This document shows positions 1 through 64,000 of a DNA stretch of 64,000 bases, piece by piece. The stretch is from Microbispora bryophytorum (GTDB lineage: Bacteria; Actinomycetota; Actinomycetes; Streptosporangiales; Streptosporangiaceae). Position 1 is the first letter of the stretch, and every line of letters starts with the position of its first letter. The stretch lies in NCBI RefSeq assembly GCF_006874465.1, contig NZ_VIRL01000023.1, positions 1 to 64,000 on the forward strand, written 5' to 3'. A program made the translations under genes and the position numbers. The notes under the pieces were generated by a model. It made no database searches. It was not told the DNA's origin and saw nothing but the letters and a program-made list of their open reading frames with translations.

Positions 1-1
1 G

Positions 2-112
2 GCGGGTGTGGCGCTGGGGCGTGGCCCGCAGGCGTATCTGCGGGAGGGGGATGTGGTGGAGCTGGAGATCGAGGGTCTGGGCCGTCAGCGGCAGCGGGTG
101 GGCCAGGCGTGA
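2..112 (+). CDS. Fumarylacetoacetate hydrolase family protein, 3' end only
   Basis: The first reading frame entering the window encodes about 36 residues and ends at a TGA at 110-112. The peptide (GVALGRGP..., then LREGDVVELEIEGLG) matches the usual last strands of FAH-family hydrolases, where a phrase of the type 'L-GDVVE-EIEGLG' precedes a short basic tail. These enzymes hydrolyse or decarboxylate beta-diketo acids in aromatic or sugar acid catabolism, using a metal bound in the part lying outside the window. The 5' end is missing, so start, length and catalytic residues cannot be checked. A long terminator hairpin follows at 196-254. Confidence 0.6.
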   Translation, partial: AGVALGRGPQAYLREGDVVELEIEGLGRQRQRVGQA

Positions 113-154
113 GCGAGGCGGGTGTGAGCGAGGCGGGCGTGAGCGAGCGCGTGT
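111..154. repeat. Three tandem 15-bp repeats just after the first gene
   Basis: The unit GAGCGAGGCGGGTGT starts at 111, 126 and 141, the last copy degenerate. The array begins inside the stop codon of the FAH-family gene. It is non-coding and probably arose by slippage. Confidence 0.7.
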
Positions 155-195
155 GAGTAGGCCGGCCGGGTCGCCTTCGGCCCGGCCGCCCGCCG

Positions 196-254
196 TACGG
201 CATGAGCACCCGCCCGGCGGGCCGCAGGGCGGGCGGGCGGGTGCTGATGCCGTA
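196..254 (+). terminator. Long terminator hairpin after the FAH-family gene
   Basis: Arms 196-216 and 234-254 are 21 bases each and pair with a single mismatch around a 17-base loop. There is no T-run, as is common in actinobacterial terminators. It isolates the upstream operon from the riboswitch-controlled gene. Confidence 0.75.
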
Positions 255-343
255 GGGCGCGGTGTGGCGCATGTCACCACCGACCGCCCGCGGCCGTGAG
301 GACCTGCGGAAGCACGGAACGGCGGCGGCCACAATGATGCCGT

Positions 344-384
344 TTGCTGTGGTTTCCGCCGTGTCTTACTTGTTATCTATTAAA
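344..384 (+). promoter_or_regulatory. AT-rich island, likely promoter of the riboswitch transcript
   Basis: This is the only AT-rich stretch between the first gene and the riboswitch. It contains TTGCTG-like and TATCTATTAAA-like elements about 50-80 bases before the aptamer. The exact -35 and -10 boxes are uncertain. The rest of 255-343 shows nothing recognisable. Confidence 0.35.
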
Positions 385-429
385 CTTCCCGTGTGTCTCG
401 CCGGTGAGCGGTCCTCAACCCGAGGACGA

Positions 430-568
430 CCGGCGACCGCCGAATCCCGGAAGTCATCGATCCCGGGAACCGGGGACCCACGTCTCCTGGGGTGAATCCG
501 GACAATCCGGTAGGGCTGCTCCTGGCCCGAACCCGTCAGCTAACCCGGTAGGCGGCCAAGGAGAGGAG
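430..568 (+). ncRNA. Cyclic di-AMP (ydaO/yuaA-type) riboswitch
   Basis: The core blocks of the ydaO aptamer occur in order: GCCGAATCCCGG near 438, a GGGAACCGGGGAC block near 464, GGGGTGAATCCGG near 489, GGTAGGG near 509, and the signature CCCGAACCCGTCAGCTAACC at 526-545, followed by CGGTAGGC and a purine-rich GGAGAGGAGAG. In actinobacteria this class typically precedes genes for cell-wall hydrolases and resuscitation factors and turns expression off when c-di-AMP is high. The gene downstream is a CHAP-domain hydrolase, which fits. The boundaries are estimated from the consensus. Confidence 0.9.
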
Positions 569-736
569 AGCGCGTGGAGTGTCGGCTCCACCTGCCCACC
601 CGGTCCGCGTCGCATCGCCGGACCACTTGCCTGCCCTGGAACGTCTCCAGGCTTCCGGGGTGATGGCGCGCCCGTGACGGGCTGCCGCATCTCCCGTTTC
701 TGATCCGCCCCGCCGCGGCTGTGGCCTCGGACGGCC

Positions 737-1516
737 ATGCCGTCATGCCGCCACGCCCCGCGGGCCGGTTCGTCATGTCTCGAAGCGCGCCATGAGGAGC
801 CTCCGATTTCCACCGATCCGATAGCTCGACAGCTGCTCGACGCCGTCCGCCCCGAACTGGGCTACCGCGAACGAGCCGGGAAACACACGAAGTTCGGCGA
901 GTGGTACGCCGACAACGTCGCCAAGGACTCCGACTTCAAGGCCGCCCCCTGGTGCGACATGTTCGTCTCCTGGGCGGCGGACCAAGCCGGGGTGCAGGGC
1001 CACGTCGGCGAGTTCGCGCTGACCACACGGCACGCCGAGTGGTTCAAGGAGCATCACGCCTGGAGCGGCAAGCCCGAGCCGGGGGCCGTGGTCTTCTTCG
1101 ACTGGTCGGGATCCAAGAAGATCCACGACATCGACCACGTCGGCATCGTCGAGAAGGTCGTCGGCGGAAAGGTCCACACGATCGAGGGCAACGTCGACGG
1201 CGTGTGGCTGAAGCGCAAGGTGCGCGACACAAGCAAGATCGTCGGATACGGCCTGCCGCGCAAGGTCAAGGTGGCGCCGAAGGCGCCGGTGACGATCCAG
1301 CCCGTGGCGGCCGTGAACGCGAGCGTCCAGGGCGCCGCGGCGTCCACCGGCGGGAACGTGACCGCCCCGCAGGGGAAGTCCCTCGACGTCGTGTGGTCGC
1401 CCGGCGACGCCGTCCTGCCGGCCGGTCTGCTGTTCGCGGTGGTCTCCACCGCCGTGACCGGGCTCCGGTCCAAGGCCGCGGCGGCGTCGTCCGGCGGGCG
1501 GCACCGCAAGAGATGA
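737..1516 (+). CDS. CHAP-domain cell-wall hydrolase
   Basis: The 259-residue protein has a CHAP (cysteine, histidine-dependent amidohydrolase/peptidase) domain over about residues 30-180. Cys73 in APWCDMFVSWA, His134 in DHVGIVEKV and Glu150/Asn152 in TIEGNVDG look like the catalytic set. Such enzymes cut peptidoglycan stem or cross-bridge peptides. A Pro/Ala-rich stretch follows, and a single hydrophobic segment lies near residues 228-247 before a basic tail. No N-terminal signal peptide is visible, so membrane attachment through the C-terminal segment is possible. The ATG at 737 is the only standard start in frame before the domain but has no clear ribosome site; a GAGGAG at 795-800 sits before codons with no normal start, so the true N-terminus is uncertain. 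The c-di-AMP riboswitch lies 170 bases upstream. Confidence 0.85.
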   Translation: MPSCRHAPRAGSSCLEARHEEPPISTDPIARQLLDAVRPELGYRERAGKHTKFGEWYADNVAKDSDFKAAPWCDMFVSWAADQAGVQGHVGEFALTTRHAEWFKEHHAWSGKPEPGAVVFFDWSGSKKIHDIDHVGIVEKVVGGKVHTIEGNVDGVWLKRKVRDTSKIVGYGLPRKVKVAPKAPVTIQPVAAVNASVQGAAASTGGNVTAPQGKSLDVVWSPGDAVLPAGLLFAVVSTAVTGLRSKAAAASSGGRHRKR

Positions 1517-1598
1517 CCGCCCACGGTGACACGCGCGGTGACTTCCCGTGCCCTCCGGAGCGGCGGGCCGTCGTGGCACGTCGCCTGCTCGGGCCGCG

Positions 1599-2225
1599 TC
1601 AACCCAGCAGGCTCTTCATCTCCGTGATCTCGGCGGACTGGCTGGAGACGATGGACGCCGCCAACCGCCGGGCCGGCTCGTAGACCCCGGTGCGCAGCTC
1701 GTCGCGCGCCATGGCGACGGCGCCCTCGTGGTGCCGGATCATCATCGTGAGGAAGGCCCGGTCGAAGGCCCGTCCGGACAGCCCCGCGAGTCGGCGCATG
1801 TCCTCGGGGGACATCATCCCGGGCATGGCGTGGTGCGCCGGCGCGTGGCTCTCCATGGGCGCCGGCTCGCCCCAGGCCGTGAGCCAGCCGCTCATCGTCC
1901 GGATCTCGGGAGCCTGCGCGGCCTCGATGCGCTGGGCGAGCCGTGCGACCCGGGCGTCCGCCGCGCGGCCCTCGGCCAGCCTCCCCATCTCCACCGCCTG
2001 ACGATGATGCGGGATCATCATCCGGGCGAACATGACGTCCTGGTCGTTGTGGTCGGCCGTCGGCGTCGTGCCGCCAGGCCCGGCGGGCACGACGGGGACG
2101 GCGGGTGCGGCGGGTGCGGCGGGCGGAGAAGGCGCCCTGGCCCAGGCGGCGGAGCCGTACGCGCCGCCCACGCCGGCCAGCAGGCCGGCCGTCAGCAGGG
2201 CCGCCGGCAGAACACGTCCCTTCAT
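1599..2225 (-). CDS. DUF305 family exported protein
   Basis: The 208-residue product has an N-terminal hydrophobic signal or anchor (residues 4-28), an Ala/Pro-rich linker, and two copies of the DUF305 metal-site pattern: DVMFARMMIPHHRQAVEM near residue 65 and FLTMMIRHHEGAVAMA near 165. The His-His and Met residues suggest binding of copper or iron, but no enzymatic role is established for the family. The start at 2225 is chosen because GGAGGTG lies 9-15 bases upstream and the signal peptide begins there; a longer frame to 2333 has no such support. It follows the secreted protein gene at 2296-2958 on the same strand after 70 bases. Confidence 0.85.
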   Translation of the reverse strand: MKGRVLPAALLTAGLLAGVGGAYGSAAWARAPSPPAAPAAPAVPVVPAGPGGTTPTADHNDQDVMFARMMIPHHRQAVEMGRLAEGRAADARVARLAQRIEAAQAPEIRTMSGWLTAWGEPAPMESHAPAHHAMPGMMSPEDMRRLAGLSGRAFDRAFLTMMIRHHEGAVAMARDELRTGVYEPARRLAASIVSSQSAEITEMKSLLG

Positions 2226-2295
2226 CGGCCAACACCTCCGTACGTCCGGGAGCGGGCCTCTCGTTTGTCGTACCCCGCGCTGAGGAACGTTCCCG

Positions 2296-2958
2296 TCAGC
2301 CGTTGAACGTGATGCGGAACCGGTAGTTGTCACCGTAGGTCGAGCCGCTGATGGTGAACGCCGCGCTTCCCGAGCTCACCCAGCCCGAGACCGTCGCCCC
2401 GGCGTTGACGGCGTAGAGGAAGGGAGACGTGCCGAGATTACGGCAGGGGACGATGGTCTTCTCGCCGTAGAAGTGGTTGAACGTGGCCCCCTCGGCGCGA
2501 TGAGTGTCGACCAGCTTGCCGGACCAGGAGGTGCCCGATCGGCTGGTGACCCAGTAGCCCAGCAGGAGCCGCGGGTCGCGTGCGTTACCGCCGAGATCGC
2601 GGGCCGACGCGGTGACGACGTGGGCGGAGCCGAGTTGGAAGGATCCGACGGCTCCGATGGTCCCCACGTAGAACTCCCAGTAGAAGGGGTTGCGCTCGAC
2701 CCGGCCCGCGGCGGACTTGCGCGGGCCGGTGACGAATCTCGCGGCCATCTTGTATCGGCTGGTGCCGATGAACCGGCGCTCACCCGAGAGGGGACCTCCG
2801 CAGTAGTCGTATGAGTCGACCACCACGGTGGCGGTGCCGCGATAGGTCCGCACGGCGGACTGCGCGCCGGCCGCCGGGCTGGACGGGATCACCGTCCAGA
2901 GCGCCGCGGTCACCGAAACGGCCGCCGCTAATCCGCATTTGCGTGCTTTTCGGTTCAT
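2296..2958 (-). CDS. Secreted protein of unknown function
   Basis: The 220-residue protein starts with a typical Sec signal peptide (MNRKARK, hydrophobic core, then AGAQSA as likely cleavage site near residue 34). The mature part is rich in Gly, Ser, Thr and aromatic residues with alternating beta-strand character. It has two Cys residues (near 53 and 178) that could form a disulfide. I recognise no family. A GGAGGGA ribosome site lies just upstream of the ATG. Possibly co-transcribed with the DUF305 gene. Confidence 0.7.
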   Translation of the reverse strand: MNRKARKCGLAAAVSVTAALWTVIPSSPAAGAQSAVRTYRGTATVVVDSYDYCGGPLSGERRFIGTSRYKMAARFVTGPRKSAAGRVERNPFYWEFYVGTIGAVGSFQLGSAHVVTASARDLGGNARDPRLLLGYWVTSRSGTSWSGKLVDTHRAEGATFNHFYGEKTIVPCRNLGTSPFLYAVNAGATVSGWVSSGSAAFTISGSTYGDNYRFRITFNG

Positions 2959-3001
2959 GAAGTAATTCCCTCCTTGTCGTACGTCGATCGAGGGCCGTTT
3001 T

Positions 3002-4445
3002 TCAGACGAAACTCGTCATATAGAGCGCCAGCGGAAGGACGGCGGCCAGTGCATAGGGAGCGAGCTGAGAATGGCGATCGCCGGCATGTCGTGTCCGTAC
3101 GATCCACGGCCAGACGACCAGCTGCACCGCGCTCCCGCCCACGAGAAGCCGGTCGAAGGCGAGCCCGTCGACGACGCTCCGGAGCACGTGGGCGATCGCG
3201 ACGCCGATGTCCTCACCGGTGAGCATGAATGCGGGCAGGGCGAGGGCCGACACCAGCGCGAGCCGGACGACGAGGGTCGCGGGCCATGCCACGGCCAGCC
3301 CCGTGAGGCCGCAGAGGCGCCCCCCGGCGCGCGCCTCCGAGCACGACGTACAAGGTGATCGGCAGCAGCCCGACGAGCACGAAGACCGGGCCCCAGGCGC
3401 GCACCAGCCAGGTGAAAGGGCTCGCGAGACCGACGACGTGGTGATCGAGCTGGCGACGGTGGGCGATCTCGTGCAGCAGTACGGCCTCGGCCGCTTCGCG
3501 GTCCGCCCGCCACAGGACGGTCAGCGGGAGGAAGACGGCGATCCGCGCCTTGTTCCAGCCCACCGGATAGACGCGCGCCGGCATGCGGGTGCTCTCGCTG
3601 AATCTGATCTCGATGGAAGGGTCCTGCCGCCGTACGAACGCGCCGATCTCCTCGATGACCGGGTTGTCGCTGACTCTCAGACCGTGGCGCCGCTCCACCC
3701 TTTGTCCGCGGAACCCCGGCAGCAGCAGGCTCGCCACCGCCCCACACAGGATCAGCACAGGGAAGAGCTGGGCGATGCTCGCGACCCCGAGCACGATGCC
3801 CGCCGTGCGGGCGACGCCCAGAGGGCTGTTCGTGATCAGGGTCCAGTAGTCCGTGGCCTGGCGGGTCCAGTCGCCGATCAACCAGGGCACTCCGACCAGA
3901 AGGTAGGCGATCAGGTAGAACCAGAGCCACGGTGGCAGCATCCAGGAACGCGGTCGCCCGCCGAGCCGGGGTTCCGGCAGCGGCTGAGCGGGGTCGGTGG
4001 CCAGAAGAGCCGCGAGCAGCGCCTGGACCTCCTCCAGGGTGTTGCCCGGTTCGAAGATCGTCTCCAGAAGGCGGTAGGTCTGTTGCTCGGCTCTCTCCCT
4101 GCTGAGGCCGTAGGCGATCAGGCGCTCCGTCAGGACGGCGATCGCCTGGTCGAGCAGGCGCCCCTGGCCGGGGTTCAGCTCGGCAGGCGCCGAGGGGCCG
4201 GCGGTGGCGGCGGTTCGCTCAAGCGAGGGGGTTGTGCCACTACGCCGCGCCTGGATGAGGGCGTACACGGCGAGCGTGTTCCCGATCAGTTTGTCGGCGA
4301 GAAAGGTGTGCAGGTGATCGGCCGCAGCGCGCAGGGCGTCGAGAATGGCCGGCAGCTCGCCGATCCCCGCCGGGCGCGAATTCCCCGGTTTCCCCGCCGT
4401 CTCCGGTGGTGAAAAGCCGGCGGCGGCGTTCCCCGCCTTCGGCAT
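3002..4445 (-). pseudogene. M56/M48-type integral membrane metallopeptidase, frameshifted
   Basis: Read from 4445, the protein has an alpha-helical cytosolic N-terminus (about 140 residues), two to three membrane segments (WMLPPWLWFYLIAYLLVG; a second near VARTAGIVLGVAS), a soluble loop, and the zinc motif VLLHEIAHRRQLDHH with following hydrophobic segments. This is the architecture of M56 (BlaR1/MecR1-like) or M48 peptidases. At a run of six C on the plus strand (3320-3325) the frame breaks. The original frame runs into Arg/Pro-rich sequence and stops at 3213. The next frame continues naturally as hydrophobic protein (LCGLTGLAVAWPATLVVRL...) to a stop at 3002. One base too many in the homopolymer explains this; it may be a real lesion or a sequencing error. 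The start at 4445 is provisional. No BlaI-type repressor adjoins it. Confidence 0.65.
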
Positions 4446-4800
4446 AGGCGGAGCCGACCTCTGCGGCGAAATCGCGCCCCCTTTGTGGTGAAAGTGGAGA
4501 CGGTGGTGCCGTGCGAGCCCCGGCCGGCCGGGAGTGATGAGCGCCGGCCGCGCGCGGCCCGGACGAGCAGGGCACGGGGCGCGGGTGGCAGAGACGCGGG
4601 TGGCAGGTGGCGCCGTCAGGGTGTCGCTCGAACGGACAGGGGTCCGCTTAGCGGTCATGATGAGGACTGATCTCGCCGACTGCAGGGTTGCGGCGGTGTG
4701 ACGCAGGGCATTCCGGACCACGCGTACGGCCGTCAGGCGGACATCGAACCGCGATCAGGGTCTAAAGTTGACTCGGCGAGTTCGAGCGGAAGAGGCGTTC
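4446..4800. other. Gap between the frameshifted peptidase and the IclR gene
   Basis: The peptidase frame stays open on the minus strand to 4721, but that extension is Arg/Pro/Ala-rich with no domain, and I do not call it coding. The gap should hold both divergent promoters. A TTGAC at 4768 lies 33 bases before the IclR start, and GGCGGACA-like sequence at 4735-4742 resembles the CGGACA elements near 11.0 kb. Nothing else is recognisable. Confidence 0.4.
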
Positions 4801-5601
4801 ATGGCACGAGGCGACACCGGACCTGACTTCATCGAGGCGCTCGCGCGCGGCCTCGATGTCATCAGGGCGTTCCAGCCGGGGCGCCCGGTCATGTCCCTGA
4901 CGGAGGTGGCGGCGGCGACCGGCCTGGCCCGGCCCACCGCGCGGCGCATCCTGCTCACGCTGCAGGAGCTGGGATACGCGCGCTCGGCGCAGGGCGGCTT
5001 CGCCCTGACCCCGCGGGTGCTCGAACTCGGCGTCTCCTACGTCCGCTCGACGGGCCTGTGGGAGGTGGCCAGGCCGCATCTGGAACGGCTGGTCGCCCAG
5101 ACGCGCGAGTCGTCGTCGATCGCCCAGCTCGACGGGTCCGACATCGTGTACGTCGCCCGCGTGGCCGTACCGAAGATCGTCGCCCTCTCGGTGCAGATCG
5201 GGACGCGGTTCCCGGCGATGCAGACGTCCCTGGGCAAGGTGCTGCTGGCCGCGCTCCCGCCGGACGAGCTGGAGCGGGTTCTGGCCGAGCCGAGCCGGTC
5301 GGGCATCGAGCCGCGCTGGCGGCCCGATCAGCGGGAGCGCGACGCCGTGCTGCGCGAGGTGCGGGCGAAGGGCTGGGCGCTGACCGACGAGCAGCTCGCG
5401 CTCGGGATACGCTCGGTGGCCGCGCCGCTGCGGGACGGCTCCGGCACCGTCATCGCGGCCGTGAACGTCAACAGCCACGCGGCCGAGACCTCGCTGGAGA
5501 AGCTGACCGAGGAGCATCTGCCGCTGCTGCTGAAGACCGCCGGCGCGATCAGCGCCGACTGGGCGCTCTACGAGTCGGTCCCGCAGGTCACGGCGTCCTA
5601 G
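4801..5601 (+). CDS. IclR family transcriptional regulator
   Basis: The 266-residue protein has the IclR layout: an N-terminal winged helix-turn-helix (residues 10-70; SLTEVAAATGLARPTARRIL is the HTH) and a C-terminal effector domain (about 85-255, with SSSIAQLDGSDIVYVAR, GKVLLAALP and GIRSVAAPL blocks). The sequence is close to the PcaR/PobR type that controls aromatic catabolism. ATG 4801 is preceded by GGAAGAGG at a normal distance. The aromatic catabolic cluster starts about 1 kb downstream, so it is a natural candidate regulator for it, an inference supported by inverted repeats at 11.0 kb. Its 3' end overlaps the convergent methyltransferase gene by 14 bases. Confidence 0.85.
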   Translation: MARGDTGPDFIEALARGLDVIRAFQPGRPVMSLTEVAAATGLARPTARRILLTLQELGYARSAQGGFALTPRVLELGVSYVRSTGLWEVARPHLERLVAQTRESSSIAQLDGSDIVYVARVAVPKIVALSVQIGTRFPAMQTSLGKVLLAALPPDELERVLAEPSRSGIEPRWRPDQRERDAVLREVRAKGWALTDEQLALGIRSVAAPLRDGSGTVIAAVNVNSHAAETSLEKLTEEHLPLLLKTAGAISADWALYESVPQVTAS

Positions 5602-6442
5602 GAATCCGCCGGTCATGACCTGGCTGCCGCGGTTCCCGGCGGCCCGCCTGACCGGGCTTACGGGCGTAGAAGTACATGACCGGTAGATCGAAGGCGTCCG
5701 GTTCGTTCAACAGCTCGGAGACCCGGGCGAGGTAGCGCGCCTCGAAGGCGGCCGTTTCCTCCGCGGAGAGCGACGCGACTTCGGTGTAGTTCGGGTTCGC
5801 CACATGGCCCCGCCACAGGTCCGCCGCGTTTCTGGGCGGGAGCGCGATCACATCCGGTACGGCCCGTTCGTAGACGAAGCCGGCCCTGGCCACCGCCGCG
5901 CGGCTGCTCTCCTCCGTGCCCACCTCAGCCATCGGATCGGTGAGGGCGAGGCCGAAGTCCGCGGCGCATTCCCGGAACACACGAGCCGCGCGGGGGAAGC
6001 CGGCCCGCATCGCGGAGAAGCAGACAAGCCCGCCCGGTTTCAGCACCCGATGCCAGGCGGCGAACGCCGTCGAGGCCGGCAGATAGAGCATCCCCGCGCA
6101 GCACAGGACCACGTCGAACGCCTCGTCGTCGAACCCGTCGAGAGCGGTGGCGTCCGCCTTCACATAGCTCACGTTGGTCAGACCGGACGCGGTGCACAGC
6201 CGGTCGGCCTCCTGCAGCATCGCGGCCGAGATGTCCACGCCGACCACCTGACCGGAGGGACCGACCGCCCGTGCCGCGGCCAGCGCCGCCAGACCCGTGC
6301 CGGTGGCGGCGTCCAGCACGCGCATCCCGGGCGTCAGGCCCGCGAGCTCCACCAGCCGCTCGGCGTAGCCGGTGTGCCAGCTCAGATGCCCGTAACCGGC
6401 GGCTCGCCGGTCGAAGTACGACTCCATCCGCCTGTGATCCAT
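5588..6442 (-). CDS. Class I SAM-dependent methyltransferase
   Basis: The 284-residue protein shows the Rossmann methyltransferase motifs: VLDAATGTGLAALAAA (motif I, about residue 40), VVGVDISAAMLQEA (post-I), DATALDGFDDEAFDVVLCCAG (motif IV) and VLKPGGLVCFSA (motif VI). It resembles UbiE/Coq5-like or small-molecule methyltransferases; the substrate is unknown. ATG 6442 is preferred because AGGATGGG lies just upstream; a frame to 6592 adds unstructured sequence. It converges on the IclR gene with a 14-base overlap. Confidence 0.8.
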   Translation of the reverse strand: MDHRRMESYFDRRAAGYGHLSWHTGYAERLVELAGLTPGMRVLDAATGTGLAALAAARAVGPSGQVVGVDISAAMLQEADRLCTASGLTNVSYVKADATALDGFDDEAFDVVLCCAGMLYLPASTAFAAWHRVLKPGGLVCFSAMRAGFPRAARVFRECAADFGLALTDPMAEVGTEESSRAAVARAGFVYERAVPDVIALPPRNAADLWRGHVANPNYTEVASLSAEETAAFEARYLARVSELLNEPDAFDLPVMYFYARKPGQAGRREPRQPGHDRRIPRTP

Positions 6443-6634
6443 ATGCCCATCCTGTCCGCCCGGCGAAAGACTGTCGCCTACGGCCGTCCTTGGGCGAACG
6501 TGCTCAACGCGCCGTCGATGATCCCGCGCAGGGCTCTCGCGGGCCGAGACCGGTGATCGCACGCTGCCAGGCCCGATCGGTGAACCCGCCACGTCTCACC
6601 GTGAACGATCACGCAACCGCACCAGCTGTGATCA

Positions 6635-7621
6635 TCAGTCGGACAGGCTCTCGTCTAGGAGGCCGCGCCGGGGGATCAGGACGATCCTGCCGGAGGCGGC
6701 GCCGGCCGCCTGACGGAGCCAGGCGGCGCCGGCGTCCTCCAGCGAAACCGTCTCGCAGGCGACGGCCAGCCGCCCGAGCGCCGCCTGCTCGGCGACGAAG
6801 ACGATCGAGGCGGCCCGCTGCTCGGCGGTCAGCTCGTTGTTGGTGTATCCCAGCAGCCGCAGCGACCTGCCGCGCAGCGTGGAGGACTCGATCGGGCAGG
6901 TCTCGTCCGCCGAGGAACCGAGGTTGACCCACCGGCCTCCCCGGCGCAGGGCACGGGCAGCGGCGGCGGCCGCCGGGCCGAAGAGCGGGTCGAGCACCAG
7001 GTCGGCGGGCCCGTCGCAGGCCTCGGCGAAGCGGGCGGCGAGCGAGGCGACGTCGCCGGTGTCGAGTGCCACCACGGCGTCCGCGCCCGCCTGCCAGGCG
7101 CGGTCGCGGGCGGCGGGGGAGCGGGCGCCCGCGACGACCCTGCGGGCGCCGGCGATGCGCGCGATCCGTACGGCGGCCTGCCCGACGACGCCGCCCGCGC
7201 CGAGCACCACCACCTGCTCGCCGGGGACGAGTTCGCCGCGCCAGGTCAGCGCCATGTGCGCGGCGACGGCCGAGAGCCCGAGCGCGGCCACCGCGACCGG
7301 GTCGGCCCCGGCGGGCAGTTCGACGAGGTCGTCCGCAGGCACCGCCGCGAACTGCGCCATGCTGCCGTCGCCCGGGGCCATTCCGGCCGAGGTCGCGAAC
7401 CACACCGGCCGCCCGTTCGCGACGCCGGCCCCCTGCACGCCCGGCACGTACGGCGTGCGCGGCCTGCCGAAGTAGGACGTGCCGGTCGCGCACAGCAGGT
7501 CGAGGGGCGTGACGGGCGCGGCGCCGACCTCGACCAGCGTCTCGGCGGGCCCGGCGACGGGCACGGGCAGGTCGGCCACCAGCGGCGGCCTGCCGGGTTC
7601 CACGATCTGCGCCGCCCGCAT
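6635..7621 (-). CDS. Zinc-independent quinone oxidoreductase-like protein (MDR superfamily)
   Basis: The 328-residue protein belongs to the medium-chain dehydrogenase/reductase superfamily. It has an N-terminal GroES-like domain (residues 1-120) with no zinc-binding Cys set, then a Rossmann domain with VVVLGAGGVVGQAAVRIAR near residue 145 for NADPH. Members reduce quinones or enoyl compounds. ATG 7621 has AAGAGGTGG upstream. It is the last gene of the minus-strand catabolic set, separated from the LigA-like gene by 119 bases, so it may reduce an unsaturated intermediate. That role is inferred from position only. Confidence 0.75.
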   Translation of the reverse strand: MRAAQIVEPGRPPLVADLPVPVAGPAETLVEVGAAPVTPLDLLCATGTSYFGRPRTPYVPGVQGAGVANGRPVWFATSAGMAPGDGSMAQFAAVPADDLVELPAGADPVAVAALGLSAVAAHMALTWRGELVPGEQVVVLGAGGVVGQAAVRIARIAGARRVVAGARSPAARDRAWQAGADAVVALDTGDVASLAARFAEACDGPADLVLDPLFGPAAAAAARALRRGGRWVNLGSSADETCPIESSTLRGRSLRLLGYTNNELTAEQRAASIVFVAEQAALGRLAVACETVSLEDAGAAWLRQAAGAASGRIVLIPRRGLLDESLSD

Positions 7622-7740
7622 GTTCCACCTCTTCTCCCGGACACCGCACATGGTCATCGGCGACGGCCGCCGGGCACGCCCCGCACGGCGTGCCCGGCGC
7701 CTCCGCCGCCCGGCCCGCCTTCGGGAGGCTGGCAGGTCGA

Positions 7741-8100
7741 TCACGTCGCGATGTCGGGGTACGGCATCGTCATGTGGGCCAGCCGCCTGGCGTAATCGGT
7801 CTGGAAGCCCATCGGCTCGTGGTCGCGCTCGAACATCGCGATGAACAGCGTGAGCGTGAGGAACGGGTGCGCGCCCAGCTCGAACAGCCGGGGGTAGTCG
7901 TGGCCGGCCAGGGCCTCGCGCTCGGCGTCCTCGAAGCGCAGCCAGGTCGACGCCTCCCCGCCGTGACAGCTCAGCAGCCGGTTGGCGTACTCGGCCTCCC
8001 ACCACTCCACCGTGCCGCGAGGGTCCTCGCGGTAGCGCTCGACCAGCTCCGGATCGCGGTCGACGGTGAACAGGAACTTGTTCAGCAGGTACTTGCTCAC
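7741..8100 (-). CDS. Extradiol ring-cleavage dioxygenase small subunit, LigA-like
   Basis: The 119-residue protein is a stand-alone LigA-type subunit: mainly helical, with the usual pattern NKFLFTVDRDPELVERY near the start and LFELGAHPFLTLTLFI near residue 75. In protocatechuate 4,5-dioxygenase (LigAB) the small alpha subunit caps the active site of the LigB subunit. The start overlaps the stop of the LigB gene (ATGA at 8097-8100), which shows translational coupling and heteromeric assembly. Confidence 0.8.
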   Translation of the reverse strand: MSKYLLNKFLFTVDRDPELVERYREDPRGTVEWWEAEYANRLLSCHGGEASTWLRFEDAEREALAGHDYPRLFELGAHPFLTLTLFIAMFERDHEPMGFQTDYARRLAHMTMPYPDIAT

Positions 8101-8960
8101 GCCACGCCTCCGTCGGGGTACCAGGTGAAGTAGGCCTCCATGGTGTGGAACAGGTCGTAGGTGTCGACGTAGTCGGCCTTGGCGCCCTCACCGGCCACGC
8201 CCATCATCAGCATGAAGTCCATGAAGCCGTGGGTGGCGTTGCCGGGCAGGTGGAGGCTGTCGAGGGTGACCTCCGACAGGCACCCCTCGATGTCGCCCGA
8301 GGAGATCCACTCGACCGCCTTGCGGTCGAACTCCGGATCGGGCCCGTGCGGGCCGAACTGGCGCGGCCCGCCGAGCTCCAGCGACAGGTGCCCGGTGCCG
8401 ATCACCGCCACCCGCTTGTCCGCCGGCCACGACTCCACCAGCTCCCGGATCGTACGGCCGAGCTGCACGAACCGCTGCGGCCGCGGCAGCGGCGGGGCGA
8501 AGATGTTGGTGTAGATCGGCACGATCGGCAGATCGTTCTGCGGCCGCAGCGTGATGATCGGGCAGGTGATCGAGTGGTCGATCCGCAGCTCGTTGGAGAA
8601 GGCCAGGTCGAAGCCCGCGTCGAGGCCCTCCCGCAGGATGTACGCCGACAGGTCCTCCTGGCCGGTGAAGAACATCCGGGGCAGGCCGAACTCGCGTTCC
8701 TCGTTGTGCCAGTTCGCGTCGTAGAACGGCGCCTTGCCGACGAGGAACTGCGGCATGTTGTCGAGCCAGAGCTGGTGGAAGTGGTCGGAGCCGACCATGA
8801 CCAGCACGTCGGGCCGCGCCTTCGTCAGCGTCTCCCGGAACGCCTCGACCTTGCGCACCCACTCGTCCGCGAACGGCGGGCGGTCCTCGCCGGTGGCCGT
8901 GCTGGCGCGGTAGTAGAACGGATGATGGGTGGACGCGATCACCGCGACGAGTTCGGCCAT
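8097..8960 (-). CDS. Class III extradiol ring-cleavage dioxygenase catalytic subunit, LigB-like
   Basis: The 287-residue protein has the LigB fold signature: His12/His13 in IASTHHPF, His60/His62 in VGSDHFHQ (iron ligand region), His129 in RIDHS and His191 in GTGHLSLELGG (the conserved active-site histidine). The glutamate iron ligand near residue 240-250 cannot be assigned with certainty by eye. Enzymes of this class open catechol, protocatechuate or gallate rings next to the hydroxyls, using Fe(II) and oxygen. A GGAGGTTCGC ribosome site precedes the ATG. It lies in a run with CoA-transferase and citryl-CoA-lyase-like genes, an unusual setting for ring cleavage. Confidence 0.85.
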   Translation of the reverse strand: MAELVAVIASTHHPFYYRASTATGEDRPPFADEWVRKVEAFRETLTKARPDVLVMVGSDHFHQLWLDNMPQFLVGKAPFYDANWHNEEREFGLPRMFFTGQEDLSAYILREGLDAGFDLAFSNELRIDHSITCPIITLRPQNDLPIVPIYTNIFAPPLPRPQRFVQLGRTIRELVESWPADKRVAVIGTGHLSLELGGPRQFGPHGPDPEFDRKAVEWISSGDIEGCLSEVTLDSLHLPGNATHGFMDFMLMMGVAGEGAKADYVDTYDLFHTMEAYFTWYPDGGVA

Positions 8961-8977
8961 GCGAACCTCCAGTGGCC

Positions 8978-9799
8978 TCAGGGGGTGTAGGGCTCGGGGT
9001 CGACGGACCGGTTGTTGAGGTCCACCGACAGGAAGATCTCGTTCGCCACCGGGCGGCGCAGCTCCTCGGCGAGCTGGCCGATCAGGCCGGCCGTACGGGC
9101 GAGCAGGGCGAAGCCGCGCAGCAGCTCCAGCGGCAGGCCGAGGTCGGCGAGCGCCGCGCCGCAGACGCCCGCGCCGTTGAGCGGCAGCGTCCTGCCCAGC
9201 ACCTGCGGATGCACGCGGCCGATCGCGGCGAACAGCGACAGGTGCGGCCCGAACAGGTTCTCCTCCGCGGCGATCTCCAGCAGCCGGGGCGTGCGGGGGT
9301 CGCCCTCCTTGTGCACGTGGTGGCCGAGGCCGGGGATGAACCGCCTCTCCTGCCGCCGGGCTCGTACGGTCTCCAGGGCGAGGGCGTCCCAGCCGGCGTC
9401 GTCCGGCGGCAGCGGCCCGTCGTGCGCCGCCAGGACGTCGTGCAGGAACCGGCCGGAGTCCTCGGTCACGCCGAGGAAGCGCGATCCGCCGCCGAGCAGC
9501 CCGGCCGCGAGCGCGCCCTGGATCGAGTCGGGCGCGGACAGGTACGTCAGCCGGGTGACGATCGCGGTCGGGGTGAACCCGTGATCGGCCAGCGCGGCGA
9601 GCACGGCCTCGAACACGCGGGTCTCTCCCGGCGTGGGCCGCCGCTGGGCGGCGAGCCAGAACGCGAGCTCGCCGAACCCGACCTTGCCCATCACGTCCTC
9701 GGCCAGGTCGCAGCCGAGGAGCGTGATCGACTTCAGCGAGGACGCCCCCAACGCCGTGGGGTACGACGGCCGCTCGATCATCTCGGGCCGGTCAGACAT
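8978..9799 (-). CDS. Citryl-CoA lyase / short citrate-synthase-like protein
   Basis: The 273-residue protein matches the large-domain core of citrate synthases (about 430 residues in the full enzyme). FIPGLGHHVHKEGDPRTPRL corresponds to the catalytic GxGHxVYKxxDPR segment, and NGAGVCGAALADLGLP to the segment carrying the catalytic acid. Short members are annotated as citryl-CoA lyases, which split a citryl-CoA-like thioester into acetyl-CoA and an oxo acid. Its start overlaps the end of the CoA-transferase gene by 8 bases (9792-9799), so the pair is coupled. I infer that the CoA-transferase makes the thioester and this enzyme cleaves it. Confidence 0.75.
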   Translation of the reverse strand: MSDRPEMIERPSYPTALGASSLKSITLLGCDLAEDVMGKVGFGELAFWLAAQRRPTPGETRVFEAVLAALADHGFTPTAIVTRLTYLSAPDSIQGALAAGLLGGGSRFLGVTEDSGRFLHDVLAAHDGPLPPDDAGWDALALETVRARRQERRFIPGLGHHVHKEGDPRTPRLLEIAAEENLFGPHLSLFAAIGRVHPQVLGRTLPLNGAGVCGAALADLGLPLELLRGFALLARTAGLIGQLAEELRRPVANEIFLSVDLNNRSVDPEPYTP

Positions 9800-10973
9800 C
9801 GTCGTCCTCCTCCTGGGTCAGCCACTTGCGCAGCTCGTCCCCGTGCTCGTCCAGCTCCGGCGGCGGCAGCCGGTAGGCGGCGGGGGTCGCGGAGAACCGG
9901 ATGGGGTGGCGGGTGGTCGGGACCGCGCGGTCGCCCTCGCCCACCTCCACGACCGGGTCGAGCCCGAAGCGCTCGGCCATGGCGAACCCGCCGTCGATGG
10001 TGTTGATCGGCCCGCAGGGCACCCCCGCCGCGACCAGCAGCTCGAACCACTCCAGCGCGCCGCGCGTGGCGAGCCGTCCGACCAGGACGGGCCGCAGCTC
10101 CTCGCGGCGCGCGGTGCGGTCGGCGTTGCGCGCGAAGCGCGGGTCGTCGGCGATCTCCGGGATGCCGAGCACCTCGCACAGCTTGCGGAACTGGCCGTCG
10201 TTGCCTGCCGCGACGATGATGTCGTTGTCGGCGGTGGGCAGCGGCTCGTAGGGGAAGACGCTCGGGTGGGCGTTGCCCATGCGGTAGGGGACGACACCGC
10301 CGGCGACGTACGCGGAGCTGTGGTTGACCAGGCCGGTCAGCGCCGAGGACAGCAGATTGACCTCGACGTGCTGGCCCTGCCCGGTCGCGTCGCGGTGGCG
10401 CAGGGCGGCGAGGACGCCGATGGCGGCGTGGTTGCCCGCCATGACGTCGAAGACCGAGATGCCCGCGCGGTACGCCGGCCCCTCCGGGTCCCCGGTGAGG
10501 CTCATCAGCCCCGACATGGCCTGCACCATGAGGTCGTAGCCGGGCACGTCGCGGCCCGCGCCGGAGCCGAACCCGCTGATCGAGGCGTACACCACGCCGG
10601 GGTTGGCCGCGCTCACCGCGGTGTAGTCGAGGCCGTACTTGGCGAGCCCGCCCGGCTTGAAGTTCTCCACCAGCACGTCGGCGCGGCGGGCCAGCTCCCG
10701 GGCCACCCGGGCGTCACCGGGGTCCCGCAGGTCGAGTGCGATCGACCGCTTGCCCCGGTTGACCCCCAGGTAGTACGTCGACACGTCGCCGCGCACCGGC
10801 GGCGTCCAGGTGCGGGTGTCGTCTCCCTTGGGCCCTTCGACCTTGACGACCTCGGCGCCCATGTCGGCCAGCAGCATCGTGGCGTACGGCCCGGCCAGGA
10901 CCCGCGAGAAGTCGGCCACAAGCACGCCGGACAGCGGCCCGCCTCCCCGCTCGGGCGCGGTGTCGTCTGTCAT
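9792..10973 (-). CDS. Family III CoA-transferase (CaiB/BaiF type)
   Basis: The 393-residue protein is a full-length formyl-CoA transferase/CaiB family member. Landmarks are the N-terminal GVLVADFSRVLAGPYATMLLADMGAEVVKVE block, NRGKRSIALDL, ENFKPGGLAKYGLDY, and YDLMVQAMSGLMSLTG with the Asp expected to carry the covalent CoA intermediate. These enzymes move CoA between carboxylic acids without ATP. ATG 10973 is preceded by CAAGGAGGGGAG. It is the first gene of the minus-strand operon and is divergent from the amidohydrolase gene. Confidence 0.88.
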   Translation of the reverse strand: MTDDTAPERGGGPLSGVLVADFSRVLAGPYATMLLADMGAEVVKVEGPKGDDTRTWTPPVRGDVSTYYLGVNRGKRSIALDLRDPGDARVARELARRADVLVENFKPGGLAKYGLDYTAVSAANPGVVYASISGFGSGAGRDVPGYDLMVQAMSGLMSLTGDPEGPAYRAGISVFDVMAGNHAAIGVLAALRHRDATGQGQHVEVNLLSSALTGLVNHSSAYVAGGVVPYRMGNAHPSVFPYEPLPTADNDIIVAAGNDGQFRKLCEVLGIPEIADDPRFARNADRTARREELRPVLVGRLATRGALEWFELLVAAGVPCGPINTIDGGFAMAERFGLDPVVEVGEGDRAVPTTRHPIRFSATPAAYRLPPPELDEHGDELRKWLTQEEDDDV

Positions 10974-11001
10974 CCGGCTCCCCTCCTTGCTTGTCGCAGC
11001 A

Positions 11002-11020
11002 CTGTCCGCTGAACGGACAG
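11002..11020. promoter_or_regulatory. Perfect inverted repeat, likely operator of the catabolic cluster
   Basis: CTGTCCG (11002-11008) and CGGACAG (11014-11020) are perfect 7-base arms around a 5-base spacer, 29 bases before the CoA-transferase start. A related imperfect element, GCGGACA-AG-TGTTCGC, lies at 11166-11181. Confidence 0.55.
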
Positions 11021-11092
11021 AAGTCCGTGACGCCGATTCTGGCACAGGCGGCTCGCTCGTCAAATGGTCCACCGGCTCTTCGTCGCCGGTTG

Positions 11093-11107
11093 ATACGAGA
11101 AACGTAT
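11093..11107. promoter_or_regulatory. Palindrome ATACGAGAAACGTAT, likely IclR-type operator
   Basis: Perfect 5-base arms (ATACG/CGTAT) surround a 5-base spacer, immediately upstream of a TTGACA element at 11110-11115. This size and symmetry suits IclR family operators. The IclR gene at 4801 is the nearest candidate partner. Confidence 0.5.
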
Positions 11108-11109
11108 GG

Positions 11110-11138
11110 TTGACAGCAAGGGTGGGGCTCGGGACAGT
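11110..11138 (+). promoter_or_regulatory. Putative promoter of the amidohydrolase gene
   Basis: TTGACA at 11110-11115 is followed after 17 bases by GACAGT, a weak -10. It points toward the amidohydrolase, with a leader of about 85 bases. Confidence 0.4.
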
Positions 11139-11226
11139 AACAGCGGAAGCAGCGCTGACCGTATAGCGGACAAGTGTTCGCCATCGCTGATCGCGCTCGG
11201 CCAGTGGGAAGGTGAGGAGTTCGACG

Positions 11227-12675
11227 ATGAACGACCCGACCGATTTCGGACCGGACCGGCCCGTGCTGCTGCGCGGCGGCACGGTGCTGCCGATGGACGA
11301 CGCGCACAGCGTGCTGCCGGGCACCGACGTCCTCGTCGTCGGCGACCGGATCGCCGAGGTGGGGCCCGACCTGCCCGCGCCGGACGGCGCCGTCGTCGTC
11401 GACGCGACCGGCGGCATCGTCATGCCCGGCATGATCGACACTCACCGGCACATGTGGCAGACGGCGATGCGCGGCTACGGCGCCGACTGGACGCTGACGC
11501 AGTACTTCGTCTGGTACTACCTGGAGTACGGCAAGCTGTGGCGGCCCGAGGACGTGCACGCGGGCAACCTGCTGGCCGGGATCGAGGCGATCGACGCCGG
11601 CGTCACCACGGTCGTGGACTGGTCGCACGGACTGCGGACCGTGGACCACGCCGACGCGGCCGTCGACGCCCTGAACGCGGTGCCCGGCCGGTTCGTGCTG
11701 GCCTACGGCAACATCCAGGCGCCGCCGGCCGAGTGGACCGGCGCGCCGGAGTTCCGCGACTTCGTCCGGCGCCGCATCACCGGCGACGACATGCTGGGCT
11801 TCCAGATCGCCTTCGACGTCACCGGCGACCCGGCCTTCCCCGAGAAGCCGGCCTTCGAGGTGGCCCGCGAGCTCGGCGTCCCGGTCACGACCCACGCGGG
11901 CGTGTGGGGCGCGACCAGCGACGACGGCATCCGCCTCATGCACGAGCACGGCTTCATGACGCCCGAGACGGTCTACGTCCACGCCGCCTCGCTGTCGGCG
12001 GACTCCTACCACCGCATCGCCGCCACCGGCGGTTCGATCTCGGTCTCCACCGAGAGCGAGCAGAGCGCGGGCCAGGGCTACCCGCCCACCTGGGCCATCC
12101 GCGCGCACGACATCCCGGTCTCGCTGTCGATGGACACCAGCGTCTGGTGGAGCGGCGACCTGTTCTCGGCGATGCGCACCACGCTCGGCGCCGACCGCTC
12201 CCGCGAGCACATGGAGGCGCACGCCAGGGGAGAGACGATCACCCACTGCAGCCTGCGCGCCGACCAGGTGGTGGACTGGGCGACGCGCGGAGGCGCCCGC
12301 GCCATCGGCCGGAGCGACGACCTCGGCAGCATCCACGTGGGCAAGAAGGCCGACATCGTGCTCATCAAGAACGACGCGTCGCCCGTGTCGTTCCCGCTGC
12401 TCAATCCGTACGGGCACGTCGCGTTCCAGGCGCAGCGCGGCGACGTGCACACGGTCCTCGTGAACGGCCGCGTGGTGAAGCACGAGCACCGTCTGGTCGG
12501 TGTGGATCTCGTCGCGGCCAGGAGCGAGGTGGAGCGGACCGTCGATTACCTGCGCTCGACCCTGGGCGAGGAGGCATGGCAGAAGGGGATGAACCCCGAC
12601 GTCCCCGAGACGAAGATCCTCGACAACCCCTACACGTACACCGACTACCACAGCGCCGCGACGCACAGCCGCTGA
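11227..12675 (+). CDS. Amidohydrolase, TRZ/ATZ (cytosine deaminase-like) family
   Basis: The 482-residue protein is a metal-dependent amidohydrolase. A small beta-sandwich surrounds a TIM barrel, with the first metal motif DTHRH near residue 72, a second His in TTHAGVW near 222, a third in VYVHAAS near 250, and an Asp in LSMDTSVWW near 305 that would activate water. Relatives deaminate or dechlorinate N-heterocycles and hydrolyse amidines. ATG 11227 is preceded by GGTGAGGAG. Divergent transcription with the CoA-transferase operon suggests it feeds a substrate into that pathway, but its substrate cannot be deduced. Confidence 0.85.
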   Translation: MNDPTDFGPDRPVLLRGGTVLPMDDAHSVLPGTDVLVVGDRIAEVGPDLPAPDGAVVVDATGGIVMPGMIDTHRHMWQTAMRGYGADWTLTQYFVWYYLEYGKLWRPEDVHAGNLLAGIEAIDAGVTTVVDWSHGLRTVDHADAAVDALNAVPGRFVLAYGNIQAPPAEWTGAPEFRDFVRRRITGDDMLGFQIAFDVTGDPAFPEKPAFEVARELGVPVTTHAGVWGATSDDGIRLMHEHGFMTPETVYVHAASLSADSYHRIAATGGSISVSTESEQSAGQGYPPTWAIRAHDIPVSLSMDTSVWWSGDLFSAMRTTLGADRSREHMEAHARGETITHCSLRADQVVDWATRGGARAIGRSDDLGSIHVGKKADIVLIKNDASPVSFPLLNPYGHVAFQAQRGDVHTVLVNGRVVKHEHRLVGVDLVAARSEVERTVDYLRSTLGEEAWQKGMNPDVPETKILDNPYTYTDYHSAATHSR

Positions 12676-12975
12676 TCTCTCGTCCACTTCCGCGCGGAAT
12701 CGGGGACCGGCCGACGCCGAAGCGCGGGAGATGGACCGGCCCGCGGTGAGCACGCGCCGCCGAGGCGGTCCTCGGTGCGTCGGGCGGCTCCGTGACCTGA
12801 CGGTCCGGCCGGGCGGGGCTCGCCGCGTTCATGCGATCGGTCTGTTGGCGCGTGGGGCCATTCATGATTGTTTAGTCGTCTTTGTGAACTTCGGTCACCA
12901 GTGGGGTTAGGGTGGGCAGCCACCCGCGGAAGCCGTGGAGGTTTCCCCCGAAACGACCGCTGGGAGTTGTCTCAC
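12676..12975. other. 300-base gap after the amidohydrolase gene
   Basis: No convincing gene or strong terminator is visible. The region 12865-12925 is relatively AT-rich, with TTCGGTCACC and GGTTAGGGT elements spaced like a promoter for the downstream membrane protein gene. Confidence 0.4.
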
Positions 12976-13584
12976 ATGCAAGGGCGCGTCCCGTCACAGA
13001 CGAGCCAGGATGACCGGTTCCGGCAGGAGATCCTCTCCAGCCAGGGGGAACCACCCCCCACGACCAAGAACAGGAAGCCCGTCGTCATCGCCGCCGCGGC
13101 CCTGGTGGCCGTGCTGGCCGCCGGGGGAGCGGGCTTCGCGCTCCGCGGCGGCTCCGGTCCCGCGGGCCCGCCCGCCGGGACCGGCGCGGGGCAGTCGGCC
13201 CCCGCCCAGGACGCCGGTTCCGCCGCGGAGGGCGGACAGGACGCGGAGGGCCCGGCGGATCAGAGCTCGGCGGATCAAGGCACGGGGAATCAGGACTCGG
13301 CGGATCAGGGCTCAGGGAATCAAGGCGCGGCGGACCAGAGCGCGATCGGCTCCGGCGGAGCGCAGGTGCCCGGCGGAGGCGGCGTGGACACCGCCTCCGG
13401 CTCCTCGGGCGGCCCCTCCTCCGGGGGGAAGAGCGCCGGCGCGGGCCGGGCCGGGACCGGCTCGTCGGGCAAGACGAGCGGCTCCTCGAAGGGCGGCGGC
13501 AGCCAGGACCAGGGTGAGGTGCCGTCGGGCGCCGACGGAGCCCCTGGGCTCATTCCCGGGGCCTGCGCCGCCTCCGGCTGCTGA
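12976..13584 (+). CDS. Low-complexity single-pass membrane protein
   Basis: The 202-residue protein has a short charged cytosolic N-terminus, one membrane segment (KPVVIAAAALVAVLAAGGAG, about residues 36-58) and a long extracellular Gly/Ser/Gln/Asp-rich tail. The tail has imperfect repeats of the type ADQ(S/G)(S/T)(A/G)(D/N)Q in residues 90-120. It ends with GACAASGC, giving two Cys near the C-terminus. No family is recognised. ATG 12976 is chosen because a longer frame adds no domain. It could be a wall-spanning or anti-sigma-like protein, but nothing supports a specific role. Confidence 0.6.
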   Translation: MQGRVPSQTSQDDRFRQEILSSQGEPPPTTKNRKPVVIAAAALVAVLAAGGAGFALRGGSGPAGPPAGTGAGQSAPAQDAGSAAEGGQDAEGPADQSSADQGTGNQDSADQGSGNQGAADQSAIGSGGAQVPGGGGVDTASGSSGGPSSGGKSAGAGRAGTGSSGKTSGSSKGGGSQDQGEVPSGADGAPGLIPGACAASGC

Positions 13585-13616
13585 ATCCCCGGTGAGGAGG
13601 CCGCGTCAGGCGGTGG

Positions 13617-14120
13617 TCAGGAGGACGGGCCGGGCCAGCCGAGCGGGAAGGCGATGCGGGCGGGCGGTTCGCCCGCCGCGTCGTTGAACTCCCGCATGGC
13701 GGTGATGAGGGCCTGCCGCTGGGACGCCGGCATCCGCGTGAGGATCGCGGCGATCTCCTCCTTGCGCCGGGAGGTGACCTCCTCCACGATCCGCCGTCCG
13801 TTGTCGGTCAGCCGCAGCAGCGTCTCCCGCCGGTTCTGCGGATTCACCTCGCGCTTCAGCAGACCGGCGACGGCGAGGCGGCCGGCCATGCGCATGGCGG
13901 TCGACGGATTGACGCCGAGCTTGTCCGCCAGCGTCACCAGCTTGGTCTCGTCCTGCCCGACCACCAGCAGCATGCGGAACTGCGGCAGGGTGACCTTGTC
14001 CTCCGCGGCGGCCAGGGACCGCGCCGATATCGCGACGAGCACACGCGAGGCGGTGAGCACGGCGGCGGTGACGGCTTCCATGTCGTCGCCGGTCGGCTCT
14101 TCGTCCGCTTCCTTTGCCAT
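13617..14120 (-). CDS. MarR family transcriptional regulator
   Basis: The 167-residue protein has the winged-helix MarR core. LPQFRMLLVVGQ begins the fold, LVTLADKLGVNPSTAMRMAGRLAVAGLLKRE is the helix-turn-helix and recognition helix, and RETLLRLTDNGRRIVEEV is the wing plus dimer helix. The ligand is unknown. It lies 102 bases downstream of the copper-storage gene on the same strand, so it might control metal or redox stress. No classic MarR palindrome is obvious in the gap. Confidence 0.85.
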   Translation of the reverse strand: MAKEADEEPTGDDMEAVTAAVLTASRVLVAISARSLAAAEDKVTLPQFRMLLVVGQDETKLVTLADKLGVNPSTAMRMAGRLAVAGLLKREVNPQNRRETLLRLTDNGRRIVEEVTSRRKEEIAAILTRMPASQRQALITAMREFNDAAGEPPARIAFPLGWPGPSS

Positions 14121-14222
14121 AGGAACCGTTTTTACACGGTCCTTCTCACGGCCGTGTCATCGCACCGCCAAACGTGCGGCGGGCGCGGGCGGCGCCTTGA
14201 GAACAACTCAGGGCGGAGGTGC

Positions 14223-14630
14223 TCAGCCGAGCGCGGCCAGCAACTCGTTGCAGGCCTGGGCGCAGCGGCGGCACGCCTCGGCGCAGACCCGGCAGTGCTC
14301 GTGCATGTGGGCGTGCAGGCCGCACTCGTCGCCGCAACTGCGTGCCGCCTGCGCGCACGCCTCAAGCTGGGCGCGGGTCAGGTTCGCGTCGTAACCGGTG
14401 TGCCGTGACAGCACCCGGCCCGTCGTCGCGCAGATGTCGGCGCAGTCGAGGTTGGTGCGGATGCAGCGGACGAGTTCCGCCACCGCGTGCTCGCTCAGGC
14501 AGGCGTCGGCGCAGGCCGTGCAGGTCTGCGCGCAGTCGAAGCAGGCCTCGATGCACTTCGCGAGCGCCTGCCTGTCCACGCCGCCGAGGTCGGCGGGATA
14601 GGTCTCCAGCATCACTCCGGCGTGTCCCAT
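14223..14630 (-). CDS. Four-helix bundle copper-binding protein (Csp/DUF326 type)
   Basis: The 135-residue protein has many Cys residues spaced along four predicted helices (CIEACFDCAQTCTACADACL, CIRTNLDCADICATTG, CGDECGLHAHMHEHCRVCAEACRRC with a His/Met cluster). This is the hallmark of Csp copper-storage proteins, which bind many Cu(I) ions inside a helical bundle. No signal peptide is present, so it would be the cytosolic Csp3-like type. The ATG is preceded by GGAAGGAGCGAGCC. The next gene on the strand is a MarR regulator. Confidence 0.88.
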   Translation of the reverse strand: MGHAGVMLETYPADLGGVDRQALAKCIEACFDCAQTCTACADACLSEHAVAELVRCIRTNLDCADICATTGRVLSRHTGYDANLTRAQLEACAQAARSCGDECGLHAHMHEHCRVCAEACRRCAQACNELLAALG

Positions 14631-14869
14631 GGCTCGCTCCTTCCGGTCCTGGACGGGCGTCCCCGTGAGGACGCGCAGACCCCGCCGATGAGGTCGGGAC
14701 GGTGAGCCCCCGGCGCCCGCCCGGCGATCCGATCGCGTTCCTGACGGCCGAAAGCCCCTTTGTTGGCCATACCCGGCGGCACGCCACTAAACAGCGGTGA
14801 ACCGGTCGGCCGGTGTGCTGATCGTCTTCCGGGGTAGTCGCGGGGTCACGGACAATTCATGGAGGAACC

Positions 14870-15049
14870 ATGGGCTGGAGCTACCGGAAATCGATCAAGA
14901 TGGGGCCGTTCAGGCTCAACCTCTCGCGCGGCGGCGTCGGGCACAGCTACGGTGGACGCGCCTTCCGGGTCACCAAGACGGCCGACGGGCGCCGCACCCT
15001 CACCGTGAACCTGCCCGGCGGCTTCCACTGGAAGAAGACGCTCAACTAG
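14870..15049 (+). CDS. DUF4236 family small protein
   Basis: A 59-residue basic protein starting MGWSYRKSIKMGPFRLNLSRGG and containing VGHSYGGRAFRVT. This is the conserved DUF4236 pattern (a short beta-rich protein or domain, often beginning with xGxxFRKSxxxGPxRxNxSxxGxGxS). A GGAGG site lies 4 bases before ATG 14870. The family is of unknown function. In many bacteria the domain sits at the start of longer proteins; here it is the whole protein. Confidence 0.85.
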   Translation: MGWSYRKSIKMGPFRLNLSRGGVGHSYGGRAFRVTKTADGRRTLTVNLPGGFHWKKTLN

Positions 15050-15309
15050 CGGAACACCAAGCGGGAACACCTCAGGGGAACATCAAGCGGGAACGGACAG
15101 CCGGCACTGCGGGCGCGATCCCCGCGCGCGCCCGCGGCCCTGGCCACGACGTGCCGGCCGGACTCGTGGCCCGTCGGCTCGCCGTCGTCCGGGTTGTCGC
15201 ACCGACCCCCTTCGGCCGCTCCTCGCGCAGTCAGCGCTCCGGCTCGGCAGCGCACGTGTCGCCCGCCTGGCCGAACCCGGCCGCGGTCCGCCTTGCGTCG
15301 GTGGTCACG

Positions 15310-15537
15310 TCACTCCTTCGGACGCAGGGCCGACGGCTTGTGCACCGCCGTCCCGCCGCTCTTGTCACTGCGTACGAGGAACTGCGGGTCCTCGGGCGAG
15401 GCGGCCACCGTGCGGCCCGCCTCCTCCGTACGCTCGGTGATCTTCTTCTCGACCTTGCCGGCCGCCTCGCCGCCGTGGCTCTTCCAGGTGACCTCGTCGC
15501 CCACCGACGGCTCTTGCTTCTTGTCTTTCCTGCCCAT
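15310..15537 (-). CDS. DUF2945 (hypervirulence-associated TUDOR-like) small protein
   Basis: The 75-residue product begins MGRKDKKQEPSVGDEVTWKSHGG and continues with GKVEKKITERTEEAGRTVAA and DPQFLVRSDKSGG. The phrases GDEVxWxSHGG and PQFLVxSDKSGG mark the DUF2945/HVA1 family, small SH3- or Tudor-like proteins of unknown role. An upstream ATG at 15600 is in frame but adds unconserved residues. The ribosome site for 15537 is weak. Confidence 0.82.
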   Translation of the reverse strand: MGRKDKKQEPSVGDEVTWKSHGGEAAGKVEKKITERTEEAGRTVAASPEDPQFLVRSDKSGGTAVHKPSALRPKE

Positions 15538-15714
15538 GCGCCCGGCCCTACCCCAGGAAACGAGCCGCTCCCGCGGCGGGACGTCGGCGGGCCTCCTCAT
15601 CAGGCAAAATCCGGGCGCGGCGCGCGCGGGCCGCAGCCGGCGGGGGTGGGGAATCTCCGCGCTGTTGCCCGCGCGCCGGGATTACCCCGATCGGTTGCCG
15701 CGCACGGAGGAAGC

Positions 15715-15939
15715 ATGGGACGGACCGTGCGGCTGACCGCGACCGTCAACGCCGAGGACGGTGGCACGTACTGCGCGCGGTGCGTCCAGGTCGAGGTGGC
15801 CTGCGAAGGGCAGACGGTCGACGAGGCGCTCGACCGGCTGCGGCACGCCCTGGAGCACTACTTCGCGCGCCGGCCCGCGCCGCGCCCGCCCTCGCAGCCG
15901 CCGCTCGTGGTGCCGATCGAGGTCAGGCTGCCGGACTGA
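15715..15939 (+). CDS. HicB-like antitoxin-family protein, without an adjacent HicA
   Basis: The 74-residue protein reads as a partial RNase H-like HicB fold: RLTATVNAEDGGTYCARCVQVEVACEGQTVDEALDRLRHALEHYF, then a Pro-rich link and VPIEVRLPD. GGAGG lies just before ATG 15715. HicB proteins normally neutralise the HicA mRNA interferase encoded next to them, but no small HicA-like gene is seen on either side. It also lacks the C-terminal DNA-binding part of long HicB proteins. It is more likely a solitary regulator or remnant than a working toxin-antitoxin system. Confidence 0.75.
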   Translation: MGRTVRLTATVNAEDGGTYCARCVQVEVACEGQTVDEALDRLRHALEHYFARRPAPRPPSQPPLVVPIEVRLPD

Positions 15940-16084
15940 GCCCGTCGCGCTCCTCACCCCGGGCCCGCGGCGTCCTTCTCGGATGAGGGCGTCTTCGGTG
16001 GCCTATCACGCCGGCCCGGCGGCGTTCCCCGGGCCGCCTGCGGGTGCGGGGGATCTTTGCGGGTGAAGCGCCCGATCGCCATGC

Positions 16085-16175
16085 TTGACCGGACATTGGT
16101 CGTCGGATGCGTGATCACTCCCCGGTGCGGCGCTTACCGTCGTGCTCGTACCATCGATGACCTCGGGGGAGTCTC
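16085..16175 (+). promoter_or_regulatory. Upstream region conserved with that of the paralogue at 18183
   Basis: TTGACCGGACA at 16085, GCGCTTACC near 16129 and TCGGGGGA before the start recur in the same order and spacing at 18089-18182. The block is 91 bases to the ATG here and 94 there. It is likely a shared promoter and leader. Confidence 0.65.
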
Positions 16176-16805
16176 ATGCCTCTCTGCACAGCCGTGCTGG
16201 CCGCCGCCCTGCTGTCCGGGCCGGTCGCCGTGCCGCCGGACCCGGCCCCGCCCGGGACGAGGGCAACCACGGACAACAACAACGCCGCACCGCCGTCCGC
16301 GGGCCGGCCTCAATTCGCGTCGCTGCCCGGCATGGCGCCCCAGGCCGGGGAGCTTCCGTTCACCCTCCCCAAGGCGCCGCCATGGATGGCTCCCGGCGGG
16401 ATGGACGGCGGGCGCGACGACAGCGCCGCCGATCCTCGGTCGCCGGCCGGAGCCTCCGGCCCGCGCTGGGACACCGGACGACCCTCCGCGACGGCGGACG
16501 ACAGGGCGGATGACGGGGCGGATGACGGGGCGGACGGAGGAACCGCGGGGACCAAGTACGTTCCGGTGATCGATCCCAAGACACGCGACGTCTTCATTCA
16601 ACCCGTCCTCGCCTCCGGCAAGGCCGGACAGACGCCGCAGCCGTTCACCTTCGGTCCCATGCAGGGGGTCCAGTCGACCAGGACCTATCCGCTGCCGAGG
16701 GGGGAGCAGAAGACCGCGCAGCCGAAGACGGCGCGCCAGAAGACGATCACACGGCCCCGCCAGCATCAGCGGACGCGACCGGTGAGCCCGTCACAGACGG
16801 CCTGA
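16176..16805 (+). CDS. Exported low-complexity protein, paralogue 1
   Basis: The 209-residue protein starts MPLCTAVLAAALLSGPV, a hydrophobic leader without the usual positive charge. This leader is nearly identical to that of the gene at 18183. The mature part is Pro/Ala/Gly/Asp-rich, with a (A)DDGADDGADGG repeat near residue 110 and a basic Gln/Arg/Thr tail. A short block TRDVFIQP resembles QDVFLHP in the paralogue. No domain is recognised. An in-frame TGA precedes the start by 15 bases, so the ATG at 16176 with GGGGGA before it is the start. A strong terminator follows. Confidence 0.65.
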   Translation: MPLCTAVLAAALLSGPVAVPPDPAPPGTRATTDNNNAAPPSAGRPQFASLPGMAPQAGELPFTLPKAPPWMAPGGMDGGRDDSAADPRSPAGASGPRWDTGRPSATADDRADDGADDGADGGTAGTKYVPVIDPKTRDVFIQPVLASGKAGQTPQPFTFGPMQGVQSTRTYPLPRGEQKTAQPKTARQKTITRPRQHQRTRPVSPSQTA

Positions 16806-16840
16806 CTGAACAGGCCCGTGTGACCCGGCCCATCTCAACG

Positions 16841-16875
16841 GCCCGCCACACCGGTTCTGAACCGGTGCGGCGGGC
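16841..16875 (+). terminator. Terminator after paralogue 1
   Basis: Arms 16841-16857 and 16859-16875 (GCCCGCCACACCGGTTC against GAACCGGTGCGGCGGGC) pair almost fully with a minimal loop. It separates the exported protein gene from the fasciclin gene. Confidence 0.85.
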
Positions 16876-17043
16876 TCTTCCGGTGTCGCCGTCCGCAGGG
16901 GTGCAGGGCGCGTGCGGTCGTGCGGGTGGCACGCCGGGCACCGCCTCCGGCCCCAGGGCCGACCGGTGCGTCCGTTCCGTGTTTCATCACGCACCCGACC
17001 CGCCACCCGGCAACGACCTTTCCACGACCAAGGGAACACGATC

Positions 17044-17703
17044 ATGAATACCCGTTTGCTCGCCCTCGCCGCCCTGACCGCGGCGCTTTCGATGTCCGCC
17101 GCGTGCGGTAGCCAGGGCGGCGGCAGTCCCGCGGCTCCTGTCGCGGCCAATGAGACCGCCACAGACATGACCAGCGAGACCCCCAGCGCCGAGGCGAGCG
17201 AGAGCGCCACCGCGTCCGCAACGCCGTCGGTCTCCGGGGCGCCCGTCGGGGCGGGCTGCTCCTCGCTGCCGGCCTCGGGCAAGGGCAGCCCCGCCGAGCT
17301 GGCCAAGGTGCCGGTCGGCACGGCGCTCGCCGACATCCCGACGCTGTCCACGCTGGCGCGCGTCGTGAAGAAGGCCGGGCTGGCCGAGACCCTCAACTCC
17401 GCGCAGGACATCACGGTGTTCGCGCCCACGAACGACGCGTTCAGCAAGATTCCGAAGAACCAACTCGACCAGTTGATGTCGAACCGCAAGTCGCTCAGGG
17501 GGCTGCTCGCCTACCACGTGGTCAAGGGACGCAAGGCGCCGGCGGACATGCACGGCCAGCTGACCTCCCTCGAAGGGCGCAAGCTCACCGTCTCGGGTTC
17601 CGACTCCAGCCTCAAGGTCAACGACGCCGCCGTGACCTGCGGGAACATCGCGACGAGCAACGCCACCATCTACGAGGTCGACAAGGTCCTCATGCCGAGG
17701 TAA
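17044..17703 (+). CDS. Fasciclin (FAS1) domain lipoprotein
   Basis: The 219-residue protein has a lipoprotein signal (MNTRLLALAALTAALSMSAAC, with the lipobox Cys at 21), a Thr/Ser/Ala/Glu-rich linker to about residue 85, and one FAS1 domain. Domain markers are TLSTLARVVKKAGLAETL, ITVFAPTNDAFSKIP, LLAYHVVKGR and a C-terminal block ATIYEVDKVLMP. FAS1 proteins act in cell-surface adhesion or matrix contacts. AAGGGA precedes ATG 17044. It sits between the two paralogous exported proteins, suggesting a shared envelope-related locus. Confidence 0.9.
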   Translation: MNTRLLALAALTAALSMSAACGSQGGGSPAAPVAANETATDMTSETPSAEASESATASATPSVSGAPVGAGCSSLPASGKGSPAELAKVPVGTALADIPTLSTLARVVKKAGLAETLNSAQDITVFAPTNDAFSKIPKNQLDQLMSNRKSLRGLLAYHVVKGRKAPADMHGQLTSLEGRKLTVSGSDSSLKVNDAAVTCGNIATSNATIYEVDKVLMPR

Positions 17704-17730
17704 CCGGCCGTCGTCCTGCGACGGCATTGA

Positions 17731-17760
17731 CGGGGGTGAGCCGCTCGCGGCTCGCCCCCG
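17731..17760 (+). terminator. Terminator after the fasciclin gene
   Basis: A 14-bp stem with one G-T pair (CGGGGGTGAGCCGC against GCGGCTCGCCCCCG) and a two-base loop; no T-run. Confidence 0.8.
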
Positions 17761-18088
17761 TGCCGTTCCCACCCCTTCTCCACCGTCTTCCCCGCCCCTT
17801 TCCCTGCCCCTTCCCCGCCCCTTCCTGCCCCTTCCCCGTCTCGGACAGGTCCCGGGTGCGGGCGGACTTCGCGTCCCGCCTCCCGGATCGCCGCCGCGTC
17901 CCCCTCCCCGACCGCCGCCGTGTCCCGCCGCCGTGTCCCGCCTCCCCGACCGCCGCCGTGTCGCCCCCGGAGGCGGTGGCCACGACGCGCGGCCGTCCCG
18001 GCCGTGACCGGCTTCGCGCTGTGGTGCCGGTAATCGGCGGAGCAGGGGTGGCCTGGGGGCTATGCCCTGAAGCGGCTGATCCTCTTCT
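17761..18088. repeat. Pyrimidine-rich and GCC-rich imperfect repeats in a non-coding gap
   Basis: From 17766 to about 17845 the plus strand is almost only C and T, built from CCCCTTCCCCGCCCCTTCCTG-like units. From 17888 to 17965 GACCGCCGCCGTGTCCCGC-like units repeat. No reading frame here has domain character. The gap runs up to the conserved promoter block of paralogue 2. Confidence 0.6.
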
Positions 18089-18182
18089 TTGACCGGACAC
18101 TGGGCATCGGGTCCGTGATGGTCCGGCATCGTGCGCTTACCTTCGTTCTTGTACCGTCCACAAGATTTCGGGGGAAATTCTC
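18089..18182 (+). promoter_or_regulatory. Upstream region conserved with that of the paralogue at 16176
   Basis: TTGACCGGACA at 18089, TGCGCTTACC near 18132, a GTACC block and TCGGGGGA before the start match 16085-16175 in order and spacing. Confidence 0.65.
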
Positions 18183-18908
18183 ATGCCTATATGCACAGCC
18201 GTACTGGCCGCGGCTCTCCTGTCGGGTCCCGTTTCCGCGGACCCGGCTCCGCTGTCCGCCAAGGAGCCGATGTCGCCCGGAAAGCAGATCGCCGCAATGG
18301 CGATGAACCACCCGGAGGAGCCCGACATCGTCGCGTCCAATGCCCTGGACATTCTGGACAAGGGCACCAAGGTCGGCCCGTACATGCCGGCGGACGACGA
18401 GGCCGAGGACCAGGCGAACGGACCGATGGCGAACGGCCAGAGCCCCCAGGGCTCGATGACCGGCAGGCAGGCGCCCGGCGGCGACACGGCCGACAGCCGG
18501 CAGGCCGGCCAGCAGCCCGCCGGAGGCCCCTCCGGAGGCAACCCCCTCGCCGGCATCCCGATGAACGGGAACCAGGCGAACGGATCGCAGCCGGGCTCCA
18601 TGTTCACGATGCCCGCCACCGGAAAGAACAACAGCCAGGGCGCGCCGCAGGACGTCTTCCTTCACCCGACGTCCAACCAGCCGACGTACACCAAGATGTC
18701 CGGCAACGACTTCACGGGTAAGCCGTCGAGCGCGAAGACCGACGACGAGGCCGCCGACGCCTGGGTGCGGGAGATGCCGGGCTGGGGGATGCCGCAGATG
18801 GGCAAGGCGAAGCCCGCCGCCGCCAAGGCCAAGCCCAAGACCCAGGTCAAGGCGCAGCCCAAGGCGGGCGCCGGCGACTTCTGGAACATGCCGGGCTGGG
18901 AGGACTGA
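18183..18908 (+). CDS. Exported low-complexity protein, paralogue 2
   Basis: The 241-residue protein begins MPICTAVLAAALLSGPVSADPA, matching paralogue 1 over the first 17 residues except for one Ile/Leu change. The body is rich in Gly, Asn, Gln, Met and Pro, with NG-type repeats (residues 75-145), then DVFLHPTSNQPTYTKMSG and a Lys/Ala/Pro tail ending WNMPGWED. No known domain is seen. It has the same ribosome site style (GGGGGA) and conserved upstream block as its twin. A terminator at 18947 follows. Confidence 0.65.
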   Translation: MPICTAVLAAALLSGPVSADPAPLSAKEPMSPGKQIAAMAMNHPEEPDIVASNALDILDKGTKVGPYMPADDEAEDQANGPMANGQSPQGSMTGRQAPGGDTADSRQAGQQPAGGPSGGNPLAGIPMNGNQANGSQPGSMFTMPATGKNNSQGAPQDVFLHPTSNQPTYTKMSGNDFTGKPSSAKTDDEAADAWVREMPGWGMPQMGKAKPAAAKAKPKTQVKAQPKAGAGDFWNMPGWED

Positions 18909-18946
18909 GCGCCCGCGCCGCGGTGAGGCGACGCGGTGGCCAGAGG

Positions 18947-18975
18947 GAGGGGTGAGCCGGTCCGGCTCACCCCTC
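18947..18975. terminator. Bidirectional terminator
   Basis: Perfect 14-bp arms 18947-18960 and 18962-18975 (GAGGGGTGAGCCGG against its complement). It lies between paralogue 2 and the convergent small gene ending at 18974, so it can serve both. Confidence 0.85.
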
Positions 18976-19174
18976 ATCCTTGTCCGTGCGCCCTGGCGGC
19001 GTGACGCAGGTCGACGACCTCCACCAGGTCGGCGAGATCGACGTGGGCCGCCACCTCCGCGACGGACGCGCAGTAGCCGATGTGGTAGCCCCGGTGCCGT
19101 ACGCGCAGCAGTGGGCGGCCCTCGATGACGACCGGGTCCACCTCGTGCCCCTCCGAGCTCACCCACCTGCGCAT
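18974..19174 (-). CDS. Small conserved-looking protein of unknown function
   Basis: The 66-residue protein reads MRRWVSSEGHEVDPVVIEGRP, then LLRVRHRGYHIGYCASVAEVAAHVDLADLVEVV. It has regular alternation of hydrophobic and charged residues and a compact alpha/beta pattern. I recognise no named family. There is no clear ribosome site before ATG 19174, and it is divergent from the debranching enzyme gene. Confidence 0.55.
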   Translation of the reverse strand: MRRWVSSEGHEVDPVVIEGRPLLRVRHRGYHIGYCASVAEVAAHVDLADLVEVVDLRHAARAHGQG

Positions 19175-19315
19175 GCCGGAAGAGTAGGAAACCGCAGGTC
19201 ATAGGCTAGTAAAGGCCACTGTAGACCCCTCGATGCGGCAAAGTTGGCGAAAACCGGCTCGACCTATGGGTATGAGGGCAACCGTCAGGACCAGGGACGG
19301 GCCGGGGTGATCGGC

Positions 19316-21493
19316 ATGACGAGCGGGTGGACGTTCGAGGGGCAGCCCAACGCCATCGGCGGGGGCGCCATGACGCTTGTGGCCGGGGGATCGTTCTGCG
19401 TGTCCGCCCGCAACGGCGACATCCTCCCCGGGTCGGCGCAGGGGATCTACTACGCCGACACCCGGCTGCTGTCCCATTGGGAACTGCGCGTGGACGACGG
19501 CTTGATCGAGGAGCTCCAGGTCATCACCGGCGAGCCGTTCCACGCGACCTTCATCGGCCGGGCGGCGCCGCGGCCGGGGCAGGCGGAGAGCACACTGCTG
19601 GTCGTGCGCGACCGGTACGTCGGCGGCGGGCTGTCGGAGGACCTCACCATCCGCAACATGTCGCACGAGCCGGCCGGCTGCATGGTGGCCCTGCACGTCG
19701 GCTCCGACGTGTGCGACCTGTTCGAGGTGAAGACCCACCGGGTGCACTGGGTGGCCGACGTGTCGACCGCGGCGGAGGAGGGGTCGCTGCGGATGTTCTC
19801 GATCAGCAAGGGCAGAGGGGTGCGGGTGGCCGCCAAGGCCGGTGGCACCCCGGTGCTGCCGATGCTCAATCCGCGGGTGATCATCTTCCGTGTGGTGGTG
19901 CCGCCGCGCGGCGAGTGGACGGCCTGCGTGCAGGCCAACCCGATCATCGACGGGGTCGAGACCGAGCCGTGGTACTCGGAGAAGCGGCTGTCGCCCGCGC
20001 TGGCCCGGCGGGCGGGACAGCTGTTCGAGTGGGACAAGCGCCTGCCCAAGGTGACGACGACCAACACCGCTCTGGCGAAAATCCTGCGCCAGTCGCACAA
20101 CGACCTCGGCGCGCTGCGGCTGTTCGACCCCGGGCATCCCGAGCTGCCGCCCACCGTCGCGGCCGGGGCGCCCTGGTTCATGACGCTGTTCGGCCGCGAC
20201 TCGCTGCTCACCGCGTGGATGGCGCTGACGCTCGACCCCGAGCTGGCGTACGGCACGCTGGGCCGGCTGGCCGCGCTGCAGGGCACCAAGATCGACCCGT
20301 TGACCGAGGAGGAGCCCGGGAAGATCATGCACGAGCTGCGCTACGGCGCCCGGCAGGACGACACGTCGGCCGCCGGGCACGCCTACTACGGCTCGGTCGA
20401 CGCCAGCCCGCTGTTCGTCATCCTGCTTGGCGAGCTGCGCCGCTGGGGTCTGCACCGGACGGCGGTGGAGCGGCTGCTTCCGCACGCGGACGCGGCGCTG
20501 GAGTGGATCGAGCGGTACGGCATGCGTGACGGGTTCCTGTGGTACCAGCGGAAGACCGACCAGGGTCTGCTCAACCAGGGCTGGAAGGACTCCTTCGACG
20601 GCATCAACTTCGCCGACGGCACGATCGCCCGGGCGCCCATCGCCCTGGCCGAGGTGCAGGGATACGTCTACGCCGCCTGCATCGCCCGCCACTACTTCGC
20701 CCAGGAGGAGGGCGACACCGAGACCGAGCGGCACTACCGGGACCGGGCCGCGGAGGTGCGCGCCCGGTTCAACGAACGGTTCTGGCTGCCCGACCGCGGC
20801 TACTTCGCCGTCGGGCTCGACCACGAGGGCCGCCCGATCGACGCCCTCGCCTCCAACATGGGCCACTGCCTGTGGTCGGGGATCGTCGACCGCGACAAGG
20901 CCCCGGCCGTGGCCGAGCACCTGCTGTCGCCCCGGATGTTCACCGGCTTCGGCATCCGCACCCTCGCCTCCGACATGGGCGCCTACAACCCGATGAGCTA
21001 TCACAACGGGTCCGTCTGGCCGCACGACAGCGCGCTCGCCGCGGCCGGCCTCATGCGCTACGGATTCGTGGAGGAGGCCCAGCGCGTCGCCACCGGCCTG
21101 CTCGACGCCGCCCGCGCCTTCGGCGGCCGGCTTCCCGAGCTGTTCTGCGGGTTCGACCGCGGGGAGTTCCACATGCCGGTGCCGTACCCGACCTCGTGCT
21201 CGCCGCAGGCCTGGGCCTCGGCCACCCCGATCCAGCTCGTACGGCTCCTGCTCCGCGTGGACCCGTGGGTGCCGCATGGCAAGGTGTGGATCGCGCCGGT
21301 GCTGCCCAAGGGGTTCGGGCAGCTGAGCATCTGCGGCTTCCCGATCGCGGGCACCCGGGTCGATCTGGAGGCATGGGAGGACAGCGCGGAGGTGCACGTG
21401 AGCGGCCTGCCCGAGGACGTGGGCCTCATCTGTGAGACCCGCCCGACCGCCGCCTTCGGCAAGCGTTCCGCGGGCCCGCCCGTAGCGGGGTGA
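19316..21493 (+). CDS. Glycogen debranching-like enzyme (amylo-alpha-1,6-glucosidase family)
   Basis: The 725-residue protein has the bacterial debranching-type N-terminal domain (residues 1-290; GIYYADTRLLSHWELRVDG-like block) and an (alpha/alpha)6-barrel glucosidase domain. Marks include GAPWFMTLFGRDSLLTAWM near 300, GWKDSFDGI near 430 with the likely acid, and NPMSYHNGSVWPHDSALAA near 565. These proteins cleave alpha-1,6 branches or related oligosaccharides; exact specificity is unknown. ATG 19316 begins MTSGWTFEGQPNA, typical of the family's start; a longer frame to 19244 adds no homology. It may be leaderless or use GGGGTGA. Confidence 0.85.
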   Translation: MTSGWTFEGQPNAIGGGAMTLVAGGSFCVSARNGDILPGSAQGIYYADTRLLSHWELRVDDGLIEELQVITGEPFHATFIGRAAPRPGQAESTLLVVRDRYVGGGLSEDLTIRNMSHEPAGCMVALHVGSDVCDLFEVKTHRVHWVADVSTAAEEGSLRMFSISKGRGVRVAAKAGGTPVLPMLNPRVIIFRVVVPPRGEWTACVQANPIIDGVETEPWYSEKRLSPALARRAGQLFEWDKRLPKVTTTNTALAKILRQSHNDLGALRLFDPGHPELPPTVAAGAPWFMTLFGRDSLLTAWMALTLDPELAYGTLGRLAALQGTKIDPLTEEEPGKIMHELRYGARQDDTSAAGHAYYGSVDASPLFVILLGELRRWGLHRTAVERLLPHADAALEWIERYGMRDGFLWYQRKTDQGLLNQGWKDSFDGINFADGTIARAPIALAEVQGYVYAACIARHYFAQEEGDTETERHYRDRAAEVRARFNERFWLPDRGYFAVGLDHEGRPIDALASNMGHCLWSGIVDRDKAPAVAEHLLSPRMFTGFGIRTLASDMGAYNPMSYHNGSVWPHDSALAAAGLMRYGFVEEAQRVATGLLDAARAFGGRLPELFCGFDRGEFHMPVPYPTSCSPQAWASATPIQLVRLLLRVDPWVPHGKVWIAPVLPKGFGQLSICGFPIAGTRVDLEAWEDSAEVHVSGLPEDVGLICETRPTAAFGKRSAGPPVAG

Positions 21494-21524
21494 GCCGTCC
21501 GGTCTCCCGCGGCATAGTGAAGAG

Positions 21525-21980
21525 ATGGCCGAGGACCTGAACTACTACTCGACGCTCATCGCGGTCGCCGACGACTGCCCGGTGACCGCCGCGGAGGTGC
21601 CCGTGGCCCGGGGCGGCAAGCCCACCGTCGCCTCCCTCCAGTACGAGCTGATCTCCGGCGCGCCGTACGGTCTGACGCAGGAGGACGTGCTGTTCGAGAC
21701 CTGGCTGCGCCGCCAGGACCTGCCGGCGGACCTGCCGGCCGGGCGGCGCGCGGAGCTCAGGGAGGAGTTCTTCTCCCGTTCCCAGGCGTGCCTGAGGGCG
21801 TCCCCGCTGCCGAAGAGGTACGGCTGGGGGCTGCTGTTCGACCCGGACGGCCGCATCGCGCTGTGTCCCATGGAGTCGGAGGAGTACCGGCGCCTGGCGG
21901 ACGGCGCGTCCCGCGGCGTACGGACCGGGGAGGGCGGCGGCGTGCGGGTGCTCAAGGCGATGCGCTCACGTCGCTCCTGA
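21525..21980 (+). CDS. DUF6157 family protein
   Basis: The 151-residue protein contains NYYSTLIAVADDCPVTAAEVP, ASLQYELISGAPYGLTQEDVLFE and KRYGWGLLFDPDGRIAL. These are the conserved blocks of a small actinobacterial and firmicute family of unknown function. CATAGT at 21512 just before GAAGAG-ATG could be a -10 for a nearly leaderless message. It stands alone between the debranching enzyme and the hydrolase. Confidence 0.8.
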   Translation: MAEDLNYYSTLIAVADDCPVTAAEVPVARGGKPTVASLQYELISGAPYGLTQEDVLFETWLRRQDLPADLPAGRRAELREEFFSRSQACLRASPLPKRYGWGLLFDPDGRIALCPMESEEYRRLADGASRGVRTGEGGGVRVLKAMRSRRS

Positions 21981-22252
21981 CGCGGCGATGCACGCGTCAC
22001 TCCTGGCGCGGTGATGCTCGTCGCGCTCCTGACATCGCCTGAAACCCGCCGCCTGTCACCCGCAGCCTGTCACCCGCCGCCTGACATCACCGCCGCCGAC
22101 GCCTCTTCCGCAGGCGGAGGCCACGTCGTCCCCGGTTTGCCCCGGCAGGCCGGGGGTAGGCCCCCCGATTGTCCAGTGCCGTCCTGGTTGTGCGGCGTCG
22201 TCCTGGTCGTCCAGCGCCGCTGAGCCGGGCGCGGCCGGAAGGGGCGGGCGCC

Positions 22253-22921
22253 ATGGGCGAGGTCGAACTCAGCGTGCGGATGCCGGTCGGCGATGTTGTG
22301 CTCGACGCCGACGTGACGGTTCCCCGGCAGGCCCGGGGGGCGGTGCTGTTCGCCCACGGCAGCGGCAGCGGCCGGCACAGCCCGCGCAATCGATACGTCG
22401 CCAGGGAGCTGCAGCGGGCCGGGCTGGCAACGGTCCTGGCCGACCTGCTCACGGCGGAGGAAGAGCGCGTCGACGCGGTCACCGGCCACCTGCGCTTCGA
22501 CATCGGCCTGCTCGCCGACCGGGTGGGCGCGCTGACCGACCGGCTGCCCGAGGACGAGGTCGCCGGAGGTCTGCCCATCGGCCTGTTCGGCGCGAGCACG
22601 GGCGCCGCCGCCGCACTCGTCGCCGCGGCGACGCGGCCCGGCGGCGTCAGCGCGGTGGTGTCCAGGGGCGGCAGGCCCGACCTCGCCGGGGACGCGCTCC
22701 GCTCGGTGCGCCAGCCGACGCTGCTGATCGTGGGGGAGCGCGACACCGTCGTCCTCGACCTCAACAGGGAGGCGATGCGGGCGATCACCGCGCCGGTCCG
22801 GCTGGAGACGGTGCCCCGCGCCACGCATCTGTTCGAGGAGCCCGGGGCACTGGAGACGGTCGCGCGGCTCGCCCGCGACTGGTTCCTGCACCACCTCGCG
22901 GGTGGAGGGGCCTCCACCTGA
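22253..22921 (+). CDS. Alpha/beta hydrolase (dienelactone hydrolase-like)
   Basis: The 222-residue protein has GAVLFAHGSGSGRHSPRN for the oxyanion hole, GLFGASTGAAAALVAA where Ser of GASTG is the nucleophile, LLIVGERDTVVLD carrying the acid and PRATHLFEEPGAL with the catalytic His. Dienelactone hydrolases use Cys; here the nucleophile is Ser. The substrate is unknown. GGAAGGGG precedes ATG 22253. The 270-base gap upstream holds only CACCCGCCGCCTGT-like repeats (22040-22085). Confidence 0.82.
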   Translation: MGEVELSVRMPVGDVVLDADVTVPRQARGAVLFAHGSGSGRHSPRNRYVARELQRAGLATVLADLLTAEEERVDAVTGHLRFDIGLLADRVGALTDRLPEDEVAGGLPIGLFGASTGAAAALVAAATRPGGVSAVVSRGGRPDLAGDALRSVRQPTLLIVGERDTVVLDLNREAMRAITAPVRLETVPRATHLFEEPGALETVARLARDWFLHHLAGGGAST

Positions 22922-22945
22922 GCCGCCCCGCTACGATCTGACCTC

Positions 22946-23923
22946 ATGGAACAGCGCGTTTTGGGCAGGACAGGCAGGCAGGTCGGCGTCGTCGGGCTGG
23001 GGGCGTGGCAGCTCGGGGCCGACTGGGGCGAGGTGAGCGAGGCCGACGCGTTGGCCACGCTCAACGCCGCGGTCGACGCCGGGACCACTTTCATCGACAC
23101 GGCCGACGTGTACGGCGACGGCCGCAGTGAGAAGGTCATCGGGAAGCTGCTCAAGGAGCGGACCGGCCTGACCGTGGCCACGAAGATGGGCCGCAGGGTG
23201 CAGCAGACCCCCGATGCCTACATTCTGGACAACTTCCGCGCCTGGACCGACCGCTCCCGCGCCAACCTGGACGTCGACACGCTCGACCTGGTGCAGCTCC
23301 ACTGCCCGCCGAGCGCCGTCTTCGAGACCGACGAGGTCTTCGACGCGCTCGACACGCTGGTCGCCGAGGGCCGCATCGCGGCGTACGGCGTGAGCGTGGA
23401 GACGGTGGCCGAGGCGCTGACCGCGATCGCGCGCCCCGGCGTGGCCAGCGTGCAGATCATCCTCAACGCCTTCCGGCTGAAGCCGCTGGACGAGGTCCTG
23501 CCGGCCGCGGAGAAGGCCGGAGTCGGCATCATCGCCCGGGTCCCGCTGGCGAGCGGCCTGCTGTCGGGCAAGTACGGCCCGCAGACGGTCTTCGGCGAGG
23601 ACGACCACCGCAACTTCAACCGCCAGGGCGAGGCGTTCGACGTCGGCGAGACCTTCTCCGGCGTCGAGTACGGCGTGGGCCTCCAGGCGGTCGAGCGGCT
23701 GCGCGGCCTCGTGCCGGAGGGCATGACGATGGCGCAGTTCGCGCTGCGCTGGATCATCGACCAGCCCGGGGTCAGCGTCGTGATCCCCGGAGCCCGCAAC
23801 CCCGCGCAGGCCGGGGCCAACGTGGCGGCGGCGCAGTTCCCGCCGCTGTCGGCCGAGACCCACGACGCGGTCCGCCAGGTCTACGACGACCTGATCCGCC
23901 CGCAGGTGCACCACCGCTGGTGA
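22946..23923 (+). CDS. Aldo/keto reductase
   Basis: The 325-residue protein is an AKR with the TIM-barrel signatures LGLGAWQLGADWG, TFIDTADVYGDGRSEKVIGKLL (Asp and Tyr of the tetrad), TKMGRR (Lys), LDLVQLHCPP (His) and the NADPH-binding end SVVIPGARNPAQAGAN. It reduces carbonyl compounds; the substrate is not evident. A TACGAT element 10 bases before ATG 22946 suggests a short or leaderless transcript. A hairpin follows at 23980. Confidence 0.9.
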   Translation: MEQRVLGRTGRQVGVVGLGAWQLGADWGEVSEADALATLNAAVDAGTTFIDTADVYGDGRSEKVIGKLLKERTGLTVATKMGRRVQQTPDAYILDNFRAWTDRSRANLDVDTLDLVQLHCPPSAVFETDEVFDALDTLVAEGRIAAYGVSVETVAEALTAIARPGVASVQIILNAFRLKPLDEVLPAAEKAGVGIIARVPLASGLLSGKYGPQTVFGEDDHRNFNRQGEAFDVGETFSGVEYGVGLQAVERLRGLVPEGMTMAQFALRWIIDQPGVSVVIPGARNPAQAGANVAAAQFPPLSAETHDAVRQVYDDLIRPQVHHRW

Positions 23924-23979
23924 TCGCCGGGCCGGTGCGTACGGCGGGGCGACCCCGCCGGCCGCACCCGCGTGAGGCG

Positions 23980-24007
23980 GAGCGCATCCGATCAGGGGGA
24001 TGCGCTC
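23980..24007 (+). terminator. Hairpin between the aldo/keto reductase and the carotenoid operon
   Basis: GAGCGCATCC (23980-23989) and GGATGCGCTC (23998-24007) are perfect arms with an 8-base loop. It ends 12 bases before the next start, so it might also lie in the leader of the carotenoid operon. Confidence 0.6.
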
Positions 24008-24019
24008 GAATGACCCTAC

Positions 24020-24862
24020 GTGGAGACCTGGGAGACCGCACGGAAGAGCGCGGCCGAGGCTGACGAAACACCGCCGGCGAACGCGCCCCGCCTGGCAGGC
24101 GCGTGGCCGATCGCGGCCGGCGTGGCCGCGCTGGTCGCGATGGTGGCCGCCCAGATCGCGACGGGACTGCGGCCCCAGGATCTGCGCCTCACCACCGCCG
24201 TCGTGGTTCTGCTCGCGGTGAGCGCACTCGCCTTCGCGGCGGCGGCGCACACCCCGCGCAGGGCGGCGGGCGCGTTCGCGGCGGCGGTGGCGGCCGGTTA
24301 CGCCGCCGAGTGGATCGGCACGAGGACGGGCCTGCCCTTCGGCGACTACCGCTACACCGACGCCTTGTGGCCGCGGCCCGGCGGCGTTCCGCTGGTCGTC
24401 GCCCTCGCCTGGGGCGGCATGGGCCTGGCCGCCCACGCCGTCGCCCGCCGTATGGCGCCGCGCGGGCGGCTGACGCCGATCCTCGCCGGAGCTTTGGCGC
24501 TCACCGCGTGGGACCTGTTCCTCGACCCCCAGATGCTCAGGCTCGGACTGTGGGTCTGGGCGGAGCCGGGGCCGTACCACGGTGTGCCGCTCACCAACTT
24601 CGCCGGCTGGCTGCTGGTCTCTGTCCTGGTCATGGTGCTTGTCGACCGCGTCACGGGCCGCGCCGCCGCGAACCGGCCCGTGAGCGGCGCCCAAGCGGCG
24701 GGGACGACCGGGCTCGTCACGCTCTACACGGTCATGGCGATGATGGAGACCGTCGGCTTCGCCGTGGTCTTCCGGCCGCCCGATCCGTTCGTGGCCGCCG
24801 CCGGAGGGCTCGCGATGGGCGCCTTCGCCCTGCTCGCCTGGAGGCGCGCGTGGCGGAGGTGA
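24020..24862 (+). CDS. cruF: Carotenoid biosynthesis membrane protein, CruF-like (carotenoid 1',2'-hydratase)
   Basis: The 280-residue protein has about seven membrane segments and the DUF422/CruF pattern: GYAAEWIGTRTGLPFGDYRYTDAL, ALAWGGMGLAAHAV, ALTAWDLFLDPQML and VPLTNFAGWLLVS. CruF adds water across the 1',2' double bond of an acyclic psi end group, giving a 1'-hydroxyl. The start is GTG 24020, with no good ribosome site; the annotated N-terminus is therefore tentative. It overlaps the next gene by 13 bases and heads a three-gene operon with a desaturase and a glycosyltransferase. Function by family and context. Confidence 0.8.
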   Translation: METWETARKSAAEADETPPANAPRLAGAWPIAAGVAALVAMVAAQIATGLRPQDLRLTTAVVVLLAVSALAFAAAAHTPRRAAGAFAAAVAAGYAAEWIGTRTGLPFGDYRYTDALWPRPGGVPLVVALAWGGMGLAAHAVARRMAPRGRLTPILAGALALTAWDLFLDPQMLRLGLWVWAEPGPYHGVPLTNFAGWLLVSVLVMVLVDRVTGRAAANRPVSGAQAAGTTGLVTLYTVMAMMETVGFAVVFRPPDPFVAAAGGLAMGAFALLAWRRAWRR

Positions 24863-26394
24863 TCGTGGTCGGGGGTGGCGTCGGCGGCATGGTGGCCGCC
24901 CTGCTGCTCGCGCGGGACGGGCACGACGTGCGGATCTACGAGCGGCTGCCCCGGCTTGGCGGCAAGCTGGCCGAACACAGGCGGGACGGGTTCACGTTCT
25001 CGATCGGCCCTTCGCTGCTCACGCTGCCCGGCCTCTTCCTGGACCTCGGCGTGCCGCTCGACCTGGTCGAACTCGACGAGCTGTGCCGGTATCGGTTCGC
25101 GGACGGCTCGACGCTGTCCACCTGCCGCGACCCGGAGCGTACGGCAGAGGCGGTGGACCGGCTCGCGCCGGGCGAGGGCCGCAACTGGCGGGCCTTCCAC
25201 CGCTGGGCCGAGCGCTGCCTGGACGCCTCCACGCGCACCTTCTTCGCGGGACCGCCGTCCGGGCCCGTCGTCGAGCCGCCGTTCCGGCTCGCGGGCCGGC
25301 GGCCCGGCGAACGGCCGGTCGGACCGGCGGGCGGGCAGCCGAGCGGCCCTCTCCCGCGTCCCCGGCTGGGCGACCTGCTCGCGGTCGCGCCGGGCCGCAC
25401 CCTGCATGCTCTGGCGGGCCGATTCTTCCGGGACGCCCGCCTGCGCCAGTACGTCGACCGCTATGCCACCTACGCCGGGTCGAACCCCTACCGGGCGCCC
25501 GCCGCCCTCGGCTGCGTCCCCGCCATCGAGCACGGTGACGGCGGATGGTACGTGCGGGGCGGGCTGCCCCGCCTCGCCGACGCGCTGGCCGCTGCGCTGG
25601 ACAAGGCGGGCGTCGAGATCCGTCTGGAGACCGAGATCGCCGAGATCGTCGCCGACGGCGAGCGGGTCGGCGGCGTCCGCACGGTCCTCGGCGAGGTGGT
25701 CAGGGCCGACGTCGTGATCGTCAACGCCGACGCGGCCTCCCTCTACGGGCGGCTCCTGCCCGACCGCGCGCGGCTGCGCCGGATCGCCCGGCTGGGCCTG
25801 TCGTCGTCCGCCTTCCTGATGCTCGCCGCCGTGGAGGGGCGAACCGAGGGCCTGCCGCATCACTCGGTCGTGTTCTCCGCCGACTACCGGCGCGAGTTCG
25901 GCGACATCTTCGACCGGCGGCGGCCGCCGGAGGACCCCACGGTCTACATCGGCTGCCCGGCGGTGACCGACGCCACCCAGGCTCCCGCCGGCGCGGAGAG
26001 CTGGAGCATGCTGGTGAACGTCCCCGCAGGCGACCCCGGGCGCTGGCCGACGCCGCCCGAGGCGTACGCGGAGCTGGTCCTCGACCGGCTGGCCCGCCGG
26101 GGGCACGACCTGTCCGGACGGCTGCGCTTCCTCGACCTGCTGACCCCGGCCGACCTGCGCGACCGGTACGGCACCTGGGGCGGGGCGGTCTACGGCGGCG
26201 CGTACGGCGACCCGTTCGCCCCCTTCCGCCGTCCCGGCAACCGGGGGCCGCGGCGCGGGCTGTACCTCGTCGGCGGGTCCGCGCATCCGGGAGGTGGGCT
26301 GCCGCTGGTGGCGATGGGCGGGCGCATCGTGGCCGCGCTGGTGCGCAGGGACTTCCCCCGCTCCAGGCCGCGGCCGGAGGAGGCGGGACGGTGA
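24850..26394 (+). CDS. Second CrtI-family carotenoid desaturase/oxidoreductase
   Basis: The 514-residue flavoprotein begins VAEVIVVGGGVGGMVAALLLARDG (FAD dinucleotide-binding GxGxxG) and has the CrtI family end LYLVGGSAHPGGGLPLVAMGGRIVAALV. GTG 24850 follows GGAGG inside the cruF-like gene. The main phytoene desaturase of the locus is at 31261-32772, so this copy likely does a later step such as CrtD-like 3,4-desaturation of the hydrated end. A Gly/Pro/Arg-rich insertion near residues 145-175 is unusual. The next gene starts within its stop codon (GTGA). Confidence 0.8.
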   Translation: MAEVIVVGGGVGGMVAALLLARDGHDVRIYERLPRLGGKLAEHRRDGFTFSIGPSLLTLPGLFLDLGVPLDLVELDELCRYRFADGSTLSTCRDPERTAEAVDRLAPGEGRNWRAFHRWAERCLDASTRTFFAGPPSGPVVEPPFRLAGRRPGERPVGPAGGQPSGPLPRPRLGDLLAVAPGRTLHALAGRFFRDARLRQYVDRYATYAGSNPYRAPAALGCVPAIEHGDGGWYVRGGLPRLADALAAALDKAGVEIRLETEIAEIVADGERVGGVRTVLGEVVRADVVIVNADAASLYGRLLPDRARLRRIARLGLSSSAFLMLAAVEGRTEGLPHHSVVFSADYRREFGDIFDRRRPPEDPTVYIGCPAVTDATQAPAGAESWSMLVNVPAGDPGRWPTPPEAYAELVLDRLARRGHDLSGRLRFLDLLTPADLRDRYGTWGGAVYGGAYGDPFAPFRRPGNRGPRRGLYLVGGSAHPGGGLPLVAMGGRIVAALVRRDFPRSRPRPEEAGR

Positions 26395-27899
26395 CGACCA
26401 GGACGGCCAGGGCGGCCGGGGCGGCCGGGGCGGTCAGGGCGGCCAAGGTGGGCAGGGTGGTCAGGGTGGCCGGGGCGGTGAAGACGGCTGGGGTTGTGGG
26501 GGCGGCCGGGGCGGTCAGGGCGGCCGGGCGCAAGCGGCCCGGGACCGCCGCCCGGGTGCTCGCCGCGGCCCAGGCCGTCGCCGCGGTCGTCGTGCTGGTG
26601 CGGCTCGCCCGAGGCCGCCGGCGCCTCCCCCCGCTCACCGCGCCCGCGCCCGAAAGGTCCCCCGGCGCCGGTGACGGGGCGCCGCGGGCGTCCGCCGGTG
26701 GGGGGATGTCGCGGGGTGGTGATGGCGCGGCCGGAGGCGGTGGGTCGGTCGGAGGCGGGATGTCGCGGGCTGGTGGCGGCGCGGCCGGAGGCGGTGGGTG
26801 GGCCGGAGGCGGCGAGTCAGCTCTTAGGGGCGACCCGGCGGCGCGGATCGGCCGGGACGGAACACCCGGTGGGGGAGATCCGGACATCTCGGTGGTCATC
26901 CCGGCGAGGGACGAGGAACGGCGGATCGGCCCCTGCCTGCGGGCGGTGCTGGCCGATCCCGCCGTCACCGAGGTGATCGTGGTAGACGACGAGTCCTCGG
27001 ACGGCACCGCCCGGCTGGCCGCCGCCAGCGGGGCGACGGTGGTGCGCGGACGCCCGCTGCCGGACGGCTGGGTGGGCAAGCAGTGGGCGCTGCACCAGGG
27101 GCTGCGGGAGGCGCGCGGCGAGATCGTGGTCACCCTGGACGCCGACACCCGGCCCCGGCCCGGCCTGTTCGGCGCGCTCGCCGCCGCCCTCGTGGACCAC
27201 GACCTGGTCAGCGCTGGCCCGCGTTTCGTCTGCGACGGCCTCGCCGAGCAGGCGCTGCACGCGTCGTTCCTCGCCACGCTGGTCTACCGGTTCGGCCCCA
27301 TCGGGCCCCCGGCCCCGCCGCCGCCCCACCGGGTGGTGGCCAACGGCCAGTGCCTGGCCTTCCGCCGGGGGGCGATGCGGCGGGCCGACGGCTTCGCCCG
27401 GATACGCGGCCACATGACCGACGACGTCGCCCTCGCCAGGACCCTGGCCGCCGACGGCTGGAGGGTCGGCTTCCTCGACGCGGGGGGCCTGCTGGAGGTC
27501 GACATGCACGAGTCGGCGGCCGAGGTGTGGCGGGAGTGGGGGCGTTCGCTGCCGCTGCGCGACGTCACCCGCCCCGCCTGGCAGGCGGCCGATCTCGCCG
27601 TCGTCTGGCTCGCCGCCGCGTTGCCGGCGCTCCGCCTGGCCGCCGGGCGGCCGACCCGGCTCGACCTGACGCTGCTCGCCGTACGGGTGCTGCTCACCAC
27701 CGCGCTGCGGCGCAGCTACGCCCGGCCGGGCGCGGGCGTGATGCTGTCGTTCCTGCTCGACCCGGTCACGGCCGTACGGCTGACGCAGGCGACGCTGCGG
27801 CCCGTCAGGACCTGGCGGAGCCGCGCCTACGGCCTCGGCCGCCCAGCCGTCACGTCCGGCGCGCGGCCAGCGCCGCCTGACCGAAACGCAGCCCGATGA
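26391..27899 (+). CDS. Family 2 glycosyltransferase (CruG-like), with a low-complexity N-terminus
   Basis: The 502-residue protein has about 165 N-terminal residues of Ala/Gly/Val/Arg-rich sequence including one hydrophobic stretch and an 18-residue Gly-rich repeat. A GT-A domain follows: DISVVIPARDEERRIGPCL, VIVVDDESSDGTA, TLDADTRPRPG (DxD), MTDDVALARTLAADGWRVGFLD and a QxxRW-like EVWREWGRSL region. C-terminal membrane helices complete it. Coupled to the CruF-like hydratase and desaturase, it most likely glycosylates the new carotenoid hydroxyl, as CruG does. Its 3' end overlaps the convergent plsY-like gene by 50 bases. Confidence 0.75.
   Translation: MTTRTARAAGAAGAVRAAKVGRVVRVAGAVKTAGVVGAAGAVRAAGRKRPGTAARVLAAAQAVAAVVVLVRLARGRRRLPPLTAPAPERSPGAGDGAPRASAGGGMSRGGDGAAGGGGSVGGGMSRAGGGAAGGGGWAGGGESALRGDPAARIGRDGTPGGGDPDISVVIPARDEERRIGPCLRAVLADPAVTEVIVVDDESSDGTARLAAASGATVVRGRPLPDGWVGKQWALHQGLREARGEIVVTLDADTRPRPGLFGALAAALVDHDLVSAGPRFVCDGLAEQALHASFLATLVYRFGPIGPPAPPPPHRVVANGQCLAFRRGAMRRADGFARIRGHMTDDVALARTLAADGWRVGFLDAGGLLEVDMHESAAEVWREWGRSLPLRDVTRPAWQAADLAVVWLAAALPALRLAAGRPTRLDLTLLAVRVLLTTALRRSYARPGAGVMLSFLLDPVTAVRLTQATLRPVRTWRSRAYGLGRPAVTSGARPAPPDRNAAR
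26702..26809 (+). repeat. 54-bp tandem duplication inside the glycosyltransferase gene
   Basis: The unit starting GGATGTCGCGGG at 26704 recurs at 26758. It encodes two 18-residue Gly-rich units (GGGMSR...). It lies in the linker ahead of the catalytic domain. Confidence 0.8.
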
Positions 27900-28464
27900 G
27901 GCACATCAGCGCGCCGGTCGCGGCGATGTGGCCGATCGGCGCGAACGGCAGTTGCAGCAGCGGGATCGCGAAGACCCCGGCCCTGGCCCCGATCGCGAAC
28001 GACCGCGTGAGCAGGAACGTCACCGCCAGCAGGGCGAGCGCGAGCACGAACGCGGGCGGGCAGATCACCGCGACGCCGCCGGCGAAGGTCAGCACCGACC
28101 GCCCGCCGCGGAACCCGGCGAAGACGGGCCAGGCGTGCCCGATCATCGCGGCCCCCACAGCCAGGTATGCGGCCGGGGCGCTCGGGCCGGTGACCACTCC
28201 CGGCCCGGTCGTGTGCGCGCCCCCGGCCAGCAGCCCGAGCAGCCCGGCGAGCACGCCCTTGGCCGTGTCCCCGGCGAAGACCGGCGCGGCGGCCCGGCGG
28301 CCGAGCCGTTCGCGCACGTTCCAGAAGCCGGGGTTGCGGTCGCCCACCTCCCGGGGATCGACGCCCCGACGCCCCGCGACCAGCACCGCCACCGGGATCG
28401 AGCCGAGAAGGTAGCCGCCGATGAGCGCCACCAGCATGGGGACGAGCGGCGGGAGCGTCGTCAC
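27850..28464 (-). CDS. Divergent PlsY-family acyl-phosphate acyltransferase
   Basis: The 204-residue integral membrane protein has the PlsY fold: LIGGYLLGSIPVAVL at the start, five or so membrane segments, and GHAWPVFAGFRGGR. In canonical PlsY motif 1 is GSGNxGATN and motif 2 GGKGVAT; here they read GDRNPGFWN (41-49) and GGRSVLT (120-126). The C-terminal His/Asn/Glu motif 3 is not visible. PlsY transfers acyl from acyl-phosphate to glycerol 3-phosphate; these changes fall in the catalytic and substrate-binding motifs. GTG 28464 follows GGAGGTGG. It sits within the carotenoid locus with a PlsX homologue, overlapping a plus-strand gene at each end. Confidence 0.8.
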   Translation of the reverse strand: MTTLPPLVPMLVALIGGYLLGSIPVAVLVAGRRGVDPREVGDRNPGFWNVRERLGRRAAAPVFAGDTAKGVLAGLLGLLAGGAHTTGPGVVTGPSAPAAYLAVGAAMIGHAWPVFAGFRGGRSVLTFAGGVAVICPPAFVLALALLAVTFLLTRSFAIGARAGVFAIPLLQLPFAPIGHIAATGALMCLIGLRFGQAALAARRT

Positions 28465-29197
28465 GTTCCACCTCCAGAGATACGCCGGCCGGGGGGCGAT
28501 GCGGCACATGGCCTTCGACCGTCCGGTGCTGCGCCGCACCGGGGGCCTGCTGTTCTGGCGGCTGCTGGGCACGGGCCGGGGGGCGTCGACGACCCTCGGC
28601 GCCGACCTGCGCCGCTGGGCGCTGCTCGCCGTCTGGCGGGACGAGCAGGCGGTCGAAGAGTTCCTGGCACGCTCGCCGATCCCCGCGAGGTGGCGGCGCG
28701 AGGCGATCGAGACCTGGCACGTGCGGCTCGCGCCGACCGCCTCGCGCGGGCGCTGGAACGGCGCAGAGCCGTTCGCCCCCGTGACCGGCGGCCCGTACGG
28801 CGGCCTGGACGGCGAGCCGCGCAGCGGTCCGGTGGCGGTGCTGACCCGGGCGTCGATCCGGCCGTCGCGACTGCCGGCGTTCTACCGGTCCGCACCCGCC
28901 GTCGACCGGTCGCTGCGGGCCCAGGAGGGCTGCCTCGCCTCCGTCGGGATGGGGGAGTGGCCGGTGGCCAGGCAGGCGACCTTCTCGCTGTGGCGGGACG
29001 CCGCCGCCGTACGAGCGTTCGCCTACGCCGGGCGGGCGCACCGCGAGGTCGTCGAACGGGTCCGCGCCCACGACTGGTACTCGGAGGAGTTGTTCGCCCG
29101 GTTCGTCCCCTACGCCAGCGCGGGCACCTGGGACGGCGCCGACCCTCTCGCCGGTCCTCTCGCCGACCCCTACGCCGGTCCCCTCGCCGATCCCTGA
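28421..29197 (+). CDS. crtA: CrtA-like carotenoid monooxygenase (spheroidene monooxygenase family)
   Basis: The 258-residue protein has the two-part ferredoxin-like layout of CrtA: RRWALLAVWRDEQAVEEFLARSP in the first half and QATFSLWRDAAAVRAFAYAG, AHREVVERVRAHDWYSEELFARF and GTWDGADPL in the second. CrtA introduces a keto group at C-2 of acyclic hydroxylated carotenoids. ATG 28421 has GAGAAGGT upstream; ATG 28436 is an alternative. Its 5' end overlaps the start of the divergent plsY-like gene by about 44 bases. The tail has an imperfect LAGPLADPYAGPLADP repeat. Confidence 0.75.
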   Translation: MSATSMGTSGGSVVTFHLQRYAGRGAMRHMAFDRPVLRRTGGLLFWRLLGTGRGASTTLGADLRRWALLAVWRDEQAVEEFLARSPIPARWRREAIETWHVRLAPTASRGRWNGAEPFAPVTGGPYGGLDGEPRSGPVAVLTRASIRPSRLPAFYRSAPAVDRSLRAQEGCLASVGMGEWPVARQATFSLWRDAAAVRAFAYAGRAHREVVERVRAHDWYSEELFARFVPYASAGTWDGADPLAGPLADPYAGPLADP

Positions 29198-29283
29198 GCA
29201 GTCCGGCGGGCCGCTCGGGCGTCCTCGTGACCCGAAACGCGAGCCGGAACGCGAGCCGGGGCCGGGCCCAGCGGTGTGGGAGG

Positions 29284-30255
29284 TCACGACACGGGGCGGA
29301 TGGCAAGACGGTCGCCGAGACGGGCCACGACCTCGCCCTCGGCCAGGTCGCGCGCCACCACGCAGGCCCTGGCGATGGTCGCTGCCCGGGAGGAGCCGTG
29401 CGCCACGACGACGGTGCGGGTGAGCCCGAGCAGGGCCGCGCCGCCGTGCGTCTCGGGGTCGTAACGGCGCGCCACCCGGCCGAGCTCGGCGGACCCGGCC
29501 ACGCCCTGCGCCGCCGCGAGGGTGAGCGCGGCGCGCACGGTCCCCTCCACGTTCTTCAGCACGACGTTGCCGGTGAAGCCGTCGGTGACGATGACGTCGA
29601 CGGCCCCGGTGAGCACGTCGCCGCCCTCGACGTTGCCGTGGAACCGCAGCGGCATGCCGCGCAGCAGGGTCTCGGCGCGGCGGGTCAGCCGGTTGCCCTT
29701 GCCGGGCTCCGCGCCGATCGACAGCAACCCGACGCGGGGGTCGGGCACGCCCAGCACGACCTGCGCGTACGACGCCCCGAGCAGCGCGAACTGGGCGATC
29801 ATCTCGGGCGTCGGGTCCACGGTCGCCCCGGCGTCGATCAATACGGTGGCCCCGCCCGCCGTCGTCGGCAGCGCCACGGCCAGTGCGGGGCGCAGCACGG
29901 CGGGCGCGGTGCCCAGCCGGTCGACCGCGCAGGCGACCACGGCCCCGGTGGACCCCGCCGACACGAAGGCCGCGCCCGCTCCGGCCCGCAGGAGATCGAA
30001 GCCGACGGCCAGGTTGGAGCAGGCCATGCGGATCGCGCCCGCGCCCCGCTCGGTCATCGGCACGACGTCGGCGGCGTGCGCGACGTCGATCTCGCCCGCC
30101 GCCCCGGCGCGGGCCAGTTCTCCGCGCACGGCTCCGGACCGGCCGACGAGAACCACCGGCACGCCGTGCTCCCGCCACGCCTCGACCGCCCCGCGCACGA
30201 TCTGCGCGGGCCCGTGGTCTCCGCCCATGGCGTCCACCACGACCCGCCGGGACAT
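29284..30255 (-). CDS. plsX: PlsX-family phosphate acyltransferase
   Basis: The 323-residue protein is a complete PlsX: MSRRVVVDAMGGDHGPAQIVRG at the start, FVSAGSTGAVVA, LLSIGAEPGKGN, FHGNVEGGDVL, DVIVTDGFTGNVVLKNVEG and GAALLGL near the end. PlsX makes acyl-phosphate from acyl-ACP and phosphate for PlsY. In most actinobacteria plsX sits near rpmF and rnc; here it lies 79 bases after crtB on the same strand, so it is probably an extra copy serving the carotenoid locus with the PlsY-like protein. The start is ATG 30255; the ribosome site is weak. Confidence 0.88.
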   Translation of the reverse strand: MSRRVVVDAMGGDHGPAQIVRGAVEAWREHGVPVVLVGRSGAVRGELARAGAAGEIDVAHAADVVPMTERGAGAIRMACSNLAVGFDLLRAGAGAAFVSAGSTGAVVACAVDRLGTAPAVLRPALAVALPTTAGGATVLIDAGATVDPTPEMIAQFALLGASYAQVVLGVPDPRVGLLSIGAEPGKGNRLTRRAETLLRGMPLRFHGNVEGGDVLTGAVDVIVTDGFTGNVVLKNVEGTVRAALTLAAAQGVAGSAELGRVARRYDPETHGGAALLGLTRTVVVAHGSSRAATIARACVVARDLAEGEVVARLGDRLAIRPVS

Positions 30256-30334
30256 CACGTCCCGCTCGCGGGCGGGAATGCGCTGCCCGGGGACCGGACC
30301 GGCGCCGGGCGCGGCGTCCTGTCCGGGATCCACG

Positions 30335-31264
30335 TCAGGCCACCCCCACCCGGCGCTCGGCCCGCACGGCGGCACGCGCGGCGAGCAGGTGCCGGACGAA
30401 GATCGCGAGCCGGCGCCGTCGGGGCACCGCGGCCCGCCTCACCAGCACGTCGTGCCCGGCCGCCTCGACCTCGTCCAGGATGCCGCCGTACAGCTCGTAC
30501 GCGGCGGTGATGCACGGCCGGGACGACGGCGCGAGCAGCGCGATCCCGTCGCGGGCCCGCCGGTAGTGGTCGCGGGCGCGGTCGCACTCGTAGGCCACCA
30601 GCTCCCGCACGGCCGGCGTGGCGTACGGCGCGGCCAGGTCGGCCTCGGTCACGCCGAACTTCTCGAGGTCCGACAGCGGCAGGTAGACGCGGCCCCGCGC
30701 CAGGTCCTCCCGGACGTCGCGGATGAAGTTCGTGAGCTGGAAGGCCAGCCCGAGCTGGCGGGCGGGCTCGCGGGCCCGCGCATCCTCGCCCGGCAGTGCC
30801 TCCAGCACCGGCAGCATCATCGTCCCGATGACCGCCGCCGATCCCTCCATGTATCCCAGCAGGTCGTCGTAGGTCGCGTACCGGTCCACGGTCAGGTCGG
30901 CGCGCATGGACGCGAGAAACGCCCGCACGTCGGCCTGGTCGATCCCGAACGCCCGCACCGTGTGCGTGAACGCGGGGAGCACCGGATCGTGGACGCGCTC
31001 CCCGTCGAGCGCGGCGGCGAGCCGGGAGGACAGGCGCTCCAGCGCCGCGGCGCGGTCGCCGGTCATCGCGAGCGAGTCCACGATCTCGTCGGCGTAGCGG
31101 GCGAAGCCGTACAACGCGTGGACGTGCGGTCGTTTCCACGCGGGCAGCAGGCGGGTGGCCAGGTAGTAGGAGCGGCCGTAGCTCGCGTGCAACCTGCGGC
31201 ACCGCTCGTAGCCGGCCGTCAGCGTCGCGGCCGGTGCCCGGGATGGCGTGCTCAGCGTGCTCAT
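30335..31264 (-). CDS. crtB: Phytoene synthase
   Basis: The 309-residue protein condenses two geranylgeranyl diphosphates to phytoene. Both aspartate-rich motifs are present: YADEIVDS near residue 60 and LTNFIRDVREDLARGRVYLP near residue 180. HASYGRSYYLATRLLP and PAVRELVAYECDRARDHY are typical. The ATG overlaps the crtI stop (ATGA, 31261-31264), so the crtE-crtI-crtB run is translationally coupled. Confidence 0.93.
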   Translation of the reverse strand: MSTLSTPSRAPAATLTAGYERCRRLHASYGRSYYLATRLLPAWKRPHVHALYGFARYADEIVDSLAMTGDRAAALERLSSRLAAALDGERVHDPVLPAFTHTVRAFGIDQADVRAFLASMRADLTVDRYATYDDLLGYMEGSAAVIGTMMLPVLEALPGEDARAREPARQLGLAFQLTNFIRDVREDLARGRVYLPLSDLEKFGVTEADLAAPYATPAVRELVAYECDRARDHYRRARDGIALLAPSSRPCITAAYELYGGILDEVEAAGHDVLVRRAAVPRRRRLAIFVRHLLAARAAVRAERRVGVA

Positions 31265-32772
31265 GGGGCGCTCTCCAGGATGCGTTCGGCGGCCAGACGG
31301 CCGGAGATCAGCACGGGCGGCACCCCGACCCCGGGTGCCGTGTACATGCCGGCGAAGTGAAGTCCGGGGACCCGCCTGGCCGCGCCGGACGGGCGGAACC
31401 ACGCGGTCTGGGTGAACCGGGCGTCGAGTGCGAAGGGCGTGCCGGCCGAGTGGCCGCGCCGCCGCCAGGCGGGGGGATCGAGCACCAGCCGGGGCGTGGC
31501 GGACAGGTCGCCGTATCCGAGGTCGGCGAGCCGGCTCAGCATGCGGTCCAGGAGGCGGGGGGTTAGGGCGGTCCAGTCGGCGCCGCCCCGCGTGTTCGCG
31601 GTGGGTTCCAGCACGCTGAGCACGGCGGGGCCGCCGTCGCCCGGCCCGTGGTCGTGTGGCCCGTGGTTGTCTGGCCCGTGGTTAACGGGACAGGTCACCA
31701 GCAGGCTCGGGTCCGATTGCGGCCTGCCCGCCTCCAGAGCCGCGAACGTCGACTCCCACTCCCGCCCGAAGTGCAGGGTGTGATGGGCCTGGCCCTCCGG
31801 GCGCCGGTCGAGCGCGAAGTGCGCCACCAGGCAGGAGGGGGAGAAGCGGGGCCGCCGCAGCCGCCAGTCGGCCGCCTCCTCCGGCAGCAGGCCGTCGCCG
31901 CCCCGCCGGCCCTGCGCCCGGACCAGGTCGCAGGCCACCACGGCGTGCCGGGCGGCGAGCCGTTCGCCGGTGGCGAGGCGGACGGCGACCACCCCCGCGC
32001 CGTCGGTCTCGATCCGCGTGGCCCGCACGCCGTACCGGAAGACCGCCCCGGCCTTCTCCGCGGCGGCGGCCATGGCCCGGGGGACGGCGTGCATGCCGCC
32101 CTCCCTGGGGAAGTAGACCCCGCCGACCGTGTCCATGTGCGCGATCACCGCGTACACGCCGAGGGCGCGGCGCGGCGACAGGCCGACGTACAGTGCCTGG
32201 AAGGTGTGCGCCCTGATCAGCCGCTCGTCGGTGAGGTGACGCCGCACGAGCCCGTCCAGCCGGCGGAAGCCGCCGAGCGCGGCCAGCCGCGCCAGCGCGT
32301 ACGGCCGGGCCAGCGCCCGCAGCCGGGTCATGTCCCGGTCGATGAAGGCACCCCACTCGGCTTCGAACATCTCTCCGAGCAGGCGCCGGAACCGCTGGTA
32401 GCGCCGGGCCTCTTCGGGCCCGGACAGCTCCCGCACCTGCTCGGCCATCGCGTCGGCCCCCGCCACCACGTCGAGCCGCGAACCGTCGTGGAAGGTCAGC
32501 CGGTAGTACGGGTCGAGCCGCCGCAGCGGCAGCCAGCGCTCCATGTCCTGCCCGGCGGCGGCGAAGGTGTCGGCCAGCACCCCCGGCATGGTCAGCACCG
32601 AGGGGCCGGTGTCGAAGCGGTGGGAGCCCAGGGTCGCCGTGCCGCAGCAGCCGCCCGGCACGTCGGAGGCCTCCACGACCGTCACCTCACGGCCCGCCCC
32701 GGCCAGGCGCATCGCGGCGGACAGACCGCCCAGCCCGGCGCCGATCACCACGACCGGCCCGCCCGCGGTCAT
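31261..32772 (-). CDS. crtI: Phytoene desaturase
   Basis: The 503-residue FAD protein starts with VVVIGAGLGGLSAAMRLAGAG and has the early CrtI block FDTGPSVLTMPGVLADTFAAAG, the mid block VGGVYFPREGGMHAVPRAMAAA and the C-terminal LHFAGMYTAPGVGVPPVLISGRLAAERIL. It introduces double bonds into phytoene up to lycopene. A His/Gly/Asp-rich insert (NHGPDNHGPHDHGPGDGG, near residue 390) is a local tandem repeat absent from most homologues. ATG 32772 overlaps the crtE stop (ATGA-type). Confidence 0.92.
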   Translation of the reverse strand: MTAGGPVVVIGAGLGGLSAAMRLAGAGREVTVVEASDVPGGCCGTATLGSHRFDTGPSVLTMPGVLADTFAAAGQDMERWLPLRRLDPYYRLTFHDGSRLDVVAGADAMAEQVRELSGPEEARRYQRFRRLLGEMFEAEWGAFIDRDMTRLRALARPYALARLAALGGFRRLDGLVRRHLTDERLIRAHTFQALYVGLSPRRALGVYAVIAHMDTVGGVYFPREGGMHAVPRAMAAAAEKAGAVFRYGVRATRIETDGAGVVAVRLATGERLAARHAVVACDLVRAQGRRGGDGLLPEEAADWRLRRPRFSPSCLVAHFALDRRPEGQAHHTLHFGREWESTFAALEAGRPQSDPSLLVTCPVNHGPDNHGPHDHGPGDGGPAVLSVLEPTANTRGGADWTALTPRLLDRMLSRLADLGYGDLSATPRLVLDPPAWRRRGHSAGTPFALDARFTQTAWFRPSGAARRVPGLHFAGMYTAPGVGVPPVLISGRLAAERILESAP

Positions 32773-34022
32773 CAGGCCGCCCCGCCGGCGGCGGGCTCGG
32801 CGGAGCCGGCCGGAGGGGCGGGGCCGGGGGAGGCCGCGTTTCCGGCCTGGCCGGGCCGAGCCGCGTGGTCGGGCCGAGCCGCGGGGTGGGGGTCGGCCGC
32901 GGGGTGGGGGTCGGCCGCTGAGTGGGGCTGGGCCAGGCGGAGGGCGAGGCCGAGCAGGGCCGTCCGGGCGTCCGCCGGCATGTCCGCCCCGGACAGCGCC
33001 TCGCCCGCGGACTCGGTCAGGTCGCGGATGCGCCGCTCGACCGCCTCCAGCGCGCCGGTCGCGACGATCACCTCCCGGGCCGCGGCCAGGCGGTCCGGCT
33101 GCGCCTCGCCCGTGCCCGGCAGTGCGTCCAGCAGCGCCGCTCCCGGGCCGTCCGCGCGTTCGCGCGCCAACGTCAGCAGGTAGGTCCGCTTGCCCTGCAG
33201 CAGGTCGGCCCCGGCGGGCTTCCCGGTCCGGGCCGGGTCGCCGAAGACGCCGAGGACGTCGTCGCGGAGCTGGAACGCCTCGCCCAGCGGGAGGGCGTAC
33301 GCGCTGAGGACCCGGCGCAGCCCGGGGTCGCCACCGGCGATGGCGTGACCGAGGTGCAGCGGCCGTTCCACCGTGTACCTGCCCGACTTGTACGTCGAGA
33401 TCAGCAGTGCCTCCCGGTGGTCGCCGCCGCCCCGGGCGGCGCAGGTCAGGTCGAGGTACTGCCCGGCGATCAGCTCCACGCGGAGCTGGGTGAAGACCTC
33501 CAGGGCGTCGGCCAGCCTGCGGCGGTCGGCCAGCAGCGCGGAGTCGGCCCAGGTGAAGGCGAGCACGCCGAGCAGGATGGCGGCCGACTCCCCGAACCGC
33601 TGCGACGACCCGGCCCAGCCGAGCTCCCGGTGACGCTCGGCGAGCGCCAGGTGGGCGGTCGTCCGGCCGCGCCTGAGGGGCGACTCGTCCATCACGTCGT
33701 CGAGGATCAGCGCGCACGCGTGGAGGAGCTCGATCGAGCAGCCCGCCGCCAGCACGGCCCCGAGGTCGTCGGGTGAGCCGCCGCAGGCCCGGTGCCCCCA
33801 GTACACGAACGCCGGCCGCAGCCGCCTGCCGCCGCGAGCGACGAAGTCGGCGAGGTGACGTCGCAGCACCTCCCGGTCGTCGGCGCCAAGGAAGGACAAT
33901 CGGCTCAGCTCGCGCCGGAGCAGCTCGTCCAGGGCGTGGTCGAACAGACCGGAAAGGTGGCGATCGAACGGCTCCCGCGGGTCGTCCCGAACGCCGCCGG
34001 TCTCGCGGGTCAACGTCAGCAT
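32772..34022 (-). CDS. crtE: Geranylgeranyl diphosphate synthase (polyprenyl synthetase)
   Basis: The 416-residue protein has the trans-prenyltransferase motifs: GGRRLRPAFVYWGH, the first Asp-rich motif LILDDVMDESPLRRG, YKSGRYTVERPLHLG and the second motif FQLRDDVLGVFGDPARTGKPAGADL. It makes the C20 precursor for CrtB. The last 45 residues are a Pro/His/Ala/Asp-rich repeat tail. AAGGAG lies 8 bases before ATG 34022. It is the first gene of the minus-strand carotenoid operon and is divergent from the CarH-type regulator. Confidence 0.92.
   Translation of the reverse strand: MLTLTRETGGVRDDPREPFDRHLSGLFDHALDELLRRELSRLSFLGADDREVLRRHLADFVARGGRRLRPAFVYWGHRACGGSPDDLGAVLAAGCSIELLHACALILDDVMDESPLRRGRTTAHLALAERHRELGWAGSSQRFGESAAILLGVLAFTWADSALLADRRRLADALEVFTQLRVELIAGQYLDLTCAARGGGDHREALLISTYKSGRYTVERPLHLGHAIAGGDPGLRRVLSAYALPLGEAFQLRDDVLGVFGDPARTGKPAGADLLQGKRTYLLTLARERADGPGAALLDALPGTGEAQPDRLAAAREVIVATGALEAVERRIRDLTESAGEALSGADMPADARTALLGLALRLAQPHSAADPHPAADPHPAARPDHAARPGQAGNAASPGPAPPAGSAEPAAGGAA
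32856..32934. repeat. 18-bp tandem repeats in the 3' end of crtE
   Basis: GCGGGGTGGGGGTCGGCC-like units at 32881, 32899 and 32917 (the last degenerate), preceded by related 18-base units. They encode the ADPHPA-type tail. This is an in-frame expansion. Confidence 0.75.
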
Positions 34023-34198
34023 GCGCACTGCTCCTTCGATCGTTACGGTGATCGGCGGCGCCGTCAGTAGAGTTTTCGCGCCCGCCCGCTCCGGCGGTTG
34101 CATCCGGGCAAGGCCCCCGGGCCGAAACACGGTCAGGGGCGGCACGGGCGCCGGGCGCGATGGGCGCGGCGACGACCGGATGGACACGGGGTGAGCAC

Positions 34199-35200
34199 GT
34201 GACGCGCGAGGGCGGGTCGGGGGCCGGTGAGCACGCGGCCGCCGAAGAGGAGCCGGGCTACGGCATCGGGGCCGTCTCCCGTCGGCTCGGCGTGCCCGCG
34301 TCCACGCTGCGCACGTGGAATCTCAGGTATGGCATCGGCCCCAGCAGGCGCAGCCCCGGCGGGCACCGGCGCTACGACGACGCGGACCTGCGCCGCCTGG
34401 AGGAGATGAACCGGCTGATCCGCGCCGGGATGCCGCCGGCCGACGCCGCCAGGCAGGCGCTGCGGCTTAGGCCCGCGCCGGGGGAGCGGGCGGCGTCCGC
34501 CCCGGCCCGGGAGGGGGCCGCGTCACCGGAGTCGCCCGGACGGCCGGAGCCCACCGTGCCGTCCGCCTCCGCCGTACGGCCGGCCGCCGACCCCGGATTG
34601 CTGTCGGCGGCGATGCTGGCCCGCGCGGTGACGGTGCTGGACACCGCGACGGTGGACGCGGGACTGGACGCGGCGCTGGCCGCGCACGGCGTGATGTGGA
34701 CGTGGGAGCGGCTCGTGCTGCCGGTGTTCGCGGCCGTCACCCGCAGGCAGCAGGACACCGGAGCCGGGATCGACGTCGAGCACCTGTTCTCCGACCGGCT
34801 CCAGGCCGCACTGGCGCGGTTCTCCGCGCGCGTGCCCTCGCCCGTGCATCCCCGTCCTGTCCTGCTGGCCGCCGCGGAGGAGGAGCAGCACGCGCTGCCG
34901 ATCCACGCGCTGGCCGCCGCGCTCGGCGTGCTCGGGGTGGAGACCCGCGTGCTCGGGGCGCGCACGCCGTACACCACGCTGGCGGACGCGATGCGGCGCC
35001 TCGGTCCCGCGGCGGTGTTCGTGTGGTCGCAGCTGCGGGAGACGGGCGATCCGACCCCGCTGGCCGGTCTGCCGGGGCTCCGTCCCGCCTGCCGTGTCGT
35101 GGTCGGCGGCCCCGGGTGGCGCGACGGCCTGCCCACGCATGTCATCCGGGTGAACACGTTTCGTGACGCCCTGTCGGCGGTAATGACCACTCTGCGGTGA
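34199..35200 (+). CDS. MerR-family regulator with cobalamin-binding-like domain (CarH/LitR type)
   Basis: The 333-residue protein has a MerR helix-turn-helix (YGIGAVSRRLGVPASTLRTWNLRYGIGPSRRSPGGHRRYDDADL, residues 21-65). The C-terminal half resembles the B12 photoreceptor module of CarH: a four-helix cap with the EH pair (Glu194-His195) and a Rossmann domain with a candidate lower-ligand His231 in EEEQHALPI. The Trp of the CarH W-x9-EH motif is replaced by Gln184. CarH tetramers with adenosylcobalamin repress carotenoid genes in the dark. GTG 34199 follows GGGGTGAG. The position between crtE and the ECF sigma gene fits light control. Confidence 0.8.
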   Translation: MTREGGSGAGEHAAAEEEPGYGIGAVSRRLGVPASTLRTWNLRYGIGPSRRSPGGHRRYDDADLRRLEEMNRLIRAGMPPADAARQALRLRPAPGERAASAPAREGAASPESPGRPEPTVPSASAVRPAADPGLLSAAMLARAVTVLDTATVDAGLDAALAAHGVMWTWERLVLPVFAAVTRRQQDTGAGIDVEHLFSDRLQAALARFSARVPSPVHPRPVLLAAAEEEQHALPIHALAAALGVLGVETRVLGARTPYTTLADAMRRLGPAAVFVWSQLRETGDPTPLAGLPGLRPACRVVVGGPGWRDGLPTHVIRVNTFRDALSAVMTTLR

Positions 35201-35246
35201 TTCGCCCTCTTTGGCGCATCTTTGATCCGGTGTTCGGCCCCCATGG

Positions 35247-35277
35247 TTGTCCGCTGCCAGCGCGGGCAGCTATGAAT
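35247..35277 (+). promoter_or_regulatory. Putative promoter of the ECF sigma gene
   Basis: TTGTCC (35247-35252), 18 bases, then TATGAAT (35271-35277). The 11-bp repeats start within this -10 box. Confidence 0.5.
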
Positions 35278-35306
35278 AGGTTTTGAATAAGTTTTCGCCG
35301 AGTCTT
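35273..35306 (+). promoter_or_regulatory. Three 11-bp-spaced repeats, likely CarH/LitR operator
   Basis: TGAATAGGTTT (35273-35283) and TGAATAAGTTT (35284-35294) match at 10 of 11 positions, and a third degenerate unit follows at 35295-35305. The element RRGTYTT recurs at 35278, 35289 and 35300. Direct repeats of 11 bp are the known architecture of CarH operators. The array covers the -10 and the start region of the sigma gene. Confidence 0.6.
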
Positions 35307-35323
35307 CTGCCCAAGGGGGGCCG

Positions 35324-35845
35324 ATGGAGGAGACCCTGGAGTTCCGCCTCGCCGCGGGGGACACGGGAGCGCTGGGGGAGTGCTACCGGGTGCACTCGCC
35401 GGCCGTGCGCTCCTACCTGCGCAAACTCGTGCCGCCCCAGGATGTGGAGGACGTCATGCAGGTCGTCTTCACCGAGGTGTGGCGCTTCCGGCACCGCTTC
35501 GACCCGGGCCGCAGCCTGCCGGCCTGGTTGTTCGGCATCGCCCGCAACCGGGCGGTGGACCACCTGCGGGCGCGGGCCCCGGCGACGGTGCCGCTGGAGG
35601 CGGTCCCCGACCCGGCGGGGCGTGACGGCCGGCTGGACGGCGACCAGTTCGCCGACCGCGACCGAATCCGCCGAGCGCTGGCCTCGCTGCCGCAGGTGCA
35701 GCGCCAGGCGATCGAGCTGGCCTACTACGGAGACCTGACGCAGCGGGAGATCGCCGAGCGCCTGCGGGTCCCGCTCGGCACGGTCAAGGCGCGCACGGCC
35801 CGCGGCCTGCACCGCCTGTCCACCCTGCTGCGGCCGGCGGCCTGA
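35324..35845 (+). CDS. ECF RNA polymerase sigma factor (LitS-like by context)
   Basis: The 173-residue protein has region 2 (VRSYLRKLVPPQDVEDVMQVVFTEVWRFRHRFD, AWLFGIARNRAVDHLR) and region 4 (ALASLPQVQRQAIELAYYGDLTQREIAERLRVPLGTVKARTARGLHRL). No anti-sigma gene adjoins it. In Streptomyces a light-induced ECF sigma (LitS), repressed by LitR in the dark, transcribes the carotenoid operons; gene order and the repeats upstream make the same scheme likely here. AAGGGGGG precedes ATG 35324. Confidence 0.85.
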   Translation: MEETLEFRLAAGDTGALGECYRVHSPAVRSYLRKLVPPQDVEDVMQVVFTEVWRFRHRFDPGRSLPAWLFGIARNRAVDHLRARAPATVPLEAVPDPAGRDGRLDGDQFADRDRIRRALASLPQVQRQAIELAYYGDLTQREIAERLRVPLGTVKARTARGLHRLSTLLRPAA

Positions 35846-35910
35846 CCACGGGGCCTAAGGAGTAACCCCGTTCCCGCATGAGTGCGGACGAGGGGGAAGA
35901 AAGAGGACGC

Positions 35911-36408
35911 ATGAGACGCACATCGAAGAAGACGCTGGTGCGGACGGCCCTCGCGGTGACCGCGACGGCCGCGGTCGGCGGCCTGTCCACCGACGCCCGC
36001 TCCGGCTGGTGCGCCCGCCTGCGCAAGCCCTCCTGGCAGCCGCCGCCGAAGGCGTTCGGCCTGGTCTGGACGCCGTTGTACGCGACGATCGCCTACGCCT
36101 CCGCCCGGGCGCTGTCGCACGGGGACGACGGCTCCCGGCCGGCCCTGCGGCGTGCGCTCGCCGCCAACCTGGCGCTCAACGCGGCCTGGCCGCCGCTGTT
36201 CTTCAAGGCCCGCAACCCCCGCCTCGCGCTCGCGGAGATCCTCGCGCTCAACGTGTCGAACGCGCTGCTGACCCGCCGCCTCCTCCGGCAGGACCGCACG
36301 GCCGGGCTTCTGCTGCTGCCGTACGCCGGGTGGACGGTCTTCGCCACCGCGCTCAACGCCGCCATCGCCCGGCACAACCCGGAAGCGCAGCACAACCCGA
36401 AGGTCTGA
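35911..36408 (+). CDS. TspO/MBR family protein
   Basis: The 165-residue membrane protein has five predicted helices and the TspO hallmark WCARLRKPSWQPPPKAFGLVWTPLYATIAYAS at residues 35-67, plus NLALNAAWPPLFFKARN. TspO proteins bind porphyrins and affect tetrapyrrole and carotenoid output under light or oxygen stress in some bacteria. ATG 35911 follows AGAGGAC; ATG 35878 is an alternative with poor spacing. It lies 65 bases after the ECF sigma gene and is probably co-transcribed, linking it to the light response. Confidence 0.88.
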   Translation: MRRTSKKTLVRTALAVTATAAVGGLSTDARSGWCARLRKPSWQPPPKAFGLVWTPLYATIAYASARALSHGDDGSRPALRRALAANLALNAAWPPLFFKARNPRLALAEILALNVSNALLTRRLLRQDRTAGLLLLPYAGWTVFATALNAAIARHNPEAQHNPKV

Positions 36409-36498
36409 GGGTCAGCCGATCGCATCCATCTCCGGCCTGCTGACTGGTGCTTCGAAGCCACGCAGGCTGACTCCTGTCGGTTGCTGCGACGTCGAGGG

Positions 36499-37470
36499 TC
36501 AGACGCGGAGCAGGTCGGTCGAGACCGTCCAGAGGCGCTTGGCGGCAGTGGGGTCGAGCGCCCATTCCTTGACGCCGTGCGGGTGCTGCGCGAGGTCGGC
36601 GTCGTCCGGCACGGTGTAAGCCTCTTGTGAGTCGTCGAGGTAGTGGCCTCCGAAGTGGGCGAACTCTGGGGCGACGGCCGCGACGATGCTGGTGGCGGCT
36701 CCCTGCTCGACCGTCTTGTAAGTGAAGATTCCGGCGGCCTCGGCCGCGTCGAGCGATGCCTTCTGCTGCGCGGTGAAGTTGCGCTGCAGTCCCGTCGCGA
36801 CACCGCCGGGGTTCACCGCATTGGCGATGATGCCGTCGGAGGCCCAGAGGCGAGTCGCCTCGACGGCGAAGAGAGAGTTCGCCGTCTTCGACTGGGCGTA
36901 GGCGATCTGCGGGTCGTAGCTGCGACGCTCGAAGTGGAGGTCGTCGAAGTCGATGCCGGAACGCATGTGCGCGGTCGAACTGACCGAGACGATCCGTGCT
37001 CCGTCACCGTCGGCCGCTCCCAGGGTCAGGGCGTCGTGCAGGCCGGTGGCGAGGGCGAAGTGGCCGAGATGGTTCGTCGCGAACTGCAGCTCCCAGCCCT
37101 CACGCGTACGTTCGAGGCCACCGGTGACCACGCCCGCGTTGTTGATCAGCAGATGGAGTGGACCGTTCCACGCGTCGACGAATCGCGCGACGGTGCTTCT
37201 GTCGGCGAGGTCGAGCCGGACGACTCGGGGCCGGATCTGTCCGGTCGACTTCGCGATCGTCTCGGCGACGGCGTCGCCCGCGGTCGTGTTCCGGACGGCG
37301 AGCGTTACCTCCGCTCCGGCGGAGGTCAGCGCACGAGCGGTCTCGGTGCCGATTCCGGAGGAACCTCCGGTCACGATCGCGCGGACCCCGGTGAGGTCGA
37401 CGCCTCGCAGCACCTCGTCCGCGGTGCTGGAGGAGGTGAAGGGTGTAGTGATGAGTTCGCGCATGGTCAT
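36499..37470 (-). CDS. Short-chain dehydrogenase/reductase
   Basis: The 323-residue SDR has RAIVTGGSSGIGTETARAL (TGxxxGIG, NADPH site), LHLLINNAGVV (NNAG), VSVSSTAHM (catalytic Ser) and YAQSKTANSLF (YxxxK). It resembles the retinol dehydrogenase/WW-domain oxidoreductase-like group; the substrate is unknown. ATG 37470 (or 37464) has no ribosome site. A TATAGT box ends 8 bases before it on this strand, so the message is probably leaderless. It is divergent from a TetR gene and shares an operator with it. Confidence 0.88.
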   Translation of the reverse strand: MTMRELITTPFTSSSTADEVLRGVDLTGVRAIVTGGSSGIGTETARALTSAGAEVTLAVRNTTAGDAVAETIAKSTGQIRPRVVRLDLADRSTVARFVDAWNGPLHLLINNAGVVTGGLERTREGWELQFATNHLGHFALATGLHDALTLGAADGDGARIVSVSSTAHMRSGIDFDDLHFERRSYDPQIAYAQSKTANSLFAVEATRLWASDGIIANAVNPGGVATGLQRNFTAQQKASLDAAEAAGIFTYKTVEQGAATSIVAAVAPEFAHFGGHYLDDSQEAYTVPDDADLAQHPHGVKEWALDPTAAKRLWTVSTDLLRV

Positions 37471-37477
37471 GGCGGTG

Positions 37478-37507
37478 ACTATACACACTAGATGGGTTTT
37501 GTATAGT
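37478..37507. promoter_or_regulatory. Inverted repeat operator covering both divergent -10 boxes
   Basis: ACTATACA (37478-37485) and TGTATAGT (37500-37507) are perfect inverted arms 14 bases apart. Each contains the TATAGT -10 element of one of the two divergent genes. A TetR dimer bound here would silence both. Confidence 0.75.
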
Positions 37508-37533
37508 GCGCCGCTCGCTCGTATGCTCGTTTC

Positions 37534-38106
37534 ATGAGCAGTCCCGAGGTCGGTCACCCACCGTCGACAGTCGCCGATACCGATCGTCGGATCACGGTTC
37601 TGGACTCCGCGATGGTCACGTTCGCGCGATTCGGTTACCGGAAGACCTCGATGGAGGAGGTCGCGCGGGCGGCGGGCATCTCGCGGCCCGGGCTCTATTT
37701 CCTCTTCTCCTCGAAGGAGACTCTGTTCCGTGCGGCGGTCACCCAGGCCCTGAATCGCGATATCACAGCGGTCGAACACGTCCTGGCCGACACCGGCCGA
37801 CCCCTTTCGGAGCGTCTCGTCGAAGCGTTCGATCAGTGGGCAGGCCGCTACATCGGCCCGCTGGCGAGCGATGTCGCGATGGTCATCGAGGACAATCCCG
37901 ACCTCCTCGGAGAGATCATCAAGACTCCGCGGCGACGTTTCGAGGAACTGATCACAGACGCGGTCGCCATCACGTCGGGACGCGAGGCGGCTCCCCTTGT
38001 CGCGCAGACGATGATCAGCGCGTCGATCGGAATCAAGCATCAGGTCGCGTCACGGGAGGTCTACCTCGAACGGCTGGAGGTAGCCATCGATCTCCTGCTG
38101 CGCTGA
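37534..38106 (+). CDS. TetR family transcriptional regulator
   Basis: The 190-residue protein has an N-terminal TetR helix-turn-helix (ITVLDSAMVTFARFGYRKTSMEEVARAAGISRPGLYFLFSSKETLFRAAV, residues 20-70) and a C-terminal helical ligand domain. It is divergent from the SDR gene with a shared palindrome, so it most likely represses both genes until a ligand, perhaps the SDR substrate, is bound. Base composition and codon choice look somewhat less GC-rich than in neighbours, as for the SDR gene. Confidence 0.88.
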   Translation: MSSPEVGHPPSTVADTDRRITVLDSAMVTFARFGYRKTSMEEVARAAGISRPGLYFLFSSKETLFRAAVTQALNRDITAVEHVLADTGRPLSERLVEAFDQWAGRYIGPLASDVAMVIEDNPDLLGEIIKTPRRRFEELITDAVAITSGREAAPLVAQTMISASIGIKHQVASREVYLERLEVAIDLLLR

Positions 38107-38142
38107 TCAGGCGTGACCATGTCGCGCGCGAGACCGGCCGCG

Positions 38143-38219
38143 GCCGGATCTCACTGCGCCGGATCTTGGTGCGGCCGGATCTCGCTGCGGCCGGATCTCG
38201 GTGCGGTCGGATCTCACTG
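38143..38219. repeat. Five tandem 15-16-bp repeats
   Basis: GGATCT recurs at 38146, 38161, 38177, 38193 and 38209 in units like CGGCCGGATCTCGCTG. It lies between the TetR gene and the stop of the convergent MarR gene and touches its last codons. Confidence 0.8.
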
Positions 38220-38720
38220 GGCGGCGGCGTCGAGCGCGGGCGAACCCTCGGCCTCCGCGGCCCTGTGGTACTCGAAGGCCGACAGGATCGTGTCGAGGAT
38301 CTCGCCGAACTGCCGCACCTGACCAGGGGTGAGGGGGTCGAACAGCACCCGGCGGACCTCCTCGACATGGCCCGGCGCCGCCTCCACGAGCGCGGCGAAG
38401 CCCTCGTCGGTGAGCTCGGCGACGGTCGTTCGCCGGTCCTCCGGCCGCTTGAGCCGCCGCACCCAGCTCTTCTCCTCCAGCCGGGAGACGGCGTGGGACA
38501 GGCGGCTCACCGAATACTGGAGGATGGCCGACAGCTCGGTCATCGTCATGGTCCGCCCGGGCGACTCGGAGAGGACCACCAGGATCATGTAGTAGGCGTG
38601 CGGCATGCCCGAGTCGCGCTGCAGCTGCCGTTCGAGGGCCTCCTGCAGGAGCTGGCTGGTCCGCAGGTAGGAACGCCAGGTGTGCTGCTCCTCCTCGTCG
38701 AGCCATCGGGTGCCGGACAT
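38214..38720 (-). CDS. MarR family transcriptional regulator
   Basis: The 168-residue protein has the MarR winged helix: [72 protein letters not shown] 38720 starts [12 protein letters not shown]; an upstream ATG at 38747 is less likely. It is divergent from the phosphoketolase gene, with 86 bases between the starts, so control of that gene or of itself is plausible. The ligand is unknown. Confidence 0.87.
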
Positions 38721-38806
38721 GGCGCCAAGACTACCGTCGGTGGGCACGCTGTTTTGTGGGCGAAAGACCCTGGTTCACCCGCCACCGCTGGGAAAGTGTC
38801 AGGGGC

Positions 38807-41107
38807 ATGGACGCATACGGGAACATCGACGCCTACTGGCGGGCCGCGAACTATCTGTCCGTCGGCCAGATCTACCTGATGGACAACCCGCTGCTGACCG
38901 AGCCGCTCAGCCCCGAGCACGTCAAGCCGCGGCTGCTCGGCCACTGGGGCACGACGCCGGGGCTCAACTTCTGCTTCGCGCACCTCAACCGGATCATCCG
39001 GGAGCGCGGCCAGGACATGATCTACATCGCCGGCCCCGGTCACGGCGGCCCGGCGGCGGTCGCCCACGCGTGGCTCGAAGGCACCTACACCGAGCGCTAC
39101 CCCCATGTGACCCAGGACGCCGAGGGCATGCGCAGGCTCTTCCGCCAGTTCTCCTTCCCCGGTGGCATCCCCAGCCACGTCGCCCCCGAGACGCCGGGCT
39201 CCATCCACGAGGGCGGCGAGCTCGGCTACGCCCTCTCCCACGCGTACGGCGCGGCCTTCGACAACCCCAGCCTGGTGGTGGCCTGCGTCGTCGGCGACGG
39301 CGAGGCCGAGACCGGCCCGCTCGCCACCGGCTGGCATTCCAACAAGTTCCTCAACCGGGACACCGACGGGGTGGTCCTGCCGATCCTGCACCTGAACGGC
39401 TACAAGATCGCCAATCCGGCCGTGCTGGCCAGGATCCCGGAGGACGAGCTGGTCAAGCTCTTCGAGGGGTACGGCTACCGCCCGCACATCGTCGCCGGCC
39501 AGGAACCGGCGGAGATGCACGAGCTCATGGCCGAGACCCTCGACACCGTCTTCGAGCAGATGGCCGACCGCGGCCCGCTGCCGATGATCATCCTGCGTAC
39601 GCCGAAGGGCTGGACCGGGCCGCGCGAGGTCGACGGGCTCCCGGTCGAGGGCACGTGGCGCGCCCACCAGGTGCCGCTGACCGACGTGCGGAACCGGCCC
39701 GACCGGCTGGAGGCCCTGGAGGAGTGGATGCGCTCCTACCGGCCCGAAGAGCTCTTCGACGTCGACGGACGTCCGGTCGAGATCATCACGCGGACCGTCC
39801 CGGACGGGCCGCTGCGGATGAGCGCCAGCCCGCACGCCAACGGCGGGGAGCTGCTGCGCCCGCTCGTGCTGCCCGACTTCCGCGACTACGCGGTCGAGGT
39901 CAAGGCGCCGGCGAGCGCCTCCAGCGAGCCGACCCGCGTCCTCGGGGCGTTCCTGCGCGATGTCATCGCGGCCAACCCTGCGAACTTCCGGCTGCTCGGC
40001 CCGGACGAGACCGCCTCCAACCGCCTGTCGGCCGTATTCGAGGCGACCGACAAGGAGTGGGAGGCCGCCCTGCTGCCGACCGACGAGAACCTCGGCCCCC
40101 GGGGCAGGGTCATGGAGGTGCTCAGCGAGCACCAGTGCCAGGGCTGGCTGGAGGGCTACCTGCTGACCGGCCGCCACGGGCTGTTCAACTGCTACGAGGC
40201 GTTCATCCACATCGTGGACGCGATGTTCAACCAGCACGCCAAGTGGCTGGAGTCCTCCCGCAAGATCCCGTGGCGGCGGCCGGTCGCCTCGCTGAACTAC
40301 CTGCTGTCCTCCCACGTCTGGCGTCAGGACCACAACGGCTTCAGCCACCAGGACCCCGGCTTCCTCGACGTCGTCCTCAACAAGAAGGCCGAGGTCGTCC
40401 GGGTCTACCTGCCGCCGGACGCCAACACCCTGCTGTCGGTCGCCGACCACTGCCTGCGCTCGCGCGACTACGTCAACGTCGTCGTGGCGGGCAAGCAGCC
40501 CGTGCTCGACTTGATGAGCATGGACGAGGCGGTCGTCCACTGCACCCGCGGGCTGGGCATCCTCGAGTGGGCCTCCACCGACGCGGGCGCCGAGCCCGAC
40601 GTCGTGCTCGGCTGCGCCGGTGACGTGCCCACGCTGGAGACCCTGGCCGCCGCCGCGCTGCTGCGCGAGCACCTGCCCGAACTGCGGATCCGGGTGATCA
40701 ACGTGGTCGACCTCATGCGGCTGCAGCCGGCCTCCGAGCACCCGCACGGCATGAGCGACGCCGAGTTCGACGCGCTGTTCACCACGGACAAGCCGATCAT
40801 CTTCAACTTCCACGGCTACCCGTGGCTGATCCACCGCCTGACCTACCGCCGCACTGGGCACGACAACCTGCACGTGCGCGGCTACAAGGAGGAGGGCACC
40901 ACGACCACGCCGTTCGACATGGCGATGCTCAACGACATCGACCGCTTCCACCTGGTGATGGACGTGATCGACCGGGTGCCCGGCCTGGGCGGCAGGACGG
41001 CCCACCTGCGCCAGCGCATGGCCGACGCCCGGCTGCGCGCCCGCGCGTACACCCGCGAGTTCGGCGAGGACCCCGCCGAGATCCGCGACTGGACGTGGCC
41101 CTACTGA
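38807..41107 (+). CDS. xfp: Phosphoketolase (xylulose 5-phosphate/fructose 6-phosphate)
   Basis: The 766-residue thiamine diphosphate enzyme splits xylulose 5-phosphate, or fructose 6-phosphate, with phosphate to acetyl phosphate plus an aldose phosphate. Visible marks are [81 protein letters not shown], the ThDP motif [14 protein letters not shown], and [23 protein letters not shown] 38807 gives a slightly short N-terminus; GTG 38756 is an in-frame alternative. No acetate kinase gene is nearby. It is divergent from a MarR gene. Confidence 0.93.
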
Positions 41108-41300
41108 TTCCGGGAGGCGAGTCGGCAGCGGGGACGGCGGCGAGTCCGACGGCGGGCATGGCGGCGGGCATGGCGGCGGACGCGGCGCATCACCGCCATT
41201 CGGGGGCGACGGCACCGGTAGCATCGGATGCGACCGGAGCCGCCGCCTCGGGCGCGCGGCCATCCGAGATCCATGCGCCGACCTGTCCTAAGGAGCCACC

Positions 41301-43277
<1,977 letters not shown>

Positions 43278-43291
43278 CCCGTCATCGCCGC

Positions 43292-43327
43292 GAACGCGGG
43301 CGGCCCCCATCCGGGGCCCCCGCGTTC
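43292..43327 (+). terminator. Terminator after thrS
   Basis: GAACGCGGGCGGCCCC (43292-43307) pairs with GGGGCCCCCGCGTTC (43313-43327) with a small bulge and a five-base loop. Confidence 0.8.
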
Positions 43328-43375
43328 TCGCTCCTCCCGGCAGCGTGGGGAATCCCGCGGCTGTGGGAAGGTCCT

Positions 43376-43497
43376 CCGGCGGCACCGGCCGGACACCGGT
43401 CGGCACCAAACCGGCACCGGGCCGATATCGGCTGACACCGGCCGGCACCGCGCTGACACCGGCCAGCACTGGGCCAGCACCGCGCCTACACCGGGCG
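43376..43497. repeat. CACCGGCCGG-type imperfect repeats between thrS and the Asp23 gene
   Basis: About eight copies of (A)CACCGG(C/T)CGGCACC-like sequence occur without fixed spacing, ending next to the Asp23 stop codon. Non-coding. Confidence 0.6.
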
Positions 43498-43500
43498 GGC

Positions 43501-44043
43501 TCAGGCGGCCGGGGCGTCCTCGCCGGGGGCGTCCTGACCGGGGAGGCGGACGTCGTCGACGGTCACGTTGACCTCGACCACGCGCATGCCGAGCATCCGG
43601 CTCACCGACCTGGCCACGTTGACCTTGACCTCGGTGGCGACGTCCATCACCACGTGGCCGTACACGATGACGATGGTCACGTCGACCGAGACCTGCCGGT
43701 CCTGGATGCTGGCCTGCACGCCCTGCGTCGCCCGCTTGGTCCCCACGCCGATGCGGTCGCGCACGGATTCGAAGGCACGCTCCAGGTCGCCACCCAGGTC
43801 GGCCACGCCGGGGATCTCAAGGGCGGCCAGCGCGGCCACCTTCTCCACCACCTCGTCGGCGACCTTGATCCGGCCCTTGAGGACGTCGGCGGCCGGCGTC
43901 CCGGGCCTCGGCGTCTCCGGGGAGAGGTCCGGCTCGGCCGGAACGGCCGCCTCCACGCCCGCCGGGTCGTCGAGGCTCCCCTCGGCGTACGCGTCGGTCT
44001 GGTCTTCCACTCGCTCCTCGACGACGGCGGCGGCCTCGCTCAT
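43501..44043 (-). CDS. Asp23/Gls24 family envelope stress protein
   Basis: The 180-residue protein has an acidic, disordered N-terminus (to about residue 55) and an Asp23 domain: GRIKVADEVVEKVAALAALEIPGV, GVQASIQDRQVSVDVTIVIVYGHVVMDVATEVKVNVARSVSRMLGMRVVEVNVTVDDV. Family members are membrane-associated alkaline or cell-wall stress proteins. GAGGAGCC precedes ATG 44043. It is transcribed toward thrS and divergent from the HIT gene. Confidence 0.88.
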   Translation of the reverse strand: MSEAAAVVEERVEDQTDAYAEGSLDDPAGVEAAVPAEPDLSPETPRPGTPAADVLKGRIKVADEVVEKVAALAALEIPGVADLGGDLERAFESVRDRIGVGTKRATQGVQASIQDRQVSVDVTIVIVYGHVVMDVATEVKVNVARSVSRMLGMRVVEVNVTVDDVRLPGQDAPGEDAPAA

Positions 44044-44134
44044 GTGACGGCTCCTCGGGGGGTGGGCGTCCGGCAGGTGCATTCTGCCCGATGATCACCC
44101 GAGCCGTCCGGTGTCCGCGGATATCGGTGTCCGT

Positions 44135-44240
44135 CGGTCGCGGCCCCGGTGGTCGCGGCCCCGGTGGTCGCGGGCTGAGTGGTCGAGAGTCTGGGTGGTC
44201 GAGAGTCCGGGTGGGTGCGGCCCTGATGGTCGAGAGTCTG
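44135..44240. repeat. 15- to 16-bp tandem repeats upstream of the HIT gene
   Basis: GGTCGCGGCCCCGGT-type units at 44136, 44151 and 44166 are followed by GTGGTCGAGAGTCTGG-type units at 44179, 44195 and 44228. The array lies in the divergent gap between the Asp23 and HIT genes. Confidence 0.7.
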
Positions 44241-44334
44241 GTGCAACCCGGCCGGTGAGAGGAGATCCGCGGGGTCATATGCTGCTGCCAGTGCTGAACG
44301 CACCGGGGCAACGGGAGCGGAGGAGATCGCGGCC

Positions 44335-44883
44335 GTGGATTCAGAGCCGATCGAGCAGGCGGGCGCCGGGATTCCCGACAGCTTCCAGCGCCTGTGGACC
44401 CCGCACCGGATGGCCTACATCAAGGGCGAGAACAAGCCCAGCGGGTCCGGCGCGGATGAGGGCTGCCCGTTCTGCGAGATTCCCCGGCTCCCCGACGAGG
44501 ACGGGCTGATCGTGGCCCGGGGATCGGCCGTTTTCGCCGTCCTCAACCTCTATCCGTACAACTCCGGGCACCTGATGGTGTGCCCCTACCGGCACGTGTC
44601 CGACTACGCCGACCTCGACGGGCCCGAGACGGCAGAGCTGGCCGAGTTCACCAAGCGCGCGACGCACGCGCTGCGCAAGGCGAGCGGGGCGCAGGGCTTC
44701 AACGTCGGCATGAACCTGGGCGGTGTGGCGGGCGCGGGCATCGCCGCCCACCTTCACCAGCATGTGGTGCCCCGGTGGGGCGGCGACACCAACTTCATGC
44801 CGGTGGTCGGGCACACCAGGGTGCTGCCGCAACTGCTGCGCGACACGCGCGACCTGCTCGCCGAGGCCTGGCCCGCCTCCTGA
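44335..44883 (+). CDS. HIT domain nucleotide hydrolase/phosphorylase
   Basis: The 182-residue protein has CPFCEIPRLPDEDGLIVARG near residue 44, YPYNSGHLMVCPYRHV, and the histidine triad AAHLHQHVVPRWGGDTNFMPV near residue 138. The mycobacterial orthologue in the same place (next to thrS and pgsA) is a diadenosine tetraphosphate phosphorylase, so Ap4A turnover is the likely role. GTG 44335 follows GGAGGAGATC. Downstream order differs from Mycobacterium: three minus-strand genes separate it from pgsA. Confidence 0.9.
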   Translation: MDSEPIEQAGAGIPDSFQRLWTPHRMAYIKGENKPSGSGADEGCPFCEIPRLPDEDGLIVARGSAVFAVLNLYPYNSGHLMVCPYRHVSDYADLDGPETAELAEFTKRATHALRKASGAQGFNVGMNLGGVAGAGIAAHLHQHVVPRWGGDTNFMPVVGHTRVLPQLLRDTRDLLAEAWPAS

Positions 44884-44925
44884 CCGACCGCTCCTCGGCC
44901 ACGAGCCCGGTTGCCCGGACGGCCG

Positions 44926-47118
44926 TCAGGCCGCCGCGGGGCTCGCGGCCGGGCCCGGCGATCCGGCGGGCAGGACCGCCTCGCCGTGCTGCAGGGCGCG
45001 GATGCCGGCGCTGAGGACGAGCGGCACGGCCAGAGCCAGGGCCATGGACAGCACCGCGGCCCCCGAGTCGTTGACGAGCATGCCGACCAGGCCGCTCACG
45101 AGCGCGCCGAGCAGGCCTGCCCTGAGCATGGGCGCCCGTTCGAACGCGATCGGCAGGACGCCGGCGCTCGCCGCCCCCGGCCGCAGCAGCGCGAAGACGA
45201 GGAACGCGAACGCGGTGATCACCACGGGCATCAGGTTGGGGCTGAGCAGCGTGGAGAGCATCGCGCCGAGCTTGCGGGAGATCACCGGCAGGAACGTGCC
45301 GTCGGCCACCTGCCCCACGAAGCGGCCCAGGTGCGTCTGGCTGGCCGGGGGACGCAGATAGTCGAGGTAGGCGATGGCCATCACCAGAACGCCGCCCGCG
45401 GCGCAGAACGCGCCCAGCTTGACGATCGACACCCGCTTGCCCGCCACGATCAGGGCGGTGACCGCGATGCCCGGGACGAAGGCGATGACGCCCCCGAAGT
45501 CGCTGCCCACGCCCGGCCAGCCGTCGAGCAGCATCGCGAAGGCCCCGAGCGCGGCGACCAGAGCCACCGCGACGGTCTTGCGACCCGCCCTGACCAGCCG
45601 GTCGGCGGCGGCCGTGGTGACGAGCAGCACGGCCGTGGCGAGCAACGCGAAGGGGATGTTGCCGAGGCCGTAGTAGCGGGCGCCGACCACGCCCGTGTAG
45701 CCCATCAGGCTGTTGAGCTGCAGGGGCGTGCCGGTCAGCAGGTCGCCGAGCAGCACGGCAGCGGTCACCGCCGCGATCACGGTCAGCGGCCCGAGCACGC
45801 CGCGCCGCCACGGTCCCGCGAGGGCCGCCACGGTCAGCGCCACGGCGATCGCCGCGATCGAGGCGAAGAGCATGACGGCGGGCTGCGCCGTACGGGCCCA
45901 CGGGGTGAGGTTAACGAGATAGGTCGAGACGGGGATCGCGGCGAGCGCCACGGCGGCGGCCCGTACGGCGGGCAGCCCGTCGCGGCGGCGCAGCAGCAGG
46001 AACGCGGTGACGTAGAAGACCACCTGGAGCACGGCGAGCGTGGTGAAGAAGACGCCCGTCGTGTCGCGGATGGTCTGCCCGGCGACGTCGGCGGTGCGCA
46101 GGGCCGCCACACGTTCGTCCAGGTTCGCATCCGTCGCGTGGGTCTCGACCGGCACGCCGACGACGGCCGGGGGAGCGGCCACCCCGGTCCTGGCCAGGAT
46201 CGTGGCGGTGATGTCCGGCAGGATGATCATGTTGTCCCTGTGGGTGGACCGGGCGCCGAGCGTCCGCGCCGGTCCGCCGCTGGATGCACTGCCGGGGTCA
46301 CTGCCGGGGCCGTGCAGCATCGCGGTTCTGAGGTGGGGGACGGAACCGTGGTCGGAGAGCCCGGCGACCAGCACCGTCGCCGATCCGAGCCGCGGCAGGA
46401 ACGCGCCCAGCTTCGCGTCGGCCGCCCGCGCGGCGGCCCGCCGCGCGTCGGCGGGCAGGCGCTCGGGCACGTCGGTCAGCCGGTCGCCGGAGACGTAGGG
46501 CGCCACGAGGTCGGGGATCTCCACGGCGACCACGTCGCCGCGCGTCCACTGCGCGACCTCGGCGGGGGAGGGGGCGTAGACGTCCACCCGGCCCTCGCGG
46601 TCGGCCAGCGCGAGCGCCGCTCCCGGGCCGACGGCCATCGTCGTCCGCCCGGCCGCGTGCAGAGCCTGCCCGAGCGTGCCCGCCTCGCGCTGCTCCCGCA
46701 CCTCCCACAGCCAGGAGAACTCGGGGATCACCGCCCCCTCGCCGTCGGCCTTCGGCGTGGGGGCCATGCCGCACGCTCCCCCCACCGCCGACCGCACCCC
46801 GGCCGAGACCGTGAGCCAGGCGTCGTACGGGCAGGTGTCCTTGCGCACGGCCCGCACCGACAGGGAGCCGACGGCGGAGTCACCGGCGAGCCGCCAGAGG
46901 TTCGGGGTGTCGGCCGGGGTGACGTCGCTCCACATCAGGCCGGGGATTCCGACGAGCACGACCCGTTCACCGGCCGCCGTCGCCGGTCCGGCGGTGAGCC
47001 CGGCGGACGCGGTCGTGAGCCCGGCGGACGCGGCGGTGAGCCCGGCGGACGCGGACGCCGCGGGAGCGGAGGCCACGGCCGACACGCCGAACACCACGGC
47101 GACGACCGCCCGCTTCAT
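44926..47118 (-). CDS. Membrane protein with alkaline-phosphatase-like ectodomain
   Basis: The 730-residue protein has a signal peptide, then a short repeat (SAGLTAA type), an exported domain of about 330 residues (VVLVGIPGLMWSDVTPADTPNLWRLAGDSAVGSLSVR; VLVAGLSDHGSVPHLRTAML; HRDNMIILPDITATILARTGV) that reads as an alkaline phosphatase superfamily fold, and about ten C-terminal membrane segments. The substrate is unknown; envelope glycolipid or polymer processing is a guess from neighbours. ATG 47118 (MKRAVVAVVFG) is chosen for the signal peptide and AGAGGCACG upstream. Confidence 0.75.
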   Translation of the reverse strand: MKRAVVAVVFGVSAVASAPAASASAGLTAASAGLTTASAGLTAGPATAAGERVVLVGIPGLMWSDVTPADTPNLWRLAGDSAVGSLSVRAVRKDTCPYDAWLTVSAGVRSAVGGACGMAPTPKADGEGAVIPEFSWLWEVREQREAGTLGQALHAAGRTTMAVGPGAALALADREGRVDVYAPSPAEVAQWTRGDVVAVEIPDLVAPYVSGDRLTDVPERLPADARRAAARAADAKLGAFLPRLGSATVLVAGLSDHGSVPHLRTAMLHGPGSDPGSASSGGPARTLGARSTHRDNMIILPDITATILARTGVAAPPAVVGVPVETHATDANLDERVAALRTADVAGQTIRDTTGVFFTTLAVLQVVFYVTAFLLLRRRDGLPAVRAAAVALAAIPVSTYLVNLTPWARTAQPAVMLFASIAAIAVALTVAALAGPWRRGVLGPLTVIAAVTAAVLLGDLLTGTPLQLNSLMGYTGVVGARYYGLGNIPFALLATAVLLVTTAAADRLVRAGRKTVAVALVAALGAFAMLLDGWPGVGSDFGGVIAFVPGIAVTALIVAGKRVSIVKLGAFCAAGGVLVMAIAYLDYLRPPASQTHLGRFVGQVADGTFLPVISRKLGAMLSTLLSPNLMPVVITAFAFLVFALLRPGAASAGVLPIAFERAPMLRAGLLGALVSGLVGMLVNDSGAAVLSMALALAVPLVLSAGIRALQHGEAVLPAGSPGPAASPAAA
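46994..47056. repeat. 21-bp tandem repeats after the signal peptide of the membrane protein
   Basis: GTGAGCCCGGCGGACGCGG starts at 46994, 47015 and 47036 (exact 21-base period). On the coding strand this gives SAGLT(A/T)A units. Confidence 0.85.
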
Positions 47119-47288
47119 CCACGTGCCTCTCACCGGCGACCCCCAGTCCCCGTATACGCAGTCCCCGTACGTGCAGTCCCGGTGCGTGATCTTGAAAAAA
47201 CTCGCGACCACGCTATCGGACCCGCTGACGGCCGCGCAGCAATCCACGGCGACCCGTTCCGGCGGATGCAGGGCCGCGGCCCGGGTGG

Positions 47289-48887
47289 TCAGGCCCGGGT
47301 CGCGGGGCTCTCGTTGCCGAGGCGGTCGACGGCGGTGACGTAATACGCGCCGGGGCCGCGGGTGGCGTACGACGGAGCCTGGGACGCCGCCACGACGGCC
47401 ACCAGGTTGCGCGCGTCCGCCGTGGCGCAGGAGGCGTTCTTACCTGTCACCCGGTAGATCCCGTATGACTGGGCGCCCGGCTGGGCCTGCCACGTCAGCG
47501 TCCCACCGGCGGCCTTCACCCCGCGCGGGGCCGCGGGCGCGGACCCCTGCCTGAGCACCGGCGGCAGCGCCGGGCGGGCGTAGTGGCTCTTCACGATCCG
47601 GTCGAGCACGCCCAGCGGGTTCTTCACCAGTTGCGCGGCGCTGAAGTAGACGTCGCCCGAGATCTCCGGATACCTGCGGTTCAGTGTGAGGTGGGCGGGC
47701 AGCTCGCCCGCCTTGGTCCAGGCCGGGGTGTCGGCGGTGCCCACCCGGTAGAGCGCCTGCCCGATGTAGAGGCCGACGCCGGTGCCCTTCACCGCGTCGG
47801 CCCACCACTTGGCGAGCACGGAGTAGTCGGCGGCGGCGAATCCCCGGGGCCAGTAGAGCTGGGGCATCACGTAGTCGACCGAGCCCGCCTTGATCCACGC
47901 CTTGGCGTCCGCGTAGATCGAGTCGTAGGCGGACATGCCCTTGGTGGCCGAGCCCGCCGGGTCCTCGTTCTTGTTGCGCCAGATGCCGAACGGGCTGATC
48001 CCGAAGACGGTGTACGGCTTGGCCGTGTGGACCGCCCGCGAGACCTGGGCGACGAGCTGGTTCACGTTGCGCCGCCGCCAGTCGGCCAGCGTCAGGCCCT
48101 TGCCGTACTTCTTGTACGCGGCCTGGTCGGCGAAGCGCGTGCCCTGGCCGGGGTAGGGGTAGAAATAGTCGTCGAAGTGGACGCCGTCGACGTCGTAGCG
48201 CTTGACGACGTCCGTCACGACCTTGGTCACCCAGTCGCGCACCTGCGGCAGGCCGGGGTTGTAGTACAGCTTGCCCTCGTGCTTGACGGTCCAGTCGGGA
48301 TGCAGCAGCGCCGGGTGCCCGGCGGGCAGCTTCGAGGAGGCCGAGTCGGCCGCCCGGTACGGGTTGAACCACGCGTGGAACTGCAGGCCGCGCTTGTGGG
48401 CCTCATCCACGAGGAACGGCAGCGGATCCCAGCCCGGGTCCCTGCCGGCCGTGCCGGTGAGCCACTGGGACCACGGCTCCAGCGACGAGCGGTAGATCGC
48501 GTCCGAGGCGGGCCGCACCTGGAAGAACACCGCGTTCAGATGCCTTTTGACCGCGTTGTCGAGGAGTTTCACATATTCGGCCTTCTGCCTATCGGGTGAC
48601 AGCCCCGATTTCGACGGCCAGTCGAGATTGTGCACGGTGGCGATCCAGACGCCGCGAAGCTGGCGCTTGGGGTACTGCGCGCTGGTGGCGCAGGTGGCCG
48701 CCGCCGTGAGAGTCTCCGCGTCGACGTGCTGCCGCGTCGCCTTCGGCACCGCCGTACGGCCGTCCTTCTCGGCGCTGACCTTCTCGGCCTGGGCGCCGGG
48801 ACCGAACGTGTATGCGGCTCCGACGGCGAGGGCGGCGATGACGGTGGTCGCGATCAGCGGGCGGACGACCTGTCTCCGCTCGGTCAC
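47289..48887 (-). CDS. Secreted glycoside hydrolase-like protein (GHL10/DUF187, DigH type)
   Basis: The 532-residue protein has an N-terminal signal or anchor (residues 8-34), a TIM-barrel GHL10 domain (RQLRGVWIATVHNLDWPSK; HLNAVFFQVRPASDAIYRSSLEPWSQWLTG; LQFHAWFNPYRA; VDGVHFDDYFYPYP; VDYVMPQLYWPRGF) and a C-terminal fibronectin III-like part (APRGVKAAGGTLTWQAQPGAQSYGIYRV). Escherichia coli DigH, of this family, cleaves denuded peptidoglycan glycans, so cell-wall turnover is likely. GTG 48887 follows GGAGGGG. The upstream 48910-48985 is AT-rich and should hold its promoter. Confidence 0.88.
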   Translation of the reverse strand: MTERRQVVRPLIATTVIAALAVGAAYTFGPGAQAEKVSAEKDGRTAVPKATRQHVDAETLTAAATCATSAQYPKRQLRGVWIATVHNLDWPSKSGLSPDRQKAEYVKLLDNAVKRHLNAVFFQVRPASDAIYRSSLEPWSQWLTGTAGRDPGWDPLPFLVDEAHKRGLQFHAWFNPYRAADSASSKLPAGHPALLHPDWTVKHEGKLYYNPGLPQVRDWVTKVVTDVVKRYDVDGVHFDDYFYPYPGQGTRFADQAAYKKYGKGLTLADWRRRNVNQLVAQVSRAVHTAKPYTVFGISPFGIWRNKNEDPAGSATKGMSAYDSIYADAKAWIKAGSVDYVMPQLYWPRGFAAADYSVLAKWWADAVKGTGVGLYIGQALYRVGTADTPAWTKAGELPAHLTLNRRYPEISGDVYFSAAQLVKNPLGVLDRIVKSHYARPALPPVLRQGSAPAAPRGVKAAGGTLTWQAQPGAQSYGIYRVTGKNASCATADARNLVAVVAASQAPSYATRGPGAYYVTAVDRLGNESPATRA

Positions 48888-49070
48888 GTGGCTACCCCTC
48901 CGATTTGCCAGTAAGTCCGGCCACAAGTCTTACATCGGCAAAAGAGCGGTTTAGCCAGAAAAACGAAATACATTTGTGATACAGACGTGACGCGGGGCAC
49001 CTTCTGGGGCTCCCCTTACCCGGGAGGCGCGAAACCCGGCGTCGGCGACGGCATGGGTGAGCTGCGAAAA

Positions 49071-49100
49071 CCCCGGCGGCCGGGAGGCGGGCCGCCGGGG
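49071..49100 (-). terminator. Terminator of the EF-G-like gene
   Basis: CCCCGGCGGCC (49071-49081) and GGCCGCCGGGG (49090-49100) are perfect arms, 15 bases beyond the stop codon. Confidence 0.85.
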
Positions 49101-49115
49101 CTGCGAATCGCTCCG

Positions 49116-51245
49116 CTACTCGCCCGTCGCGGCCACCTTGTCGGCAAGGTGGGCGGGCAGGGGCTCGTACCGAAGGAAGGAGCGGCTGAACGTGCCCGCC
49201 CCGTGGGACAGCGACCGCAGGTCGATCGAGTACCGCGTGATCTCCAGTTGCGGCACCTCGGCGCGCACGAGCGTGCGGCCGGTGCCGACCGGCTCGGTGC
49301 CGAGCACCCTGCCGCGGCGGGAGGACAGGTCGGACATCACGGCTCCGACGTACTCGTCCGACACGAGCACCGACACCTCGTCCACCGGTTCGAGCAGGTG
49401 CGTCGCCACCTTGGACGCGGCCTCCTTGAGCGCGAGCTGACCGGCGATCTGGAAGGCCATGTCGGAGGAGTCGACCGAGTGGGCCTTGCCGTCGTAGAGC
49501 GTGACGCGCACGTCGACCATCGGATAGCCGGCGACGACCCCGCGTTCCATCTGGGCCCGCACGCCCTTCTCCACGGACGGGATGAACTGCCTCGGCACCA
49601 CGCCGCCCACGATCTTGTCCACGAACTCGAACCCGCCGCCCGACGGCAGCGGCTCGACCTCGATGTGGCAGATCGCGTACTGACCGTGGCCGCCGGTCTG
49701 CTTGACGTTGCGCCCCAGGCCCTGCGCCTTGCCGGCGAACGTCTCCCGCAGCGGCACGCGCAGGCCGATCTTCTCGACCTCCACCCCGTGCCGCTTGGCC
49801 AGGCGGTCGAGCAGGACGTCGGAGTGCGCCTCACCCATGCACCACAACACGAGCTGGCGGGTCTCGGCGTTGTTCTCCAGCCGCAGGGTCGGGTCCTCGG
49901 CCACCAGGCGGCTCAGGGCCTGGCTGAGCTTGTCCTCGTCGGCCTTCGACCTGGCCCTGACGGCGACCGGCAGCAGCGGTTCCGGCATGGTCCACGCCTC
50001 GACCAGCAGCGGGTCGTCCTTGTCCGAGAGCGTGTCGCCCGTCTCGGTCCGCGACAGCTTGGCGACCGCGCAGATGTCCCCGGCGACGCACTTGCCCAGG
50101 GTCCGCTGCGCTTTGCCGAGCGGCGACGAGAGCGCGCCCACCCGCTCGTCGACGTCGTGGTCCTCGTGCCCCCGCTCGGCCAGGCCGTGACCGGAGACGT
50201 GCACCGTCATGTCCGGGCGCAGTGTGCCCGAGAAGACCCGGACCAGGCTGATCCGTCCCACGTACGGATCGCTCGTGGTCTTCACGACCTCGGCCACGAG
50301 AGGGCCGTCGGGATCGGCGGTGATCTGCCTGCACGGCTTGCCGTCGATCGAGGTGATCTTCGGCAGCGGGTGCTCCAGAGGCGACGGGAAGCCCTGTGTG
50401 ACGATCTCCAGCAGCTCCAGCATGCCGACGCCCGGCGCGGTGGCGAGGACCGGGTAGAAGCCGGCCCGGGCGACCGCCTTCTCCAGGTCGTCGATGAGCA
50501 CCTTGGTGTCGATCGTCTCGCCGGAGAGGTAGCGGTCCATCAGGGACTCGTCCTCGCTCTCCTGGATGATCCCCTCGATGAGGTCGCCGCGGTACTGCTC
50601 GATGAGCGCGAGCTGGTCGGCGTCCGGCTCCCGCTCGGTCCGGCGCCCGCCGCTGTAGTCGAACAGCCGATGCGACAGCAGGCCGAGCAGCCCGGTGCCG
50701 TCCACCGGCAGGTAGAGCGGCGCCACGCCGTCGCCGAACGCGTCCTGGCAGGTGGCGAGCACCTCGTCGAAGTTGGCGCGCTGGTGGTCGATCTTGGTGA
50801 TGACCACGGCGCGGGGCATCCCGACGAGTGCGCACTCCTCCCAGAGCATGCGGGTGAGCCCGTCCACGCCCTCGGCCGCGGAGACGACGAACAGCGCCGC
50901 GTCGGCCGCGCGCAGCCCGGCCCGCAGGTCGCCGACGAAGTCCGCGTACCCGGGGGTGTCCAGAAAATTGATCTTGATGCCGTTGTGGACGACGGGGGCG
51001 ACCGACAGGTTGACGGAACGCTGCTGGCGCACCTCCACCTCGTCGAAGTCGCTGACCGTCGTGCCGTCCTCGACCCGGCCGGGACGCTGGATGGTGCCCG
51101 TCTCCGCGAGCAGCGCCTCGACCAGCGTGGTCTTCCCGGCCCCGGAATGGCCGACCAGCACGACATTGCGCACCATGTCCGGCCGATCGGCCGCGGGTGC
51201 CCTGCCCGCGGCCCCTGCTGTCGCGCCGGTTGATCTTTCGGCCAC
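49116..51245 (-). CDS. Elongation factor G-like GTPase (EF-G2 type)
   Basis: The 709-residue protein keeps all EF-G domains: the G domain with VLVGHSGAGKTTLVEALL, FLDTPGYADFVGDL and VVITKIDHQ (TKxD instead of NKxD), domain II, domain III, domain IV (GGHGQYAICHIEVEPL) and domain V (SVLVSDEYVGAVMSDLSSRRGRVLG). It belongs to the second, EF-G-like group seen in actinobacteria, distinct from the translocase made in the str operon. Its function is not settled. GTG 51245 follows GGGAGGCG. It lies between the cell-wall hydrolase and the phosphatidylinositol genes. Confidence 0.9.
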   Translation of the reverse strand: MAERSTGATAGAAGRAPAADRPDMVRNVVLVGHSGAGKTTLVEALLAETGTIQRPGRVEDGTTVSDFDEVEVRQQRSVNLSVAPVVHNGIKINFLDTPGYADFVGDLRAGLRAADAALFVVSAAEGVDGLTRMLWEECALVGMPRAVVITKIDHQRANFDEVLATCQDAFGDGVAPLYLPVDGTGLLGLLSHRLFDYSGGRRTEREPDADQLALIEQYRGDLIEGIIQESEDESLMDRYLSGETIDTKVLIDDLEKAVARAGFYPVLATAPGVGMLELLEIVTQGFPSPLEHPLPKITSIDGKPCRQITADPDGPLVAEVVKTTSDPYVGRISLVRVFSGTLRPDMTVHVSGHGLAERGHEDHDVDERVGALSSPLGKAQRTLGKCVAGDICAVAKLSRTETGDTLSDKDDPLLVEAWTMPEPLLPVAVRARSKADEDKLSQALSRLVAEDPTLRLENNAETRQLVLWCMGEAHSDVLLDRLAKRHGVEVEKIGLRVPLRETFAGKAQGLGRNVKQTGGHGQYAICHIEVEPLPSGGGFEFVDKIVGGVVPRQFIPSVEKGVRAQMERGVVAGYPMVDVRVTLYDGKAHSVDSSDMAFQIAGQLALKEAASKVATHLLEPVDEVSVLVSDEYVGAVMSDLSSRRGRVLGTEPVGTGRTLVRAEVPQLEITRYSIDLRSLSHGAGTFSRSFLRYEPLPAHLADKVAATGE

Positions 51246-51516
51246 ATCGCCTCCCGAATCTCTGAGCGGTCGGGATGGGCACGTGGCACGCACCCCGCGC
51301 CGGCCGCTCGTGCCGTCGCTGTCCGCGCCCGGGGGCCTCGCCCTTCCAGGACCGTGCGGCGGCGGCTGACACGGCGGTTCACCTCCGTGACATCTCCGCG
51401 CGGTCCTGCGGGCGCGTGTTCTTCACCCTTTACCCATGTGGCGCATATCACAAGACTTTTCGGCGGAATGTGCTTGCGAGGTGCGGCGGCGCCGGATGGC
51501 CTACGATCGGACGGCG

Positions 51517-52122
51517 ATGTTGAACATCCTGCGCCCCGCCGTCACCCGGGTCATGACCCCGCTGGGGCGAGCCCTCGCCCGCTGGGGGATCTCGCCCGAC
51601 GTGATCACCACGATCGGCACACTCGGAGTGGTGGCCTCGGCCCTCGTCTTCTACCCGCTCGGGCATCTGTTCGCGGGAACGCTCGTCATCACGTTCTTCG
51701 TGCTCGCCGACCTCCTGGACGGCGTGCTGGCCCGGATGACGGGCAAGGGGAGCACGTGGGGCGCCTTCCTGGACTCCACCCTCGACCGTCTCGGTGACTC
51801 CTCGATCTTCTCGGGGCTGATCCTCTACTTCGTCCTCAAGGACGAGCCTGAGATCGTCCTCGCGATCGTCGCGCTCTTCTGCCTCGTCGCGGGAGCATTG
51901 GTCTCCTACGCCAAGGCCAGGGCCGAGGGCCTCGGCATGACCGCGAACGTCGGCATCGCCGAACGGGGGGAGCGTCTCGTGGTCGTGCTCGTCGCGGCCG
52001 GACTGTCCGGCCTCGGCGTGCCGTACATCCTGGCGGCCGGGCTCTGGCTGCTCGCCGCGGCCAGCTCCGTCACGGTGGTCCAGCGGATGGTGCACGTCTA
52101 CAGACAGGCGGTGGTCAAATGA
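51517..52122 (+). CDS. pgsA: Phosphatidylinositol phosphate synthase (CDP-alcohol phosphatidyltransferase)
   Basis: The 201-residue membrane enzyme carries the CDP-alcohol motif DLLDGVLARMTGKGSTWGAFLDSTLDR (D-x2-DG-x2-AR-x8-G-x3-D-x3-D) at about residues 65-92 and six predicted membrane helices. In this locus it makes phosphatidylinositol phosphate, the first step toward phosphatidylinositol mannosides. TACGAT at 51502 ends 9 bases before ATG 51517, so the message looks leaderless. It overlaps the acyltransferase gene (ATGA at 52119). Confidence 0.93.
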   Translation: MLNILRPAVTRVMTPLGRALARWGISPDVITTIGTLGVVASALVFYPLGHLFAGTLVITFFVLADLLDGVLARMTGKGSTWGAFLDSTLDRLGDSSIFSGLILYFVLKDEPEIVLAIVALFCLVAGALVSYAKARAEGLGMTANVGIAERGERLVVVLVAAGLSGLGVPYILAAGLWLLAAASSVTVVQRMVHVYRQAVVK

Positions 52123-53093
52123 AGGGCACGGCCGGCCCACCCCCCGGGCGGCCCCCGCGATCCGGCAGGGTGCCGCTCGCCGACCGGTTGGTCGCGGCGG
52201 CGTACACCGCCGGCTGGGCCGTGGTCCGATACGTGCCGGAACGGGCGGCCGCCTGGTTCTTCCGGGTCCTCGCCGACTGGCTGTGGCTCAGGCGGGGCAA
52301 GTCCGTGCGCCGCCTGGAGGCCAACCTGGCCCGCGTCGTCGGCGGTGACCCCGGCGACCACGCCGTACGCGAGCTGAGCCGGGCCGGCATGCGCTCCTAC
52401 TTCCGGTACTGGATGGAGTCGTTCCGCTTCACCGCCTACACGCGCGAGCGCATCCTCGACGGCACCCGGGCCACCGGGGGCGAGCACATCTTCGACAACC
52501 TGGCCCGGGGCAGGGGAGTGGTGGTCGCGCTGCCCCACATGGGCAACTACGACCTCGCCGGCGCCTGGCTGGTCCACATGGGTCACCGCTTCACCACCGT
52601 CACCGAGCGGCTGAAGCCGGAGTCGCTGTTCGAGCGCTTCGCCGTCTACCGCGAGCGACTCGGCATGGAGGTGCTGCCGCTGACCGGCAGGGACGGCGGC
52701 AGCGCCATGGCGTTCGGCACGCTCGCCAGGCGGCTGCGCGCGGGCAGGCCGGTCTGCCTGCCCGCCGAGCGCGACCTGACCGCCTCCGGGGTCGAGGTCG
52801 AGTTCTTCGACGCCAGGACGCGCATGGTCGCCGGCCCCGCCGTGCTGGCGATCCAGACGGGCGCCGCACTGCTGCCCGCCGTGCTGTGGTTCGACGGCGA
52901 CGGCTGGGGCATCCGCATCCACGAGGAGATCCCCGTCCCCACCGAGGGGACGCGGAAGCAGAAGACCCAGGTGATGACCCAGGCCCTGGCGGCGGTGTTC
53001 GAGAAGGGCATCGCCGAGCATCCGGAGGACTGGCACATGCTCCAGCGCCTGTGGCTCGACGACCTGGAGCCCCGCGCCGGGACCGAGTCGTGA
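52119..53093 (+). CDS. patA: Phosphatidylinositol mannoside acyltransferase (LPLAT family)
   Basis: The 324-residue protein is an HtrB/LPLAT-type acyltransferase: VVVALPHMGNYDLAGAW gives the H-x4-D catalytic motif near residue 130, and GRPVCLPAERDLTASGVEVEFF the second conserved block. In mycobacteria PatA in the same operon acylates the mannose of PIM. Starts and stops overlap both pgsA and pimA, so the three are translationally coupled. Confidence 0.9.
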   Translation: MKGTAGPPPGRPPRSGRVPLADRLVAAAYTAGWAVVRYVPERAAAWFFRVLADWLWLRRGKSVRRLEANLARVVGGDPGDHAVRELSRAGMRSYFRYWMESFRFTAYTRERILDGTRATGGEHIFDNLARGRGVVVALPHMGNYDLAGAWLVHMGHRFTTVTERLKPESLFERFAVYRERLGMEVLPLTGRDGGSAMAFGTLARRLRAGRPVCLPAERDLTASGVEVEFFDARTRMVAGPAVLAIQTGAALLPAVLWFDGDGWGIRIHEEIPVPTEGTRKQKTQVMTQALAAVFEKGIAEHPEDWHMLQRLWLDDLEPRAGTES

Positions 53094-54223
53094 AGATCGG
53101 CATCGTCTGCCCCTACACCTGGGAGGTCCCCGGGGGTGTGCAGGCGCACATCAGGGACCTCGCCGAGGCGCTCATCGACGACGGGCACAAGGTGTCCGTC
53201 ATCACCCCCGCGGCCGACGACGCCGAGCTGCCCGCGTACGTGACCTCGGCGGGCCGCGCCGTGCCCGTGCCGTACAACGGGTCGGTCGCCCGCCTGGCTT
53301 TCGGGTTCCTGTCGGCCAACCGGGTGCGCAGATGGATCAGGGAGGGCGGGTTCGACGTGCTGCACGTGCACGAGCCCGGCGTGCCGTCCCTCGGCGTGCT
53401 CGCCTGCTGGGTCGCCCGCGGGCCCATCGTGGCGACCTTCCACGCCTCCTACGAGCGGTCGCGGGCGATGTCGGTGGCCGCGCCGATGCTGCAGAGCGCG
53501 CTGGAGAAGATCACGGGCAGGATCGCGGTCTCCGACGCCGCCCGCAAGACGCTGGTGGAGCATCTCGGCGGCGACGCGGTGCTGATCCCGAACGGCGTCA
53601 CGGTGCGCAGGTACGCCGAGGGCGAGCCGCTGCCGGGCTGGGGCCCGGACGGCAACGTGATCGGCTTCCTCGGGCGGATGGACGAGCCGCGCAAGGGCCT
53701 GGCCGTGCTGCTGGAGGCGTTCGCCCTGCTGGCCCCCGAGCGGCCCGCGCTGCGCCTGCTGATCGCCGGCCCCGGCGACCCCGACGACGTGCTCGGGCGG
53801 GTGCCCAAGCCGTACCGGGACAGGGTCGGGCTGCTCGGCTTGGTCAGCGAGGCCGACAAGGTGCGCGCCTACCACTCCGTGGACGTCTTCTGCGCGCCCA
53901 ACCTGGGCGGGGAGAGCTTCGGCATCGTGCTCACCGAGGCCATGTCGGCCGGGGCGCCGATCCTCGCCAGCGACATCCCCGCCTTCCGTCGCGTGCTGGG
54001 CGAGGGGCAGGCGGGGGCGCTGTTCGCCACCGGGGACCCCGCCGCCCTGGCCGGGGAGGCCGCCCGGCTGCTCGACGACGCCGAGCGGCGCGCCAAGCTC
54101 TCCGACGAGGCCCGCCACGCGGTGTGGAAGTACGACTGGTCGACGGTCGCGCGGGAGGTCGTGCGCGTCTACGAGACGGTCACCCACGCCGGCGGGGGCG
54201 TGGTGGAGGAGGCGCTGCCGTGA
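53090..54223 (+). CDS. pimA: Phosphatidylinositol mannosyltransferase (GT4)
   Basis: The 377-residue GT-B enzyme starts VKIGIVCPYTWEVPGGVQAHIRDLAEAL (Gly-rich donor/acceptor loop). It has VLHVHEPGVPSLGVL, VATFHASYERS, GFLGRMDEPRKGLAVLLEAF and the E-x7-E motif ESFGIVLTEAMSAG. It transfers mannose from GDP-mannose to phosphatidylinositol. GTG 53090 overlaps the patA stop (GTGA). It matches PimA in length and operon position. Confidence 0.93.
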   Translation: MKIGIVCPYTWEVPGGVQAHIRDLAEALIDDGHKVSVITPAADDAELPAYVTSAGRAVPVPYNGSVARLAFGFLSANRVRRWIREGGFDVLHVHEPGVPSLGVLACWVARGPIVATFHASYERSRAMSVAAPMLQSALEKITGRIAVSDAARKTLVEHLGGDAVLIPNGVTVRRYAEGEPLPGWGPDGNVIGFLGRMDEPRKGLAVLLEAFALLAPERPALRLLIAGPGDPDDVLGRVPKPYRDRVGLLGLVSEADKVRAYHSVDVFCAPNLGGESFGIVLTEAMSAGAPILASDIPAFRRVLGEGQAGALFATGDPAALAGEAARLLDDAERRAKLSDEARHAVWKYDWSTVAREVVRVYETVTHAGGGVVEEALP

Positions 54224-54281
54224 CCGTCGACACTGGCGCGGCCGGGCCCTGCGGCCCGGCGCCGCACGGGGAGGTGCCTGC

Positions 54282-54821
54282 GTGACCACGACCCTGATCC
54301 TCGTGGCCGCCGTGGTCGTCGTGCTGTTCGCCGTCTACGTCTCCTGGCGGGCCGGGCGGCTCGACCGTCTCCACATCCGCCTGGAGACCGCGCAGGCCGC
54401 GCTCGACGCCGCGCTGCTGCGCCGCGCCGCGGTCTGCCTTGAGCTCGCCGGCTCGCGCATCCTCGACCCCGCCACCTCGCTGGTGCTCGCCGCGGCCGCC
54501 CACGAGGCCCGTACGGCGGGGCCGGACGAGCGCGAGCACGCAGAGAGCGACCTGTCGAGGACGCTGCGGGCGGTGGTCGGCCAGGAGCGGTTCCGGGAGA
54601 AGCTGGCCGAGCATCCCGCGGGGGCGGCGCTGCTGGAGGAGCTGGACACGGCCGTCGCCAAGGTCGGCTACTCGCGCCGGTTCTACAACAACGCCGCCGG
54701 CGTCACCCGTACGGCGCAGCGGCGCTGGCTGGCCCGGTCGCTGCGCCTGGCCGGGCACACCGATCCGCCCCGCTTCTTCGACATCGACGACGAACCACCC
54801 GAATCCCTCGCTACTGGATAG
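54282..54821 (+). CDS. Single-pass membrane protein, LemA-like by resemblance
   Basis: The 179-residue protein has an N-terminal membrane segment (MTTTLILVAAVVVVLFAVYVSW) and a helical cytosolic body. RLDRLHIRLETAQAALDAALLRRA and VAKVGYSRRFYNNAAGV recall LemA helices. No function is known. GTG 54282 follows GGGGAGGTG. The 60 bases between pimA and this gene could encode a 21-residue peptide, which I do not call. It is probably the end of the pgsA-patA-pimA operon. Confidence 0.65.
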   Translation: MTTTLILVAAVVVVLFAVYVSWRAGRLDRLHIRLETAQAALDAALLRRAAVCLELAGSRILDPATSLVLAAAAHEARTAGPDEREHAESDLSRTLRAVVGQERFREKLAEHPAGAALLEELDTAVAKVGYSRRFYNNAAGVTRTAQRRWLARSLRLAGHTDPPRFFDIDDEPPESLATG

Positions 54822-54957
54822 TCACCTTTTGTCGGGCATTACGGTCTGATCCCGGTAAGCTCATCGCGTTTCATCGCCATGCTGATCAACGGGTCCGCGT
54901 GGGCCAGGTTCGTCGTGCCTGGCGGCGGGGGGCTCTCCACCGGGAGGAGCGGGTACG

Positions 54958-55959
54958 GTGCGGGCAGGGATCGGCTTCACGCTGGCCATGGCGGTCATCC
55001 TGACCGGAACCGCGTGCTCGGGCGGTGACAAGCCTGCCGCCCAGTCTCAGGACGCGAGCCCGCTGGCGTCCCCCTCGCCGACGCCGCCTCCCGAGCATCC
55101 GTTCACGGGCCGCCCCGTCGCCGCCCGCAGACCGGTCCTCGCCGTGAAGATCGAGAATACCCACGCGGGCAAGCCGCAGATGGGTCTGCGCAGCGCCGAC
55201 GTCGTCTTCGTCGAGCAGGTCGAAGGCGGACTCACCCGGCTCATGGCGATCTTCTCCTCGAAGCTGCCCGCCCAGGTGGGGCCGGTCCGCAGCGCCCGCA
55301 TCTCCGACCTGCACATCCTCCCCATGTTCGGCAAGCCCGCCCTGGCCTACTCCGGCGTGCAGACGAAGATGATCCCCTACGTCCAGAAGGCCTCGCTGTT
55401 CGACGTGTCCGACAGCCGGGTCCCCGGCGCCTACACCCGCGCCGCCGGGCGGGTCGCGCCGTACAACCTGGTCGGCAGCCCAAGGAAGCTGCTGGCCAAG
55501 GCGCCGCAGGCGAGCAAGGCGGACGACATCGGCTTCGTCTTCTCCGACGAACCGCCGGCCGGGGGCACGCCGCAGAAGAGCGTCAGCGTCCGCTATCCCG
55601 CGGCCCGCTTCACGTTCGCCTGGTCGGCCGCCCAGAAGCGCTGGCTGGTGACGCAGGACGGTGAGAAGGACATGGCGGCGGAGGGCGGCCAGCAGGGTGC
55701 CCCGACGATCGTCATCCAGTGGGTGAAGACCGATCGCTCGGAGTTCCACGACTTCACCGGCAGCTACACGCCGCTCGTGCACACGGTGGGCAAGGGCACC
55801 GGCGTCGTGCTCAGGGACGGCCAGGCCTACCGGGTGAAGTGGTCGCGCCCCTCGGAGAAGAAGGGCACCACCTACACCATGGCCGACGGCACGCCCATGC
55901 CGTTCGCGCGCGGCCAGGTCTGGGTCGTGCTCGCCTCGCGCAAGCCCGTCGCGCCGTGA
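54958..55959 (+). CDS. DUF3048 (YerB-like) lipoprotein
   Basis: The 333-residue protein has a lipoprotein signal with lipobox LTGTAC (Cys20), a Ser/Pro-rich linker, an N-terminal DUF3048 domain (HPFTGRPV, AVKIENTHAGKPQMGLRSADVVFVEQVEGGLTRLMAIFSS, QVGPVRSARISDLHI) and a C-terminal DUF3048 part (GTGVVLRDGQAYRVKWSRPSEKKGTTYTMADGTPMPFARGQVWVVL). Family role unknown; it is cell-surface in Gram-positives. GGAGGAGC precedes GTG 54958. Confidence 0.88.
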   Translation: MRAGIGFTLAMAVILTGTACSGGDKPAAQSQDASPLASPSPTPPPEHPFTGRPVAARRPVLAVKIENTHAGKPQMGLRSADVVFVEQVEGGLTRLMAIFSSKLPAQVGPVRSARISDLHILPMFGKPALAYSGVQTKMIPYVQKASLFDVSDSRVPGAYTRAAGRVAPYNLVGSPRKLLAKAPQASKADDIGFVFSDEPPAGGTPQKSVSVRYPAARFTFAWSAAQKRWLVTQDGEKDMAAEGGQQGAPTIVIQWVKTDRSEFHDFTGSYTPLVHTVGKGTGVVLRDGQAYRVKWSRPSEKKGTTYTMADGTPMPFARGQVWVVLASRKPVAP

Positions 55960-56066
55960 CGGACAAACAGCGTGATCGACTCTGACATAAGGGCGCGTCG
56001 GGTGCGGGATCGGCCAGCGCCTACCATGGAGGGGAATCCGTAGGCCCGCCGTCGTGAGGTAGCACC

Positions 56067-56981
56067 GTGTCCAGCAGCACCCCCGAAGTCAACGAGACCA
56101 CCGCCGTCGGCACCGCCCGCGTGAAGCGCGGCATGGCCGAGATGCTCAAGGGCGGTGTCATCATGGACGTCGTCACCCCGGAGCAGGCGAAGATCGCCGA
56201 GGACGCCGGAGCCGTCGCGGTCATGGCGCTGGAGCGTGTCCCCGCCGACATCCGCGCCCAGGGCGGCGTGTCCCGAATGAGCGATCCCGACATGATCGAC
56301 GGCATCATCGAGGCCGTCTCGATCCCGGTGATGGCCAAGGCCAGGATCGGCCACTTCGTCGAGGCCCGGGTGCTCCAGGCGCTGGGGGTCGACTACATCG
56401 ACGAGTCCGAGGTCCTCACCCCGGCCGACTACGCCAACCACATCGACAAGTGGCAGTTCACCGTCCCCTTCGTGTGCGGGGCCACCAACCTCGGCGAGGC
56501 GCTGCGCCGCATCACCGAGGGCGCCGCGATGATCCGCTCCAAGGGTGAGGCCGGCACCGGCGACGTCTCCAACGCCACCACCCACATGCGCAAGATCCGG
56601 GGCGAGCTCAAGCGCCTCACCTCGCTGCCCGAGGACGAGCTGTTCGTCGCCGCCAAGGAACTGCAGGCGCCGTACGAGCTGGTGGCCGAGGTCGCCAAGA
56701 CCGGCAAGCTGCCGGTGGTGCTGTTCACCGCGGGCGGCATCGCCACCCCGGCCGACGCCGCGATGATGATGCAGCTCGGCGCCGAGGGCGTGTTCGTCGG
56801 CTCGGGCATCTTCAAGTCCGGCGACCCCGCCAAGCGCGCCGCCGCCATCGTCAAGGCCACCACGTTCCACGACGACCCCGACGTGATCGCCAAGGTCTCG
56901 CGCGGCCTGGGCGAGGCGATGGTCGGCATCAACGTCGACGACATCCCGGCGCCGCACCGCCTCGCCGAGCGCGGCTGGTAG
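56067..56981 (+). CDS. pdxS: Pyridoxal 5'-phosphate synthase subunit PdxS
   Basis: The 304-residue TIM-barrel protein makes PLP from ribose 5-phosphate, glyceraldehyde 3-phosphate and ammonia. It has the two active-site lysines in [14 protein letters not shown] and [13 protein letters not shown], plus the phosphate-binding [13 protein letters not shown] and GSGIFKS. The N-terminus before [18 protein letters not shown] is slightly extended, as in other actinobacteria. GAGGT lies before GTG 56067. Its partner pdxT is 580 bases downstream, beyond a terminator and a MarR gene. Confidence 0.96.
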
Positions 56982-57004
56982 ACGTCCCCGGAGGCCACGG
57001 GGCG

Positions 57005-57035
57005 GACGCCCGGCTGGACATCCCAGCCGGGCGTC
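57005..57035 (+). terminator. Terminator after pdxS
   Basis: GACGCCCGGCTGG (57005-57017) and CCAGCCGGGCGTC (57023-57035) are perfect 13-bp arms with a five-base loop. It lies between pdxS and the MarR gene, so pdxT is not simply read through. Confidence 0.85.
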
Positions 57036-57069
57036 TCGCTGTCCGCGGCCACCGTTATGGTGACCTGCT

Positions 57070-57495
57070 ATGACGACCGACGACACCGGACGGCTCGCCG
57101 AGAACCTGTCACGCGAGCTGCGCCACATCGTGATGCTGCTGCGCCGCACGACGGCGGGGCAGCCGGTCACCGTCCAGCAGTACTCCGTGCTCGGCTCCCT
57201 GGAGAACGGCGCGTGCCGGATGACCGAGCTGGCCGAGGAGCACGGCGTGCAGCTGCCGACGATGAGCGTGCAGGTCAACCGCCTGGAGGAGGCCGGTCTC
57301 GTCGCGCGGGGCACCGACGCCTCCGACGCGCGGGTGCGCACGGTCGAGCTGACGGGTGAGGGCCGCGACCGCCTCCGGGCCGTACGGCGGGCCAGGATCG
57401 CCTACCTGTCCGGCCGGCTGGGCGCGCTGACCCCCGAGGAGCGCGCGGACATCGCCCGCGCCCTGCCCGCCCTGGCCAAGCTGGGCCGCTCCTGA
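57070..57495 (+). CDS. MarR family transcriptional regulator
   Basis: The 141-residue protein has [67 protein letters not shown], a standard MarR winged helix, with short flanking dimer helices. It stands between pdxS and pdxT, which are usually close neighbours. There is no direct evidence that it controls them; MarR proteins mostly respond to phenolic or oxidative signals. Confidence 0.88.
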
Positions 57496-57560
57496 TCCGT
57501 CGTTTGGGGCGCGCAGGACCGTGGCCATACCCTGAACGGGGTCACACAGGAAGGGAAACC

Positions 57561-58151
57561 GTGACGTCCGCACCCAAGATCGGCGTGCTCGCCCTGCAGG
57601 GCGACGTGCGCGAGCACATTCGGGCTCTGGAGGAGTCGGGCGCGTCCGCCACGCCGGTGCGCAGGCAGGAGGAGCTCGCCGCGGTCGACGCGCTGGTCGT
57701 CCCGGGCGGGGAGTCGACCACGATGTGGAAGCTCGCCTCCACCTTCGAGCTGCTCGAACCGCTGCGGCTGCGGATCAAGGAGGGCATGCCCGCCTACGGC
57801 TCGTGCGCCGGGATGATCATGCTGGCCGACCGGATCGAGGGCGGCATCGAGGGCCAGGAGACGCTGGGCGGCATCGACATGGCGGTCCGGCGCAACGCGT
57901 TCGGCCGCCAGGTCGACTCGTTCGAGGCCGATCTCGACTTCGCCGGGCGCGGGACGATCAGGGCCGTCTTCATCCGAGCGCCCTGGGTCGAGTCGGTGGG
58001 GCCCGACGTGGAGGTGCTGGGCCGCACCGAAGCTGGGGATAGGATCGTCGCGGTCCGACAGGGACCGTTGCTCGCGACGTCCTTCCACCCGGAGTTGACC
58101 GGCGACGCGCGAGTGCACTCGTATTTTGTCGAGATGGTGAGGGAGCTCTAG
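57561..58151 (+). CDS. pdxT: Pyridoxal 5'-phosphate synthase glutaminase subunit PdxT
   Basis: The 196-residue class I glutamine amidotransferase starts [18 protein letters not shown] and has [13 protein letters not shown], the nucleophile Cys in [12 protein letters not shown], and the His-Glu pair in [11 protein letters not shown]. It supplies ammonia to PdxS. GTG 57561 follows AGGAAGGG. It is directly followed by yebC (3 bases apart). Confidence 0.95.
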
Positions 58152-58154
58152 GCG

Positions 58155-58907
58155 ATGTCCGGCCACTCCAAATGGGCGACGACGAAGCACAAGAAGGCGG
58201 CGCTGGACTCCAAGCGCGGCAAGCTTTTCGCCAAGCTCATCAAGAACATCGAGGTCGCGGCCAGGACCGGCGGGCCCGACCCGGACGGCAACCCCACGCT
58301 GTTCGACGCCATCACCAAGGCCAGGAAGAACTCGGTCCCGATCGACAACATCGAGCGGGCCCGCAAGCGCGGCGGCGGCCTCGAGGCCGGCGGCGCCGAC
58401 TGGCAGACGATCATGTACGAGGGCTACGCCCCCGGCGGCGTCGCGGTCCTCATCGAGTGTCTCACCGACAACCGCAACCGTGCGGCGTCCGAGGTGCGCG
58501 TGGCGCTGACCCGCAACGGCGGCTCGCTCGCCGACCCCGGCTCGGTGTCGTACATGTTCAACCGCAAGGGCGTCGTGATCGTCCCCAAGGGGTCGCTGAC
58601 CGAGGACGACGTGCTCATGGCCGTCCTCGACGCGGGGGCCGAGGAGGTCAACGACCTCGGCGAGAGCTTCGAGGTGGTCTGTGAGGCCTCCGACCTCATC
58701 CCGGTGCGTAAGGCGCTGCAGGACGCCGACGTCGACTACGAGTCGGCCGAGATGAGCTTCGTCCCGACGCTCAACGTCCCGCTGGACGAGGACGGCGCCC
58801 GCAAGATCTTCAAGCTCATCGACGCGCTTGAGGACAGCGACGACGTCCAGAACGTCTGGGCGAACTTCGACGTGAGCGACGAGGTCATGGAGAAGGTCGA
58901 GGCCTGA
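58155..58907 (+). CDS. yebC: YebC/PmpR family DNA-binding or translation regulatory protein
   Basis: The 250-residue protein starts [37 protein letters not shown], the invariant family N-terminus, and keeps the three-domain layout with [27 protein letters not shown] and [12 protein letters not shown]. YebC proteins were described as transcription regulators and, more recently, as factors that relieve ribosome stalling. The pdxT-yebC-ruvC order matches Mycobacterium, apart from the inserted Eis-like gene. Confidence 0.95.
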
Positions 58908-58920
58908 CGCCGGAGGCGGT

Positions 58921-59016
58921 CACGGGCCCTTGGCCCCAAGTCGGCACGGGCCCCTGGCCCCGCGTGGGCGCAGGCCCTTGGTCCGAGACGGGCACGGGCC
59001 CCTGGCCCCAGTGGGC
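58921..59016. repeat. Four tandem 24-bp repeats after yebC
   Basis: Units starting CACGGGCCC(C/T)TGGCCCC lie at 58921, 58945, 58969 and 58993 with an exact 24-base period. Each unit contains a GGGCC-TTGG-CC-like short palindrome. The array fills most of the gap before the Eis-like gene. Confidence 0.88.
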
Positions 59017-59072
59017 GAGGGGGCGGAAAACCGGTGGCAGAGGCCGCCGGGCCCCGCATAGCTTGGCCGGTT

Positions 59073-60260
59073 GTGGAGATCCGTCATATCGCGAGCGACG
59101 ACCTGGACGCCGTCCTCGACAACCGCAGGCGCGCCTTCGGCCCGCTGTCCGGCGGCGGCGCCGAGACCTGGCGCAAGCTCGTCTCCCCGATGCTGCCCGA
59201 GGGCCGTTACCTGGGCGCCTTCGACGGTCCCCGCCTCGTCGGCGCGGCCAGGATCAACCCGTACGTCCAGTGGTGGCACGGCCGTCCCCTGTCCATGGGC
59301 GGCGTTGCGGGCGTGACGGTGTCGCCGGAGGACCGGGGCAGGGGGGTGGGCCGGGCGCTCACGCGTGCGGCCGTCGAGCGCTGCGCGGAGCTCGGCCACG
59401 CGGTCTCCGCGCTCTATCCGGCCACCACGCCGGTGTACCGCAGCGCGGGCTACGAGCACGCGGGCGTGCTCCAGCGGATCACCGTGCCCGCCGAGGCGCT
59501 GCGCACGCTGGGTGGCCCCGGCGGCGCCTCCGGGGCGGCGGCCGCGGCAGCGGTCAAGCTGCGCCGTATGGGCCCCGCCGACGCGGCCGAGCTCGTGGCC
59601 CTGATCGGCAGGGTGTACGCCGCCACCCGCGCGAGCGGGCCGCTGTGCCTCGACGAGCGGACCTGGCGGCTGTGGCTGGAGGACGACGACGACTTCTGCT
59701 ACCTGGCCGAGGACGGGTTCGTCGTCTATCGGTGGAGCGATGGGGACATCGAGGTCGACAACCTGCTGGCGGGCTCGGAGGCGACGGCCAGGGCCCTGTG
59801 GTCGATCGTCGGCAGCGCTTCGACCGTCGCGAAGTCGGTGACCGCCTGCGCCGACCCCGCCGATCCGGTGCTTTGGATGCTGCGGGAGCGGTCGAAGGAC
59901 GAGGTCACCCAGACCCGGTGGATGTTCCGGCTGATCGACCTGCCCGCCGCGGTCGGGGGGCGCGGCTTCCCCGCCGGGGTCCGCGTCGAGACCCCCGTCG
60001 AGGTGACCGACTCCCTGCGCCCGGGTAACGCGGGCGCCTGGGTGCTGCGGGTGGACGGCGGCGCCGGCTCAGTGACGCGGCGCGACGCGCCCGCCGGGGA
60101 CGCGACGAGGCTCACGATCGGCGGGATGTCCGCGCTGTTCGCCGGCGTGCCCACGGCCACGCTCCGCCGTTCCGGCCTGCTGAGCGGCGGCTCTCCCGAC
60201 GCCGACGACGCGTTGGACGCCGCGTTCGGCTGCGCCGCGTACATGATTGATTACTTCTGA
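59073..60260 (+). CDS. Eis-like GNAT N-acetyltransferase
   Basis: The 395-residue protein has the Eis layout: an N-terminal GNAT domain with acetyl-CoA loop GVAGVTVSPEDRGRGVGRALTRAAVER, a second degenerate GNAT fold, and a C-terminal sterol-carrier-like domain ending in AYMIDYF, whose terminal carboxylate is catalytic in Eis. Eis proteins acetylate amines such as aminoglycosides or protein lysines. GTG 59073 is preferred: a CATAGC-like -10 lies 11 bases upstream, implying a leaderless message. GTG 59034 is an alternative. Confidence 0.82.
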   Translation: MEIRHIASDDLDAVLDNRRRAFGPLSGGGAETWRKLVSPMLPEGRYLGAFDGPRLVGAARINPYVQWWHGRPLSMGGVAGVTVSPEDRGRGVGRALTRAAVERCAELGHAVSALYPATTPVYRSAGYEHAGVLQRITVPAEALRTLGGPGGASGAAAAAAVKLRRMGPADAAELVALIGRVYAATRASGPLCLDERTWRLWLEDDDDFCYLAEDGFVVYRWSDGDIEVDNLLAGSEATARALWSIVGSASTVAKSVTACADPADPVLWMLRERSKDEVTQTRWMFRLIDLPAAVGGRGFPAGVRVETPVEVTDSLRPGNAGAWVLRVDGGAGSVTRRDAPAGDATRLTIGGMSALFAGVPTATLRRSGLLSGGSPDADDALDAAFGCAAYMIDYF

Positions 60261-60354
60261 CGCGCCCGCGCGGCCGCTGATCGCGATAGAGTGACCGGCC
60301 GAACAGATGTTCGGTCGGCGGCGGCCCCGCCGCCGGGATCAGGGAGGCGTGCCG

Positions 60355-61035
60355 GTGCGGTTGCCCCAACTGCGGGTGATGGGCGTGGACCCGGGGCTGA
60401 CGCGGTGTGGTCTCGGCGCGGTGGAGGGCCGTCCGGGCGCGCCGCTGAGCCTGGTGTCGGTCGGAGTGGTCCGCACCCCGGCTGAGGACGACATCGGATC
60501 CCGGCTGGTCGTCATCGAGGCGGAGATCGAGCGCTGGCTCGACGAGATCAGGCCCGACGCGGTCGCCGTCGAGCGGGTCTTCGCCCAGCACAACGTCCGT
60601 ACGGTCATGGGGACGGCCCAGGCGTCGGCGGTCGCGATCGTCTGCGCGGCCCGGCGGGGGCTGCCGGTCGCGCTGCACACGCCCAGCGAGGTCAAGGCCG
60701 CCATCACGGGCAACGGCAACGCCGACAAGAAGCAGGTCGGCACGATGGTCACCCGGCTGCTGCGGCTCGACGCCATGCCCAAGCCCGCGGACGCGGCCGA
60801 CGCGCTCGCCCTGGCCATCTGCCACGTCTGGCGCGGCGGCGCGCAGAATCGCCTGGCCGACGCCCTGGCCCGGGCCCGTTCGGCGGGTGCGGGCACTGCC
60901 GGCTCTGTCGGCACTGTCGGATCTGGGGGCTCTGGGGGCTCAGCAGGCAGTGGGGGCTCTGGGAGCTCTGGTAGGACTGGGAGGCCCGGCGAAGTCGCGG
61001 CCGGGCGTCCGGACCGGGGAGGGGACACGCGGTGA
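60355..61035 (+). CDS. ruvC: Holliday junction resolvase RuvC, with a Gly/Ser-rich tail
   Basis: The 226-residue endonuclease has the RNase H-like core: [16 protein letters not shown] (first Asp), [10 protein letters not shown] (Glu), and [15 protein letters not shown] (last two Asp). The core ends near residue 175; most RuvC proteins stop there. Here a Gly/Ser/Thr-rich low-complexity tail of about 45 residues follows (nucleotides 60890-60985, GGGGGCTCT-type repeats). GTG 60355 is chosen because AGGGAGG lies 7 bases before it; GTG 60349 is too close. It overlaps ruvA by GTGA. Confidence 0.93.
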
Positions 61036-61652
61036 TCGCATCCGTTGCGGGGCAGGTGGCGGCGATCGGAGCCGACAGCGCCGTGGTCGAGGTGGGCGGC
61101 GTCGGGATGCTCGTGCACTGTGCCCCGGGCACCCTGGCCGGGCTGCGCGTCGGCGAACCCGCGCGGCTGTCGACCTCGCTCGTCGTCCGCGAGGAATCGC
61201 TCACGCTGTACGGCTTCGCCTCCGACGACGAGCGCACGGTCTTCGAACTGCTCCAGTCGGCCAGCGGGGTCGGGCCGCGCCTGGCCCTGGCCATGCTCGC
61301 GGTCCACGCGCCCAACGCGCTGCGGGTCGCGGTGGCGAGCGCCGACATCAAGGCCCTGACGATGGTGCCCGGCATCGGCCAGAAGGGCGCGCAGCGCATC
61401 GTGCTCGAACTCAAGGACAAGCTCGGCACCCCGTCGGCGGCCGTCGGCGCCGCGATCAACGGCGCGGCGGCGCCGCCCGTCTGGCGCGACCAGGTGCACG
61501 CGGGACTGGTCGGGCTCGGCTACTCGTCCAGGGACGCCGACGAGGCGGTCGCGGCGGTCACCCCGGAGGCCGAGACGGAGGTCGCCGCCGGCCGCACCCC
61601 GCAGGTGGCCGCGCTGCTCAAGTCCGCCCTGCGCACGCTGAGCGTGCGGTGA
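61032..61652 (+). CDS. ruvA: Holliday junction branch migration protein RuvA
   Basis: The 206-residue protein starts [25 protein letters not shown] (OB fold), followed by the helix-hairpin-helix pair ([39 protein letters not shown]) and the C-terminal RuvB-binding domain ([19 protein letters not shown]). It binds four-way junctions and recruits RuvB. The GTG start overlaps the ruvC stop. Confidence 0.95.
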
Positions 61653-61766
61653 CCTCGTGAGGGGCCGCGCCTCGCCCGCCGTGCGGGACGAACGGCGGGC
61701 TGACGGTTCGATGAAAGTTTCACCGGGAAGCGGACGGGTCCCGGCAGGTCGAGCGGATGGTGTCGA

Positions 61767-62816
61767 GTGAGCTTCGAGCGGGATCTCGTGTCGCCGGAAC
61801 CGGAGGGCGACGAGCGGGCGATCGAGGCCGCGCTGCGCCCCCGGCGCCTGGACGAGTTCATCGGGCAGGGCCGGGTGCGCGAGCAGCTGTCGCTGGTGCT
61901 GGAGAGCGCCCTGCGCCGCAACCGCCCGCCCGACCACGTCCTGATGAGCGGCGGCCCGGGGCTCGGCAAGACGACGCTCGCCATGATCGTCGCCTCCGAG
62001 CTCGGCGCGCCGCTGCGGATGACCTCGGGCCCGGCGCTGGAGCGCGCGGGCGACCTCGCCGCGATCCTGTCCACGCTGACCGAGGGCGAGGTCCTGTTCG
62101 TCGACGAGATCCACCGCATGGCCCGCCCGGCGGAGGAGATGCTCTATCTCGCCATGGAGGACTTCCGGGTGGACATCGTCGTCGGCAAGGGCCCCGGCGC
62201 CACCTCGATCCCCCTCGACATCGCCCCCTTCACACTGGTCGGGGCCACCACCCGGGCGGGGCTGCTGCCCGCACCGCTGCGCGACAGGTTCGGCTTCACC
62301 GCCCACATGGACTTCTACGAGGTGGCCGAGCTCGAACAGGTGCTGCGGCGCTCCGCCCGGCTGCTGTCGGTCGAGCTGCCGGACGAGGGCGCCCACGAGA
62401 TCGCCCGCCGGTCGCGCGGCACACCCCGCATCGCCAACCGCCTGCTCCGGCGGGTGCGCGACTTCGCCGAGGTCCGCGCGGAGGGCGTGATCACCCGGGA
62501 GGTCACGGCGGCGGCGCTCAACCTGTACGAGGTCGACGCCGAGGGGCTGGACCGGCTCGACCGCGCCGTGCTCGACGCGTTGCTGCGCAAGTTCGGCGGC
62601 GGCCCGGTCGGCCTGTCGACGCTCGCGGTGGCCGTGGGGGAGGAGCCGGAGACCGTCGAGGTCGTGGCCGAGCCCTTCCTGGTGCGGCAGGGGCTGCTGG
62701 CCCGCACCCCGAGGGGCCGCGTCGCCACCGCCGCCGCCTGGGCGCACCTCGGCCTGACTCCGCCTCCTGACGCGGTCGGCTCGGTGGCGGTGTCCACGCT
62801 CTTCGACGACGCCTGA
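61767..62816 (+). CDS. ruvB: Holliday junction branch migration helicase RuvB
   Basis: The 349-residue AAA+ ATPase has [26 protein letters not shown], Walker [12 protein letters not shown], Walker [11 protein letters not shown], sensor 1 [11 protein letters not shown], the arginine finger in PLRDRFGF and a C-terminal winged helix ([45 protein letters not shown]). GTG 61767 begins [12 protein letters not shown] 9-bp-stem hairpin lies in the ruvA-ruvB gap (61674-61700), possibly lowering read-through. Confidence 0.96.
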
Positions 62817-62940
62817 TGCCCGTCTCGCCGAGCTTTGCGCCGGCGTGGCGGACGGAAGCGGAAACCGGGGCAAAGAGGTAACAGACCGATTGCGAAGCCC
62901 ATGAAACGGGAACTTTCCTGCCCGCCAGGCCGTGGGTTCG

Positions 62941-62970
62941 TTGCCGGGCTTCTGCGAGCTCGCATACACT
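62941..62970 (+). promoter_or_regulatory. Putative promoter of yajC-secD
   Basis: TTGCCG (62941-62946), 18 bases, TACACT (62965-62970), in a 263-base gap between ruvB and yajC. It gives a leader of about 100 bases. I see no tRNA or known RNA element in the gap. Confidence 0.45.
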
Positions 62971-63079
62971 GCGTGGCTTGACTGGCCGCACACGCGAGCA
63001 CTCGCGGTGGGCCCGCGTGTGAAGCGCACAAGACCTCCGGCGTCAGGCCGGTTCATCACGTAACGGAAGGGTGGCCCCC

Positions 63080-63427
63080 GTGGGTAACAACCCGCTTGGG
63101 ACGTTCCTGCCACTGATCTTGCTGGTAGTGGTGTTCTACTTCCTCCTGATCCGCCCCCAGCGCAAGCGGCAGCAGGAGCAGGTCCAGATGCAGAACTCCC
63201 TCAGCCCGGGCGCCCGGGTCATGACCACGACAGGCTTGTTCGCGACGGTCGTCGCCCTCCAGGACGACGACGTCGTGCTGGAGGTGGCCCCCGGCGTCGA
63301 GACGCGCTGGACCAAGGCGGCGATCGGCAGGGTGCTCACTCCCGTGGACGAGGTGACAAGCGAGGAGACCGTGACGGACGGCTCCGACACGGGGAACGGT
63401 GACGACACGAGCACCAAGCAGTCCTGA
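63080..63427 (+). CDS. yajC: Preprotein translocase subunit YajC
   Basis: The 115-residue protein has one N-terminal membrane helix (GTFLPLILLVVVFYFLLIRPQRKRQQEQ), the short cytosolic YajC domain (LSPGARVMTTTGLFATVVALQDDDVVLEVAPGVETRWTKAAIGRVL) and an acidic tail. It is a Sec accessory that works with SecD/SecF. GTG 63080 has GGAAGG 10 bases upstream; GTG 63071 is too close to the ribosome site. Confidence 0.93.
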   Translation: MGNNPLGTFLPLILLVVVFYFLLIRPQRKRQQEQVQMQNSLSPGARVMTTTGLFATVVALQDDDVVLEVAPGVETRWTKAAIGRVLTPVDEVTSEETVTDGSDTGNGDDTSTKQS

Positions 63428-63468
63428 GTAGGCTGATCACAACCTTTCGACGAAAGAACTGACCTCCA

Positions 63469-64000
63469 GTGGCCCCACCGACCAGTAGCCAGAGCAAGCC
63501 TGGACGCACACTCCTGTTGCTCCTTGCGCTCATCCTCGTCATGGGCGCGACGGTCGCCCTCCAGAAGGCGTTCGTTCCCAAGTTCGGCCTCGACCTCGCG
63601 GGCGGAACCACGGTGACGCTCTCGCCGGTCACGCAGAACGGCAAGGCACCGTCGCAGGAGAGCCTCGACCGCGCCGTGACGATCATCCGGCAGCGCGTCA
63701 ACGGCACCGGCATCTCCGACGCCCAGGTCGCGAAGTCGAACGACAACATCGTGATCCAGATCCCGGGCGCGGGCCGTGACGAGGCGCTCCGGCTGGTGTC
63801 GACCACCGCCGAACTGCGCATGCGGCAGGTGCTCGCGGTGGCCGCCGCCACGAACCAGCCGGCCGAGGTGCCCACAGCGGCTCCCACGCCCAGCGGGTCG
63901 GCGGCGGCGACGCCCGCGGCCACGTCGAAGGCGTCCGCGCCGGCCGCGGAGAGCGCGGCCCCCAACGGCAACGCGACTCCCGCCGGGCGTGCCCTGTCGA
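63469..64000 (+). CDS. secD: Protein translocase subunit SecD, 5' part
   Basis: The frame from GTG 63469 continues past the window edge. It has a first membrane helix (TLLLLLALILVMGATVAL), then FVPKFGLDLAGGTTVTL, the SecD hallmark, and the start of the P1 periplasmic domain (SLDRAVTIIRQRVNGTGISDAQVAKSNDNIVIQIPGAGRDEALRLV). A Pro/Ala-rich insert begins near the end of the window. SecD uses the proton gradient to aid late export. It follows yajC by 41 bases. Confidence 0.95.
   Translation, partial: MAPPTSSQSKPGRTLLLLLALILVMGATVALQKAFVPKFGLDLAGGTTVTLSPVTQNGKAPSQESLDRAVTIIRQRVNGTGISDAQVAKSNDNIVIQIPGAGRDEALRLVSTTAELRMRQVLAVAAATNQPAEVPTAAPTPSGSAAATPAATSKASAPAAESAAPNGNATPAGRALS

Follow-up and report, generated by a model that had tools for sequence, protein, structure and literature searches.

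Which DNA does an actinobacterial LitR regulator recognize? We found no precise target described in the open-access literature searched, and the question is raised directly by a 64-kb stretch of Microbispora bryophytorum DNA (the window) that carries a litR-like gene, a gene for an ECF sigma factor (litS), and crt genes. In Streptomyces coelicolor, a LitR gene lies beside the gene for the ECF sigma factor LitS, LitS directs crtE, and carotenoids are light inducible (PMC12705666). Published CarH operators consist of tandem 11-bp repeats of the form nAnnTnnACAn positioned over promoter elements, with three repeats in Thermus and four in Bacillus (PMC9304148, PMC8156234). In the window, two 11-bp units are found in the 123-bp gap between the end of the litR-like gene and litS (Table 1). 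We consider it likely that these 22 bp are the operator of the neighboring LitR, at which litS would be blocked until light or another signal releases the regulator and LitS transcribes crtE.

Table 1. Positions, strands, and supporting observations for the features of the litR-litS-crtE locus (numbering of the 64-kb window)
Feature	Position	Strand	Basis
crtE, polyprenyl synthetase, predicted LitS target	32772..34022	-	Pfam polyprenyl_synt; promoter motif
Predicted LitS-type crtE promoter, TGCAACC-N17-CGAAAAC, holding GAGTTTTCGC (34070-34079) as -10 region	34072..34102	-	Sole genome match; conserved in relatives
litR, CarH/LitR-family MerR regulator	34199..35200 (start ATG 34160 or GTG 34199)	+	MerR_1, B12-binding_2; alignment to Thermus CarH; Gln at Trp131 position
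Predicted litS -35, TTGTCC	35247..35252	+	TTG 25-26 bp upstream of unit 1 (main class); shifts with -10 in other genera
Predicted litS -10, TATGAA, overlapping unit 1	35271..35276	+	TA before unit 1 in 19/21 loci; spacer 17-18 bp
Predicted operator unit 1, TGAATAGGTTT	35273..35283	+	Kept in 21/21 litR-litS loci gathered by protein; genome-unique
Predicted operator unit 2, TGAATAAGTTT	35284..35294	+	Kept in 21/21 loci; genome-unique; tandem 11-bp direct repeat
Third unit of the earlier note, TCGCCGAGTCTT	35295..35306	+	Outside conserved element; kept in 0/20 orthologous loci
litS, ECF sigma factor, predicted target	35324..35845	+	Sigma70_r2 and r4; adjoins litR in 20 related loci

The two-unit site and its distribution

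As the earlier note had described, the two units abut directly and differ at one position (10/11 identical), and the array begins inside the candidate -10 TATGAA. The 22-bp site lies 30 bp upstream of litS, and the GC content of the repeat core is 21%, versus 72% for the window. Tandem 11-mer pairs with 10/11 identity are not rare by themselves, with 3 observed in the 64 kb and 1.6 expected. The litS pair is the sole AT-rich one in the window, none of 60 shuffles produced an AT-rich one, and the chance that any such pair falls within a gap of 123 bp is about 0.003. Nowhere else in the 7.85-Mb genome does the pair recur, even when 3 mismatches are allowed.

Relatives were gathered by LitR protein similarity alone, the DNA playing no part in their selection, and the resulting conservation set comprised 21 loci with an adjacent LitS (66 to 100% identity, window included). 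Both units were found in every one of them; 14 of the 22 aligned positions are invariant, and most of the others are shared by 17 to 20 of the 21 loci. Immediately after unit 2, the information content falls to about 0.3 to 0.7 bits. The earlier note had counted three units at 11-bp spacing, and its RRGTYTT motif is indeed present at 35278, 35289, and 35300, but the third unit is not conserved: conservation collapses after the 22 bp, most relatives have a ribosome binding site or other sequence at that position, and in the closest relative AGTCTT is displaced to 12-bp spacing. The element thus comprises two units and spans 22 bp.

A DNA pattern, TGAAYARGTTYTGARYARGTT, was also scanned across the GTDB genome collection (about 85,000 genomes) and matched 91 stretches, 52 of which adjoin litR and/or litS. 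Forty-five of these 52 belong to the Streptosporangiales and have the site just upstream of litS, although 4 of the 45, with litR present and the same spacing, gave no tblastn match to LitS; the genera include Microbispora, Planobispora, Planomonospora, Streptosporangium, Nonomuraea, Herbidospora, Acrocarpospora, Sphaerisporangium, Thermomonospora, and others. The earlier note had staked its proposal on the repeats being conserved ahead of sigma-gene orthologues, and this was borne out both in the 21 loci and in the scan. The remaining 7 of the 52 come from Aeromicrobium/Nocardioidaceae, where a LitR-like MerR gene runs divergently from the site and LitS was not seen; in 6 of these the unit reads TGAACA, in agreement with the TnnACA consensus published for CarH. 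The rest of the 91 consist of 3 more Aeromicrobium sites (1 at a WhiB-like gene and 2 at CsbD-like/HATPase genes), 2 actinobacterial metagenome-assembled genomes (MAGs), and 34 stretches outside the Actinomycetota, for which no LitR-type MerR gene was found within up to 8 kb. In a more distant genome (G030), whose LitR is 47% identical, the site follows litR and precedes a 2-thiouracil-desulfurase (DUF523)/DUF1722 gene (L170:3903-4911), and no LitS is present beside litR and the site.

Since Aeromicrobium/Nocardioidaceae and G030 retain the site next to LitR and with no LitS there, LitR is the common factor. The HTH and wing of LitR are CarH-like, which as a match at the family level leaves some room for the 22 bp to be read by another regulator or sigma factor, LitS itself included, with LitR being a mere neighbor. 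We regard this as quite unlikely, given that LitS-type promoters have a different form (TGCAACC-N17-CGAAAAC), that LitS is absent from those contexts which retain the site, that LitR is the sole common gene seen across contexts, and that 11-bp direct repeats are a specific hallmark of CarH-type binding (PMC9304148).

Promoter geometry and the proposed mode of LitR action

The predicted litS promoter is TTGTCC-N18-TATGAA, and the main class of relatives has TTGNNN-N17/18-TATGAA. In Herbidospora, the TA before unit 1 is lost and a TTG is now found 19 to 20 bp upstream, so that the -10 falls on TAGGTT within unit 1; the Aeromicrobium TTG lies 8 to 9 bp upstream, and there the -10 falls on TAAGTT within unit 2. 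The array thus lies over the predicted -10 in all three geometries, an assignment that was made post hoc, with the sequences already seen. The shifting of the -35 together with the -10, with the array always over the -10, implies repression, and this covariation around an intact array speaks for the promoter as well as for an operator that blocks it. That the conserved stretch is an RNA leader element or just a conserved promoter core appears very improbable. Unit 2 may sit at the transcript start, as such a reading would have it, but unit 1 overlaps the -10, no Rfam match was found in 34000-36000, a promoter core would have no use for a direct repeat of 22 bp, and the promoters of other genera are shifted relative to an array that stays intact.

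Classical MerR proteins activate from promoter sites, and the promoters that they activate typically have an elongated -35/-10 spacer of 19 to 20 bp. The site could accordingly be bound by LitR for activation, with the light form distorting or contacting the promoter in the manner of MerR and turning litS on. This stays a rival because Streptomyces LitR has been described as promoting litS transcription in the light (PMC12705666). We consider it improbable here: the predicted litS spacer is 17 to 18 bp and not elongated, the array of the main class overlaps the -10 and the expected start rather than the -35/-10 spacer alone, and B12 supplementation reportedly reduced expression in the dark in Streptomyces, an effect suggestive of a repressor (PMC12705666).

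We infer that LitR physically binds the site and represses rather than activates litS. Two LitR DNA-binding domains, most simply those of one head-to-tail dimer, would occupy the two 11-bp direct repeats, and the bound protein would lie over the -10 and the start of transcription at a promoter of the housekeeping type, keeping litS off in the dark. Light, presumably the signal, or some other cue perceived by the B12-like domain would release LitR and allow the ECF sigma factor LitS to be made.

A TspO/MBR-family gene is located directly downstream of litS (35911-36408, + strand). In Streptomyces, litA/litB occupy this position.

The predicted crtE promoter and the Streptomyces cascade

The earlier note had also pointed to a sequence related to the repeat units, GAGTTTTCGC, in the crtE promoter region. 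The sequence is present there, but it is not a repeat unit: on the crtE strand it forms the -10 of a predicted, conserved promoter of the ECF type, and it was rejected as an operator. TGCAACC-N17-CGAAAAC has one match in the whole genome (control, 0), a slightly looser version is expected 0.01 times in the window, and the promoter is conserved as GGATGCAACC-N16/17-CGAARAC in the crtE/litR intergenic regions of many relatives. It is a natural candidate for the LitS-dependent crtE promoter. We infer that LitS recognizes it and would from there transcribe crtE and the carotenoid genes.

The locus has the gene content of the Streptomyces-type cascade, with litR, the ECF sigma gene litS, and crt genes together beside a conserved, genome-unique crtE promoter motif, and the scheme proposed here is that of S. 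coelicolor, in which litS is under the control of LitR and its product, in turn, transcribes crtE (PMC12705666). Two steps of the cascade can now be told apart, namely, a predicted LitR operator at litS and a predicted LitS promoter at crtE. The Streptomyces loci examined differ in that litS is divergent from litR and is only about 37 to 43% identical, and the TGAATA array was absent from them at two mismatches. The Streptomyces litR-litS intergenic regions (L145-L163) share a conserved block, TACGACGCAGAAACGATGCGAGTTG, in which both an imperfect 11-bp repeat and an ECF promoter driving litR can be read. It was considered as an equivalent two-repeat operator, but in the litR direction it also resembles an ECF promoter of the GCAAC-N-CGTA type and for that reason cannot be used as support.

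A LitR variant compared with CarH

The window LitR scores 57 bits against MerR_1, lies exactly at the cutoff of B12-binding_2, and is below threshold for B12-binding; it aligns with Thermus CarH across both halves. Against the NCBIfam CarH equivalog NF052513, it scores 72 bits, where the cutoff is 400. The Wx9EH motif has been described as absolutely conserved in CarH and defining for it, and Trp131 of CarH stacks on the adenosyl group and is crucial for head-to-tail dimers (PMC8156234, PMC10442372). The window LitR and nearly all of its clade have Qx9EH in place of this motif: Gln replaces Trp131 in almost all of the aligned litR-litS proteins from Streptosporangiales, and the neighboring His132 is also missing. 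His177, the cobalt ligand, is retained, as are the E141/H142 positions. In the ExHx2G lower-axial His motif, the ExH is retained and the Gly is changed to Pro (EQHALP), a Pro that is also usual in the aligned Streptomyces LitR. The aligned Streptomyces LitR proteins differ from the window protein in carrying the Wx9EH Trp and in having a wing that reads GRHRRW; the Trp is also present in the Aeromicrobium/Nocardioidaceae LitR encoded beside TGAACA sites.

Because the Trp of Wx9EH is absent, adenosylcobalamin (AdoCbl) light sensing by the window LitR is uncertain. The earlier note had invoked a dark-state AdoCbl tetramer, which, with Gln at Trp131 and no His132, is therefore not established, and one dimer on two repeats is a simpler model that fits better. 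Binding of this kind is experimentally known from Cystobacter, whose CarH dimer requires two tandem 11-bp repeats (PMC9304148), although the operator in that species accommodates two dimers on 4 to 5 repeats and the protein is described as a photoreceptor based on AdoCbl, whereas the window LitR is without the Wx9EH Trp. The Thermus and Bacillus operators resemble the litS site in their promoter-overlapping tandem 11-bp direct repeats, in the adjacent CarH/LitR-type gene, and in a T..A.A core on the sense strand; they differ in having three or four repeats with TnnACA, where the litS site has two with TGAATA and a regulator with Gln for Trp131. TGAATA (TnnATA) is one position off TnnACA, and the A at position 2 of nAnnTnnACAn is absent; the consensus is likewise departed from in the clade of the window. 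In Myxococcus, whose -35 TTGACA doubles as a TnnACA unit, the orientation of the array with respect to transcription is the same.

Judged from DNA and protein comparisons, the 22 bp are a well-supported candidate for a LitR operator that is a variant of the CarH/LitR kind, with two repeats, a TGAATA unit, and a Gln-variant regulator. An operator of this family over the -10, as the earlier note had proposed, is the best reading in view of the conservation and the link to LitR; of the details that it attached to that proposal, the three repeats and the crtE unit did not hold, and the tetramer is not supported for this protein. We tentatively raise the possibility that the LitR of Streptosporangiaceae is no AdoCbl tetramer of the CarH type, binds another cobalamin form or reads another signal, and functions as a dimer at a minimal operator of two repeats, with the sigma gene as its sole recognizable genomic target. 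The comparison exposes a LitR clade in which the cobalt-ligating His is retained and the Trp thought to be essential for AdoCbl sensing is swapped, and the minimum number of repeats and the residues that a B12-type light switch needs become a testable question.

Outside the Actinomycetota, the Anaerolineae and Bacteroidetes motif matches, considered as CarH operators, had no LitR-type MerR gene in the DNA around them (up to 8 kb). Anaerolineae/Chloroflexi MAGs (L092, L124, L126, and L133; also L071 and L129) contain 2 to 4 tandem TGAACAGGTTT-like units, which fit the CarH TnnACA, and in four MAGs a GAF-domain gene lies a few hundred base pairs away from the array. In Aeromicrobium (L049, L050, L034, L051, L032, and L033), 11-bp arrays of the same kind as the litS site were seen at WhiB-like genes, in the divergent promoter of a WhiB-like gene and LitR, and in the gap between CsbD-like and HATPase genes, a placement that suggests a wider LitR regulon in that genus. 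Two further Aeromicrobium loci (L164 and L165) encode LitR paralogues that have lost the Trp and Glu of Wx9EH, and a tandem run of three units, TGGACAAGTTT TGCACAACTTG TGCGCAAGTTT, lies upstream of these paralogue genes.
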